Source: a virus
Strand: one strand, 5' to 3'
DNA: 39,795 bases
Virus record (IMG/VR): IMGVR_UViG_3300023500_000012
Coordinates: 1 to 39,795 of that record
In this document: in pieces, positions 1 through 39,795 of the stretch
Layout of the letters: each line of letters opens with the position of its first letter
Numbering within the stretch: position 1 is the first letter of the stretch
The notes under the pieces: model-generated
Told to the model about the DNA's origin: nothing
Seen by the model: only the letters and a program-made list of their open reading frames with translations
Databases searched by the model: none
Made by a program: the position numbers and the translations under genes

Positions 1-127
1 AAAGCACTCCCCTTGTGTTTCAGAAATTTTGCTCATTTCTTTTTCTCCTTGTTTATTCCAGAAAAGACTTTACATTCATTATATCATTTTTTCAAATCAC
101 TAACATCTTTGTCAACTTCTTCTGACA
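1..127. repeat. terminal direct repeat, left copy (circular overlap)
   Basis: Bases 1-127 are identical to 39669-39795, with no mismatch that I can find. The match runs exactly to both window ends, which is what a de Bruijn assembler leaves when it closes a circle with k = 127. The real genome is therefore a 39,668 bp circle (or a circularly permuted linear molecule). A true 127-bp direct terminal repeat cannot be excluded by sequence alone. The left copy includes the C-terminal end of the leftmost leftward gene (84-341). Confidence 0.95.
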
Positions 128-341
128 AAAGAGCGTTCAATACAACATATCTTTTTAAATACGCCATACACTCCTTAGATATAGCTGTAAGGTATTGTTT
201 TGTTTCAATCGGCAAATCCTCCCACTTAGTTGGATTCACTGCTTTTTCACCCTTTAGAAATAAAGGGGCAAACTCTGCAAACTTTTCCTGCATAAATTGA
301 GCAAATACAGGGGCGTTTGGAAATATCTCTTTTTTAGGCAT
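84..341 (-). CDS. hypothetical protein, last gene of leftward operon
   Basis: 85 residues, start ATG at 341, TAA stop. The sequence is soluble, with mixed charge and predicted helical character (KEIFPNAPVFAQFMQEKF near the N-terminus, acidic/basic C-terminus ending SDLKK). I do not recognise a family. It is the final gene of the leftward operon that begins at 1772; the next upstream gene ends at 375. Transcription should stop at the leftward hairpin at 39627-39594 across the circular junction. Function unknown. Confidence 0.7.
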   Translation of the reverse strand: MPKKEIFPNAPVFAQFMQEKFAEFAPLFLKGEKAVNPTKWEDLPIETKQYLTAISKECMAYLKRYVVLNALLSEEVDKDVSDLKK

Positions 342-374
342 AGATTTAAGTAGTAATCACTTAGATCACTTTGT

Positions 375-536
375 TTATTTTTTTACTTCATCAGGCATTT
401 TTTCCTGACAAATAGATAACAATCCATAATTTGGACAATCAGGATAATGGCATACAAATATATTACATGTTATTTTTGGTTCGTTTATAACGTGTTTTAG
501 CATTCTTCTGCATTGTACACAGGTAACCTTATTCAT
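375..536 (-). CDS. small zinc-ribbon-like protein (53 aa)
   Basis: Short gene read on the minus strand from ATG at 536 to TAA at 375. It carries an N-terminal CVQC pair and further cysteines (CNIFVC, then DCPNYG and SIC), a spacing that suggests a small metal-binding fold. Its start follows the stop of the next upstream gene (538-831) by one base, giving the TAATATG junction seen throughout this operon, so expression is probably translationally coupled. Possible roles are nucleic-acid or protein binding during takeover of the host; nothing in the sequence decides between them. Confidence 0.6.
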   Translation of the reverse strand: MNKVTCVQCRRMLKHVINEPKITCNIFVCHYPDCPNYGLLSICQEKMPDEVKK

Positions 537-537
537 A

Positions 538-831
538 TTATTTATATTCGTTTATTATCTTTAAAACATCTTCTTTTGTATCAGCCTCAGAAAGGCTATA
601 AGAAAGATCTTCTGGATATATCCATTCACCCTCAAGGTCTTGTACTTGTTTAATCCCTATAACAAACATTAGAGATTCTCTAAAAAGGCATGTATCAATT
701 CCATTTAATATAGCTGAAATATCAACAGAAGATCGTTTCCAAAGGTCTTGTGCATTTAAATATAACCTATTAATAGAAGCTACTTCTTCTGCTAGTTCGT
801 TTATTATCCTTTGTTTTTGTTCTTCTTCCAT
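538..831 (-). CDS. hypothetical acidic protein
   Basis: 97 residues from ATG at 831, TAA stop. Mostly helical, acidic protein with an opening EEEQKQRIINELAEEVAS stretch that looks amphipathic. No recognised domain. It sits between two cysteine-rich small proteins in the leftward operon, with one-base gaps on both sides. Early leftward genes of this sort in phages are often host-takeover proteins, but this is inference from position only. Confidence 0.7.
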   Translation of the reverse strand: MEEEQKQRIINELAEEVASINRLYLNAQDLWKRSSVDISAILNGIDTCLFRESLMFVIGIKQVQDLEGEWIYPEDLSYSLSEADTKEDVLKIINEYK

Positions 832-832
832 A

Positions 833-967
833 TTATTTTTTTAATTGAATATCTTTCACTTCTTCATGTATCCTATCAAATTGTGCCTGCCTTTTATCAA
901 AGTCACAGTTATCACTACATATGCTTGAGTGTATGTTTTTGCCGCATTGTTCACAGGTTATTCTCAT
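833..967 (-). CDS. small zinc-ribbon-like protein (44 aa)
   Basis: ATG at 967, TAA at 833-835. N-terminal RITCEQCGKNIHSSICSDNC gives two CxxC-like knuckles (CEQC and CSDNC), a compact zinc-binding arrangement; the rest is charged helix. It resembles the 375-536 product at its N-terminus (short lead-in, then TC(E/V)QC), suggesting the two are paralogues. The stop lies one base before the next ATG (831). Confidence 0.6.
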   Translation of the reverse strand: MRITCEQCGKNIHSSICSDNCDFDKRQAQFDRIHEEVKDIQLKK

Positions 968-968
968 A

Positions 969-1232
969 TTAGTTTTTTACGGCATGCATTCCATTATTAT
1001 CTTTCATTGTATTGGTAAAGACTAAGAACCAGTCATATAAAGCAAAAAAGCCAAAACCACCAAAGGTAAATAGCTTTATAATTCCTGTTCCAAAACGTCC
1101 CATATAGAAACGGTCAAATCCCCATACTCCAAAGAATACTGTTAGTAATACTAATACCGTCCAATTACGCTCTTTCATAAGTGTTTTCTTAGATTTAATT
1201 AAATGTTTATCAAGCTTTGATTGTTTATTCAT
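969..1232 (-). CDS. TM2 domain membrane protein
   Basis: 87 residues, ATG at 1232. After a basic N-terminus of about 20 residues come two hydrophobic segments joined by a short turn. The loop motif FGVWGFDRFYMGRFGTG followed by GIIKLFTFGGFGFFALYDW matches the TM2 family pattern (G-x-x-G-x-(H/D)-R-F-Y-x-G, then a Gly-rich second helix with a conserved Asp at its end). TM2 proteins are small inner-membrane proteins of unknown biochemical role, found in bacteria and sometimes phages. Here it is in an early-type leftward operon, so a role in changing the host membrane, for example superinfection exclusion, is possible but unproven. Confidence 0.85.
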   Translation of the reverse strand: MNKQSKLDKHLIKSKKTLMKERNWTVLVLLTVFFGVWGFDRFYMGRFGTGIIKLFTFGGFGFFALYDWFLVFTNTMKDNNGMHAVKN

Positions 1233-1236
1233 ATGA

Positions 1237-1581
1237 TTATCGGTTTAATGATCGTAGACTAATTTTTGCGATGCTTATAATACTTGCCCCACTAGCAGAT
1301 AGGTTATGAAGCTCTGCAGCAACTTCCCTTCTACTACCTGATAATAGGTCAGAAGTAATGTTAATAAGCTTTTCATCCATTGCCTTATTATCTCTAGGTA
1401 TATACGTAAATAGATAATGTACTTTAAATGGATTTACCAAGATATAGTATTTTAAAAACTCAAGAAACTTGCTTGGTTTTCTTCTTTTCTTTTGAATAGG
1501 TGGTTTTGGCATATATTTAGCCCCTGAGGGCTTTAAGTATGAATAGTTAGTGTTAGTGTATAAAAATGGCTTACGCTTCAT
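1237..1581 (-). CDS. hypothetical basic protein
   Basis: 114 residues from ATG at 1581, stop TAA. Strongly basic first half rich in Lys, Arg, Pro and Tyr (for example PKPPIQKKRRKPSKFLEF), then a more ordinary helical C-terminal half. A hydrophobic-aromatic patch around LKYYILVNPFKVHYLFTYI could be membrane-proximal but is not a clear transmembrane helix. Family not recognised. Second gene of the leftward operon, between the HTH peptide and the TM2 protein. Confidence 0.65.
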   Translation of the reverse strand: MKRKPFLYTNTNYSYLKPSGAKYMPKPPIQKKRRKPSKFLEFLKYYILVNPFKVHYLFTYIPRDNKAMDEKLINITSDLLSGSRREVAAELHNLSASGASIISIAKISLRSLNR

Positions 1582-1607
1582 AGTGGGGTTGCTAGGGGCA
1601 ATAACAG

Positions 1608-1772
1608 TTATTTGTTTTTGTCCTCAAGCAGTAAAAGCAGTCTTCTTACTTTCTCATAAGATACCCCCATAATCTTGCCGGTCTTTCTTAAAGATCCATT
1701 TTGTTTGTAATAAACTAAAGCCTCTTTTGCCATACGTTTAGATCTTTCTTTTTTAAATTTCTTTATATCCAT
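1608..1772 (-). CDS. small helix-turn-helix DNA-binding protein (54 aa)
   Basis: First gene of the leftward operon, ATG at 1772 to TAA at 1608. The sequence is basic and reads as one helix-turn-helix: KEALVYYKQNGSLRKTGKIM followed by GVSYEKVRRLLLLL, with the turn Gly-Val-Ser expected between the two helices. This resembles resolvase/transposase-type HTH folds and small phage regulators. It lies next to the divergent control region at 1773-1865 and is the natural candidate to bind there, controlling both operons. No dimerisation or effector domain is visible. Confidence 0.65.
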   Translation of the reverse strand: MDIKKFKKERSKRMAKEALVYYKQNGSLRKTGKIMGVSYEKVRRLLLLLEDKNK

Positions 1773-1825
1773 AGTATTTTATTATGTAAGTACAAGCTAT
1801 CACAAGTGTCACAAATCGTCAAATG

Positions 1826-1834
1826 TTATCCACA
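1826..1834 (+). other. DnaA-box-like site, candidate origin element
   Basis: TTATCCACA is a perfect match to the bacterial DnaA-box consensus TTATnCACA. It ends 8 bp before the -35 of the rightward promoter. Closely related TTATCCCCAC boxes sit at nearly the same distance upstream of the two other early promoters (3500-3509, 6383-6392), so it may instead be a transcription-factor site; the two readings are not exclusive. Confidence 0.5.
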
Positions 1835-1842
1835 ATTTAGTT

Positions 1843-1871
1843 TTTACAATAAATAAAAAAATGGGTATAAT
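1843..1871 (+). promoter_or_regulatory. early rightward promoter PA
   Basis: TTTACA (1843-1848) and TATAAT (1866-1871) with a 17-bp spacer, a near-consensus sigma70 promoter. Predicted start is about 1878, giving a leader of about 128 nt before ATG 2006. Confidence 0.75.
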
Positions 1872-1877
1872 ATAACC

Positions 1878-1990
1878 AAGCTCAAAAATCCCACGAAATG
1901 AAAACTTTCAATGCCTTGCTATTCATCAGATAACTGGTGACCGTCCCCGTGGAACGGTTGAGCGATAGTAAGGCACTGGAAGTTTTTTTG
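1878..1990 (+). ncRNA. structured leader RNA / attenuator-like hairpin upstream of replication gene
   Basis: Bases 1901-1922 pair with 1965-1986 to form a 22-position stem with two G-U wobbles and one mismatch. The 42-nt apical part holds a smaller hairpin, ACCGT (1940-1944) with ACGGT (1954-1958). Seven T follow the stem base (1983-1989), as in an intrinsic terminator. The transcript from PA would thus either end near 1990 as an RNA of about 110 nt or read into the replication gene. I cannot match it to a known RNA family. A GTG at 1937 is in frame with the downstream gene but lies inside the stem-loop and lacks coding character. Confidence 0.6.
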
Positions 1991-2005
1991 TTAATAAAAA
2001 CACAT

Positions 2006-2692
2006 ATGAAATATATAAAAGGTAGTTTTATTACTGTGCCTAATAAAACAGTATTAAAAGGTCTTCTTGCAACATCACAAGCGTTATTTATGTGGATATG
2101 TAGTTATGCTGATGAGGTTGGTATTTGTTTTCCATCTCGTAAAACACTTGCTGAGGATCTGTGTGTTTCACTTCCAACAATTGACATACATTTAAAAAAA
2201 CTATGTGAGGTTGGTTTAATACAAAAAAAAACAAGAAAGCGTGGTAAAGAGAACCACACAAACCTATATCAAATTATTTTACTACCTAGTAAAGAATTTT
2301 TACCACCTAGTAAAGAAAACCGCACTAGGGTAGCCAAGAAAACCGTACAGAGAACTCAATCCAATGAACTCAATCCACTTAACTCTACTTTACTACGTAA
2401 AGAACAAAGTTTTGGAAAAAAAGAAATTAAGGAAATTTTAGACTCGTTTGAAAATATTATGGGCTTCAAATCTAGTGGTACAAAAGATAGGTTCATGGCA
2501 AAACACCTTCTTAATAATTTTACAATGATTCAAGTCAAAGGAATGTTGCAATATTGCAATCAAGATAAATATGCTCCACGCATTGGATCAGTAGAAAAAC
2601 TTTGGTATAAGCGAGGTGATGTAATGGCTGGAATAAAAAAATTACAAACAAAATCTAATTCAAATAAGCCAAAAGGGCGTATAATTTCATAA
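2006..2692 (+). CDS. winged-helix replication initiator / replisome organiser
   Basis: 228 residues from ATG at 2006; this start is preferred over an in-frame GTG at 1937 because the family typically opens with a short strand (MKYIKGSFITVPN) and the upstream codons lie in a hairpin. Residues about 25-85 form a winged HTH: SQALFMWICSYADEVGICFP, then SRKTLAEDLCVS with a recognition helix at 57-66 and GLIQKKTRKRG as wing. This is the pattern of phage replication proteins that bind the origin and recruit host helicase. Residues 85-135 are a Lys/Ser/Pro-rich linker; the C-terminal part (150-215) is helical with KRGDVMAGI near the end, as in DnaD-like or helicase-loading tails. First gene after promoter PA; likely the key replication gene. 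Confidence 0.75.
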   Translation: MKYIKGSFITVPNKTVLKGLLATSQALFMWICSYADEVGICFPSRKTLAEDLCVSLPTIDIHLKKLCEVGLIQKKTRKRGKENHTNLYQIILLPSKEFLPPSKENRTRVAKKTVQRTQSNELNPLNSTLLRKEQSFGKKEIKEILDSFENIMGFKSSGTKDRFMAKHLLNNFTMIQVKGMLQYCNQDKYAPRIGSVEKLWYKRGDVMAGIKKLQTKSNSNKPKGRIIS

Positions 2693-2694
2693 AT

Positions 2695-3045
2695 ATGATG
2701 ATACTAAAGACAATGGACAAAGCCTCATTACCACTAACAGAGGAAGAAGCTAAGCAAGTATTAAGTGCTATTACTGAGGGTGACAAGTTTGTTATATTAC
2801 ACGGTGCATATATTCTAGTCAGTTCAATATCTGGCATTTATCCAGAAGAATTGTTGGAAAAAACAGATAAACATGAAGGGAGACTCCATGACGGAACAAG
2901 GGTTATAAAACAATTTGGTGTTTGGAAAGATGCTAATAATCCAGATATACGCCTAAACACAGCACACTATCCAGAAATAGCACGAGATGAGGTTTTAACT
3001 GAGAAAGAATGGAAAGATAAAAAAGAAATAAAACAACTTAAATAA
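2695..3045 (+). CDS. hypothetical protein
   Basis: 116 residues; starts two bases after the replication gene stop, with ATG codons at 2695 and 2698. Predicted order is a helix (LTEEEAKQVLSAI), strands (KFVILHGAYILVSSIS) and a charged C-terminus ending KKEIKQLK. No recognised family. Same operon as the replication organiser and the HNH gene that begins one base after its stop, so probably an early accessory protein. Confidence 0.7.
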   Translation: MMILKTMDKASLPLTEEEAKQVLSAITEGDKFVILHGAYILVSSISGIYPEELLEKTDKHEGRLHDGTRVIKQFGVWKDANNPDIRLNTAHYPEIARDEVLTEKEWKDKKEIKQLK

Positions 3046-3046
3046 T

Positions 3047-3466
3047 ATGAAAAAAGAGACTGATTATGAAAAATATCTAAAATCAACTCACTGGTCTAGG
3101 ATTAAGACCGTCGTAAAGAGCGTCAGGCGCACCTGTGAGGCGTGTTCGTCTGGTTTAGACCTTCATGTACACCACAAGACATACAAACGGCTAGGAGGCG
3201 AAAATATGGAAGATTTAACTTTGTTGTGTCAGGGGTGTCATAAAATGGTTCATGAGGTTCAAAAAAATAAGAAAATAACCATACCCGTAGCGACACGTTT
3301 TGTCATTAATAAAATGAAATCAAAAACATATAAGACCGTTATTTTACCGCCTGCACCAAACTGGAGCTATAGAAAACCTCAACCAAAGAAAAAGAAGAAG
3401 AACAGGCACGGTGAGTATTGGAGAAAGAAAAGAGAAGCTAAAAAAAGAAAGAAATGGTTTAAATAA
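3047..3466 (+). CDS. HNH endonuclease with basic C-terminal tail
   Basis: 139 residues. A classic zinc-stabilised HNH: CEAC (Cys30, Cys33), then LHVHHKTYKRLG with the catalytic His pair at 42-43, N/D region ENMEDL, and CQGCHKMVH (Cys61, Cys64, final His). The first 25 residues are the usual HNH lead (Y-L-x-S-x-H-W). Residues 95-139 form an extremely basic tail (KKKKKN, KKREAKKRKKW) probably binding DNA non-specifically. It could be a homing nuclease or a replication/packaging-associated HNH; it is not next to the terminase here. An intrinsic terminator follows at once. Confidence 0.9.
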   Translation: MKKETDYEKYLKSTHWSRIKTVVKSVRRTCEACSSGLDLHVHHKTYKRLGGENMEDLTLLCQGCHKMVHEVQKNKKITIPVATRFVINKMKSKTYKTVILPPAPNWSYRKPQPKKKKKNRHGEYWRKKREAKKRKKWFK

Positions 3467-3467
3467 G

Positions 3468-3488
3468 CCCCTATAAATAGGGGTTTTT
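3468..3488 (+). terminator. intrinsic terminator after HNH gene
   Basis: CCCCTAT (3468-3474) pairs with ATAGGGG (3477-3483), followed by five T (3484-3488). It starts one base after the HNH stop codon and ends the replication operon. Confidence 0.85.
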
Positions 3489-3499
3489 GTTATATAAAG

Positions 3500-3547
3500 T
3501 TATCCCCACCCCCATCACTAGACATATATATATATCTAGTATATACT
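3500..3547 (+). promoter_or_regulatory. early promoter PB with TTATCCCCAC box and 24-bp palindrome
   Basis: TTATCCCCAC at 3500-3509; TAGACA (3519-3524), 17-bp spacer, TATACT (3542-3547). The -35 and spacer sit inside an almost perfect inverted repeat, 3517-3540 (ACTAGA ... TCTAGT with an AT core, one mismatch per half), a good operator candidate. Drives the small-gene operon from 3579. Confidence 0.65.
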
Positions 3548-3578
3548 ATAGATAAGTTAAACAACTAAACAAAACAAT

Positions 3579-3761
3579 ATGTACCAAGTAAATAAGACAG
3601 TAGAGCTATCATCATCTGATTGGGACGAGGTAAGGGGTTGTATAGTTAATAGGGCAAATAAAGTAAGAAATAGAATTAAAGATGAAACAAATGAAAATAT
3701 GATAGCCGTAGACAAAAGATACCTAGAAAAACTAATAAAACTTATTCATAAAATGCCTTAA
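3579..3761 (+). CDS. small hypothetical protein (60 aa)
   Basis: First gene behind promoter PB. Highly charged, probably all-helical protein; no recognised motif. The start is preceded by CTAAACAAAACAAT instead of a Shine-Dalgarno sequence; closely similar A-rich runs precede 3795 and 6671, suggesting a shared translation-enhancing leader. Confidence 0.65.
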   Translation: MYQVNKTVELSSSDWDEVRGCIVNRANKVRNRIKDETNENMIAVDKRYLEKLIKLIHKMP

Positions 3762-3794
3762 AAATATTAATTAAACTAAACAAAACAAAACGAT

Positions 3795-3965
3795 ATGATT
3801 TATACAATTCTAATGCAAATGCCTGATACAGGCGAAGTAATAGACACTTTCACTACTACAGAAAAGAAGTCAGCAGAGAGGTTTGAAGAAATATATAGCC
3901 ACCTTATGGGAGATCTAGCAAACGTAACAGTAATTGAAAGCAGAGAGGAGGCAACAGCTCTATGA
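3795..3965 (+). CDS. small hypothetical protein (56 aa)
   Basis: ATG 3795 to TGA 3963-3965, overlapping the next start by ATGA. The product begins MIYTILMQMPDTGEVIDTF, suggesting a beta-hairpin, then a helix (SAERFEEIYSHLMGDL) and a last strand (NVTVIESRE): a small alpha/beta fold. Family unknown. The A-rich leader CTAAAC(AAAAC)2GAT precedes it. Coding potential is supported by the ATGA coupling to 3962. Confidence 0.6.
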   Translation: MIYTILMQMPDTGEVIDTFTTTEKKSAERFEEIYSHLMGDLANVTVIESREEATAL

Positions 3966-4210
3966 TTAAAATGAATGATAAACAAAACGAAGCGATCTAT
4001 TGGAGGATGGAAAATAACGACTTACTTCAGTATCTACCAGAACACGTTAGAGACTGGAAAGGAATAATGACCAACTTGGGAATAGATGATTTCCTTAAAT
4101 GGATCAAAGACAACGTACGAGATGAGGATATTCAAAAACTATTCTCAGTAACAGGAAAAGAAGAACCAGGGGACTTTAAAAGATGGTTATCTAACTCAAA
4201 ATATAAATAA
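3962..4210 (+). CDS. small hypothetical protein (82 aa)
   Basis: Begins in ATGA overlap with the preceding stop. Helical, amphipathic; the C-terminal half has DDFLKWIKDNVRDEDIQKLF, whose rhythm (Asp-x-Phe-x-x-Trp ... acidic ... Ile) recalls the 4353 and 4532 products (DAFDEWVSN ... EIDKII). It may be a diverged member of that small family, but the similarity is weak by eye. An AGGAGG lies 10 bp upstream, inside the previous gene, and is one of very few SD-like runs near a start here. Confidence 0.65.
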   Translation: MIKMNDKQNEAIYWRMENNDLLQYLPEHVRDWKGIMTNLGIDDFLKWIKDNVRDEDIQKLFSVTGKEEPGDFKRWLSNSKYK

Positions 4211-4216
4211 AATAAT

Positions 4217-4348
4217 ATGATTGTCATCAGCAAAAGAAAAATCAAAGCGTACTACCGAAACAACGAAGTTAAATTAGCCTTATTATTAGGAGCAGTTATG
4301 TATATAGGGCTAATGGCAATAGCATTTTACTTCCCTAATGGGCTATAA
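4217..4348 (+). CDS. single-pass membrane peptide (43 aa)
   Basis: ATG 4217, TAA 4346-4348. A basic N-terminal 16 residues (KRKIKAYYR) precedes one hydrophobic helix (LALLLGAVMYIGLMAIAFYF), consistent with an inner-membrane peptide with the N-terminus inside. Function unknown. Confidence 0.6.
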   Translation: MIVISKRKIKAYYRNNEVKLALLLGAVMYIGLMAIAFYFPNGL

Positions 4349-4352
4349 GAAT

Positions 4353-4535
4353 ATGAAAAGAACATTATTAGAAATTTTCAAAGATCAAAACGAGGAGAAA
4401 CTACAAGACTATTTTGGCAAGAATGAGGGAGCTATGATATTAGATGATGACTTACCAGATGCCTTTGATGAATGGGTGTCTAATCTAAAAATTAGTGAGA
4501 TTGATAAAATAATAAAACAATATAAAAGAGTATGA
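4353..4535 (+). CDS. small acidic protein, copy 1 of a tandem duplication
   Basis: 60 residues from ATG 4353 (an in-frame ATG at 4338 would overlap the previous gene). The core EKLQDYFGKNEGAMILDDDL then DAFDEWVSNL is closely repeated in the next unit (4532-4694): roughly half of 50 aligned residues are identical by eye. The stop TGA overlaps an ATG, the usual coupling signal in this phage. Function unknown. Confidence 0.65.
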   Translation: MKRTLLEIFKDQNEEKLQDYFGKNEGAMILDDDLPDAFDEWVSNLKISEIDKIIKQYKRV

Positions 4536-4694
4536 GCAACTTCAGATGTTTTAAAAGAACAATACGAAAAAAAGCTACATACTTACTACATGGTGAATGA
4601 GGGTATCATGGTTCTAGATGATAATTTACAAGATGCCTTTGATAGGTGGCTATCTTCACTAGACGTAGATGAGGTTAATAGAATAATAAAATAA
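4532..4694 (+). pseudogene. tandem copy 2 of the 4353 gene, frameshifted near its start
   Basis: An ATG at 4532 overlaps the TGA of copy 1 as ATGA, but that frame stops after 22 codons. The frame open from 4536 to TAA at 4692-4694 encodes a near copy of the neighbour (EQYEKKLHTYYMVNEGIMVL, then DAFDRWLSSL). Removing one T from the TTTT run at about 4549-4552 joins the ATG to this frame and gives a 53-residue protein. So the unit is a decaying duplicate, a sequencing slip in a homopolymer, or a +1 frameshift gene. An internal ATG at 4590 could give only 34 residues. Confidence 0.6.
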
Positions 4695-4695
4695 T

Positions 4696-5082
4696 ATGAG
4701 AGAAATTAGATTCAGAGCTTGGGATAAAGTATCAAGAAGAATGAGATGTGTAAATATTTTAAGATTTGATACTGATAATATCGTTCAATTATGGGCAGAA
4801 GAAAGCGATGAAATAGATTATGAAAATAGTGACATAGATAATAAAGGTTGGTATGAAAGATATGATAAAGAGGTAGTATTAATGCAATACACAGGACTAA
4901 AAGATAGGAGCGGATTGAAAGAAGTTTTTGAAGGTGATATTTTAGATAAAGAAGGGGTTATTAAAGGAAATATCTATGAAATGGACAAAAAAGAAACTGA
5001 TATTATCATTCAAGACTTTGGAGGAGAAAATTGGTGTTCAACCTACAAGCAAGCAATGGAGCGAGGATTGCGACACTCCTAG
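4696..5082 (+). CDS. YopX-family protein, altered C-terminus
   Basis: 128 residues. The opening [10 protein letters not shown] and the block [23 protein letters not shown] are diagnostic of the YopX family (small phage proteins of unknown function). Family members usually end shortly after a GNIYENPELL-like motif; here GNIYE occurs just nine residues or so after EGDIL, and then about 35 unrelated residues follow. The middle of the usual fold thus appears deleted and the tail replaced, exactly where the HNH gene (4976) overlaps in another frame. Probably a truncated YopX. Confidence 0.85.
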
Positions 5083-5458
5083 TTTAATGCCTGTTCGTCA
5101 AAGATTTCTAAACTGGTCAAATTTTCTATCAACAATGAATAAAACACCAATAAAGTGGATTCCAACCCAAAACGGGTTCACCAGAAAAGGAACAAGAAAT
5201 AAAAAAAGGAAAAGAGTTAAGTCACACGGGTATGTTCATTTGTTTGAACCCAGTCACCCTGAATCTATGAAGAACGGATATGTCAGGGAACACCGCCTAA
5301 TCATGGCTGAACACCTTGGGCGTAAATTAAAACCAGATGAGCATGTACATCACATAAATGGAATAAAGAATGACAACAGAATTGAAAATCTTGACCTGCT
5401 GTCAGCAGGAGACCACGCATCACATTATATGGTTTCTCTTATGGGGAAATTGGTTTAA
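4976..5458 (+). CDS. HNH homing endonuclease with N-terminal HNH-associated repeat
   Basis: 160 residues. Residues 3-57 match the HNH-associated DNA-binding repeat: [19 protein letters not shown], then PTSKQW, then RFLNWSNFL, in which the conserved G-x-x-PT and (F)-x-x-W-x-x-x-L are seen. Residues 83-145 are an HNH domain of the [10 protein letters not shown] ... [20 protein letters not shown] type, as in free-standing phage homing endonucleases. The gene starts inside the YopX gene and overlaps it by 107 bp; since the repeat needs residues from the overlapped part, the overlap is real. Probably a mobile invader that cut short YopX. Confidence 0.9.
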
Positions 5459-5472
5459 TTTTAAGAACAACT

Positions 5473-5715
5473 ATGAAAAATTTAGAAGAGAGGTTTGATG
5501 AGAAGTTCACGGCTTTATATTTATTAGCTGATGGAGAAGTTGTTGATTGGTTGGTGACTGGACTCAAAACCTTCATAAAAGCTGAAGTAGAGAGGGCTAT
5601 GAATGCTGTGATTCCTGAAATAGAGGGCTCCTCTGATTTTGGTGAGAGTGTAGGGGAAGAGTTTTATAATAAGAGACTCCTAACCAACATTGAAGCATAT
5701 AAGAAACAACTATGA
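5473..5715 (+). CDS. small hypothetical acidic protein (80 aa)
   Basis: Helical acidic protein; the central helix GLKTFIKAEVERAMNAV is amphipathic. No family recognised. Stop TGA overlaps the next ATG (ATGA). Part of the early small-gene operon. Confidence 0.65.
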   Translation: MKNLEERFDEKFTALYLLADGEVVDWLVTGLKTFIKAEVERAMNAVIPEIEGSSDFGESVGEEFYNKRLLTNIEAYKKQL

Positions 5716-5780
5716 AAACTAAAACAATGGAGGAGATGTTAGTGAGGTTTACAGAAGAGTTTAGATGGACTATTAAATAA
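5712..5780 (+). CDS. possible micro-ORF (22 aa)
   Basis: ATG overlaps the preceding TGA in the ATGA arrangement typical of coupled genes here; 22 codons to TAA, a charged helical peptide (TMEEMLVRFTEEFRW). It may be a remnant. Very short, so low confidence. Confidence 0.3.
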   Translation: MKTKTMEEMLVRFTEEFRWTIK

Positions 5781-5783
5781 GAA

Positions 5784-6134
5784 ATGAGTATGATATTAGA
5801 TAAAAAAAAGATAGACGAATTAGTTCAAAAAATTGAAAATAAAGACACTGGTATTGGCCCTACATTAAACTATATTCATAATTTAAACCCAGATATTAGT
5901 CCTTCACTAATAAAAGAAATAATAGACAACTGGTGCTATTTTGGAATACATAAAACTTTAAAAGAAATCATTTTAGAAAGAGGAGAATTTACTTGTTTTA
6001 AAGAAGGTAAAGGAATAGTAGTTAATGGTTTTGGTGAACCCACAGAAGTATTAAAAGATGATGAGGTTTCTTATCTGTTAGAGCTTATATATTCAATAGA
6101 AAAACCTATTTTAATTAAAAATGTTTGTTTATAA
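5784..6134 (+). CDS. hypothetical protein
   Basis: 116 residues starting ATG-AGT-ATG at 5784. Mixed alpha/beta: N-terminal Lys-rich helix (KKKIDELVQKIENK), a middle part containing WCYFGIHKTLKEIILERGEF, strands (GIVVNGFGEPTEVL), and a final helix. No recognised family. Early operon neighbour of homing-endonuclease and hypothetical genes. Confidence 0.7.
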   Translation: MSMILDKKKIDELVQKIENKDTGIGPTLNYIHNLNPDISPSLIKEIIDNWCYFGIHKTLKEIILERGEFTCFKEGKGIVVNGFGEPTEVLKDDEVSYLLELIYSIEKPILIKNVCL

Positions 6135-6152
6135 AGATTAAATAAAAATAAT

Positions 6153-6302
6153 ATGAGTGTTTGTTCAGGTTCAAATTGTAGACATTGTCTAATAGAAAAA
6201 TATGAAATTAAAATTGCAGAGTCTTATAGACAAGGTGTAAAAGACGGAGTAGAAAAAGAGAAGAATTTTCAAAAATATATTCCAAAGCAAAGGAAGAAGT
6301 GA
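6153..6302 (+). CDS. small cysteine-containing protein (49 aa)
   Basis: ATG 6153, TGA 6300-6302, preceded by AATAAT. N-terminal CSGSNCRHC gives three closely spaced cysteines, then a long charged helix (QGVKDGVEKEKNFQ). A second frame, open from 6230 to TAG 6380-6382, continues with a similar helical character, so the gene may originally have been longer (see the entry at 6230). Confidence 0.45.
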   Translation: MSVCSGSNCRHCLIEKYEIKIAESYRQGVKDGVEKEKNFQKYIPKQRKK

Positions 6303-6382
6303 GGGAGGAAGCTGTGACGGAGTGTATTGATGAGTTGTTGCTGTTTCTCGTACAGGATAAAATAAACCCAACTATTAAATAG
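6230..6382 (+). other. open frame overlapping 6153 gene, possible frameshifted continuation
   Basis: In the -1 frame relative to 6153, codons are open for 50 positions and read as an acidic amphipathic helix (AKEEVREEAVTECIDELLLF) followed by a short tail. There is no convincing start codon. Either a -1 frameshift joins it to the 6153 gene, or it is a decayed gene end. I have no slippery site to point to. Confidence 0.2.
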
Positions 6383-6428
6383 TTATCCCCACAATGGTAT
6401 ATACATATATATAAATATAATATATACT
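6383..6428 (+). promoter_or_regulatory. early promoter PC with TTATCCCCAC box
   Basis: TTATCCCCAC at 6383-6392, TATACA (6400-6405), 17-bp spacer, TATACT (6423-6428), then ATAGACAAG; the same order and nearly the same spacing as promoter PB (3500-3547, ATAGATAAG). Drives the recombination operon from 6456. Confidence 0.65.
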
Positions 6429-6455
6429 ATAGACAAGAACATTAAATATAAGCTT

Positions 6456-6638
6456 ATGGCAAAAGAATACAAGCTATTGAATGTTCGTCCATATCAGCAC
6501 TATCTAGTCGGTAAATTAGCTGGTGAAATAGATGAATCCGTTATTGATACAGTTGAAGAGATGATAGCTGTATTCGTAGCTCATAAGGGTTTAGCTAAAG
6601 AAAAAAAGAAATGGCTGAACAAATTCAAGAGTAAATAA
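6456..6638 (+). CDS. small hypothetical protein (60 aa)
   Basis: First gene of the RecT operon, directly behind promoter PC. Begins AKEYKLLNVRPYQHYLVGKL, then an acidic helix (ESVIDTVEEMIAVFVAH) and a Lys-rich tail. The first half resembles short ribbon-helix-helix-like DNA-binding proteins (strand then two helices), a guess based on pattern only. It could autoregulate PC. Confidence 0.65.
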   Translation: MAKEYKLLNVRPYQHYLVGKLAGEIDESVIDTVEEMIAVFVAHKGLAKEKKKWLNKFKSK

Positions 6639-6670
6639 AAAAAAGAATAAACTAAACGAAACGAAACAAT

Positions 6671-7651
6671 ATGAATGAACCAACTCAAGTGCTTACACAC
6701 ACACAAGCGACAGAGTTATGGAGTAAAGACACGCAACTTGCCGAAATTAAGAAAGTTTACGGTGCTAATCTATCTGATAGTGAATTTCAAATATTCATTC
6801 AGATTGGTAAAGCTACAGGATTAAACCCATTTCTGAAACAGCTATGGGCTGTTAAATATGGAAACAGCCCTGCTCAGATATTTATCGGCAGAGATGGGTA
6901 TCGTATATCAGCACAAAGAAACCCTGATTACGATTTTCATATCGCTGATGCAGTATATGAAAACGATGATTTTAAAATAGAAAATGGAGAGGTTAAGCAT
7001 TCTTATAATGTAAAACAAAGAGGTTCATTAGCAGGGGCTTATTGTATCGTTAAAAGAAAGCGATCAAGTAAGCCAGTATTTACATATATAGAGTTTAAAG
7101 AATACTCAACAGGTAAGAGTTTATGGAATAGTAAGCCTGCAACTATGATTAAGAAGGTAGCAGAGGCTCAAGGGCTTAGAATGGCGTTTCAAGAGATGTT
7201 TTCAGGTACTTATAGCGACTCTGAGGATTGGAATGTCAATAAAGATACTCACCCAATAGGGAGTGGAACACCTAATAAAGTTATTGAAGCTACTTCTAAT
7301 GGAAACCCAAAAGGAACCATGACTACAGAGCAAAATGCAAAGCTCTATGCCTTAATTGGAGAGCTAGGCTCAAGCAAAGAAAAGGTTGAAGAGTTTGTAA
7401 ATAAACAATTTGGTTGCCGTATTTCAGGATTAAGCAAAGCTCAAGCAAGCAACCTAATAGAAGTAATGCAAAAGAAAGCAGACGATAAAAATATTAAACC
7501 AACTGAGCCAATAGAGGTTACCCCTATTGAAAAAGACCAGGCACAAACTATTGAAGATGTAGCGGACGCTTTCGGTGGAGAAGTATTACAACAAACAAAG
7601 AGTACTGCAGGAGACCTTATGAAAAAGGGAATTGAGCAAGCAAAAAAATAA
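6671..7651 (+). CDS. bet: RecT/Bet-type single-strand annealing recombinase
   Basis: 326 residues. The block QIGKATGLNPFLKQLWAVKY, then PAQIFIGRDGYRISAQRNP, then GSLAGAYCIVKRK and later ATMIKKVAEAQGLRMAFQ is the conserved core (residues about 45-195) of the phage Bet/RecT family. It anneals complementary single strands during replication and recombination. The C-terminal third (220-326) is a helical, Lys/Glu-rich extension with ALIGELGSSKEKVEEF, of unknown use. No RecE/Exo-like partner is adjacent, but a PD-(D/E)xK nuclease lies 2.4 kb downstream. Its start carries the A-rich CTAAAC-GAAAAC-GAAAC-AAT leader. Confidence 0.9.
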   Translation: MNEPTQVLTHTQATELWSKDTQLAEIKKVYGANLSDSEFQIFIQIGKATGLNPFLKQLWAVKYGNSPAQIFIGRDGYRISAQRNPDYDFHIADAVYENDDFKIENGEVKHSYNVKQRGSLAGAYCIVKRKRSSKPVFTYIEFKEYSTGKSLWNSKPATMIKKVAEAQGLRMAFQEMFSGTYSDSEDWNVNKDTHPIGSGTPNKVIEATSNGNPKGTMTTEQNAKLYALIGELGSSKEKVEEFVNKQFGCRISGLSKAQASNLIEVMQKKADDKNIKPTEPIEVTPIEKDQAQTIEDVADAFGGEVLQQTKSTAGDLMKKGIEQAKK

Positions 7652-7669
7652 ACGATAAAATAAAATAAT

Positions 7670-8440
7670 ATGAATTTAGATCTAGCAAAATTTAATCCAA
7701 ATCTTTCAGAATTAAAAAGACTATCTGTAGAGTCCTCACAAATAGTAGTGACGGATCTTAAAGATAAGGTAACGCTAGTTTTGGTTAAGACTAAGCGGAA
7801 AGAGTTACAGAAAGCAAGAACAACAATTACAAAAACAGGAAAACTATTAAGAGACGATGCCAAATCTTTCAGAAAGCTTGTACTAGACAAAGAAAAAGAG
7901 CTACTCGCTATTATTCTTCCAGAAGAAGAACGATTAAAACAGATAGTCGTAGATGCAAAAGAATTGGCTATAAAAGAAAAACGACTTGATCAGTTACAAG
8001 AAAGAAAGAAAAGGCTCACCGAAGTGTCTAAGTTAGATGAACCTATCTTAGAAGATGAATCTATTCTAAGCCTAGATGATGAAGGGTTTGAAAATTATTA
8101 TAATGCTTGCGTATCTAGGGAGAATGAAAGAATCCAAGCTGAACTAGATGAAGAAAAAAGAAAACAAGCTGAGTAGAAACTAAATCATGAAAGAGAGCTA
8201 AAGGCTCGTGTAGAAGCTGAGTTCAGAGTAAGAGCAGAGCTTGCTGAGGAAGAAAAGAAAGCTGAAGAAGCTAAAGTGCAAAAGGTAAAAGTAGAAATAG
8301 CAACAGAAGAAGAGCAAGCCCAAAAGAGTTCAGATAAAAAGATTAATCAAATAATTAAACATTGCGCTACTTGTAGGTGTGATGAAGAGGCAGAAGCTCA
8401 GGCTGAGGCTGAATATGAACAATCTTATTCACCTGAATAA
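7670..8440 (+). CDS. coiled-coil DUF1351-like recombination-module protein, interrupted by in-frame TAG
   Basis: From ATG 7670 the frame stops at TAG 8174-8176 after 168 residues, yet stays open in the same frame for another 87 codons to TAA 8438-8440. The downstream part reads as the natural continuation of the coiled coil (RELKARVEAEF, AELAEEEKKAEEAKVQKVKV) and ends with a CATCRCDEE cysteine cluster. The first part has the LVKTKRKELQKARTTITKTG / LLRDDAKSFRKLV helices found in proteins encoded next to RecT (DUF1351-like). Since TAG ends other genes normally (terminase, deformylase), this is a nonsense mutation, host-suppressed amber, or readthrough, not general recoding. CAG to TAG would explain it. 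Confidence 0.7.
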
Positions 8441-8446
8441 AAAAAT

Positions 8447-8821
8447 ATGAAAGATAAAAAAGAAAAACCTCTTGAAAAGATGAAGAAAAGCCAGTTGATA
8501 GAAGAAGTAAAAAAATACAAGGCTTTATATAACCTAGAAAATGATAGTTATATAAGAAATGATGAAAGATTAGAGACCTTATATCAGAAACAAAAACAAC
8601 TAAACAGACAGTATGAAGATAATTTAGCTTGTCTCAGTGATATATTATGGGAATATAGCCATAAAAAGATAGATGAGGTAACAGACCTTAGAAGGCTCGG
8701 TGTATATCATTGTGCAAGAATTATAGGGCATTATGTAACACCATTAAAATTATCAAAACAAGAAACAAATAAATTAGAGGAAACACTTAAAGAAAGCTTT
8801 GATAAAGTATTTTATGGATAA
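8447..8821 (+). CDS. coiled-coil hypothetical protein
   Basis: 124 residues; Lys/Glu-rich helices throughout (KKSQLIEEVKKYKALYNLEN; TLYQKQKQLNRQYEDNLACL). No enzymatic motif visible. Its stop (TAA) overlaps the next gene's ATG at 8814. Within the recombination operon; function unknown. Confidence 0.7.
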   Translation: MKDKKEKPLEKMKKSQLIEEVKKYKALYNLENDSYIRNDERLETLYQKQKQLNRQYEDNLACLSDILWEYSHKKIDEVTDLRRLGVYHCARIIGHYVTPLKLSKQETNKLEETLKESFDKVFYG

Positions 8822-9002
8822 AAAAATAAATAAAGAAATTGACTTAATACAATATGAGTGTCCATTTTTCGCTGAACTAATTTCAATAGGTTTTTTACAA
8901 AATATAATGGCTAAATGGATTGCTCATAGAGTAAAAGTAAAATACTACAGATATAAGAAAAGAGAAGCTAGAAAAGAATTATTTAAAAACAAAACAATAT
9001 GA
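8814..9002 (+). CDS. small basic protein (62 aa)
   Basis: ATG 8814 overlaps the end of the preceding gene (ATGGATAA); a start five codons upstream is less likely because it enlarges the overlap. Two helices with a basic C-terminal half (AHRVKVKYYRYKKREARKEL). Ends TGA overlapping the next ATG as ATGA. Possibly nucleic-acid binding from charge only. Confidence 0.6.
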   Translation: MDKKINKEIDLIQYECPFFAELISIGFLQNIMAKWIAHRVKVKYYRYKKREARKELFKNKTI

Positions 9003-9274
9003 ACGAAACAAAAATACTTAAACATACTTATCCTCTAAGCTGTTCAGTGTGTGGTAAGACTCCAAGCACTATGATACTTACTATCAACGGTAAGTGGACG
9101 TTTATGGGGCAAGAACAGACCCTTGAATGGGTATCTAAGCCACCGTATGAAATGCAATACTTCTGCAATATTCTATGCATCATGGATTTTTTAACAGAAA
9201 GAAAACCTGAACTTGCTAAAGAATGGAAAGAACAATCAATTTTACCCAATGAAAAGCAAGTATGTACAGAATAG
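8999..9274 (+). CDS. zinc-finger-like hypothetical protein (91 aa)
   Basis: Contains CSVCGK (residues 15-18) and a second pair in YFCNILCIMDFL, together a four-cysteine zinc-ribbon-like arrangement around a beta-rich middle (MILTINGKWTFMG). Such proteins often come before RusA in phages, but I know no function. Overlaps the RusA start by 13 bp; ends in TAG. Confidence 0.65.
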   Translation: MNETKILKHTYPLSCSVCGKTPSTMILTINGKWTFMGQEQTLEWVSKPPYEMQYFCNILCIMDFLTERKPELAKEWKEQSILPNEKQVCTE

Positions 9275-9621
9275 AAATACCAGGCAAAACGCCGACACTA
9301 AACACTTTCTATCGGCAACATCATATGAAATCCTATAAGCAGAAAAAGGATTGGGAAGATATTATGTGGATTCATTTATTGCAATCAGATATGCCACTAA
9401 AACTAAAAACTCCGATTGAATTACATGTCATTCAATACAGTACAAAGATAAGAGATAATGATAATTGTGTAATAGCTCACAAGTTCTTTGCAGATACACT
9501 TGTAAAGCTAAATTATATAAAAGATGATAGCCCTAAATATATAGAAACAACAATACTTACATCAAAAAAATGTAGCAACAAAAAAGGTGAGAAAATGGTC
9601 TTTATGATAAGAGAATTATGA
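9262..9621 (+). CDS. rusA: RusA-family Holliday junction resolvase
   Basis: 119 residues, normal for RusA. Shows the N-terminal IPGKTPTLNTFYRQH (PxxxN motif), and the active-site set DNDN (Asp65, Asp67) followed by Lys74, Asp78 and IKDD (Asp88, Asp89), corresponding to the E. coli RusA Asp70/Asp72/Lys76/Asp91 arrangement. It resolves branched DNA before packaging. Fits the recombination operon with Bet and the PD-(D/E)xK nuclease. Confidence 0.9.
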   Translation: MYRIEIPGKTPTLNTFYRQHHMKSYKQKKDWEDIMWIHLLQSDMPLKLKTPIELHVIQYSTKIRDNDNCVIAHKFFADTLVKLNYIKDDSPKYIETTILTSKKCSNKKGEKMVFMIREL

Positions 9622-10013
9622 AAAATTCAGACAGAACTTATAACTCAGTAAAAGGCAAAAGGCGTGTTTATAGATATAGTGATGGTAAGATTAAAACAAC
9701 TGGATCTACTCGGCGTGGTGTTCAGTCAATAAAATCCGCAAGATCAATGACAATAGGTGAAATAGTGGAACATAGAAAAAACGCGGGCCTTTCGTATGGT
9801 GGAAGAAGAAGTAAACTAATTCAAGATGTATGTGATTATTGTTTGGAATATTGCTATGTGAATAGACAGCTGCTTAGTTTTAGACTTAAGGGAAGAAAAT
9901 TCATGTGTGGTCATTGCCGTGGTTCTGGTGATTATGATGATGTAATTAAAAAAGACAGACCTTTACCAGGTTGGGATAGCAAATATGGATCATGGAGAAA
10001 GTTTAATAAATAA
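9618..10013 (+). CDS. zinc-binding hypothetical protein
   Basis: 131 residues; starts in ATGA overlap with rusA. Basic N-terminal half (NSVKGKRRVYRYSDGKIKTT), a helix (MTIGEIVEHRKNAGLSYGG), then two cysteine pairs CDYCLEYC and CGHC separated by a basic strand, as in a treble-clef or zinc-ribbon HNH-like fold but with no catalytic His-Asn-His seen. A role as a VSR/HNH-related or structural DNA-binding protein is possible. Uncertain. Confidence 0.65.
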   Translation: MKNSDRTYNSVKGKRRVYRYSDGKIKTTGSTRRGVQSIKSARSMTIGEIVEHRKNAGLSYGGRRSKLIQDVCDYCLEYCYVNRQLLSFRLKGRKFMCGHCRGSGDYDDVIKKDRPLPGWDSKYGSWRKFNK

Positions 10014-10018
10014 ATAGT

Positions 10019-10468
10019 ATGAATAATTGGGAATATACAAAAGATAACCGAACAGATGAGCAGGTAAAAAAAGACTTTGAGTTTGGTAAAGCTAATGAAA
10101 AAAAGGTTTTAGATGCGGTTGGTTATAGGTACTTCCTAACAAACACACATGATGAGTTTAAAAAGACAGGAGATTATGAGGTTGATGCGTTCATAATGAT
10201 ACAGGGCGGTTGGTGGCCAGTAGAAGTAAAGTATTCCAAATATAAGCTAAAAAAGATTGAGCTTAAAGAAAACCAAGCAAAATCATTATCAAATATAGGT
10301 GGGTTATATATTCAAGGTAGTAGTCATTACTACAGTATAGTAAATGTTCATAGAATGATGAAAGAAAGTAGTTTTGAAATAGATACATACTGTAATAAGC
10401 CATGTTATAGAATCAACGAGCCTAAATGGATAAGATACAAAAATAAAATAGAGTTTATTAGTAAATAA
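10019..10468 (+). CDS. PD-(D/E)xK superfamily nuclease
   Basis: 149 residues. Motif: Glu27 in FGKANEKKVLDAVG, KKTGDYEVDAFI (Asp52 with Asp56), then WWPVEVKYSKYKL (Glu69-Val-Lys71) and a helix with Gln86, together the E...D...ExK core of the restriction-endonuclease-like fold. Similar small phage nucleases act on recombination intermediates or as VRR-NUC/resolvase-like enzymes. It could serve as the 5' exonuclease partner for the Bet annealing protein, but it is much smaller than RecE/lambda Exo. Confidence high for the fold, low for substrate. Confidence 0.75.
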   Translation: MNNWEYTKDNRTDEQVKKDFEFGKANEKKVLDAVGYRYFLTNTHDEFKKTGDYEVDAFIMIQGGWWPVEVKYSKYKLKKIELKENQAKSLSNIGGLYIQGSSHYYSIVNVHRMMKESSFEIDTYCNKPCYRINEPKWIRYKNKIEFISK

Positions 10469-10474
10469 AAATGT

Positions 10475-10705
10475 ATGTCCCTATTACATGATTCATATGA
10501 AGATGAGTATGAAGAATTATTTAATAAAAACGAAGAACAACAAAATAGATTCCATTCTAACCACTTTAAAACATTTAAAAAAATGGATGCATGGTTAAAC
10601 GGTTTCGTTATAGAGGGTTTGATGGTTGAAATAGTTGGGTATCAAGTGATGCCACCAACGGATGAACATAGAAGTCATATTGTAATAACTGTTTTTGTAT
10701 TCTAA
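10475..10705 (+). CDS. small hypothetical protein, last gene of early operon
   Basis: 76 residues: acidic N-terminal helix (EDEYEELFNKNEEQQNRF), then short strands (VEIVGYQVMPPTDEHRSHIV) ending ITVFVF. No family recognised. A terminator follows the stop by one base. Confidence 0.65.
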   Translation: MSLLHDSYEDEYEELFNKNEEQQNRFHSNHFKTFKKMDAWLNGFVIEGLMVEIVGYQVMPPTDEHRSHIVITVFVF

Positions 10706-10706
10706 C

Positions 10707-10729
10707 AAGGGGGGTTATTTCCCCCTTTT
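10707..10729 (+). terminator. intrinsic terminator at end of early region
   Basis: AAGGGGG (10707-10713) pairs with CCCCCTT (10721-10727) around a 7-nt loop, with TTTT at 10726-10729. It separates the early operon from the next promoter, whose -10 begins 12 bp later. Confidence 0.85.
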
Positions 10730-10738
10730 GTTCCACAG

Positions 10739-10747
10739 TGTTATAAT
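10739..10747 (+). promoter_or_regulatory. extended -10 promoter PD
   Basis: TGTTATAAT (TG 10739-10740, -10 TATAAT 10742-10747). No good -35 (the region overlaps the terminator hairpin), so it is an extended -10 type or needs an activator. The same AGTGNTATAAT element is used at 14020 and 16650. Confidence 0.65.
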
Positions 10748-10754
10748 TAAATAA

Positions 10755-10882
10755 GCTTATGAGTTTAATACTATTCTTTGGCAGTTCCGACAAGCATGTG
10801 GTAACAGGGAACTTCTATCATGGCGTAAGCTAAGATTTTAGCTCTAAGTTAACATTGAACTGTCAAATAATGCTATTAAATT
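10755..10882 (+). ncRNA. structured 5' leader RNA with alternative stems
   Basis: The leader between promoter PD and ATG 10883. AGTTTAATA (10762-10770) pairs with TATTAAATT (10874-10882), which abuts the start codon; TTTGGCAGTTC (10777-10787) pairs with GAACTGTCAAA (10857-10867); AGCTAA (10828-10833) with TTAGCT (10838-10843). Part of the second stem can instead pair locally: AGTTCC (10783-10788) with GGAACT (10808-10813), so two folds exclude each other. It resembles a riboswitch or autoregulatory leader in form; no known class recognised. Confidence 0.5.
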
Positions 10883-11017
10883 ATGCCTAGAAAGAAAACA
10901 ATAACAAAAGAAGATATTTTAACAAACCTTGCTACAAAATTTTCAGATGATAAAGACTTTCTAAAGAAAGTTAATAAACTAACTTTCGGACTTATCAGCG
11001 GTGAAGAGGATAAATAA
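10883..11017 (+). CDS. small protein (44 aa), first gene of the packaging operon
   Basis: ATG 10883 directly after the closing stem of the leader; TAA 11015-11017. Lys-rich (PRKKTITKEDILTNLATKF), helical. Function not recognised. The TAA is followed by TATG of the next gene. Confidence 0.55.
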   Translation: MPRKKTITKEDILTNLATKFSDDKDFLKKVNKLTFGLISGEEDK

Positions 11018-11018
11018 T

Positions 11019-11426
11019 ATGCCTAAACTATTATATAAAGGCATTATTCAAGGAATACAGAAACAAAGAAATGATCATTGGGATTTAAAAAAAATTGATA
11101 ATGATAACTTTAAACTAGAAAGAAAAGACCTAATTAGTAAATGGGTTATTGATAACACAAATAGGCTTAAACACGAATTTAAAGAAAAAAAATTTGATAC
11201 TCAAGTAGATATTAAAGTACATTTCATCACTAGAAGAAAAAGAGAACTTACTGACCTATTAAAAGGTTTCTATCTAATAATGGGTAACGTATTTATTGAA
11301 GATACAAGGAATATTGTAAATATAAGTGCTACATACGAAATATCTAACAAAAAAGACGAAAAGGGATTAAAGAGAGTTATCACCAGCTTTGAAATATATG
11401 AACACATCAATGCTAAATCAAAGTAA
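11019..11426 (+). CDS. second RusA-like protein (putative)
   Basis: 135 residues from ATG 11019. The C-terminal part reads KRELTDLLKGFYLIMGNVFI, EDTRNIVNISATYEI, then RVITSFEIYE, which follows the RusA layout of (D)xxNLLK...L...(V)I.DD.xI.....v. However the acidic residues are only partly conserved, so it may be catalytically weak or a diverged paralogue of 9262. Alternatively an unrelated alpha/beta protein. Located in the packaging operon, where a branch-resolving enzyme makes sense. Confidence 0.45.
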   Translation: MPKLLYKGIIQGIQKQRNDHWDLKKIDNDNFKLERKDLISKWVIDNTNRLKHEFKEKKFDTQVDIKVHFITRRKRELTDLLKGFYLIMGNVFIEDTRNIVNISATYEISNKKDEKGLKRVITSFEIYEHINAKSK

Positions 11427-11589
11427 TATAAGAATTTTACCTACTGGTTGGTTTTGTCCTAGATGTCTAAGAATGAATGCACCAACTAATAACTTCTGTA
11501 CATGCAAAGAAAAATCGTTTACTCCAAAGATGATGATTAAAGTTTCTAAAGAAGAACCTATTGATCCATTTATTTCACAAATAATATGA
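11398..11589 (+). CDS. small zinc-ribbon protein (63 aa)
   Basis: ATG 11398 overlaps the end of the preceding gene. Contains TGWFCPRCLRMNAPTNNFCTC: two CxxC/CxC knuckles of a RanBP2/zinc-ribbon-like type. Stop TGA overlaps the deformylase start (ATGA). Possibly a nucleic-acid or ribosome-binding module; no further evidence. Confidence 0.6.
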   Translation: MNTSMLNQSNIRILPTGWFCPRCLRMNAPTNNFCTCKEKSFTPKMMIKVSKEEPIDPFISQII

Positions 11590-12134
11590 AAAAAGAAACA
11601 AAACTAATTATCATTGAAAAACATAAGGTAAGTAGTAGAGAAGTAGATTTAGAAAAAGATTTAGATAGAATAATGGAAGATGGAGCTATCATGTTTGATC
11701 TAGTTACTAAACCTATTGGTATATGGTCATCATCTTATGCACTAGCACACTCTCAGGTCACTAAAAAAGACCCTCTACGCTTCTTTGTTACTAAAGACGG
11801 TGATGCGGTAATAAATCCTGTTATAACACGTCATAGTGGATATACAGTGCCTCACCAAGAAGGGTGCTTAACGTTCCACGGCAAGAATGATGGTACAGTA
11901 AAAGTGCCTAGATGGAGAAAGATTGATGCTGAATGGTTTGAACTTCATGAGGACACTGGAAAGCCTTTCAGAGTTAGAATGAGCCTAGAGGGTAAGCCTG
12001 CAATGGTATTCCAGCATGAGATCCAACATATGGACGGAATCTATATCTACGACAAGAGAATGGATATACCACCAAGAATTAGAAGAAGCCCTATTGTACC
12101 TAAAAAGGAGGTTAATGTACCTAAAAAAGTATAG
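11586..12134 (+). CDS. def: peptide deformylase
   Basis: 182 residues. Removes the formyl group from nascent proteins. Motif II EGCL (Cys94 metal ligand) and motif III QHEIQHMDG (His144, Glu145, His148) are intact. Motif I (usually GxGLAAxQ) is diverged: ALAHSQV, residues 52-58, which keeps the Gln57 but loses the first Gly pair. The N-terminal 30 residues are charged. Phage deformylases are known in marine phages (established knowledge). Here it precedes the terminase genes in the packaging operon; ends at TAG. A TAG readthrough would run in frame into the next gene 22 bp on, but chance explains that. Confidence 0.9.
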   Translation: MKKETKLIIIEKHKVSSREVDLEKDLDRIMEDGAIMFDLVTKPIGIWSSSYALAHSQVTKKDPLRFFVTKDGDAVINPVITRHSGYTVPHQEGCLTFHGKNDGTVKVPRWRKIDAEWFELHEDTGKPFRVRMSLEGKPAMVFQHEIQHMDGIYIYDKRMDIPPRIRRSPIVPKKEVNVPKKV

Positions 12135-12155
12135 AGTCTAAACACTTTTAAACAT

Positions 12156-12548
12156 ATGTCTAGAGGAGCACCAAAAGGAAACAAATTTGCTAAAGGCAAC
12201 AAAGGCGGTAGAAGACCATCAGCATATAAGGAAAATGCTAATGCTGATTTTTTATTGAAAGTATGGGAAGGCAAGATCAGTCTTAAACAGGTCACTAAGA
12301 TGGTTGAGAGTAGAAAACATGGAGCAATGCATGCTTTTGCTTTAAAGTGCCTTACAGGTGATATGGACGCTATGAAGAAGCTTATAGATAAGCTATATGC
12401 TAATAAAACAAGTGTCGCTTTTGTAGATGAAACAGAAAGACCAAGCCCTGATGATCTTACTGCTGATGAAAGAAAAGAGATTGAAAGAGCTACAGCATTC
12501 TTAAAGCCAAGCTCAAATGTCAAAAAGAAAAGAAAAACTAAAACATAA
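12156..12548 (+). CDS. terS: terminase small subunit (putative)
   Basis: 130 residues immediately upstream of and overlapping the large terminase gene (32 bp). N-terminus RGAPKGNKFAKGNKGGRRPS is the typical glycine/lysine lead of phage terminase small-subunit-like proteins (the GAPKGNxxA pattern). The middle carries helices (VTKMVESRKHGAMHAFALK). C-terminal Lys tail. The role, DNA recognition for packaging, is inferred from position and the motif. Confidence 0.75.
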   Translation: MSRGAPKGNKFAKGNKGGRRPSAYKENANADFLLKVWEGKISLKQVTKMVESRKHGAMHAFALKCLTGDMDAMKKLIDKLYANKTSVAFVDETERPSPDDLTADERKEIERATAFLKPSSNVKKKRKTKT

Positions 12549-14010
12549 GCCTCTTGAATGGAGTGAGATATTGGCGAAAAAAGAATATCGTGTAGAAGCT
12601 GCACGACAAAGCTTATTGAACTTTATTTTGATATACCTAGCTGATTACGTTCAGTATGCTTTTGCAGACTTTCACGAGGATTTAGAGGCTGATCTATATG
12701 ATGACAAAGAGCTTAGAGTTGCCGCATTAATGTTTAGGGAATCAGCAAAGACGGTTTTTTGTTCCCTTGTATACCCTCTTTGGTCTATTTGTTATCAGAA
12801 AAAGAAGTTCATTATATATGGTAGTTCTGATGCTGATGCTGCTGCATCTTTGATGATGAACTTAATCAACCATTTACAAGATAATGCGTTAATAGCCAAT
12901 GATTTTGGTAGGTTATACTTTGAAGAAGGTGGAAGGTTTTCTAAATCAAAGAAGAAAACAGTTAAAGATTTTATTACAACTAATGGAATTCGTGTATTTG
13001 CTCGTGGTGTAGGGCAAAAGGTACGTGGGTATACTCATGGAAGGTTTAGACCTGACCTGTTTATTGGAGATGATCTTGAAGGTATTAAGAACATTACGAA
13101 TAAAGATAACAGGGATAAGGTAGATGATTGGCTTCATTCAGAAGTATTATCAGCTATTAACCAGATTACAGGTAAAGCTATTGTTTCAGGAAATATGCTT
13201 CATCGTGATTGTTTAATGGCTCGTTTAGATATTAAGTCAGATGTATGGTCCACTCATAAGGTGGCTATACATGATGATAAAGGTGAGATTGCTTGGAATG
13301 ATCGGTTTGTTTTTACAGATCAAGAGGCTTTAGAAGTTAATGCAAATCTACCTATAGAGAGATGGGTTGCTTCACTAGATACAATCAAAAGAGATAAGGG
13401 TAGTCATATATTTAACCAGGAGTATTTACTAAAACCACTGTCAGATGAAGATCAAGTCATTTTCCCTGATAATATTCAATGGTATGATAAAGATATAAAC
13501 TTCCTTGATGAAAAGAAATACCGTGTCATAATGGCTGTTGATCCTGCTATATCTCAAAAAGAAAGTGCTGATTATTCAGCGTGTACAGTATGGGCAAGAG
13601 AACATTCAACAGGTAATTTCTATTGTCTAGACTTCTTTAATGTAAAGATTACATTTCAGATCTTGAAAGAAAAGTCTCAGAAGATGGATATTTATTACAA
13701 GCCAGAGGGTGCTATCGTAGAGAAAGTTGCTGCTCAAGATTGGTTGATACAAGATCTTAGGAATGATTACAATATGATCATATACCCTGTTACTAGGCGT
13801 GCTGATAAGAGATTAAGGCTTGTATCCGTTAGTCATGTATTTGAACAAAACAAAGTATTCTTTAGACGGTCTCAACAGATTATAGTAGATCAGTTATTAG
13901 ACTTCGGTGCTGCAGCTCACGATGATTTAGTTGATACGGTGGTAGATTGCTTACAGGAACTATCAAGATCAAGTGGAACAAAAATGTTTAAAAACAATGG
14001 TATCATTTAG
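12517..14010 (+). CDS. terL: terminase large subunit
   Basis: 497 residues. ATPase: Walker-A-like FRESAKT (residues 73-79) and Walker B LFIGDDLE (181-188). Nuclease: VDPAISQKESADYSA (341-355, first Asp 342) and HDDLVDTVVD (468-477). This order is that of a complete TerL motor that packages DNA into the procapsid. Overlaps terS. Ends at TAG, which shows that TAG is a normal stop in late genes. A promoter starts only 7 bp after the stop. Confidence 0.97.
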   Translation: MSKRKEKLKHKPLEWSEILAKKEYRVEAARQSLLNFILIYLADYVQYAFADFHEDLEADLYDDKELRVAALMFRESAKTVFCSLVYPLWSICYQKKKFIIYGSSDADAAASLMMNLINHLQDNALIANDFGRLYFEEGGRFSKSKKKTVKDFITTNGIRVFARGVGQKVRGYTHGRFRPDLFIGDDLEGIKNITNKDNRDKVDDWLHSEVLSAINQITGKAIVSGNMLHRDCLMARLDIKSDVWSTHKVAIHDDKGEIAWNDRFVFTDQEALEVNANLPIERWVASLDTIKRDKGSHIFNQEYLLKPLSDEDQVIFPDNIQWYDKDINFLDEKKYRVIMAVDPAISQKESADYSACTVWAREHSTGNFYCLDFFNVKITFQILKEKSQKMDIYYKPEGAIVEKVAAQDWLIQDLRNDYNMIIYPVTRRADKRLRLVSVSHVFEQNKVFFRRSQQIIVDQLLDFGAAAHDDLVDTVVDCLQELSRSSGTKMFKNNGII

Positions 14011-14016
14011 ATTAAG

Positions 14017-14025
14017 TGCTATAAT
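14017..14025 (+). promoter_or_regulatory. extended -10 promoter PE
   Basis: TGCTATAAT (TG 14017-14018, -10 14020-14025), 7 bp after the TerL stop; no good -35. Same type as PD and PF. Drives portal and following genes. Confidence 0.65.
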
Positions 14026-14031
14026 ATAAGC

Positions 14032-14200
14032 ACTACCAAAGCTTGCTAGACGACCCATCCCTGAGTTTTTGGCAATAATGAAGGTCATGGTTGCAATAAA
14101 CACGTCCTATATAATTGTGTGTCCCAACTCCTTACATAATTAAGTGTGCAACCATGCCTACCTTATTTTCACAAACACTTGGATTTAGATAATAAAAACT
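14032..14200 (+). ncRNA. structured 5' leader RNA of head operon, with 12-codon uORF
   Basis: About 170 nt between PE and the portal ATG. CATGGTTGCA (14086-14095) is perfectly complementary to TGCAACCATG (14147-14156), extended by AGG/CCT beyond a one-base bulge; inside it AATTGTGT (14113-14120) pairs with ACATAATT (14134-14141). The 3' arm holds an ATG (14154) opening a 12-codon frame (MPTLFSQTLGFR, stop TAA 14190-14192) nine bases before the portal start. A leader-peptide or hairpin-gated translation control is possible. Confidence 0.5.
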
Positions 14201-15613
14201 ATGCCAAAAGAAATATTTCCACCAATCGCCGATAAAATTAGACTTAAAAAGTTGAGAAGCTATAAGCGTTTATTTGAAGGTGAACATTATAAAGAGTTTG
14301 GAATCAAAGATTATTTTGTAGATACAAAAGACAAAGAGAAAAAACTATATATCGCAAAGAATACTCCTGCTTTAATATCAGAGTATTTTGCTGATCTTGT
14401 TATCGGTCGTGGTATTTTATTTGATGTAGATAATGCGGAAGTACAGAAGAAGATAGATGAAATTTCAAAGAATAATAAAATGGATATTCTTGTGTTTGAA
14501 TTAGCATTATCACAGTCTACATACGGATATGCTTCTGCTAGGGTAAGAATTAGAAGGGAAAAGGTTATACTTGAACAAATACCAGTAGATCAATATTTCC
14601 CTTACTTTACAGGTACAATCAATCCAGAAAGAGATGCGGTATGCCTAGCATCTTATATTTTACTAAAAGATGATAGAGATCAAGAAGCAAAGTATTTATA
14701 TAAACAAATCTATTTCTTAGAAGGTCAAGATGTAATGCTTGAGCATCAGCTATGGTTGATTAATAGCAATGGAGAATTAGCTGAAAGAAAGCCTATATCA
14801 TTATTTGATGCGTCTTTACCATCAGTACCAGAACCAGCTAATCTAAATGAAATCCCTATCTATCAGTTTGATAATATTAAGACTTCTGGTGATCTATTCG
14901 GTAAGTCAGATTATAAGGATATTGAAACATTAGTTGAAGAGATTAATAACCGTGTAACTCAAATATCTCTACAGTTGATTAAGCACCTTAATGCTAAGTT
15001 AGCTGTACCTATTGGAACACTTAATGCTAAAGGTCAATTAAAGGCTCATGAGGCTGATATTTTTGAGGTTGGAGAAGGTAAGACACCACCGTCATATATT
15101 ACTAATCCTAACCCTCAGATTGAGAATGGATTCAAACAGATTGAAAAGCTAACAAGAGATATTTCTGCTATCACAAAGATCCCTAAAGATGTATTTGGTT
15201 TAGACTCAGAAAAGGGCGGAGTTGAGAAGGTAGAAGCAATGAAGATAAGATTATTTAATACTATTCGTAAAGTAGAGCGAAAACGTGTCTATCTTGAATC
15301 AGATCTATCTTCAATGATGAAAATGGCTCTTATTTTAAGTGGTGTTGCTGAAGATACTATCGGAGACATTAGGATTGTATGGGACGATGCTTTGCCAGAA
15401 GATATAGTTGCTAAAACTCAAACATTAGCAGATCAAGTTAATTCAGGGCTTAAATCTAAACGTAAGGCCATTAAGGAGCTACAAGAATTAGATGAAGAAG
15501 ACCTTAATATTGAAATAGAGGCTATAAATAAGGACAATCAAGCAACTACACCTGCATTTAGTACACCACCTAGAATTGAAAGCCCAAAAGATTTACAGAT
15601 TAATAATGCATAA
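14201..15613 (+). CDS. portal protein (SPP1 gp6-like)
   Basis: 470 residues, the expected length. Features: ITKIPKDVFGLDSEKGGVEK near residue 325 (the conserved P(xxx)FG...GS/GVE motif of SPP1-type portals), NEIPIYQFDN (P-x-x-x-F-x-N motif), and helical VEEINNRVTQISLQL. It forms the dodecameric ring at the packaging vertex. Directly follows TerL and its leader; head genes follow it. Confidence 0.93.
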   Translation: MPKEIFPPIADKIRLKKLRSYKRLFEGEHYKEFGIKDYFVDTKDKEKKLYIAKNTPALISEYFADLVIGRGILFDVDNAEVQKKIDEISKNNKMDILVFELALSQSTYGYASARVRIRREKVILEQIPVDQYFPYFTGTINPERDAVCLASYILLKDDRDQEAKYLYKQIYFLEGQDVMLEHQLWLINSNGELAERKPISLFDASLPSVPEPANLNEIPIYQFDNIKTSGDLFGKSDYKDIETLVEEINNRVTQISLQLIKHLNAKLAVPIGTLNAKGQLKAHEADIFEVGEGKTPPSYITNPNPQIENGFKQIEKLTRDISAITKIPKDVFGLDSEKGGVEKVEAMKIRLFNTIRKVERKRVYLESDLSSMMKMALILSGVAEDTIGDIRIVWDDALPEDIVAKTQTLADQVNSGLKSKRKAIKELQELDEEDLNIEIEAINKDNQATTPAFSTPPRIESPKDLQINNA

Positions 15614-15615
15614 TT

Positions 15616-15822
15616 ATGAAATTCTTTAGACAAACACCTAATACATATAAGCAGAAGTCTAGTAAACCAGAAGGTGTATTTGAGCAAACAGAAAAGGTTA
15701 TTGAAAATGTAAAGAAACAAGACTATCTAAGATGGTTTAAAATGTTTTTATTTGTTGATGCTTTATTACTCTGGTTGATATTTTCAACTGTATTCGTGTT
15801 TAGATTGGCTTTAAATATATAG
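15616..15822 (+). CDS. small membrane-anchored protein (68 aa)
   Basis: Lys/Gln-rich N-terminal 45 residues, then one hydrophobic helix (MFLFVDALLLWLIFSTVFVF). Unusual in a head operon between portal and MuF-like gene. Function unknown; ends in TAG and is followed three bases later by the next ATG. Confidence 0.65.
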   Translation: MKFFRQTPNTYKQKSSKPEGVFEQTEKVIENVKKQDYLRWFKMFLFVDALLLWLIFSTVFVFRLALNI

Positions 15823-15825
15823 AGT

Positions 15826-16626
15826 ATGCCAAGAGAAGATACTGAGTTCAATGACTTAGTGGAGAAAAATGTAGATGAGATGTCTACTATTATTAATGCA
15901 ATAGATGCAGAAGTTGCATCTATTTTAGCATTAGCAGTAACTAAAAAAGTTACTATAAGCTCAAGAGCAAAAACTATTAATGAAATTAATCTAATTGTTG
16001 TAGAAGGAAAATCAAAGATAGATGATTTATTGATTGAGATAATGCCTGAGAGCTACAAAAAGGGCATTGCTGACGCTAATAATGCACTACCAAATGTATT
16101 AAGTTCTAAAGCACTATCACCAGCCCATGCAGCTCAAATAAACGTACTACTGGCAGATGCTAGTGCAGATTTTGGGATAGGTTTAGAAGGTGTGTCAAAG
16201 AAGGCTGGTCAAACTCTTGGGCGTGTAGCTAGTGAACAGATTAGGTTGCGTATTACTGAGGGTGTGATTGACGGTGCAAGTATTCCAAAAATATCTAAAA
16301 GCGTACTAGAAGAGCTAAGAAAACAGGGTTTTGTTTCATTTACTAGCAGGAATGGTCGTAATATGAAGCTAACTAAATACTCTGAAATGCTAACAAGGAC
16401 GCATATAATGAGGGCAGCAAACGAGGGGACTTTAACTAGAGGTATGGAGTTGGGGCATACTATTTTTGAGATGAGTAAACATGGTGGTGTAGAAGATGAT
16501 GCATGTCTTAGTGCAGAGAGGCAACAGTTTTTTGATACTACAGGTAAAAAATACCCAGTCCCACCTCAGATGCCTATTCACCCCAATTGTAGGCATAAAT
16601 TATTTCTTAGACCTGACTTATCATAA
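15826..16626 (+). CDS. MuF-like minor head protein
   Basis: 266 residues. The C-terminal domain has SEMLTRTHIMRAANEGTLTR, a DDACLSAERQ stretch and the finishing PPQMPIHPNCRH motif, the signature of the phage MuF / SPP1 gp7-like head morphogenesis domain. N-terminal 120 residues are helical. A minor capsid component, probably placed with the portal in the procapsid. A single domain, with no appended toxin. Confidence 0.9.
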   Translation: MPREDTEFNDLVEKNVDEMSTIINAIDAEVASILALAVTKKVTISSRAKTINEINLIVVEGKSKIDDLLIEIMPESYKKGIADANNALPNVLSSKALSPAHAAQINVLLADASADFGIGLEGVSKKAGQTLGRVASEQIRLRITEGVIDGASIPKISKSVLEELRKQGFVSFTSRNGRNMKLTKYSEMLTRTHIMRAANEGTLTRGMELGHTIFEMSKHGGVEDDACLSAERQQFFDTTGKKYPVPPQMPIHPNCRHKLFLRPDLS

Positions 16627-16627
16627 T

Positions 16628-16655
16628 TTCACATTGAACAAGAAAGTGTTATAAT
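16628..16655 (+). promoter_or_regulatory. late promoter PF (extended -10)
   Basis: TTCACA (16628-16633), 16-bp spacer, TATAAT (16650-16655) with TG at 16647-16648. Its third-position C apart, the -35 equals consensus. It should give strong expression of scaffold and capsid. Confidence 0.7.
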
Positions 16656-16661
16656 TCAGGT

Positions 16662-16764
16662 GTGTGTAAGTAAGATACTATTTTTCATGGCTTAAAAACC
16701 ATGTGTTGGAGACTTCCAACGAAAAAAAGTCTTGAGTTCCATTTACTCATTAATAAAAAATGTT
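16662..16764 (+). ncRNA. structured leader RNA with H-type pseudoknot before scaffold/capsid genes
   Basis: CATGG (16686-16690) pairs with CCATG (16699-16703). Then GTTGG (16705-16709) pairs with CCAAC (16716-16720), and the loop GACTT (16711-16715) can pair with AAGTC (16727-16731), leaving a one-base first loop and an A-rich third loop (GAAAAA). GAGT (16734-16737) / ACTC (16746-16749) forms a further short hairpin. This is the compact form of H-type pseudoknots used in translation control. No known riboswitch class matches. Confidence 0.5.
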
Positions 16765-17448
16765 ATGCCAGAAGACGAGAAAAAAGAAGAAGGTGGTCAA
16801 GAGAAAGACCCTAAAAATAACTCCGCTGAAGATAAACAGCAAGAAAAATCAAATCCAGATGATAAGGTTGAAGAGAAGAAACAAGAAGGCGATGAGGGAA
16901 AGTCTGAGACTGTACCCATGTCAAAGTTCACAAAGAACTACGCTCGCATGAAAGATGCAGAGGATAAAGTCGCTGAGTTTGAAAGAAAAGAAGCAGATCT
17001 AAAAGAAGCCCAATTAAAAGAAGATAATAAGTATGATGAAATACTTGCTATTAAGAATGTAGAGATTGCAGAGCTTTCTAAAAGAGCTGCAAAAGCTGAT
17101 GAGAATGATAGTGCCTTACAGGCATTTTATGAATCAGCATTAGCAGAAATACCAGAAGAACGACGTGGAATGATCCCTGATTATTCTACTGCCAAGAAAC
17201 TAGAATACATGTCTGTTAATAAAGCGTTCTTAGTTGGAACACCTAGTAATAGTAATCCCCCTAAAACAGGTGGTGATATACCTAAAAACGAAGGTGGAGA
17301 CAACCTTGATGATGCAGAACTTATTAAAAACCAGTTAAAAGATCTTAGAGATAAGAAGATGAATAACGGATTTTTAACTCACCAAGAGCAAAAACAAGTA
17401 TCTTCATTGCTTATTGAAAGAAGTAAGCTTGCTAAAGAGCAAGCCTAA
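16765..17448 (+). CDS. scaffolding protein
   Basis: 227 residues from ATG 16765; an in-frame TTG at 16732 lies in the structured leader and is rejected as start. N-terminal 60 residues are low-complexity Lys/Glu/Gln, then a long coiled coil (KFTKNYARMKDAEDKVAEFE; EIAELSKRAAKADENDSALQ), and an end LTHQEQKQVSSLLIERSKLA. This charge-rich, helical composition just before the capsid gene is that of phage capsid scaffolds. No protease motif is seen. Confidence 0.85.
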   Translation: MPEDEKKEEGGQEKDPKNNSAEDKQQEKSNPDDKVEEKKQEGDEGKSETVPMSKFTKNYARMKDAEDKVAEFERKEADLKEAQLKEDNKYDEILAIKNVEIAELSKRAAKADENDSALQAFYESALAEIPEERRGMIPDYSTAKKLEYMSVNKAFLVGTPSNSNPPKTGGDIPKNEGGDNLDDAELIKNQLKDLRDKKMNNGFLTHQEQKQVSSLLIERSKLAKEQA

Positions 17449-17471
17449 TTTATCAGTTAAGTAAATGAAAT

Positions 17472-18620
17472 ATGCCCTTAACAACAAACATCGGCAAGTT
17501 TGCTACTTATGACTCATCTTTTTTAGATGACCAAGTTGTAGGTCTAGCAATGCTTGTTGAGCCTAAAATCACAACACTTTGGGATTTAATTCCTGAAATC
17601 GGCGCGGGTGCTAGAATGTCTGAAAAGATTAAATGGTACGATGCAAAAACTAATTCACTTGAAGGAGCAGTCCGAACAGGTGGTTGGTTAGCAACTGGAA
17701 CAACAGGATTGGTAGTTGACGCTGCATTAGCTGCAGTTGTAAATATCGGTGATGTTCTAGAAGTTGGTACCGAACAAGTAGTAGTTTCTGCTGTTGTTCG
17801 TACTGGTGGTTCTGAAACTATTGACGTATTTGCTCGTGGACACGGTGGAACTACTGCCGCAACTCACGCTGCATCTGATGTTATCTACATCATTGGTAAT
17901 GCTAATGTTGAAGGTACAGTTGATGGAGTTTCTATCCTTGAAGATAATGTTGAAAGAGTAAACTACTTCCAATTAATTGAAGAAGTGGTTGAATTAACAA
18001 AAACTTCAAAGAACCAAACTTACGAAGATGTTCAAGATAAAATGAACGAAGTTCGTGTTCGTGCTATGAGCCGAGCCTTCCGTAAGTTAAATATGACATC
18101 TTTATTTGGAACACCTGACGCTGGTAGTAAAGTACTTCCAAGATCATGTGGTGGTGTTCGTCATTTCATTCAAAATGACGCTGACAACATTAACACTAAC
18201 GCTGCAGCTTCATTTACTGAAACAGTATTGAAAGATACTCTGTTGGAAATTGCAAAACGTGGTGGAACTCCAAATCTAATCATCTGTTCACCAGAAAAGA
18301 AATCTCAAATTAATGGATTCAACGCTTCTAATACACGATTAACTCGTGATGAACGAACTGCTGGAAACATTGTTGACTTCTATGAAGGTGAAGGTGTTGG
18401 ACGGCTTGGAGTTATTGCCGATCCATTGCTACGAGACTCTTTCGGTGAAATGTACGTCTTAAATACTCAAAAGATGGGTAAGATGTGGTTCCCAGAAGAT
18501 AGTCTACGATTTGAAGCTGAAACTTCAAACTCTAGAACAATCAAAGAAACTTTACAGGGTCAATTTTCACTAAAACTGAAAGACGCTGCTACTGACTTTG
18601 CTCGTATTCACAACATGTAA
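17472..18620 (+). CDS. major capsid protein (SU10-type, HK97 fold)
   Basis: 382 residues. N-terminus PLTTNIGKFATYDSSFLDDQ matches the SU10 MCP family; VVELTKTSKNQTYEDVQDKM and the C-terminal PLLRDSFGEMYVLNTQKMG are family-like. Codon use is visibly less AT-biased than in the early genes (CGT, GGT, GCT), consistent with high expression. Directly follows the scaffold and precedes a strong hairpin. Confidence 0.88.
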   Translation: MPLTTNIGKFATYDSSFLDDQVVGLAMLVEPKITTLWDLIPEIGAGARMSEKIKWYDAKTNSLEGAVRTGGWLATGTTGLVVDAALAAVVNIGDVLEVGTEQVVVSAVVRTGGSETIDVFARGHGGTTAATHAASDVIYIIGNANVEGTVDGVSILEDNVERVNYFQLIEEVVELTKTSKNQTYEDVQDKMNEVRVRAMSRAFRKLNMTSLFGTPDAGSKVLPRSCGGVRHFIQNDADNINTNAAASFTETVLKDTLLEIAKRGGTPNLIICSPEKKSQINGFNASNTRLTRDERTAGNIVDFYEGEGVGRLGVIADPLLRDSFGEMYVLNTQKMGKMWFPEDSLRFEAETSNSRTIKETLQGQFSLKLKDAATDFARIHNM

Positions 18621-18622
18621 AC

Positions 18623-18662
18623 CTAACCTATTATGAGGGGGCTTTTTGCCCCCTCTGGTTAG
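18623..18662 (+). terminator. terminator-like hairpin after capsid gene
   Basis: Outer stem CTAACC (18623-18628) / GGTTAG (18657-18662), inner stem GAGGGGGC (18635-18642) / GCCCCCTC (18648-18655), loop TTTTT. No T run follows the stem, so it may act as a processing or transcript-end stabilising element, or a partial terminator, that sets capsid levels. The same two-stem plan recurs at 20831. Confidence 0.65.
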
Positions 18663-18682
18663 TTAATTGATTAAAAAAAACT

Positions 18683-19015
18683 ATGAAAGTAGAAATCAAA
18701 TGCCAAAGAATGACTGTCTTAGAGGGAGCAATGACACTTCCAAAAGGAGTTATTTATATTGATGAAAAAGATCAACTAATGTTAGCTCAAAATGCTACAG
18801 ATCTTTGTGCTAAATACCCTAATGACATTGAAATATATAAAGGTGAGTTAGAAGGTAAAGATGTGATGGGTAGCAGAGCAAAGTCAGAAGCTAAAGCACC
18901 TGCCCCTATTGAGCCTGCTAAAGCTAAAGCACCTGCCCCTGTTGAGCCTGCTAAAGCTAAAGCACCTGCACCTGTTGAGCCTGCTAAAGCTAAAAAGAGT
19001 CGTTCAGAAGTATAA
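18683..19015 (+). CDS. hypothetical virion protein with KAPAPVEPA repeats
   Basis: 110 residues. The N-terminal 70 residues form a small alpha/beta domain (VEIKCQRMTVLEGAMTLPKG). Residues 71-103 are three 11-residue repeats (KAPAP(I/V)EPAKA), a Lys/Ala/Pro linker, and the end is basic (KKSRSEV). Family unknown; position after the capsid gene suggests a decoration or head-associated protein. Confidence 0.7.
   Translation: MKVEIKCQRMTVLEGAMTLPKGVIYIDEKDQLMLAQNATDLCAKYPNDIEIYKGELEGKDVMGSRAKSEAKAPAPIEPAKAKAPAPVEPAKAKAPAPVEPAKAKKSRSEV
18893..18991 (+). repeat. three tandem 33-bp repeats
   Basis: Units 18893-18925, 18926-18958 and 18959-18991, nearly identical, each coding KAPAP(I/V)EPAKA. A 24-nt piece of unit 3 (18961-18984) also occurs exactly at 35054-35077 in the receptor-binding gene. 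Confidence 0.95.
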
Positions 19016-19028
19016 TTAAACTACCCTT

Positions 19029-19334
19029 ATGAAAGCAGAAAGAAATAAACCAAATAGGGTTGCTAATACTGGAATGCCATTACACTTCAATGGAAGTGTT
19101 GGAACAACTGAAGCGACTATTAATGTATTAGTAGCCACAGAAAAAGAATTATCTACCTCTGTTACAATCTCAAACACTCATGGTTCACAAGATTTACTTG
19201 TAAGCTTTGACGGTTCTGCAAACTTTTATACTATTCCATCTGGAACAAAAGAAAGATTTGAAGTATCCGTATTTAGTTTTAGAGTTAAAGGAAGTGGTGC
19301 TGCAACTACTTATGAGTTGATTGTAACGGTATAA
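19029..19334 (+). CDS. small virion-associated beta protein
   Basis: 101 residues. All-beta pattern: TSVTISNTHGSQDLLVSFDG and IPSGTKERFEVSVFSFRVKG resemble short fibre or decoration domains. It opens ERNKPNRVANTG; the next gene has EKNKPKRVAWAN, so they share an N-terminal attachment motif. Confidence 0.7.
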   Translation: MKAERNKPNRVANTGMPLHFNGSVGTTEATINVLVATEKELSTSVTISNTHGSQDLLVSFDGSANFYTIPSGTKERFEVSVFSFRVKGSGAATTYELIVTV

Positions 19335-19344
19335 ATTAGCCGTT

Positions 19345-19623
19345 ATGCCAGACCCGATTTTCCAAGAAAAAAATAAACCAAAACGGGTCGCATGGGCTAA
19401 TCCTTACGACGGTCAGCCCATAAATAATGAAGACGGGTCAATTAATATAGGTAATGTCCTTGTTAAGGCTCAGTATGATTATTTAGACCTGACTTATACT
19501 GGTGATAACTTAACCAAAGTCGTATATAAGCAAGGTGGTTCTGGTGGAACTCTCGTTGCTACTGTTGATATTACCTATGACGGTTCAGATAGAATAAAAA
19601 CAGTGTTAGTAACTACCCCATAA
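19345..19623 (+). CDS. small virion-associated protein with NKPxRVA motif
   Basis: 92 residues. After EKNKPKRVA come beta-strand segments, a stretch typical of phage fibre proteins: VKAQYDYLDLTYTGDNLTKV, then VATVDITYDGSDRI. Likely structural; probable partner of the 19029 product through the shared N-terminus. Confidence 0.65.
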   Translation: MPDPIFQEKNKPKRVAWANPYDGQPINNEDGSINIGNVLVKAQYDYLDLTYTGDNLTKVVYKQGGSGGTLVATVDITYDGSDRIKTVLVTTP

Positions 19624-19624
19624 T

Positions 19625-19909
19625 ATGTCAGTAAAATATGTTTTCAATCCATTTACAGCAACATTTGATGCAATAGATGCATTTACAGGGGCATTGAGTG
19701 TAGACACTTTTGTTGTAACTGTTCCTGCAACTCATGATTTTACTTTAACATTGTCGCCAGTTCTGGACTCAGAATTCATTATCCTAAATGGGGTAACGCT
19801 TAATAGGGGAGCAACAGAAGACTATACCATCAGTGGTAATACTCTAACCATCTCCGCTTCTTATGAGTTAAGAGTTGGTGATAAACTTGTCGCCAAGTAT
19901 AGAAACTAA
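19625..19909 (+). CDS. fibre-like small beta protein
   Basis: 94 residues with DAFTGALSVDTFVVTVPATH then FIILNGVTLNRGATEDYTIS and a closing LRVGDKLVAKYRN. The ILNG...YTIS...D.(I/L)..(K/D)Y pattern is the small beta domain common in phage fibres; it recurs at 19975, 21376 and 25291. Likely a decoration or fibre component. Confidence 0.7.
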   Translation: MSVKYVFNPFTATFDAIDAFTGALSVDTFVVTVPATHDFTLTLSPVLDSEFIILNGVTLNRGATEDYTISGNTLTISASYELRVGDKLVAKYRN

Positions 19910-19945
19910 AATAACAAGAAGAAGAACAATAACAAGAAGAAGAAA
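19910..19945 (+). repeat. two 18-nt direct repeats in intergenic gap
   Basis: Bases 19910-19927 and 19928-19945 are copies of AATAACAAGAAGAAGAA plus one variable base. The purine-rich run lies between two fibre genes; no promoter is seen. It could act in translation of the next gene (start 19975). Confidence 0.8.
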
Positions 19946-19974
19946 AAATATTAATTGCTTAATAATTTATATCT

Positions 19975-20823
19975 ATGGCTATTACAAGAGTGAGAGGTAA
20001 TACTCAATTACAGTTTGATGGTGATTTAGATTTGCAAACAAATAAAATCGTCAACTTAGTTGCTGGTACTGCCGCAACTGACGCTGTAAACAAAAGTCAA
20101 CTGGACAATGTTTCTGCTGGACTTGATCCAAAAGAATCATGTCAACTTGCTTCTACTGCGAATTTAACACTCTCAGGTGAGCAAACTATTGACGGTGTAT
20201 TAACCTCAGGAAGCCGTATTTTGGTTAAAGACCAAACTGCTGGTTTAGAAAATGGTATCTATGTTACTGGAGCAGGTGCATGGACTAGAGCAACTGACGC
20301 GGATGTTTCTGCCGAAGTTACCGCTGGAATGTATTGTTTCGTAACAGAAGGTACAGTTAATGCTGACATTGGGTTTGTATTAACAACAGATGATCCAATT
20401 ACTTTGGATACAACTGCTTTAGTATTTTCACAATTTACTGGAGCTGGTTCAGTAAATGCAGCATCAGAAACTGTTGCTGGTATTGCTGAAATTGCTACAC
20501 AAGCAGAAACTGACGCTGGAACTGACGATCTACGGTTCGTTACTCCATTGAAATTAGCTACATATTCTGGTTTAACAGCTAAACTAGAAGCTAGTAATTT
20601 TGTATATAATGAACAACTAACAGTTACTAATGGTGCTGCAGCTGTATCTGCTCTTGCAAATACTCAAGTTGCTGGAACTGTTGCTGTATACCTTAATGGT
20701 GTACGTCAATTAGCTGGTGGTGCGAATGACTATACAATCACAGGTCAGGTTATTACATTTAATTTCACATTGAAAAACAATGGTGGAAATGAAGATGTAG
20801 TTGTAGTTGACTACCAAAAATAG
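19975..20823 (+). CDS. tail-fibre-like protein
   Basis: 282 residues. RGNTQLQFDGDLDLQTNKI, then the widely shared block LDPKESCQLASTANLTLSG ... GSRILVKDQTAGLENGIYV ... GAWTRATDADVS of phage fibre proteins. The C-terminus (215-282) is a small beta domain with VAVYLNGVRQLAG and DYTITGQVITFNF. Ends with TAG. In most siphophages such modules belong to tail fibres, yet this gene lies between capsid and connector genes, so the product may decorate the head or neck. Confidence 0.85.
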   Translation: MAITRVRGNTQLQFDGDLDLQTNKIVNLVAGTAATDAVNKSQLDNVSAGLDPKESCQLASTANLTLSGEQTIDGVLTSGSRILVKDQTAGLENGIYVTGAGAWTRATDADVSAEVTAGMYCFVTEGTVNADIGFVLTTDDPITLDTTALVFSQFTGAGSVNAASETVAGIAEIATQAETDAGTDDLRFVTPLKLATYSGLTAKLEASNFVYNEQLTVTNGAAAVSALANTQVAGTVAVYLNGVRQLAGGANDYTITGQVITFNFTLKNNGGNEDVVVVDYQK

Positions 20824-20830
20824 TTAGCTA

Positions 20831-20871
20831 GGTAATATAAATATAGGGGGCTTAATTGCCCCCTAATTACC
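20831..20871 (+). terminator. terminator-like double-stem hairpin
   Basis: Outer stem GGTAAT (20831-20836) / ATTACC (20866-20871), inner stem AGGGGGC (20845-20851) / GCCCCCT (20858-20864). No T run. Same plan as 18623-18662. Confidence 0.6.
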
Positions 20872-20887
20872 AAATTAATATAAATTT

Positions 20888-21172
20888 ATGGCAAAGCGTA
20901 AATATACTAAGCGTAAATCAAAGAAAAAGAAGGTATCAGCACTTAAATCAGTACAGAAACCATTGAAAGAAGAGAGGAGAAAAAAATGGTGTGTTGATGT
21001 TATTGTTGATGAGAAAATTTATATTGTATCTAGATATTTAACTGGTTTCGCTAAATCTGATAACATTAAGGAAGAAGATCTTCGCTTAGTGTATGCTGGA
21101 CTATTACAACAATACGGAATGAAGCCTATTGGTTTTGATGAGTTTATGACTTACGAGGTTTTAAATAAATAG
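20888..21172 (+). CDS. basic hypothetical protein
   Basis: 94 residues. Extremely basic first 20 residues (KRKYTKRKSKKKK), then an alpha/beta domain (CVDVIVDEKIYIVSRYLTGF). Family unknown. Might bind DNA in the head or be a virion assembly factor. Ends TAG. Confidence 0.65.
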   Translation: MAKRKYTKRKSKKKKVSALKSVQKPLKEERRKKWCVDVIVDEKIYIVSRYLTGFAKSDNIKEEDLRLVYAGLLQQYGMKPIGFDEFMTYEVLNK

Positions 21173-21173
21173 T

Positions 21174-21374
21174 ATGCCTAGAACAGAAATACAAGGAGAA
21201 CAAATTGAGCAGGAAACTATCACAGGTGACCAGCTTAAAGATACTGGTGTAGTTCCAGGAACATATACAAATGCTCAGGTTACTACTGACGCAGATGGAC
21301 GTATTACTTCTATTTCAAATGGTACTGGTACTAACGTGAGCTTGGTTATCGCTTTAATAATTGCACTTGGATAG
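21174..21374 (+). CDS. short fibre-tip-like protein (66 aa)
   Basis: TGDQLKDTGVVPGTYTNAQV followed by TTDADGRITSISNG is the well-known fibre motif PGTYTNAxVTVDADGRITS. The product lacks any other domain and ends with a hydrophobic LVIALIIALG, so it looks like a split-off fibre segment. The next gene starts one base after its TAG. Confidence 0.75.
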   Translation: MPRTEIQGEQIEQETITGDQLKDTGVVPGTYTNAQVTTDADGRITSISNGTGTNVSLVIALIIALG

Positions 21375-21375
21375 T

Positions 21376-22983
21376 ATGAAAATAATGGTAGGAGTTGACA
21401 TTGGGGGCTACACCTTCAATGCAGCAACAAAACAAATTACAATCACAGGGCTTGACCCCCTAACATTAGAGCAATTTTTAGTGATTACTAATGTTACTGA
21501 TAATGTAATTATTTATAGTTTCAACGACCCTACTTTAGGCGGTACTGTTTCATCAAACGTAATTACATTGACCTACGACACTACCCTAATGTCTAATACA
21601 GATGACCTACAGATATGGTTGGAGTATAAAAAAACAGAAGATATTAATGTAGGAGTGCCTGATGATTATTCAGAGTCAATTGTAGTTGGAAGTATTTACA
21701 ATATTGAAACAAAAGGAATTACAAACAGATTTAAACACTATATAAAACATATTACCGAAGATATGGAGGGAAATAGTGATTTAGTAGCATCGTTAGATGG
21801 TACAAATACAGATATTCTACAGCTTTTTAAAGCAAGTGCTGACACTATTTCGCACCTACATTTATTTGCTGGTACAGGAGGAGGATCAACAGTTATTGAT
21901 GATATGGAAGTTGTAACTGATTGGACAAGCTCAGACCCTACAAATACGCCTATAGCCCTTGAAACAACTATTGTAGATACAGGATCAGGAAGTTTAAAAA
22001 TAAGCATTACTGATGGAGGTAGTGCCAATGATACGATTACAAAGACTTTTGCAGCAGAAGATTGGAGTGAGTCAACTGCATTAAAGCTAAAATTATATCA
22101 GACTGATGACCAACAAGATATTAGGGTAAGTGTTCGTATAAGTGATGGTACAAACTCTAAAACATCTTCTGAAATGCTTGTAAGTACAAAGAATGTTTGG
22201 AGTGATAGATTGTTATTATTCTCAGGGTTTACAGAAGATGGTGGTGGAACTACTAACATGTCTGCTATTACCTCAGTTATATTTATTATAACAAAGGACA
22301 ATAAAGATAGAGTTGTTTATATAGATCAGCTTATACGTCTTGGTGATCCAGGTACTTTTGATATACAAATATATGATTTTGCTTCTACATCTGCACCTAC
22401 TGCATTATCTCAAGGAACTTTAAAGACTTGGGACGATGGGCTTACAACTCAAACAGTACAAGCCTCAAATGCAAAAAACCTTATAATGGTTGCCAAATTA
22501 ATGCGTAATCTTACTATAGGTAATTACTATGGTATTAGAATATTTAATAAAACCAGCCTTGGTAATCTAGATTTTTACGGAGAATCATCAGGAAGCTACT
22601 ATGCAAATGGTAAAGCATTAAAGTCTATTGATAGTGGAGTTACTTTAACTAATATATCTACAGGGAATGAGGATTTTTACTTCCATATTTACTCTATAGT
22701 TGATGCCTATATTACTAAGATTCACCTACATTTGAATGGAACTACTGGTGAATCAAAAGAGGTTATCATAATTGAAGATTCTGTTGAAAAAGTTAAGAGT
22801 GTGGTTGCCCATGGTAGTAGCTTTCTTAATCAAATTGAAAGAGATATTACGATTGATGTAGCAAAGAATATTGGAGTAAATGACATACTAGAGATTTATT
22901 ATGATGACGACGTAACATCTTCTGCTAATAAAATATCAGTTCGGGTACACGCATGTGTGAAGCCTCATACTTCTAACGGATAA
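21376..22983 (+). CDS. large virion protein with carbohydrate-binding-like domain
   Basis: 535 residues from ATG 21376 (a TTG five codons upstream lies in the previous gene). Residues 1-100 are a small fibre-type beta domain (FLVITNVTDNVIIYSFNDP). Residues about 175-330 look like a jelly-roll carbohydrate-binding module: VIDDMEVVTDWTSSD ... SLKISIT ... AAEDWSESTALKLKLYQTDD ... VVYIDQL. The C-terminus is beta-rich (ITKIHLHLNGTTGE). Likely a fibre or decoration protein that binds surface glycans. Confidence 0.75.
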   Translation: MKIMVGVDIGGYTFNAATKQITITGLDPLTLEQFLVITNVTDNVIIYSFNDPTLGGTVSSNVITLTYDTTLMSNTDDLQIWLEYKKTEDINVGVPDDYSESIVVGSIYNIETKGITNRFKHYIKHITEDMEGNSDLVASLDGTNTDILQLFKASADTISHLHLFAGTGGGSTVIDDMEVVTDWTSSDPTNTPIALETTIVDTGSGSLKISITDGGSANDTITKTFAAEDWSESTALKLKLYQTDDQQDIRVSVRISDGTNSKTSSEMLVSTKNVWSDRLLLFSGFTEDGGGTTNMSAITSVIFIITKDNKDRVVYIDQLIRLGDPGTFDIQIYDFASTSAPTALSQGTLKTWDDGLTTQTVQASNAKNLIMVAKLMRNLTIGNYYGIRIFNKTSLGNLDFYGESSGSYYANGKALKSIDSGVTLTNISTGNEDFYFHIYSIVDAYITKIHLHLNGTTGESKEVIIIEDSVEKVKSVVAHGSSFLNQIERDITIDVAKNIGVNDILEIYYDDDVTSSANKISVRVHACVKPHTSNG

Positions 22984-22988
22984 AATAT

Positions 22989-23120
22989 ATGGATAAATGG
23001 GAATATCAAGAGTTATTAAATCCTTCACTAGAAGAGCTTAATGCTATGGGTTCTAATGGTTGGGAGCTTGTCGGTACAGATGGTTTTAAATATACCTTTA
23101 AGCGTAAAAGGAGAAAATAA
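22989..23120 (+). CDS. small DUF4177-like protein (43 aa)
   Basis: ATG 22989, TAA 23118-23120. DKWEYQELLN then LNAMGSNGWELVGTDGF fits the DUF4177 pattern (WEY ... LNxxGxxGWELV ... F-K-R). Function of that family is unknown. Followed by the next ATG after four bases. Confidence 0.65.
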   Translation: MDKWEYQELLNPSLEELNAMGSNGWELVGTDGFKYTFKRKRRK

Positions 23121-23124
23121 TCAT

Positions 23125-23754
23125 ATGATAATAAAGATTAAAACATGGGCTGAAATAAAAAACCTTGCATCTGCAAAAGGTTTAAGTCTTCAATATTATG
23201 AAGAAGGCAATAAATATTATGTCTTTATTGCTGAGTTAAGTATTGTTTATCTTTTTAGTTTAGAAAAAAATACTACTCCAACATCAGATCAAACAGATTT
23301 TGAAACAAACCATAAACCAACAGGGAATACATCAATCCCAACACCTATATCTGGTAACTTAACCTCAGTACAGGCTAAATATACCCCTAAACTTGCTCAA
23401 ACAATTACAAAAGTAACACTTACATCAACAGATCAGTCAATTCTAAGTATAACTGGCGAAGGTAGGGTTGATTTTATAAACTTTAGGTTTAGTAAAGATG
23501 AGGTAGAATTATCTGTATGGGTTGATGGAGTTGAAGCATATCGTGTTGACCTTGAAATAATTGAAGAAGACCATAAGCTTAAATCAGATGAAGAAGATAT
23601 TAGTTTTTCACACCCTATTGCTTCTGGAAAGACTTATCAAGAAATATGGAATGAAGCAGTAGATTTTTCTACTTCTTTTGAAGTTAAGGCAAAGAAAACG
23701 TCTAGTAATCCAAAAATGTTATCTGCTTTAATTAGATACCGTTTAAAAGTATAA
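23125..23754 (+). CDS. hypothetical virion protein, paralogue of 23759 product
   Basis: 209 residues from ATG 23125 (the longer GTG/TTG extension overlaps the 43-aa gene and is rejected). The first 70 residues (TWAEIKNLASAKGLSLQYYE, then SDQTDFETN) match the start of the next gene (NWADFKTTIASKIL ... SDQEDFELNYQ). The rest is beta-rich, with VELSVWVDGVEAYRVDLEI. Structural, probably part of a receptor or neck decoration complex. Confidence 0.7.
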   Translation: MIIKIKTWAEIKNLASAKGLSLQYYEEGNKYYVFIAELSIVYLFSLEKNTTPTSDQTDFETNHKPTGNTSIPTPISGNLTSVQAKYTPKLAQTITKVTLTSTDQSILSITGEGRVDFINFRFSKDEVELSVWVDGVEAYRVDLEIIEEDHKLKSDEEDISFSHPIASGKTYQEIWNEAVDFSTSFEVKAKKTSSNPKMLSALIRYRLKV

Positions 23755-23758
23755 ACCT

Positions 23759-24538
23759 ATGGCAAAGATCAAAAAAAACTGGGCGGACTTTAAAACAACC
23801 ATCGCATCAAAAATCTTGCGTATCAACATGGAGCAAGATTTGGATTTTTACTATCTTATTGCACCTGAAAATGGCACTAAATACTATTGTGATATTCCTA
23901 AAGAAGGTACTCCTGCCCCTGTTGGCTCAGATCAAGAAGATTTTGAGTTAAACTATCAGGCTGATGTGAATCAACCAATGAAACTTAAAAGCCCTGACGG
24001 AAAAGAAAAGGTTGTTTCATCTTCTTTACCCTCAAAGACAGTAACTTGTTTTACTACTTGTGGTGATAATATAACTCCAGGTTCTGAGGAAATTGGTTCA
24101 ATGGCACATAGAATGGAATGGGATTTTTCTAATACAGATAATGTTATTACCGCCCCTGCTGGTTATAAGAGAAAGCGTATTGAAGTTGAGTTCCTAGATG
24201 ATATATATATAAAAGAAGGTACAATTTACTTTCATGATGCAATAAAGGGTTCATATGTTGATCTATTTGTAGTATGTAAAGCAGGTAAATATTATTTAAA
24301 GAATGATGGCTCACCAGCACTTGCTAGTGTAGATACCCCTGTTTATCACTATGTTATGGCTCACCCTATGGTTGGTTCTGTTCCTATGGGAGATGAGCTA
24401 AATACTGAGCAAGCTATGGAGACTGCCGTTACAACTGATTATAAGTTTTATGTTGAAATAACAGTTCCAGATACTGATTCAGTTTCTCATGGTGTCTCAG
24501 AGTTTGAGTGTTATCGTCCAAGAACAATGATTCTATAA
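23759..24538 (+). CDS. hypothetical virion protein
   Basis: 259 residues. N-terminal domain as in 23125. The C-terminal 150 residues are beta-rich and contain RKRIEVEFLDDIYIKEGTIY and DLFVVCKAGKYYLKN, ending FECYRPRTMIL. No recognised fold. Encoded between the fibre genes and the YiiX-like hydrolase, so probably a virion component. Confidence 0.7.
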   Translation: MAKIKKNWADFKTTIASKILRINMEQDLDFYYLIAPENGTKYYCDIPKEGTPAPVGSDQEDFELNYQADVNQPMKLKSPDGKEKVVSSSLPSKTVTCFTTCGDNITPGSEEIGSMAHRMEWDFSNTDNVITAPAGYKRKRIEVEFLDDIYIKEGTIYFHDAIKGSYVDLFVVCKAGKYYLKNDGSPALASVDTPVYHYVMAHPMVGSVPMGDELNTEQAMETAVTTDYKFYVEITVPDTDSVSHGVSEFECYRPRTMIL

Positions 24539-24540
24539 GT

Positions 24541-25068
24541 ATGAGGAAATTACCTACAAACAGTTTAGATAATTTAAGAAAGGTTCTAGAACCTGGAGAT
24601 GTGATTTTATTTCATACACACTCAGTAATTAATTGGGCTATAAGAAAACTTACAAAAAGCTACTGGGGTCACTCTGCAATGTATATTGGAGATGGTTTAT
24701 ATATAGAAAGTATAGCGTCAGGAGTCTATATTAATGATATAATAGTATTAGGCAATGCTGATATAAAGATTTACCGTCATGACTCTATGACAGTAGATAT
24801 AGCTTATCGTATTGTTGAGTCAACAAAAACAAAATCTAAAAAAGGGTATGATTATAAAGCTATTTTATACTTATTCAAGTTATTAGTAACTGGTAAAAGG
24901 TTTGGTAATGATGGGAAAATAGGTATAGAAGATAAATATATTTGTTCAGAGTTAATTGCTCTCGCTTACCAAGAAATGGGCTTAAAGGTTATTGATGAGC
25001 TTAATTATGACGAAGTTATACCTGCTGATTTTGAATATAGCCCTAATTTTAAATCAATAGATATTTAA
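24541..25068 (+). CDS. NlpC/P60 YiiX-like cysteine hydrolase
   Basis: 175 residues from ATG 24541. The circularly permuted NlpC/P60 (YiiX/YebB) layout: EPGDVILFHTHS at 17-28, catalytic His44 in YWGHSAMYIGDG, Glu56 in YIESIASGV, and the nucleophile Cys135 in KYICSELIALAYQEMG, ending VIPADFEYSP. Such enzymes cleave peptide, amide or lipid-linked bonds at the envelope. In the virion cassette it could help DNA entry or lysis. No signal peptide. Confidence 0.85.
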   Translation: MRKLPTNSLDNLRKVLEPGDVILFHTHSVINWAIRKLTKSYWGHSAMYIGDGLYIESIASGVYINDIIVLGNADIKIYRHDSMTVDIAYRIVESTKTKSKKGYDYKAILYLFKLLVTGKRFGNDGKIGIEDKYICSELIALAYQEMGLKVIDELNYDEVIPADFEYSPNFKSIDI

Positions 25069-25072
25069 TTTT

Positions 25073-25285
25073 ATGTCAGATAATAAACCAATGGAACAGT
25101 CGTTAGCTTTAATTGAACAAGCATTAGATTATATTAAAAAAGATATTAAAGATATTAAAGAAGAGCTTGATGGAAAGTACGTCACTCAAGATCAGTTTGA
25201 GCCAGTAAGGCGTATAGTTTATGGGGGAGTGGCTTTTATTTTAATAGCTGTTGTCGGAGCAGTAATTGCTTTGGTAGTTAAATAA
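25073..25285 (+). CDS. XhlA-like membrane-anchored protein
   Basis: 70 residues: an amphipathic coiled coil (IEQALDYIKKDIKDIKEELD) and one C-terminal helix (FILIAVVGAVIALVV), the form of XhlA/hemolysin-type phage proteins, which can act with holins. Follows the YiiX-like hydrolase by four bases, so the pair may be a lysis or entry module. Confidence 0.75.
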   Translation: MSDNKPMEQSLALIEQALDYIKKDIKDIKEELDGKYVTQDQFEPVRRIVYGGVAFILIAVVGAVIALVVK

Positions 25286-25290
25286 AACCT

Positions 25291-26088
25291 ATGTATATAA
25301 CAAATGAAGCTCTTTTGGGGGCAAATGGCACACTAAAAGAATTTACTCTTGCTAATAAATATAAAGCTGGAAGTCTTTTGATTACCTACAATGGTAAGCT
25401 ATTTTACGAATTTAAAGAGAACTCAGCATCAAACCAAGAAGATAAACTTGTTTTTGATTTTGCACCATTAGCTACTGATACTATATTAATTTCATACTAT
25501 ACAATTACAGAGCCAAGTGTTTTAAATGCTTTACGATATACAACTGTTAGACAGGTTAAGGATAATTCAAGAGTTGCTGATTTTGCTACATTATCAGATG
25601 TTGATATTGAGAAGCTCATTAGAGAATCAGAGGGATATATTGATGTTCTTGCTGGTAGTTGGGCTAGATATTACGTTATAGCTGGTTCTAATACTCAAGT
25701 AGGGCAAATGCATACATTTCCTAGAATAGATGATGATGTTTCAGATGATTCTTTTGCCTTTTCAGATTATCCACCAATTCCAGCAGAAGTAAGTCAGGCT
25801 ACTATCTACGCTGTTGAGAACTTACAATTATTAGGGACACCCAATAGTGCTGATATAGGTGAAGAAACCATTGAAAGTGAGAAACTAGGTGATTATAACT
25901 ATAAGAAAACTACAAAGAATACAGCAGATGACCCTATAGCTATGGCTAGATTGATGATCGGTAATAGAGCTACCTCACTAATGAGAGGGTTTACTAAGAA
26001 CTATGGGGAAATGACTATTGATGATGGTCGTGCTACTCGCCCTGAATCATGGTTAAACTCACGAAAACGTCGTGCATTAAACTTATAA
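25291..26088 (+). CDS. head-tail connector with N-terminal fibre-like domain
   Basis: 265 residues. Residues 80-265 follow gp6-like head-tail connectors: LSDVDIEKLIRESEGYIDVL and PPIPAEVSQATIYAVENLQL, then the C-terminal tail (RPESWLNSRKRRALNL). Residues 1-75 form a small beta domain (EFTLANKYKAGSLLITYNGK) of fibre type, not usual on connectors. It forms the ring beneath the portal. Confidence 0.8.
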   Translation: MYITNEALLGANGTLKEFTLANKYKAGSLLITYNGKLFYEFKENSASNQEDKLVFDFAPLATDTILISYYTITEPSVLNALRYTTVRQVKDNSRVADFATLSDVDIEKLIRESEGYIDVLAGSWARYYVIAGSNTQVGQMHTFPRIDDDVSDDSFAFSDYPPIPAEVSQATIYAVENLQLLGTPNSADIGEETIESEKLGDYNYKKTTKNTADDPIAMARLMIGNRATSLMRGFTKNYGEMTIDDGRATRPESWLNSRKRRALNL

Positions 26089-26089
26089 T

Positions 26090-26413
26090 ATGTCTTTTGA
26101 GAGCCTTTTGAATAAAACTGTAAATGTAGAATCACGTGTAGAATCCCAAAATGCTATGGGTGAGGTTAGTAATGCTTGGTCAGTTCTACATGCAAACATG
26201 CCTTGCCGTATACAGCCTAATAAGGTGTCTGAGAGGAACAATACATCTGGTGAGTACTTTGTTGCACCTTTCACTATATACGCCCTTACAAGCTATGCTA
26301 TAGCCGATGATGACCGTATTGTAGATGTCTCTACTGTCTATGAGGTTATAAGAGCTTCAAAGGATAGTTCAGATCATCACTGGCAACTACAATGCAAGGT
26401 AATAGATAACTAA
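26090..26413 (+). CDS. head closure / head-tail adaptor protein
   Basis: 107 residues. FESLLNKTVNVESRVESQ and MPCRIQPNKVSERN follow the SPP1 gp16/HK97 gp7-like head-closure pattern: beta barrel and a central flexible loop. Small neck ring protein. Placed correctly between connector and gp10-like protein. Confidence 0.8.
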   Translation: MSFESLLNKTVNVESRVESQNAMGEVSNAWSVLHANMPCRIQPNKVSERNNTSGEYFVAPFTIYALTSYAIADDDRIVDVSTVYEVIRASKDSSDHHWQLQCKVIDN

Positions 26414-26414
26414 T

Positions 26415-26765
26415 ATGCCGATAGTAAAAGTCAATAATATTTCACAGTTTCTAACTGCCATTGAAAAAGGGATTGTTCAAGGTTTGCTTGAGGGTGCTGA
26501 ATTACTTGCTACTAATGTAGGAAAAGAAACACCTGTATTGACTGGAAGGCTTAGAGCTTCTATTGAGCCTATTGGTAAAGTAACTAAAAAAGGTAAACAG
26601 TTTAGTTCGGGGGTAGAAAGTAATGTAGAATATGCCCAATTTATAGAATTTGGTACAGTTAAGATGAAAGCAAGAGGTATGTTTAGAAAGGGTGCTGATA
26701 AATCATTTAAAGGAATTGAAGCATTAATCAATAGAAATCTACCCAAAAATAATAGTGATTTATAA
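26415..26765 (+). CDS. HK97 gp10-like tail/neck protein
   Basis: 116 residues. TPVLTGRLRASIEPIGKV and VEYAQFIEFGTVKMKARG are the diagnostic HK97 gp10 motifs (P-x-x-TG-x-L-R-x-S, Y-A-x-x-x-E-x-G-T). Neck or tail completion function. Confidence 0.9.
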   Translation: MPIVKVNNISQFLTAIEKGIVQGLLEGAELLATNVGKETPVLTGRLRASIEPIGKVTKKGKQFSSGVESNVEYAQFIEFGTVKMKARGMFRKGADKSFKGIEALINRNLPKNNSDL

Positions 26766-26766
26766 T

Positions 26767-27195
26767 ATGGCATCAATAGAAGAAGCAATTTTCACAGTTT
26801 TAAAAAACGATGCAGGTATTGCGTCAAAGGTTGGATATGGTACAGGCAAGTTTCATATCTACCCTTTTGGTGTACCAGAAAAGCAATTAAAATCAGGTAC
26901 ATCGGGATCTAGATATTTTATTGTCTACCAGAAAGTATCATCTAAAAAGATAACAGATGTTGATATTGAACTACCTCTAATACAAATTAATGCTATTGCA
27001 GATTCATTTAGCAATGCTATTACTCTAAAAGATGATATAATAAGGGTATTGGAAAGATTTAAAGGGAATATGGGAGCAGTTAAAGATGTTAAATTTTCCA
27101 GTTTAGAAGGTGAGACCGGTTTAAGAGATCCAGATACAGACTATTTTTATATAGCATTATCATTTAGATGTAAGTATTTCGGTGATAATGTTTAG
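26767..27195 (+). CDS. tail terminator-like protein (DUF3168-like)
   Basis: 142 residues from ATG 26767. SIEEAIFTVLKNDAGIASKV and HIYPFGVPEKQ, then YFIVYQKVSSK, with LPLIQINAIADSFSNAITLK, match the DUF3168/tail terminator family (alpha/beta, hexameric tail ring that stops tube growth). Ends TAG, overlapping the next gene. Confidence 0.85.
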   Translation: MASIEEAIFTVLKNDAGIASKVGYGTGKFHIYPFGVPEKQLKSGTSGSRYFIVYQKVSSKKITDVDIELPLIQINAIADSFSNAITLKDDIIRVLERFKGNMGAVKDVKFSSLEGETGLRDPDTDYFYIALSFRCKYFGDNV

Positions 27196-27478
27196 ATTAA
27201 TAAACAAATATATGGGTAAAAGATTACCAAAAAAAACCAAATCACTTGATAAAATAATGAAAGATATTGATGAAAAGTTAGATAGTATTGTTGAAGAAGT
27301 TATGCCAGAAAAAGTTAAAGATGAACTGAAGCCACAAACAGAAATGGTTAAATTGGTGGCACTTCAAAATTGGGTATTAGACGGTGAGTTTATTCATGAA
27401 GGGGATCAAATTGATGTCTCATCTGAGCAAGCTGATCGGATACTTACACACACATCTGCTTTTCGTTTAGCAGACTAA
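27188..27478 (+). CDS. small hypothetical tail-region protein
   Basis: 96 residues from ATG 27188, overlapping the tail terminator by 8 bp (ATG 27212 is an alternative). Lys-rich helix (KKTKSLDKIMKDIDEKLD) then QNWVLDGEFIHEGDQIDVSS. Family unknown. Confidence 0.65.
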   Translation: MFRLINKYMGKRLPKKTKSLDKIMKDIDEKLDSIVEEVMPEKVKDELKPQTEMVKLVALQNWVLDGEFIHEGDQIDVSSEQADRILTHTSAFRLAD

Positions 27479-27510
27479 TATAAACGATATTATAAGTAAT
27501 CTAATTTACT

Positions 27511-28287
27511 ATGCCAACAACTACTATACAAAAGAGTGCGGCAATTAAATTTGGTTCAACTAAGCTAGAGATCGGAGCAAGTCTTGGTTCTTTGATTAAT
27601 CTTGGAGCAATCCGAGATATGGAGTTCACATCAAAAGCGGAAAACATTGAAATCCCTTTTGATAATACTGCAAGTATCAAACGATTTAAGAACGGACAAA
27701 AAGCCTCTGTAAAATGCCTGTTAACTGAAATTGACATGGCAACTTTCGCTGAAACTGACGCTGGATTAGTTGTTCAAACTGTTGTAGCAGGTACTCTTGT
27801 ATCAGCTTACAACGATGTTATCGCTAGTGGTTCATGGGGTTATAATGATCCTATTGTAATGACTAACCAAAATGGTTCTGGTACTCAATTAACTATCACA
27901 TCTGTTACAGGTGCAACTGATGGTCTATTGGTTTCAGGAACTGACTATTTTGTAGGTCAAGATGCTTTAGGTAGAACAATCGTAACTATCATTGATAGTG
28001 TAACTGTAACTACAGAAGCTCAAGTGCTTACTATCGTGTATGACTATACACCTAATGCTAGTAAGAACATTACTCTAAACGACACTGGAACAAAGACTTT
28101 CAAGGTTGTTAGAATCACAAACACAGATAGTTCAGGTAAAGACTTTATTGTTGAATTATCAAGCGTTACAAACATTACTCCACTTGTTATGCCTTTCTTG
28201 GCTGATGACGCTGACGATGTAATGACTGTAGAAATTGAACTTGAGGGATTAGTGACATTAATCAAAGACGAACAGTCTACTGTTTAA
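27511..28287 (+). CDS. major tail protein
   Basis: 258 residues. FGSTKLEIGASLGSLINLGA, then EFTSKAENIEIPFDNTASIK and CLLTEIDM fit siphovirus tail tube subunits; an insert-like beta region (TVVAGTLVSAYND...) follows in the middle. Forms the tail tube around the tape measure. Followed by paired hairpins and the tail-chaperone gene. Confidence 0.85.
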   Translation: MPTTTIQKSAAIKFGSTKLEIGASLGSLINLGAIRDMEFTSKAENIEIPFDNTASIKRFKNGQKASVKCLLTEIDMATFAETDAGLVVQTVVAGTLVSAYNDVIASGSWGYNDPIVMTNQNGSGTQLTITSVTGATDGLLVSGTDYFVGQDALGRTIVTIIDSVTVTTEAQVLTIVYDYTPNASKNITLNDTGTKTFKVVRITNTDSSGKDFIVELSSVTNITPLVMPFLADDADDVMTVEIELEGLVTLIKDEQSTV

Positions 28288-28288
28288 T

Positions 28289-28330
28289 CACCCCTAAATA
28301 ATTTATTTGGGGGTGGTTAAGACCACCCCC
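28289..28330 (+). other. mutually exclusive hairpins between tail tube and chaperone genes
   Basis: Hairpin 1 pairs 28289-28299 with 28305-28315; hairpin 2 pairs 28309-28317 with 28322-28330 (nine perfect pairs, loop TAAG). Both need 28309-28315, so only one can form. No T run follows (CCTAGAAAAA), so a transcript-processing or attenuation element is more likely than a plain terminator. Confidence 0.6.
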
Positions 28331-28343
28331 CCTAGAAAAATAT

Positions 28344-28742
28344 ATGACAGATAAAAAAAATACATTCTATTTCCTAGATACTGATGTATTCAAGAGAAAT
28401 AAAAAGGACAAAGAGCTTAAACTTTCTTCTACTGGTAAAAAATATAAAGTTCCACATGTAGAATCATTAAGTGCTGAAACATTTTCTATTATCGCTGGTT
28501 TACAGAAAGATAAAGATGATGCGGCAGCAAGTGATGATTTACAGAAGATGGTAAAAACGACGATTGACATCGTCTATTTTGCGTTAAGCCAAAAGAATAA
28601 GGTTGGGCGTGAAGAGATTGAAAAGATCCCGTTTGATGAGCTATCTGGCATCATGGGCTGGATTTTAAAGCCTAGTGAAGACAATGAGCCTTTTTTAGAA
28701 GAGGGGCATGGAGCAACAACAGAAGAACAGGAAAGCAAGTAG
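28344..28742 (+). CDS. tail assembly chaperone (gpG-like)
   Basis: 132 residues, ends TAG. Acidic and helical, with VPHVESLSAETFSIIAGLQK and EIEKIPFDELSGIMGWILKP. Its position just before the tape measure and the slippery site at 28691 identify it as the gpG-like chaperone. Same family role: holds the tape measure in a soluble state during tail assembly. Confidence 0.85.
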   Translation: MTDKKNTFYFLDTDVFKRNKKDKELKLSSTGKKYKVPHVESLSAETFSIIAGLQKDKDDAAASDDLQKMVKTTIDIVYFALSQKNKVGREEIEKIPFDELSGIMGWILKPSEDNEPFLEEGHGATTEEQESK

Positions 28743-29005
28743 GCTATTTCCGTTTCGGATTAGCAGTACTTGAACTTGCAAGCTTCATAGGGTGTCCCCC
28801 AAGAACTGTTCTAGACATGCCCTGGATAGAGTTCAAAATGTATTTAGAATATATGTCATATATTCAACGCTGGAAGTCAGGAGATAAAGAATCTATTGCT
28901 AAAAACAAGATGTTAGATGCTAAAGATAAAGCTAAATACGGTGGAGGATATGATGGAGGTTTTGACAAATTCAAGAAGAGCGTAAAACAACACCACTCAA
29001 AATAA
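28344..29005 (+). CDS. tail assembly chaperone frameshift product (gpGT-like)
   Basis: The downstream frame is open from 28688 to TAA ending at 29005 and lacks its own plausible start near the overlap (first ATG is 28817, codon 43 or so). A -1 slip at T TTT TTA (28691-28697) fuses the first 118 or so residues of the gpG-like protein with about 102 of the T domain: YFRFGLAVLELASFIGCPPR, then MPWIEFKMYLEYMSYIQRW. As in lambda, the minor fusion should bridge tape measure and tail tube. Confidence 0.85.
28691..28697 (+). other. -1 ribosomal frameshift site TTTTTTA
   Basis: In the 0 frame the codons are CCT TTT TTA GAA, which gives the canonical X XXY YYZ heptamer T TTT TTA (same as the HIV-1 heptamer). 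Frame -1 opens at 28688 after a TGA (28685-28687) and 0 frame closes at TAG 28740-28742, so slipping must occur in this 55-nt window. Confidence 0.85.
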
Positions 29006-29014
29006 ATAAAAAGT

Positions 29015-32000
29015 ATGGCTATAAATGTAGGTGAATTAAATTACGTCATTAAGATAATAGACAAGAACTCCAAGAATGCTTTAAAAGCGGTTGGAAAGTC
29101 TATTGGTGGTGTAGAAAAAAACCTACTAAAAGCCCAAAAGGGAATAAAGGGGTTTGAGAATAGTTTAAATGGGTTTAAAGGAAAGTTTGCTGGTGTAAAC
29201 AAAGTACTAAAAACATCTGCTATTGCTATAGGTGCTGTTGGTGTTGCAGCAACAGGTGCAGCAGTGGTTCTTGGTACTAAGTTTGTAAAAGATGCTGCTA
29301 TTGCAGAAGGTACGTTAAATAAGTTCAATACTGTATTTGGAGAAGGTAAAGATGAGATGAATGCCTTTATTACAGAGCTTAGAAAAACAATGCCACTTGC
29401 TAGGCAAGATATTCAAAGACTTGCTGCAGATACTCAAGATTTATTAGTGCCATTAGGTTTAAGTCGTGAAAAGGCACAAGAAATGTCTCAAGGCTTCTTA
29501 GATGTATCTAATAAGATTGCAGCGTTTAATGATGTAAACCCTACAGAAGTATTAGAAGCTATTAAATCTGGACTGACTGGATCATCTGAACCTTTAAAAA
29601 GATTTGGTGTTAATGCTAACATTACAGCTTTAGAAACTAAGGCTCTTGAACTTGGGTTATTAAAGACAGGAGAAACATTTGCAAAATTAAATCCAGAGGT
29701 TGCTAACCAGATAAAAGCTCAGACATTATTAGCACAAATTACTGCTAATTCATCAGATGCTATTGAGGGTTTTGCTGCTAATAATGATTCTTTGATTAGA
29801 CGTACTCAAGATCTACAGGCTTCATTTAAAGAGTTTTCTGCAGAGGTTGGTGCTGTATTTTTACCCATTGTTGACAACCTAGTAAAACAACTACTACCAA
29901 AATTTCAAGAAGTAACTGCTAACATAACGAGCTTTTTAAATGAGAATAAAGATGCAATTGCTGGTGTAGTTACCAACATGGCAAATTTAGTTGTTGAGTT
30001 CCTAAAGTTTGGTGCTGCATTAGCAGGAGGTATTATTGATAATTTGATTAAACTTAGAGACTTCTTAAATGAGCATCAAGGTATTGCTATTGCTGTAGGT
30101 GGTGCAATTGCTGGTGCATTAGTGCCGTCATTAATATCACTTGCTATATCTCTTGGGAGTGTAGCTATTGCTGCAGGTGCGGCTATTATACCGTTGCTAC
30201 CATTTATTGCGGTGGGTGCGGCTATTGGTGTTGCTATTTTCGCTTTAAAGAAAGCATTTGAATTACTATCCCCTATTATAAAAGAAAAGTTTGGTGATCA
30301 GTTCGTAGCAGTTAAAGAAGCAGTACTTGGTGCATGGGACGCTATAAAAAATGCTTTTCAGTTAGGTGTTAACTTTGTTAAAAGAAATTCAGATAAAATT
30401 GTTATAGCTATTGGGCTTATGTTCCCACCCATTGGCTTATTAATATTGGCATTTAAAGGTTTTCAAAATAACTCAGATAAGATTTTTGGTGCTGTTAAGG
30501 CTATATTTGTAGCTGTATTTAAAGAAGGTGTAAAAAGATTTACTCAGTTATTAAACATAATAAAATTTGTATTTAATTCTATTGAAGCGGTAATCAATGG
30601 AACTATTAACTTTTTTACAAATACTGTTCCTACGTTTTTAGAAAAAGCACAAGAGTTTGGCTCTGCTATGGTTGATGGGATTAAAGAATTACCTGGTAAG
30701 TTTTTACAGCTAGGAAAAGATACAATTTCTGGATTCACTCAAGGTATAAAAGATAGTTTCACTGGAGCATTATCAACAATGACAGAATTTGGTAGTAAAA
30801 TTATCGGTTCTGTTAAAGGTATTTTGGGTATTAGCTCACCATCTAAAGTATTTACAGAGTTAGGTGGACAAACAGCCGAAGGGTTTTTACTTGGTATTTC
30901 TGAGCAAAATGAAGAAGCTGTTGCTGTAATGGGTACATTTGTAGAAGGAATGACCAAAGAAGCAAGCAAGGTTAAACAAGAACTTGATTTTAGTGGTGCT
31001 TTTCAAGGGCTTGAGCAGGTTGTAGATGATGCATTTACTAGTGCTTCTGATTCTATCAAAGAATTTGCTGACAATAATAAGCAAGAACAAGAGCGTATTC
31101 AAAGTGATATAAAATCAACTATTTCTGAAATGGACGATTTAAAAACTGCATTTAAAGAAGCTTCTGATGCAGCTAAACAATCATTTGATCAAGATGCCTC
31201 TCAAATAGTTCTACAAGCTACACAAGAAAAAGCTAAACTTGAGGCTGAGATAGCTAAAATCAAGTCTGATGCTTTGGCTACACAATCACAAGACGGAGAC
31301 CCTACAGCCAACCTACAGGCTCAAAAAAGAGCCACAGAAGAACTTGCGGCACTACAATTACAATTAGCTGAGGCTGAGAAGATTCTTACAACTAATAAGC
31401 AAGAAGGTTTAGTCAGTACTGAACAATTAGCAGAAGCTGAAAGAGTTGCAGCATTAGATCCATTAGCTGCATTACAAGAACGATTCTTAGCAGAACAAGA
31501 AGAACGTCAATTAGCTTTTGATGCTGAGTTATTATTGCTAGAACAAAGAAAAGAAGCATTAACAGTTTCATTGCTAGAAAGACAAAAGGAGTTTGATAAC
31601 TTCTATGCTCAACTACAAGCACAAGACCAGGCTTTTTCAACATCGTTTTTAACTCAACTTCAAACAAGAGAAACAGCCACTATTGCATCTATCAACAAGC
31701 TAATAACTTTCTATAATAAATTAGCATTAGCTAAACGGTCTGCTGGTCGCCATGATGGTGGATTTAAAAAAGGTGGATTTACTGCTGCTGGGTTTGCTCA
31801 GGGTGGTTATACTGCAAAAGGCAATGAGAACGCTGTAGCTGGCGTGGTTCATCGTGGGGAGTGGGTTATGCCTAAATGGATGGTACAAGGCATGCCGTCT
31901 CTTACAGGTCAGCTAGAAGGCATTAGAACAGGTGGTGCTGGTCAGATAACTAATGATAGTTCAAAGGTTGTAAATGTTAATGTAACAAATCAAGGAGCAG

Positions 32001-32059
32001 AACAAACAGAGTTCTGGAGAAACGCTCAATATCTTAAATTCATGGGTGGATATATTTAA
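29015..32059 (+). CDS. tape measure protein
   Basis: 1014 residues. N-terminal third helical (KSIGGVEKNLLKAQKGIKGF), a tail-typical region (TPxx-like LVPLGLSREKAQEMSQGFLD), membrane-like hydrophobic helices at about 355-405, and a long Gln/Glu/Ala coiled coil (about 680-900). The C-terminus has GGFTAAGFAQGGYTAKGNEN and AGVVHRGEWVMPKWMV, found in many tape measures. At about 1.5 angstrom per residue a tail near 150 nm is expected. Confidence 0.95.
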   Translation: MAINVGELNYVIKIIDKNSKNALKAVGKSIGGVEKNLLKAQKGIKGFENSLNGFKGKFAGVNKVLKTSAIAIGAVGVAATGAAVVLGTKFVKDAAIAEGTLNKFNTVFGEGKDEMNAFITELRKTMPLARQDIQRLAADTQDLLVPLGLSREKAQEMSQGFLDVSNKIAAFNDVNPTEVLEAIKSGLTGSSEPLKRFGVNANITALETKALELGLLKTGETFAKLNPEVANQIKAQTLLAQITANSSDAIEGFAANNDSLIRRTQDLQASFKEFSAEVGAVFLPIVDNLVKQLLPKFQEVTANITSFLNENKDAIAGVVTNMANLVVEFLKFGAALAGGIIDNLIKLRDFLNEHQGIAIAVGGAIAGALVPSLISLAISLGSVAIAAGAAIIPLLPFIAVGAAIGVAIFALKKAFELLSPIIKEKFGDQFVAVKEAVLGAWDAIKNAFQLGVNFVKRNSDKIVIAIGLMFPPIGLLILAFKGFQNNSDKIFGAVKAIFVAVFKEGVKRFTQLLNIIKFVFNSIEAVINGTINFFTNTVPTFLEKAQEFGSAMVDGIKELPGKFLQLGKDTISGFTQGIKDSFTGALSTMTEFGSKIIGSVKGILGISSPSKVFTELGGQTAEGFLLGISEQNEEAVAVMGTFVEGMTKEASKVKQELDFSGAFQGLEQVVDDAFTSASDSIKEFADNNKQEQERIQSDIKSTISEMDDLKTAFKEASDAAKQSFDQDASQIVLQATQEKAKLEAEIAKIKSDALATQSQDGDPTANLQAQKRATEELAALQLQLAEAEKILTTNKQEGLVSTEQLAEAERVAALDPLAALQERFLAEQEERQLAFDAELLLLEQRKEALTVSLLERQKEFDNFYAQLQAQDQAFSTSFLTQLQTRETATIASINKLITFYNKLALAKRSAGRHDGGFKKGGFTAAGFAQGGYTAKGNENAVAGVVHRGEWVMPKWMVQGMPSLTGQLEGIRTGGAGQITNDSSKVVNVNVTNQGAEQTEFWRNAQYLKFMGGYI

Positions 32060-32064
32060 AATTT

Positions 32065-32940
32065 ATGGCAGAAGTAGTAATCACATTTAGATCAACGATT
32101 TTCAACGGTAACTTAACTGGTACTGGTGATATTTATATGATGACTGATATTCCAGAAGGTTTATCAAGTCCTAATATTCGTGAATCTGAACAAGTTAAAC
32201 AAGGGGTTCATGGAATCATTGACCAAGTATCTTACTATGGTAAGCGTGTGCTTACATTCACAGGTAAGATTATTAGTGATACTGAGGCAGGTCGGTTATT
32301 GATGCAGAGAAACCTAGAGCAGATTTTTGCTTTAGACTCTGTTCAAGATAGCCTTGATTCTGGTTACTATGATTTAACTATTTTAGATGAATCAAGTGGT
32401 ACACGCATTATCAGTGTGAAGGTTACAAGCGGTATTGAGTTTTCAAAAGATTCAGGAGAGTCTGCTCAAAGAGATTTTATTGTTAGCTTAAAGGCAAAAG
32501 ATCCGTGGTATCTAGGTGCTACTTTATATTCAAACTCATTAGTTGAGGCATTAACTTCTACTACATTTAAACTACCAACCAAACTACCAACAAAGATTAT
32601 TCCACTTACTAAATTTACTGAGGTTCTAACTAATAATGGTAATTTTGCTGCACCACCTATTATTACCCTAACTGGACAAAGTACAAACCCTAGAATAATA
32701 AACCAGACTACAGGGCGTGAAATGAAGATCAATACAACACTTTCTACAGGTCAAACAATAATAATAGACGTTGGTTTGGGTACTATTGAAAAAGATAGTG
32801 TTGATATTAGTTCTTCATTAGACGATACTTCACGGTTCTTATACCTAGATCCAGGAGCAAACACTATTGAAATTAGGGATGATTCACCAGTAGCACCAGA
32901 TCTAGATGTTAATTTTCAATGGAAAGACACTTATATCTAA
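32065..32940 (+). CDS. distal tail protein (Dit-like)
   Basis: 291 residues. QVSYYGKRVLTFTGKIISDT, then FIVSLKAKDPWYLGATLY and the C-terminal galectin-like half with NNGNFAAPPIITLTGQSTNP match siphovirus Dit/ phage tail family proteins. Forms the hub ring at the tail tip, below the tape measure. Confidence 0.88.
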   Translation: MAEVVITFRSTIFNGNLTGTGDIYMMTDIPEGLSSPNIRESEQVKQGVHGIIDQVSYYGKRVLTFTGKIISDTEAGRLLMQRNLEQIFALDSVQDSLDSGYYDLTILDESSGTRIISVKVTSGIEFSKDSGESAQRDFIVSLKAKDPWYLGATLYSNSLVEALTSTTFKLPTKLPTKIIPLTKFTEVLTNNGNFAAPPIITLTGQSTNPRIINQTTGREMKINTTLSTGQTIIIDVGLGTIEKDSVDISSSLDDTSRFLYLDPGANTIEIRDDSPVAPDLDVNFQWKDTYI

Positions 32941-32943
32941 ACT

Positions 32944-34116
32944 ATGGCAAGAGAATTTAGACTAAAACTATATAGCAAATCAGGAGCTTTGGAATCAACA
33001 CTGTTTTCAAAGGATTTTGAGCTTAAAAATTTCACTAAGACTATTAATCAGCCAGGAAAAGCATTGTTTAGTGTCTCTAAAAGCTCAAGCAAGGCACTAA
33101 AGGTTACGTTTCAAAAGTATAAAAGGATTAAAATATTCAGATATAGTGATGCATCAGCTTCATTCATTGTTAAATGGTCTGGATATATTGAGCAGGTTGA
33201 TGAGGCTATAGATACGTTTGAGATTGGTTGTGTGGGGTTATTAAAAGTTTTTGACAAACGCCTCACCACGTCAGGTCAAGCTATTGTAGGAGATGGTGGA
33301 ACTAAAGCCCTAGAATTGTTAGATGCTACAAACATTACAGATGATAGTGGAATTATTAGAGGAACAGCAGATTATACAGAAGTCATTGATTTAAAGGCAG
33401 ATTATAAGCCTGTTCTAGATATTTGGGAAAGCATCGCAAAGGCTGAACAGGGTGAGTTTGAAATAACAGATGATACAGATACCCTGAATTTTAGAAAAGC
33501 TTTAGGAACAGATAAGTCATCTTCTATTGTATTAAAGTTTAATGAAGATAACCCTGAATTTAATAATCTAAGTTTCGCTAAGATAAGAGAAACAGGTAAG
33601 CAGATCTTTAATAGTATTGTAGGTATTGCTAAAACATCGGGTGGCACTCCCCTAACCTCTTTGCAGCAAAACACTGTTTCTATAGCTAAATATGGGTTAT
33701 TAGAAAAAGTAGAATCATTTAATGATGCAGAGAATCAAGGACAACTAGATGATCTTACTACCGCATTTCTTAATCAGTTTAGTGAAGAGATTGATAATCC
33801 AGAGATTCGTGTACTGGAAAAGCAAACAAAAACCAATATTTTAGGGAATTCAATAACGGTTGGACTTGATTTAGATGACATAGAATTGGGTGATATTATA
33901 GCGTTAGTGTTTAAAACGAGTTATAATACAGTTAATGCTAATAGACGAATAGTCTCAATCGCTGTAAATGTTGATAAGGGTGGTAATGAAGATATACGTC
34001 TCAAACTTAATAAACAAGATCAAAACTTAGAAATAATTACAGCTCTGCAAGACGCTGATCAGTCAAAGGAAACGGAAAGAAAACAAGCTGACCTCGTTCG
34101 TAGAACTTATAGATAA
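32944..34116 (+). CDS. baseplate hub / tail-associated protein (Gp37-like)
   Basis: 390 residues. N-terminal YSKSGALESTLFSKDFELKN, FTKTINQPGKALFSVS; then KWSGYIEQVDEAIDTFEIGC; C-terminal IELGDIIALVFKTSYNTVN. This is the ReqiPepy6 Gp37-like / Tal-N pattern of siphovirus tail-tip proteins (beta domains with a hub fold). No lysozyme domain is fused to it. Confidence 0.8.
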   Translation: MAREFRLKLYSKSGALESTLFSKDFELKNFTKTINQPGKALFSVSKSSSKALKVTFQKYKRIKIFRYSDASASFIVKWSGYIEQVDEAIDTFEIGCVGLLKVFDKRLTTSGQAIVGDGGTKALELLDATNITDDSGIIRGTADYTEVIDLKADYKPVLDIWESIAKAEQGEFEITDDTDTLNFRKALGTDKSSSIVLKFNEDNPEFNNLSFAKIRETGKQIFNSIVGIAKTSGGTPLTSLQQNTVSIAKYGLLEKVESFNDAENQGQLDDLTTAFLNQFSEEIDNPEIRVLEKQTKTNILGNSITVGLDLDDIELGDIIALVFKTSYNTVNANRRIVSIAVNVDKGGNEDIRLKLNKQDQNLEIITALQDADQSKETERKQADLVRRTYR

Positions 34117-34121
34117 AATAT

Positions 34122-37100
34122 ATGTCAACAAGAGTATCCCCATTAAACTCTACAGTGACAGATTGGAATGATTCTGATCTAACACTGTTCCACCGAGACC
34201 ATATTGGAAGTCTTGGAGCTGGAGTATTAAAAATAGATAGAGTTTTAAAAAGCCTTGAAAATAAAGGCTTTGAGTTAATGACAGGTTCAATTACTGCCGC
34301 AGGTTGGATTGGTAGTAACACATCATCATGGTATGGAACACCTGACGGAGCTACAGCCGTTCTTTCTTTTGCTACTGATAAGCAAAACAGTGGTTCAAAC
34401 TCATTAAAGATCGCCTGTACTGTAAATAATGGTTCACAAAAACCTCAAGCTAGACTAAGTGTTGCTTCTGGTAGTTATTCTGGTGGTGATTTTTATAAGC
34501 TTTTGAAAATTAAGCCTAATACATTGTATGAAATCTCAGGATATATTGAAGTATCTGGCGTATCCGCTGGGGCTTCTGGTGGGGCTTCTTTACGCGCTAT
34601 TACCGTAGACTCTGCAGGAGTTACTGTAGATGCAGAACAAGGTACTACGCTATTAACAGGAACAGCTACATTTGCAAAACAGACTTTACAATTTACGTCA
34701 GGAGCGACAGCAGAATATTTACAACTATTCCCTGCTTTATTAAATGAAACAGGTGATGCTTGGTTTGATGATCTAGAAGTTAAAGAAGTTGGAGATGACA
34801 TGAGGGTGGTTGAAGAAACAATCCCAACAAATACAGTTAAAGTTAAAACTGGTATTTCATATATTCAAATCACAAAGAACTCAACTGTTTATGCCCCTAG
34901 ATTTGAAACGACAGCAGAAGAAAGCATTGCTATACCTGCTAATAGTTCTGGTAATCCTCGTAAAGATATTATTATTGCTAAAGTTGATACTACCACTGAC
35001 CCAAATGCTACTTCTTCTAATATTGGTACGTTAGTAGTAGTACAAGGAACTGCAGCACCTGCACCTGTTGAGCCTGCAATACCTGCTAATTCAATTAAGC
35101 TGGCTACTGTAGACGTTGCTAATGGTCAAACTGTATTTACTAATTCAGATATAACTGATGGTCGTGAGGCATTAAGAATCCAGTCTATCGCATTAGAAAG
35201 CCCTGCTGGTAGTACAGACCTGGTAAACATGGAAGAAGTTAAAAAACCCTCAACTATTGCAAGTCGTGGTTCTGTTAAATTATCTGAAGAACCCCTAGAC
35301 CCTGAAAATCCTGTTGCCATGTCTGAAACAGATGCACGAATATTAACTGCAGCACAAAAAACTCAACTATTAGGAAGCCTTGATGCTGGCAATCAATTTA
35401 CTTTACCTGCTGGTGAAAACATTGATACATCTCTACAACCTAAAGTTGCTTATCTTGATCCTACTAACCAAAAAGTTAAGGTGGTGGATGGCTCAAATGA
35501 TACTCATGTGGCTAACTATATTGGGCATGTTATTTCTTCTGGTAATGGAGACACTGCCTTAGTTGGTTTTGATGCTGCTGATGATAATGATTATTATAGT
35601 GGGGCAAGCATAAGCGACCATCCAACATTAAACACAACACCAACTGCACTAAAAACAGCTTTTACATTGTCAAATCAAGCTGCACTAGCTGCATCAAACG
35701 ATACAGATGCTGCAGTAAATAGCTCAGTAAACTTTGAGTTTGCTTATCAGTTATTAGACTACGATGTGTCTAAGACTGGTTTTGCTGCTTCTACGATTCA
35801 TTTAATGGAGCTTTTGGTAGAATCAACTGCTGGTGGAGCAACACTTACAGATGGTTGGGACATGTATATTTGGGACGAAACAAACCTACAGTGGGTGTTA
35901 GCAGGAAGCTCTACAGTGGCTTTTGGTACTGACGAAGCTGTTGAAAGTAAAACATTAGCACTTAGAAATGAAGAAGTTGTTAAATACTTAGATGGCTCTG
36001 ATCATTTATTTGTTCTTATTAAATCAAAGGACACTTCTGATGGTTCAAACTCAATAAATGTTCAAACAGACTTCACTTCACTAACAGTATCTCAAGGTGT
36101 AAATGTTCAAAAAGGTGGAATTGTTCAAGGATATTCTGACCTAGTTGAGGGTAAATGGTATCACCCTGCTATTGCAGGAAGTTATGTATCAAAAACCATA
36201 TTTATTAATAGTAATCAAACCTCAATAAATAATATTGGTCTTTCAGTTGATGCAATAGCTTCTTCACTTGGAAATGATGACTTCTGGTCAGGTGAATTAA
36301 ACCAATTTACTATTCGTTTATCTAAAGTAAACGCTGGTCAAGATGTATATGGATATATAGTTCAGGGTAAAGAGGGTGATTTATTAATTAATGGTGGTGA
36401 TGCTGCTCAACTAACAAACGGATATAAGGTTATTCATAACTTTAAGATTCTTGCCAGCAGCATTTCAACCTCAATGGGTGATCATGTTGTTACCGTCAAC
36501 AAATACTTACCAAAGGGTAAGTGGTGGCTAGTACTAAGTACATCAAGCCAACCTAATAATGGAAGTAACTATATTAACTTACAGACATCAAACATAGGGG
36601 CATCTACTGGTGGTCATAATTTTGGAACAAGTTGGAGTACAGTAAATTCATTAAACCGTATTTATATGATTGCCACTCAAGGTGTTGATTATGTGGCTGA
36701 TGTTGATAGAAGTTTAGGTGATGTTGCTAGAACCAATAATAGTAATATTGCTTTACCTGTTGGTCGTGCAATTAGTGAGAATGAATTACTTGTTATTCAG
36801 CCTGAAAGATTACATTTCCAAGACAATACGGGTAACTTCATGAGTGGTGCTGCCAACTTTGCATTTGATACTTTGCTTGCTAGCCCTAATTATCTTGAGT
36901 TTGCTACAGGGTTTAAGCCAAGAAAGGTTCGTGTAATTGGAAGATTCCAAGACAATACAACAACAGACCCACAATCAGTTGTGTTTGAAGCGATATTTAC
37001 CATTGATAAAAAAGCTAATATCTGGAGTTCTATTTATTACTTGGGTTCTACAAGTAACCAAAACAACCCATCTGGTGGTGATGATGCCGCTCGTGTATTC

Positions 37101-37214
37101 CCTAACGCTTTAGCTGTATTATTCCTTGATGATTCCTTTGTTCTAAATCATTCTGTTGTAGGTAGCACTGCCTCATACTTTGCGGTAGTTGGATCAGTAG
37201 AGGCTTGGTCTTAA
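34122..37214 (+). CDS. receptor-binding tail fibre protein
   Basis: 1030 residues. Residues 1-45 attach to the tail tip; 45-230 hold a carbohydrate-binding-like jelly roll (GFELMTGSITAAGWIGSN ... EISGYIEVSGV ... WFDDLEVKEV). Then a region typical of phage upper-tail-fibres (IPANSSGNPRKDIIIAKVD, LATVDVANGQTVFTNSDITD), and two or three large beta-sandwich domains (residues about 500-1000). A short AAPAPVEPAIPAN linker (about residue 311-323) shares 24 nt with the 18683 gene. Probably decides host range. Confidence 0.85.
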   Translation: MSTRVSPLNSTVTDWNDSDLTLFHRDHIGSLGAGVLKIDRVLKSLENKGFELMTGSITAAGWIGSNTSSWYGTPDGATAVLSFATDKQNSGSNSLKIACTVNNGSQKPQARLSVASGSYSGGDFYKLLKIKPNTLYEISGYIEVSGVSAGASGGASLRAITVDSAGVTVDAEQGTTLLTGTATFAKQTLQFTSGATAEYLQLFPALLNETGDAWFDDLEVKEVGDDMRVVEETIPTNTVKVKTGISYIQITKNSTVYAPRFETTAEESIAIPANSSGNPRKDIIIAKVDTTTDPNATSSNIGTLVVVQGTAAPAPVEPAIPANSIKLATVDVANGQTVFTNSDITDGREALRIQSIALESPAGSTDLVNMEEVKKPSTIASRGSVKLSEEPLDPENPVAMSETDARILTAAQKTQLLGSLDAGNQFTLPAGENIDTSLQPKVAYLDPTNQKVKVVDGSNDTHVANYIGHVISSGNGDTALVGFDAADDNDYYSGASISDHPTLNTTPTALKTAFTLSNQAALAASNDTDAAVNSSVNFEFAYQLLDYDVSKTGFAASTIHLMELLVESTAGGATLTDGWDMYIWDETNLQWVLAGSSTVAFGTDEAVESKTLALRNEEVVKYLDGSDHLFVLIKSKDTSDGSNSINVQTDFTSLTVSQGVNVQKGGIVQGYSDLVEGKWYHPAIAGSYVSKTIFINSNQTSINNIGLSVDAIASSLGNDDFWSGELNQFTIRLSKVNAGQDVYGYIVQGKEGDLLINGGDAAQLTNGYKVIHNFKILASSISTSMGDHVVTVNKYLPKGKWWLVLSTSSQPNNGSNYINLQTSNIGASTGGHNFGTSWSTVNSLNRIYMIATQGVDYVADVDRSLGDVARTNNSNIALPVGRAISENELLVIQPERLHFQDNTGNFMSGAANFAFDTLLASPNYLEFATGFKPRKVRVIGRFQDNTTTDPQSVVFEAIFTIDKKANIWSSIYYLGSTSNQNNPSGGDDAARVFPNALAVLFLDDSFVLNHSVVGSTASYFAVVGSVEAWS

Positions 37215-37226
37215 TTAAAAAAACTT

Positions 37227-37655
37227 ATGAAATATAGAATATTCTATAGAACAGATACGATGTATGTTTTCTATAAAAAACTTATAAACGGGAATGATAA
37301 CATTCCTAATGAGGTTTACTTTAACAAGTTTGCTCATAACGCTTTTGAACTTGGTTCTTACGACAAAGACCTTGTTTCTGCTTTTGATGTAACCGTTGTG
37401 GATGATATTGACAAACTAAGAGCTGGTCATGTTATTACTATTAATGCCGCTGATCAAAACTATACAATTACAAAACCCCAACATATTAGTGACCTTGAAG
37501 ATAGTGATTTAGAAATGGAAAAAATAGGTCTATATACAAACCTTTCAGGATTAAAAGATGCTCAAGCTGAAATGGTTGCTGATTCTCGTGATACTACAAA
37601 GATTGATGCCATGATATCAGGTGTAGAAACTAAAATAACAGCTATTTACGCTTAA
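37227..37655 (+). CDS. hypothetical protein after tail fibre
   Basis: 142 residues: alpha/beta start (YRIFYRTDTMYVFYKKLING), then a helical coiled coil (LYTNLSGLKDAQAEMVADSR). Possibly a chaperone or fibre-associated subunit because it follows the fibre gene directly; unknown family. Confidence 0.7.
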   Translation: MKYRIFYRTDTMYVFYKKLINGNDNIPNEVYFNKFAHNAFELGSYDKDLVSAFDVTVVDDIDKLRAGHVITINAADQNYTITKPQHISDLEDSDLEMEKIGLYTNLSGLKDAQAEMVADSRDTTKIDAMISGVETKITAIYA

Positions 37656-37664
37656 AGACTATTT

Positions 37665-38441
37665 ATGCCATATACAAACCTAGACCTTGCTAAACACGTC
37701 GTAAAGGGGGCTAATTCAAATGGATTAGGATATTTAGAGTATTACTCAGGGCATAGGGTTTATCACCCAGGATATGATCTAAACGTCGGATACGGCAATC
37801 AAGATTTAGGTACAGAGATTAAATGTCCTGCTGATGGAGTAGTTGAATTTATCTCAAATAATAGATCAAACGGTGGTTTTGGCTATCACATGGTTATTCG
37901 GCATGAACAACTAGGGGTGTGGAGTCATTGGCTTCATAATAAGAATATCCTTGTAAGTGTTGGTCAAGAAATTAAATCAGGTCATGTTATTGCAACCATC
38001 GGTAATAGTGGAACTAAGTCCGCTCATTGCCATTTTGAGGTTTGGACTGAAAAGCTATATCAAATTCAAAAGAAGTGGTGGAGACGTAAGTTCGGTTTCT
38101 ATCCATCTAGAAAATCAAAGGCTTGGGTTGCTGAACATTATGTAGACCCTGCTATTTTCATTGATCTAGGTATTACTGGATTTAAACTAGAGCCTGTAAT
38201 GTCAGGTACATCATCTTGGGAAGTTGCTATAAAAAAGACTACTATTATGGTAGAATTATATAAGGTACTTAACCACCCCGAAATCTACCTTTTGGGACTT
38301 GATGGAATGTATCATCATATTGCTGATGAAAACACTTTTCATATATTTTTCCCTAAATTTGATAATCAGTGGAACATAGTACCATCAATTGATAAAGCTA
38401 AAATCGGTTATCCTTTAGTCGGGGTATACCAATCTAAATAA
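37665..38441 (+). CDS. M23-family endopeptidase (endolysin)
   Basis: 258 residues. Catalytic zinc site of M23: YHPGYDLN (His34, Asp38), then VIRHEQLGVWSHWLH (His88 or His91), and SAHCHFEVW (His121-x-His123). Residues 1-130 are the peptidase; 150-258 form a C-terminal domain of unknown fold, probably cell-wall-binding. It cleaves cross-bridges in peptidoglycan. No signal peptide, so release depends on the holin. Confidence 0.92.
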   Translation: MPYTNLDLAKHVVKGANSNGLGYLEYYSGHRVYHPGYDLNVGYGNQDLGTEIKCPADGVVEFISNNRSNGGFGYHMVIRHEQLGVWSHWLHNKNILVSVGQEIKSGHVIATIGNSGTKSAHCHFEVWTEKLYQIQKKWWRRKFGFYPSRKSKAWVAEHYVDPAIFIDLGITGFKLEPVMSGTSSWEVAIKKTTIMVELYKVLNHPEIYLLGLDGMYHHIADENTFHIFFPKFDNQWNIVPSIDKAKIGYPLVGVYQSK

Positions 38442-38455
38442 TAACCATAAATTAT

Positions 38456-38743
38456 ATGGAAAATGAAGTATTTGGAGAAGCTAAAGACGGAAAACGTTTT
38501 GCCGCTGAATCTCCAGAAGTTAAAGCATACATGGAACAATATCCAGATGCTACTTTAGAGGTTGCTCTTGGTTCAGTAGTAATGGAGCATGATAAATCAC
38601 TTTCATCAGAAGAACCTGCACCAAGTGAAGAAGCTCAACCAGAAGGGCAATTACCTGCTGACGCCGAACCTGCTACAGAAGGTGACGCAGTAGAAGAAGC
38701 TTCAGAAGAGCCTGCACCAGAAGCAGAAGCCCCACAAGCTTAA
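38456..38743 (+). CDS. acidic low-complexity protein
   Basis: 95 residues. The first 45 are ordinary (EAKDGKRFAAESPEVKAYME), the rest is Glu/Ala/Pro-rich repeats (EEPAPSEEAQPEG, EEASEEPAPEAEAP). Possible regulator or spanin-like factor in the lysis cassette, but nothing supports a mechanism. Confidence 0.7.
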   Translation: MENEVFGEAKDGKRFAAESPEVKAYMEQYPDATLEVALGSVVMEHDKSLSSEEPAPSEEAQPEGQLPADAEPATEGDAVEEASEEPAPEAEAPQA

Positions 38744-38760
38744 TAACTAACAGCAACCAT

Positions 38761-39003
38761 ATGAAATGGCTAAAACATCTTTGGACGCTTTCATTAGAAG
38801 GAGAAAAAGGACGTGCTATTGTTAGGTTCTGGAAAGGGTTTTTTGCAAGTGCTTTGGCTCTGGTTCTAGTACCAGTAGCCAATGGCTTACCTCTTGCTGA
38901 TTTACTACCAGCTTGGCCTCAAGTACTGGCAACAGCTTTATTAGCTGGTGTCGGTCTGGGTAGTGAAAAAATGATAAGAGCAGTACAAGAAGAAAATAAA
39001 TAA
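38761..39003 (+). CDS. holin-like membrane protein
   Basis: 80 residues: amphipathic N-terminal 20 with basic residues, a hydrophobic helix (FFASALALVLVPVANGLPLA) and a second, shorter one (VLATALLAGVGLGS), then a short charged tail. Two membrane segments and position between lytic enzymes suggest a class II holin. Followed within 3 bp by a strong terminator. Confidence 0.75.
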   Translation: MKWLKHLWTLSLEGEKGRAIVRFWKGFFASALALVLVPVANGLPLADLLPAWPQVLATALLAGVGLGSEKMIRAVQEENK

Positions 39004-39005
39004 TC

Positions 39006-39030
39006 AAAAGGGCGTTTTTTACGCCCTTTT
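39006..39030. terminator. bidirectional intrinsic terminator before lysozyme gene
   Basis: AAAAGGGCG (39006-39014) pairs perfectly with CGCCCTTTT (39022-39030); the stem reads T-rich on both strands, so it can work either way. The lysozyme ATG is only 7 nt after its base, so the lysozyme gene is probably expressed by partial readthrough. Confidence 0.85.
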
Positions 39031-39036
39031 ATTTAT

Positions 39037-39579
39037 ATGTCAAAAATAAAAATATTAGCTGGTGTTATCCTATCTTTAATTGCGGTTAGTGCGTTTTCAG
39101 TAGGGACACTCAAAACAAATAATTTAGATATTGAGGAGACGGACATGCTGGCTGATCTGGATCAAACAAAAGACTTAGGTTCTATAAAATCTGAGCAGGT
39201 AGAACAAACTGTTAGCGTTCTACCTGCTGATCCAGTAAAGGTTAAAGCTTCGGGGGAAGTACTAAAACCAGTAAAAGTACAAGACGGTTCTAGTGACTCC
39301 CAAGCTTACCTTAAAAAAAGAAGTGATGAACTTGGTTTACCATATACTTTATTAAATAGAATTATAGAATGTGAGAGTACTTGGATAATGCAGAAAAATA
39401 AATTATCTAGTGCTTATGGATATTTTCAAATTATAGACGGTACGGAGAAAACAACTCCTCAATATAAATCAGGCCTAAGAAAGTTTGATCCATATGTAAA
39501 TATTGATATGGGTATTTGGTTATATCAGCAAAGAGGTAGCCAACCTTGGAACGCCTCAAAACATTGCTGGGGTAGTTAA
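39037..39579 (+). CDS. secreted SLT/lysozyme-like transglycosylase
   Basis: 180 residues. Residues 3-22 are a signal or signal-anchor helix (IKILAGVILSLIAVSAF), then a disordered linker to about 85. The C-terminal domain has RIIECESTW (catalytic Glu111 or Glu113), SSAYGYFQII and PYVNIDMGIWLYQQRG-x-x-x-WNASKHCWG, as in soluble lytic transglycosylases. It cuts the glycan backbone, complementing the M23 peptidase. It would be exported by the host Sec system, independent of the holin. Confidence 0.9.
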   Translation: MSKIKILAGVILSLIAVSAFSVGTLKTNNLDIEETDMLADLDQTKDLGSIKSEQVEQTVSVLPADPVKVKASGEVLKPVKVQDGSSDSQAYLKKRSDELGLPYTLLNRIIECESTWIMQKNKLSSAYGYFQIIDGTEKTTPQYKSGLRKFDPYVNIDMGIWLYQQRGSQPWNASKHCWGS

Positions 39580-39593
39580 TTTTAGTAAATAAA

Positions 39594-39627
39594 AACTCCC
39601 CTATCGTCTATTCTAGTCGGGGGAGTT
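39594..39627 (-). terminator. terminator of leftward operon
   Basis: AACTCCCC (39594-39601) pairs with GGGGAGTT (39620-39627), loop 18 nt. Read leftward the stem is followed by TTTTTATTT, so it stops transcription arriving from the 1772-84 operon across the circle join. It also faces the rightward lysozyme gene. Confidence 0.7.
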
Positions 39628-39668
39628 GCAAAATGAGTGGTAAGAGAAAAACCTATAAAATAAGGGTA

Positions 39669-39795
39669 AAAGCACTCCCCTTGTGTTTCAGAAATTTTGC
39701 TCATTTCTTTTTCTCCTTGTTTATTCCAGAAAAGACTTTACATTCATTATATCATTTTTTCAAATCACTAACATCTTTGTCAACTTCTTCTGACA
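39669..39795. repeat. terminal direct repeat, right copy (circular overlap)
   Basis: Second copy of bases 1-127; it should be removed when the genome is circularised. Numbering from 39668 back to 1 makes the convergent gap between the lysozyme gene (end 39579) and the leftward operon (end 84) only about 170 nt. Confidence 0.95.

What the first reader, a model, noticed from the sequence alone, without database searches (positions are those of the whole stretch)
10739..10882. Two-state leader in front of the packaging operon
A long-range 11-bp stem (10777-10787/10857-10867) and a stem touching the start codon (10762-10770/10874-10882) compete with a local hairpin (10783-10788/10808-10813). Such exclusive folds are the hallmark of riboswitches or protein-binding leaders.
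Basis: partly seen in the sequence, partly recalled or inferred. Interest (0 to 1): 0.75.

Follow-up and report, generated by a model that had tools for sequence, protein, structure and literature searches.

The report
Phage leader copies Patescibacteria non-coding RNA
The folded RNA in front of this virus's late genes is real and belongs to a previously unlisted family of rod-shaped non-coding RNAs that one class of tiny bacteria (Patescibacteria) mostly carries as a single gene with its own promoter and terminator; the virus carries a version of that bacterial RNA at the start of its late messenger.

Summary
The three stems exist at the stated coordinates. But the two long stems are one continuous helix (P1, 24 of 26 pairs, 10762-10787/10857-10882). 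Only the 6-bp local hairpin competes with it; that hairpin has zero equilibrium probability and is not conserved, so the 'two-state' reading is not supported. A related phage has the same element in front of the same RusA-like gene, with six compensatory changes in P1. A covariance model from the two phages found a copy in a Patescibacteria genome. An updated model then found it in 237 of 381 genomes of that genome's class, nearly always once. The host copies inspected are free-standing intergenic RNAs, generally with a sigma-70 promoter and an intrinsic terminator, and conserved neighbours. 22 of 26 pairs covary and a 10-nt bulge CGACAAGCAU is nearly invariant. A model built only from host copies finds the window leader (35.4 bits) and the related phage's, and nothing else in 1.16 Mb. 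No Rfam 15 family matches; I found no description in the searched literature. So this is a new RNA family, carried by phages as the 5' end of the late mRNA. Its function is inferred: most likely it engages the bacterial RNA's partner, in trans or in cis. A 6S-like role is possible but unproven.

The parts
10709..10729 (+). intrinsic-terminator-like hairpin plus T run closing the upstream (early) gene block
   Evidence: 2 terminator-like sites against 0.2 expected
10739..10747 (+). extended -10 promoter TGTTATAAT (no good -35); predicted transcription start about 10754
   Evidence: read directly from the sequence; the start site is inferred
10762..10787 (+).
   Evidence: covariation
10788..10797 (+). 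10-nt 5' bulge CGACAAGCAU, the nearly invariant motif of the family
   Evidence: alignment of 32 members
10798..10805 (+). P2 5' side (GUG 10798-10800, UAAC 10802-10805)
10822..10831 (+). apical hairpin P3 GGC-GUAA-GCU; GGC/GCU is invariant or compensated in the family
10848..10855 (+). P2 3' side (GUUA 10848-10851, CAU 10853-10855)
10857..10882 (+). P1 3' arm, ending directly before the ATG at 10883
10776..10868 (+). core matched by the host-only covariance model R3 (35.4 bits, E 1.5e-6 for the window)
10883..11017 (+). 44-aa ORF directly after P1; not detected in the related phage G291
11019..11426 (+). RusA-like protein; its homologue follows the same RNA directly in the related phage L198/G291
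11586..14010 (+). late genes: peptide deformylase (11586-12134), probable terminase small subunit (12156-12548), terminase large subunit (12517-14010)

Best explanation
The leader is a phage-borne member of a new family of rod-shaped non-coding RNAs. In one class of Patescibacteria the family is a free-standing gene, nearly always single-copy. SHOWN: same fold (P1 of about 20-27 bp, near-invariant 10-nt 5' bulge CGACAAGCAU, P2, apical GGC-tetraloop-GCU), extensive covariation, and independent mutual detection by covariance models. INFERRED: the phage (or its ancestor) took the gene from its Patescibacteria host and placed it between the late promoter and the first late gene, without the terminator, so that every late transcript begins with this RNA. 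INFERRED: the RNA works through the partner that the host RNA has (most likely a protein such as RNA polymerase, a ribosome-linked factor or an RNA chaperone) that recognises the bulge next to the long helix. Made in quantity late in infection, it would copy or titrate the host RNA's action in trans, possibly after cleavage from the mRNA. Because P1 covers the translation-initiation region of the first late gene, the same domain could also delay translation of that gene.
For: Second phage G291 (portal 52%, capsid 72% identical) has the element in front of the same RusA-like gene, with 19 of 21 P1 pairs kept and 6 pairs changed on both sides. Model R1 (two phages) hit one Patescibacteria genome, G234 (E 9e-5), whose P1 has a quite different sequence and still pairs 12 of 12. 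R2 hit 237 of 381 genomes of that class. In the 32-member alignment 97.8% of cells are paired, 22 of 26 pairs change on both sides and 0 of 500 shuffles reach this. Host-only model R3 finds exactly the two phage leaders in 1.16 Mb of phage and prophage DNA and 28 of 370 genomes across the phylum (E 1.8e-7 or better), and none of 90 genomes of another phylum. In the host copies printed, a sigma-70-like promoter lies tens of bases to about 100 bases upstream in most, and an intrinsic terminator follows in nearly all, in some made by P1 plus a U run. Neighbours recur: a convergent VanW-like gene in nearly all of the 17 loci read, with NusB-type or ClpP genes on the other side in many.
Against: No expression data; function and partner are unknown. 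Nothing shows that the phage RNA is released from the mRNA or acts in trans. The phage copies diverge at conserved positions (GUG for GGG after the bulge; L198 has GUGU at the end of the bulge), so the phage RNA might have lost the host function. Direction of transfer and host are not shown: capsid relatives occur in only 2 of 286 class genomes.
Confidence: 0.5

Rival explanations
1. Purely cis-acting regulatory leader: the phage reuses the host RNA's binding domain as an operator on its late mRNA. The long helix hides the initiation region of the first late gene, and binding of the host factor or ligand to the bulge opens or locks it.
For: In both phages P1 abuts the start codon, and in L198 the ATG itself pairs. 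Both copies lack a host-type terminator and run straight into the coding region. Most genes of this phage lack a Shine-Dalgarno sequence, so structure at the start could matter.
Against: P1 length in the phage (24 pairs) is what host copies have anyway (21-27 pairs wherever the script could trace P1), so reaching the ATG need not be an adaptation. Host copies have no gene in cis to regulate: a separate terminator usually follows and the next gene is convergent. The proposed alternative hairpin is not conserved.
Confidence: 0.27
2. The family is the 6S RNA (RNA-polymerase-binding decoy) of this Patescibacteria class, too divergent for the Rfam model, and the phage carries its own 6S-like RNA.
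For: Mostly one copy per genome, rod shape with a long closing stem and an interrupted middle, own promoter and terminator, roughly 150-200 nt. RF00013 finds no above-cutoff 6S in 115 genomes of the class, while it rings in 5 of 14 control genomes.
Against: No sub-threshold 6S similarity in any member scanned. 6S has a large two-sided central bubble and little sequence conservation; here the bulge is one-sided (10 nt against 1 nt) and nearly invariant. One class genome without an R2 match has a weak separate 6S-like hit (G475, 25.4 bits).
Confidence: 0.2
3. Variant hatchet self-cleaving ribozyme.
For: cmscan's only end-to-end ribozyme match is Hatchet (15.5 bits). The window shares GACAAGCATGTGG with canonical hatchets in L021 and L024.
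Against: Far below the gathering score of 51. The conserved 3' half (GUGCAGACGUUAAAAUC) is absent. The family fold has a 12-26-bp P1 enclosing the motif, not a hatchet P1 hairpin. Host members give no hatchet hit.
Confidence: 0.01
4. DNA-level inverted repeat (pac/cos or regulator-binding site), or a translated leader peptide (24-aa ORF 10759-10833).
For: Inverted repeat beside terminase genes; short ORFs in both phages happen to share a frame.
Against: Covariation with G.U pairs, a conserved single-stranded bulge and promoter/terminator framing in bacteria show RNA. No reading frame is open across the family (40, 40 and 32 stops in the three frames of 35 members).
Confidence: 0.02

Closest known systems
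6S RNA (RF00013, ssrS)
   Same: Long closing stem, rod shape with an interrupted middle, usually single gene with own promoter and terminator, broadly kept within its clade
   Different: No sequence or covariance-model similarity; one-sided 10-nt near-invariant bulge instead of a two-sided bubble; RNA polymerase binding untested
Hatchet ribozyme (RF02678; PMC4604424)
   Same: Shares the string GACAAGCAUGUGG; hatchets also occur in phage/metagenomic DNA
   Different: Lacks the conserved 3' strand and the P1 hairpin topology; 15.5 bits against a gathering score of 51
Riboswitches and protein-binding leaders (for example PyrR-type attenuators)
   Same: In the phages, sits between promoter and first gene of an operon, next to the start codon
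   Different: Host members are stand-alone RNAs with terminators; no conserved alternative fold; no conserved downstream gene in cis
Bacterial SRP RNA (4.5S/ffs)
   Same: Rod-like, usually single-copy bacterial RNA
   Different: No GGAA-type loop with the SRP internal loops; no SRP family match in the member scans
Phage-encoded copies of host RNAs (tRNAs, tmRNA), from own knowledge
   Same: Phage carries a version of a cellular non-coding RNA
   Different: Here the cellular RNA itself is undescribed and the phage copy is the 5' end of the late mRNA

Membership tests
New family found here (Patescibacteria rod RNA with CGACAAGCAU bulge) | P1/P2/P3 fold supported by covariation | tested here: met
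   host-only model R3 hits the window at 35.4 bits
New family found here (Patescibacteria rod RNA with CGACAAGCAU bulge) | near-invariant bulge CGACAAGCAU | tested here: met
   window 10788-10797 identical; L198 differs at two bases
New family found here (Patescibacteria rod RNA with CGACAAGCAU bulge) | own promoter upstream | tested here: met
   TGTTATAAT at 10739-10747; TTGACA...TAtNAT-like promoters in most host copies printed; by sequence only
New family found here (Patescibacteria rod RNA with CGACAAGCAU bulge) | intrinsic terminator directly after the RNA | tested here: not met
   present in nearly all host copies printed, absent in the window and L198, which run into the coding region; a difference of context, not of the RNA core
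Hatchet ribozyme RF02678 | score above gathering threshold | tested here: not met
   15.5 against 51 bits
Hatchet ribozyme RF02678 | conserved linker and P2-P3 bulge nucleotides, P1 hairpin next to the cleavage site | tested here: not met
   3' strand GUGCAGACGUUAAAAUC absent; P1 is a long-range helix (PMC4604424)
6S RNA RF00013 | match to the 6S covariance model | tested here: not met
6S RNA RF00013 | binds sigma-70 RNA polymerase and templates pRNA | not testable with these tools
   needs biochemistry
Riboswitch / two-state leader | conserved, mutually exclusive alternative helices | tested here: not met
   local hairpin pairs in 33.3% of cells, the same as shuffles
Riboswitch / two-state leader | ligand or protein binding changes gene expression | not testable with these tools
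   needs in-line probing, pull-down or reporters
Any Rfam 15 family | gathering-score match | tested here: not met
   window none; L338 and eight further host loci none at the RNA

The most novel reading that the evidence does not exclude
A conserved, probably housekeeping non-coding RNA of a whole class of Patescibacteria, unknown until now, has been captured by their phages and fused to the front of the late messenger, so that the phage makes its own version of a host regulatory RNA exactly when it switches to late gene expression.
Probability: 0.6. Interest if true: 0.9.

Novelty: categorically new. Interest (0 to 1): 0.8.

Why it matters
Patescibacteria make up a large part of bacterial diversity, are mostly uncultured and have minimal genomes, so an RNA kept mostly as a single gene in at least 62% of sampled genomes of a class is probably important; it is absent from Rfam 15 and I found no description of it. 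Phage copies suggest that it touches something phages need to control, and they give a handle for finding the partner. The RNA may also serve as a marker linking orphan phages to Patescibacteria hosts. The finding makes a concrete open question testable: what does this RNA bind?

Tried and rejected
Direct DNA similarity in phages and plasmids: nothing. TerL relatives at about 30% identity: too distant to carry the leader. Hatchet pattern scan: canonical hatchets found, but the window lacks their 3' half. Leader-peptide idea: no frame open across the family. Two-state idea: local hairpin not conserved. G294 (capsid 57% identical) has the RusA-like gene but no leader match. A window-wide z-score scan showed that minimum free energy alone would not have singled this leader out (the first attempt, timed out). 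Alignment of the early-operon RNAs of three phages failed with the coordinates used. Literature searches found no description of such an RNA in Patescibacteria.

Full report
OBSERVATION. The three stems are present exactly as listed. The 11-bp stem 10777-10787/10857-10867 and the 9-bp stem 10762-10770/10874-10882 do not compete; they are parts of a single helix of 26 positions with 24 pairs. It is the best long-range helix in the window, equalled in Watson-Crick pairs by 1 of 30 shuffled genomes. Only the 6-bp hairpin 10783-10788/10808-10813 competes. At equilibrium it has probability 0.0; it is the minimum-energy fold only while the 3' arm of P1 has not yet been transcribed. Upstream are an intrinsic-terminator-like hairpin (10709-10729) and an extended -10 promoter TGTTATAAT (10739-10747).

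THE PHAGE. The window is a complete-looking 39.8-kb siphophage-like genome with a 127-bp terminal repeat. Late genes after the leader are a 44-aa ORF, a RusA-like protein, a peptide deformylase, a probable terminase small subunit, the terminase large subunit, portal and capsid. Most genes lack Shine-Dalgarno sequences.

FIRST HOMOLOGUE. The portal query brought L198 (IMGVR_UViG_3300025018_000062, record G291). Directly in front of its RusA-like gene stands CAAGAGACTGACTGTTC-CGACAAGTGTGTG...GGCTTCAGCTAGGATC...GAACAGTCAATCTCTTTTATG. Against the window, 19 of 21 P1 pairs are kept and six pairs change on both sides. In G291 this helix and one at the head of the early operon are the two best long-range helices of the whole genome, as in the window.

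THE FAMILY. A covariance model of the two phage leaders (R1) had one hit in 380 Patescibacteria genomes (G234, 37.8 bits, E 9e-5 per genome). There P1 reads CAACTGTGTCCA/TGGGCACAGTTG, a quite different sequence that pairs 12 of 12, with the same CGACAAGCATG and GGC-NNNN-GCT. A three-member model (R2) then matched 237 of 381 genomes of that genome's class, nearly always once and sometimes as a tandem pair. In a 32-member alignment 97.8% of cells are paired, 22 of 26 pairs carry changes on both sides and the covariation score is 0.53 against 0.17 in shuffles (0 of 500); sliding the partner by one column drops pairing to 44-47%. The host-only alignment gives the same result. The members were fitted to the model, so absolute pairing is somewhat flattering, but P1 sequences that differ while pairing cannot be produced by fitting.

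INDEPENDENT TEST. Model R3, built from 33 host copies without any phage sequence (though aligned through R2, which includes them), finds the window leader at 35.4 bits (E 1.5e-6 in the window). Over 1.16 Mb of 94 phage, prophage and Patescibacteria sources it finds only G291 (54.9 bits) and the window. Across the phylum it hits 28 of 370 genomes with E of 1.8e-7 or better, and in 90 genomes of another phylum none. Named genomes with a match are two Falkowbacteria, a Parcubacteria bin and an unclassified Patescibacteria bin. Nomura-, Yanofsky-, Woese-, Roizman-, Shapiro-, Gracili- and Peregrinibacteria genomes did not match. From own knowledge this points to the class Patescibacteriia (ABY1). 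The window's phage probably infects that class; this is inferred, since capsid relatives were seen in only 2 of 286 class genomes.

ANATOMY IN HOSTS. The copies lie between genes. In most of the 30 printed, a sigma-70-like promoter (TTGACA...TAtNAT) lies upstream, often followed by an A-rich 5' tail, then the rod; a few printed stretches do not reach or show a promoter. An intrinsic terminator follows in nearly all, in some made by P1 with a U run. P1 has 21-27 pairs wherever the script traced it (it failed on L360, L365 and L367-L369), so the phage P1 has the length typical of the family. In nearly all of the 17 loci read a VanW-like gene points towards the RNA from downstream, and NusB-type or ClpP genes recur upstream (gene names from reading the sequences). 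No reading frame is conserved. No Rfam family matches the window, L338 or eight further host loci at the RNA.

WHAT IT DOES. Shown: a structured RNA family, mostly single-copy in a bacterial class, also present in two phages between a TATAAT promoter and the RusA-like late gene. Inferred: the near-invariant bulge beside a long helix is a recognition site for a host partner, and the phage copy engages that partner, in trans (my preference) or in cis on the late mRNA. A 6S-like RNA-polymerase role fits gene organisation and size, and RF00013 has no above-cutoff match in 115 genomes of the class, but there is no sequence similarity and the one-sided bulge is unlike 6S; I do not file it as 6S. It is not a hatchet ribozyme: the shared GACAAGCAUGUGG string is striking, but the rest of the hatchet core is missing.

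NOVELTY. No family in Rfam 15 and no paper in the searched library describes it. I rate the RNA family as new. If biochemistry shows 6S function, it would become a new variant of a known kind.

Noticed in passing
window 1890-1992 (+): Early-operon leader: strong promoter TTTACA-17-TATAAT (1843-1871), then a three-way-junction RNA (z -6.1) closed by a long stem ending in seven U, then an HTH_36 replication-type gene. G291 has a similar element (oriented 4837-4925) and G294 a long-helix element at 36363-36468; no Rfam match.
   Followed up: partly
G343, G474, G515, G563: Some host genomes carry two copies of the new RNA in tandem, about 200-230 bp apart.
   Followed up: no
window, all genes: Most genes lack Shine-Dalgarno sequences and are preceded by A/T-rich stretches such as AATAAAATAAT-ATG, suggesting a host with non-SD initiation.
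   Followed up: partly
L116 (IMGVR_UViG_3300009408_000055): Near-identical relative of this phage (capsid 100% identical), but its contig starts near window 15940 and so lacks the leader.
   Followed up: yes
L016, L018, L021, L024, L029: Sequences with the canonical hatchet-ribozyme core found in IMG/VR phage contigs of up to about 100 kb; not tested for activity or against the Rfam cutoff.
   Followed up: no
L373 (G475): The only 6S-like match (25.4 bits, below cutoff) in 115 genomes of the class, in a genome without an R2 match.
   Followed up: partly
window 11586-12134: Phage-encoded peptide deformylase in the late block, conserved in G291 (57% identity).
   Followed up: no
window 1-127 and 39669-39795: 127-bp direct terminal repeat, as expected for a complete circularly assembled genome.
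   Followed up: no
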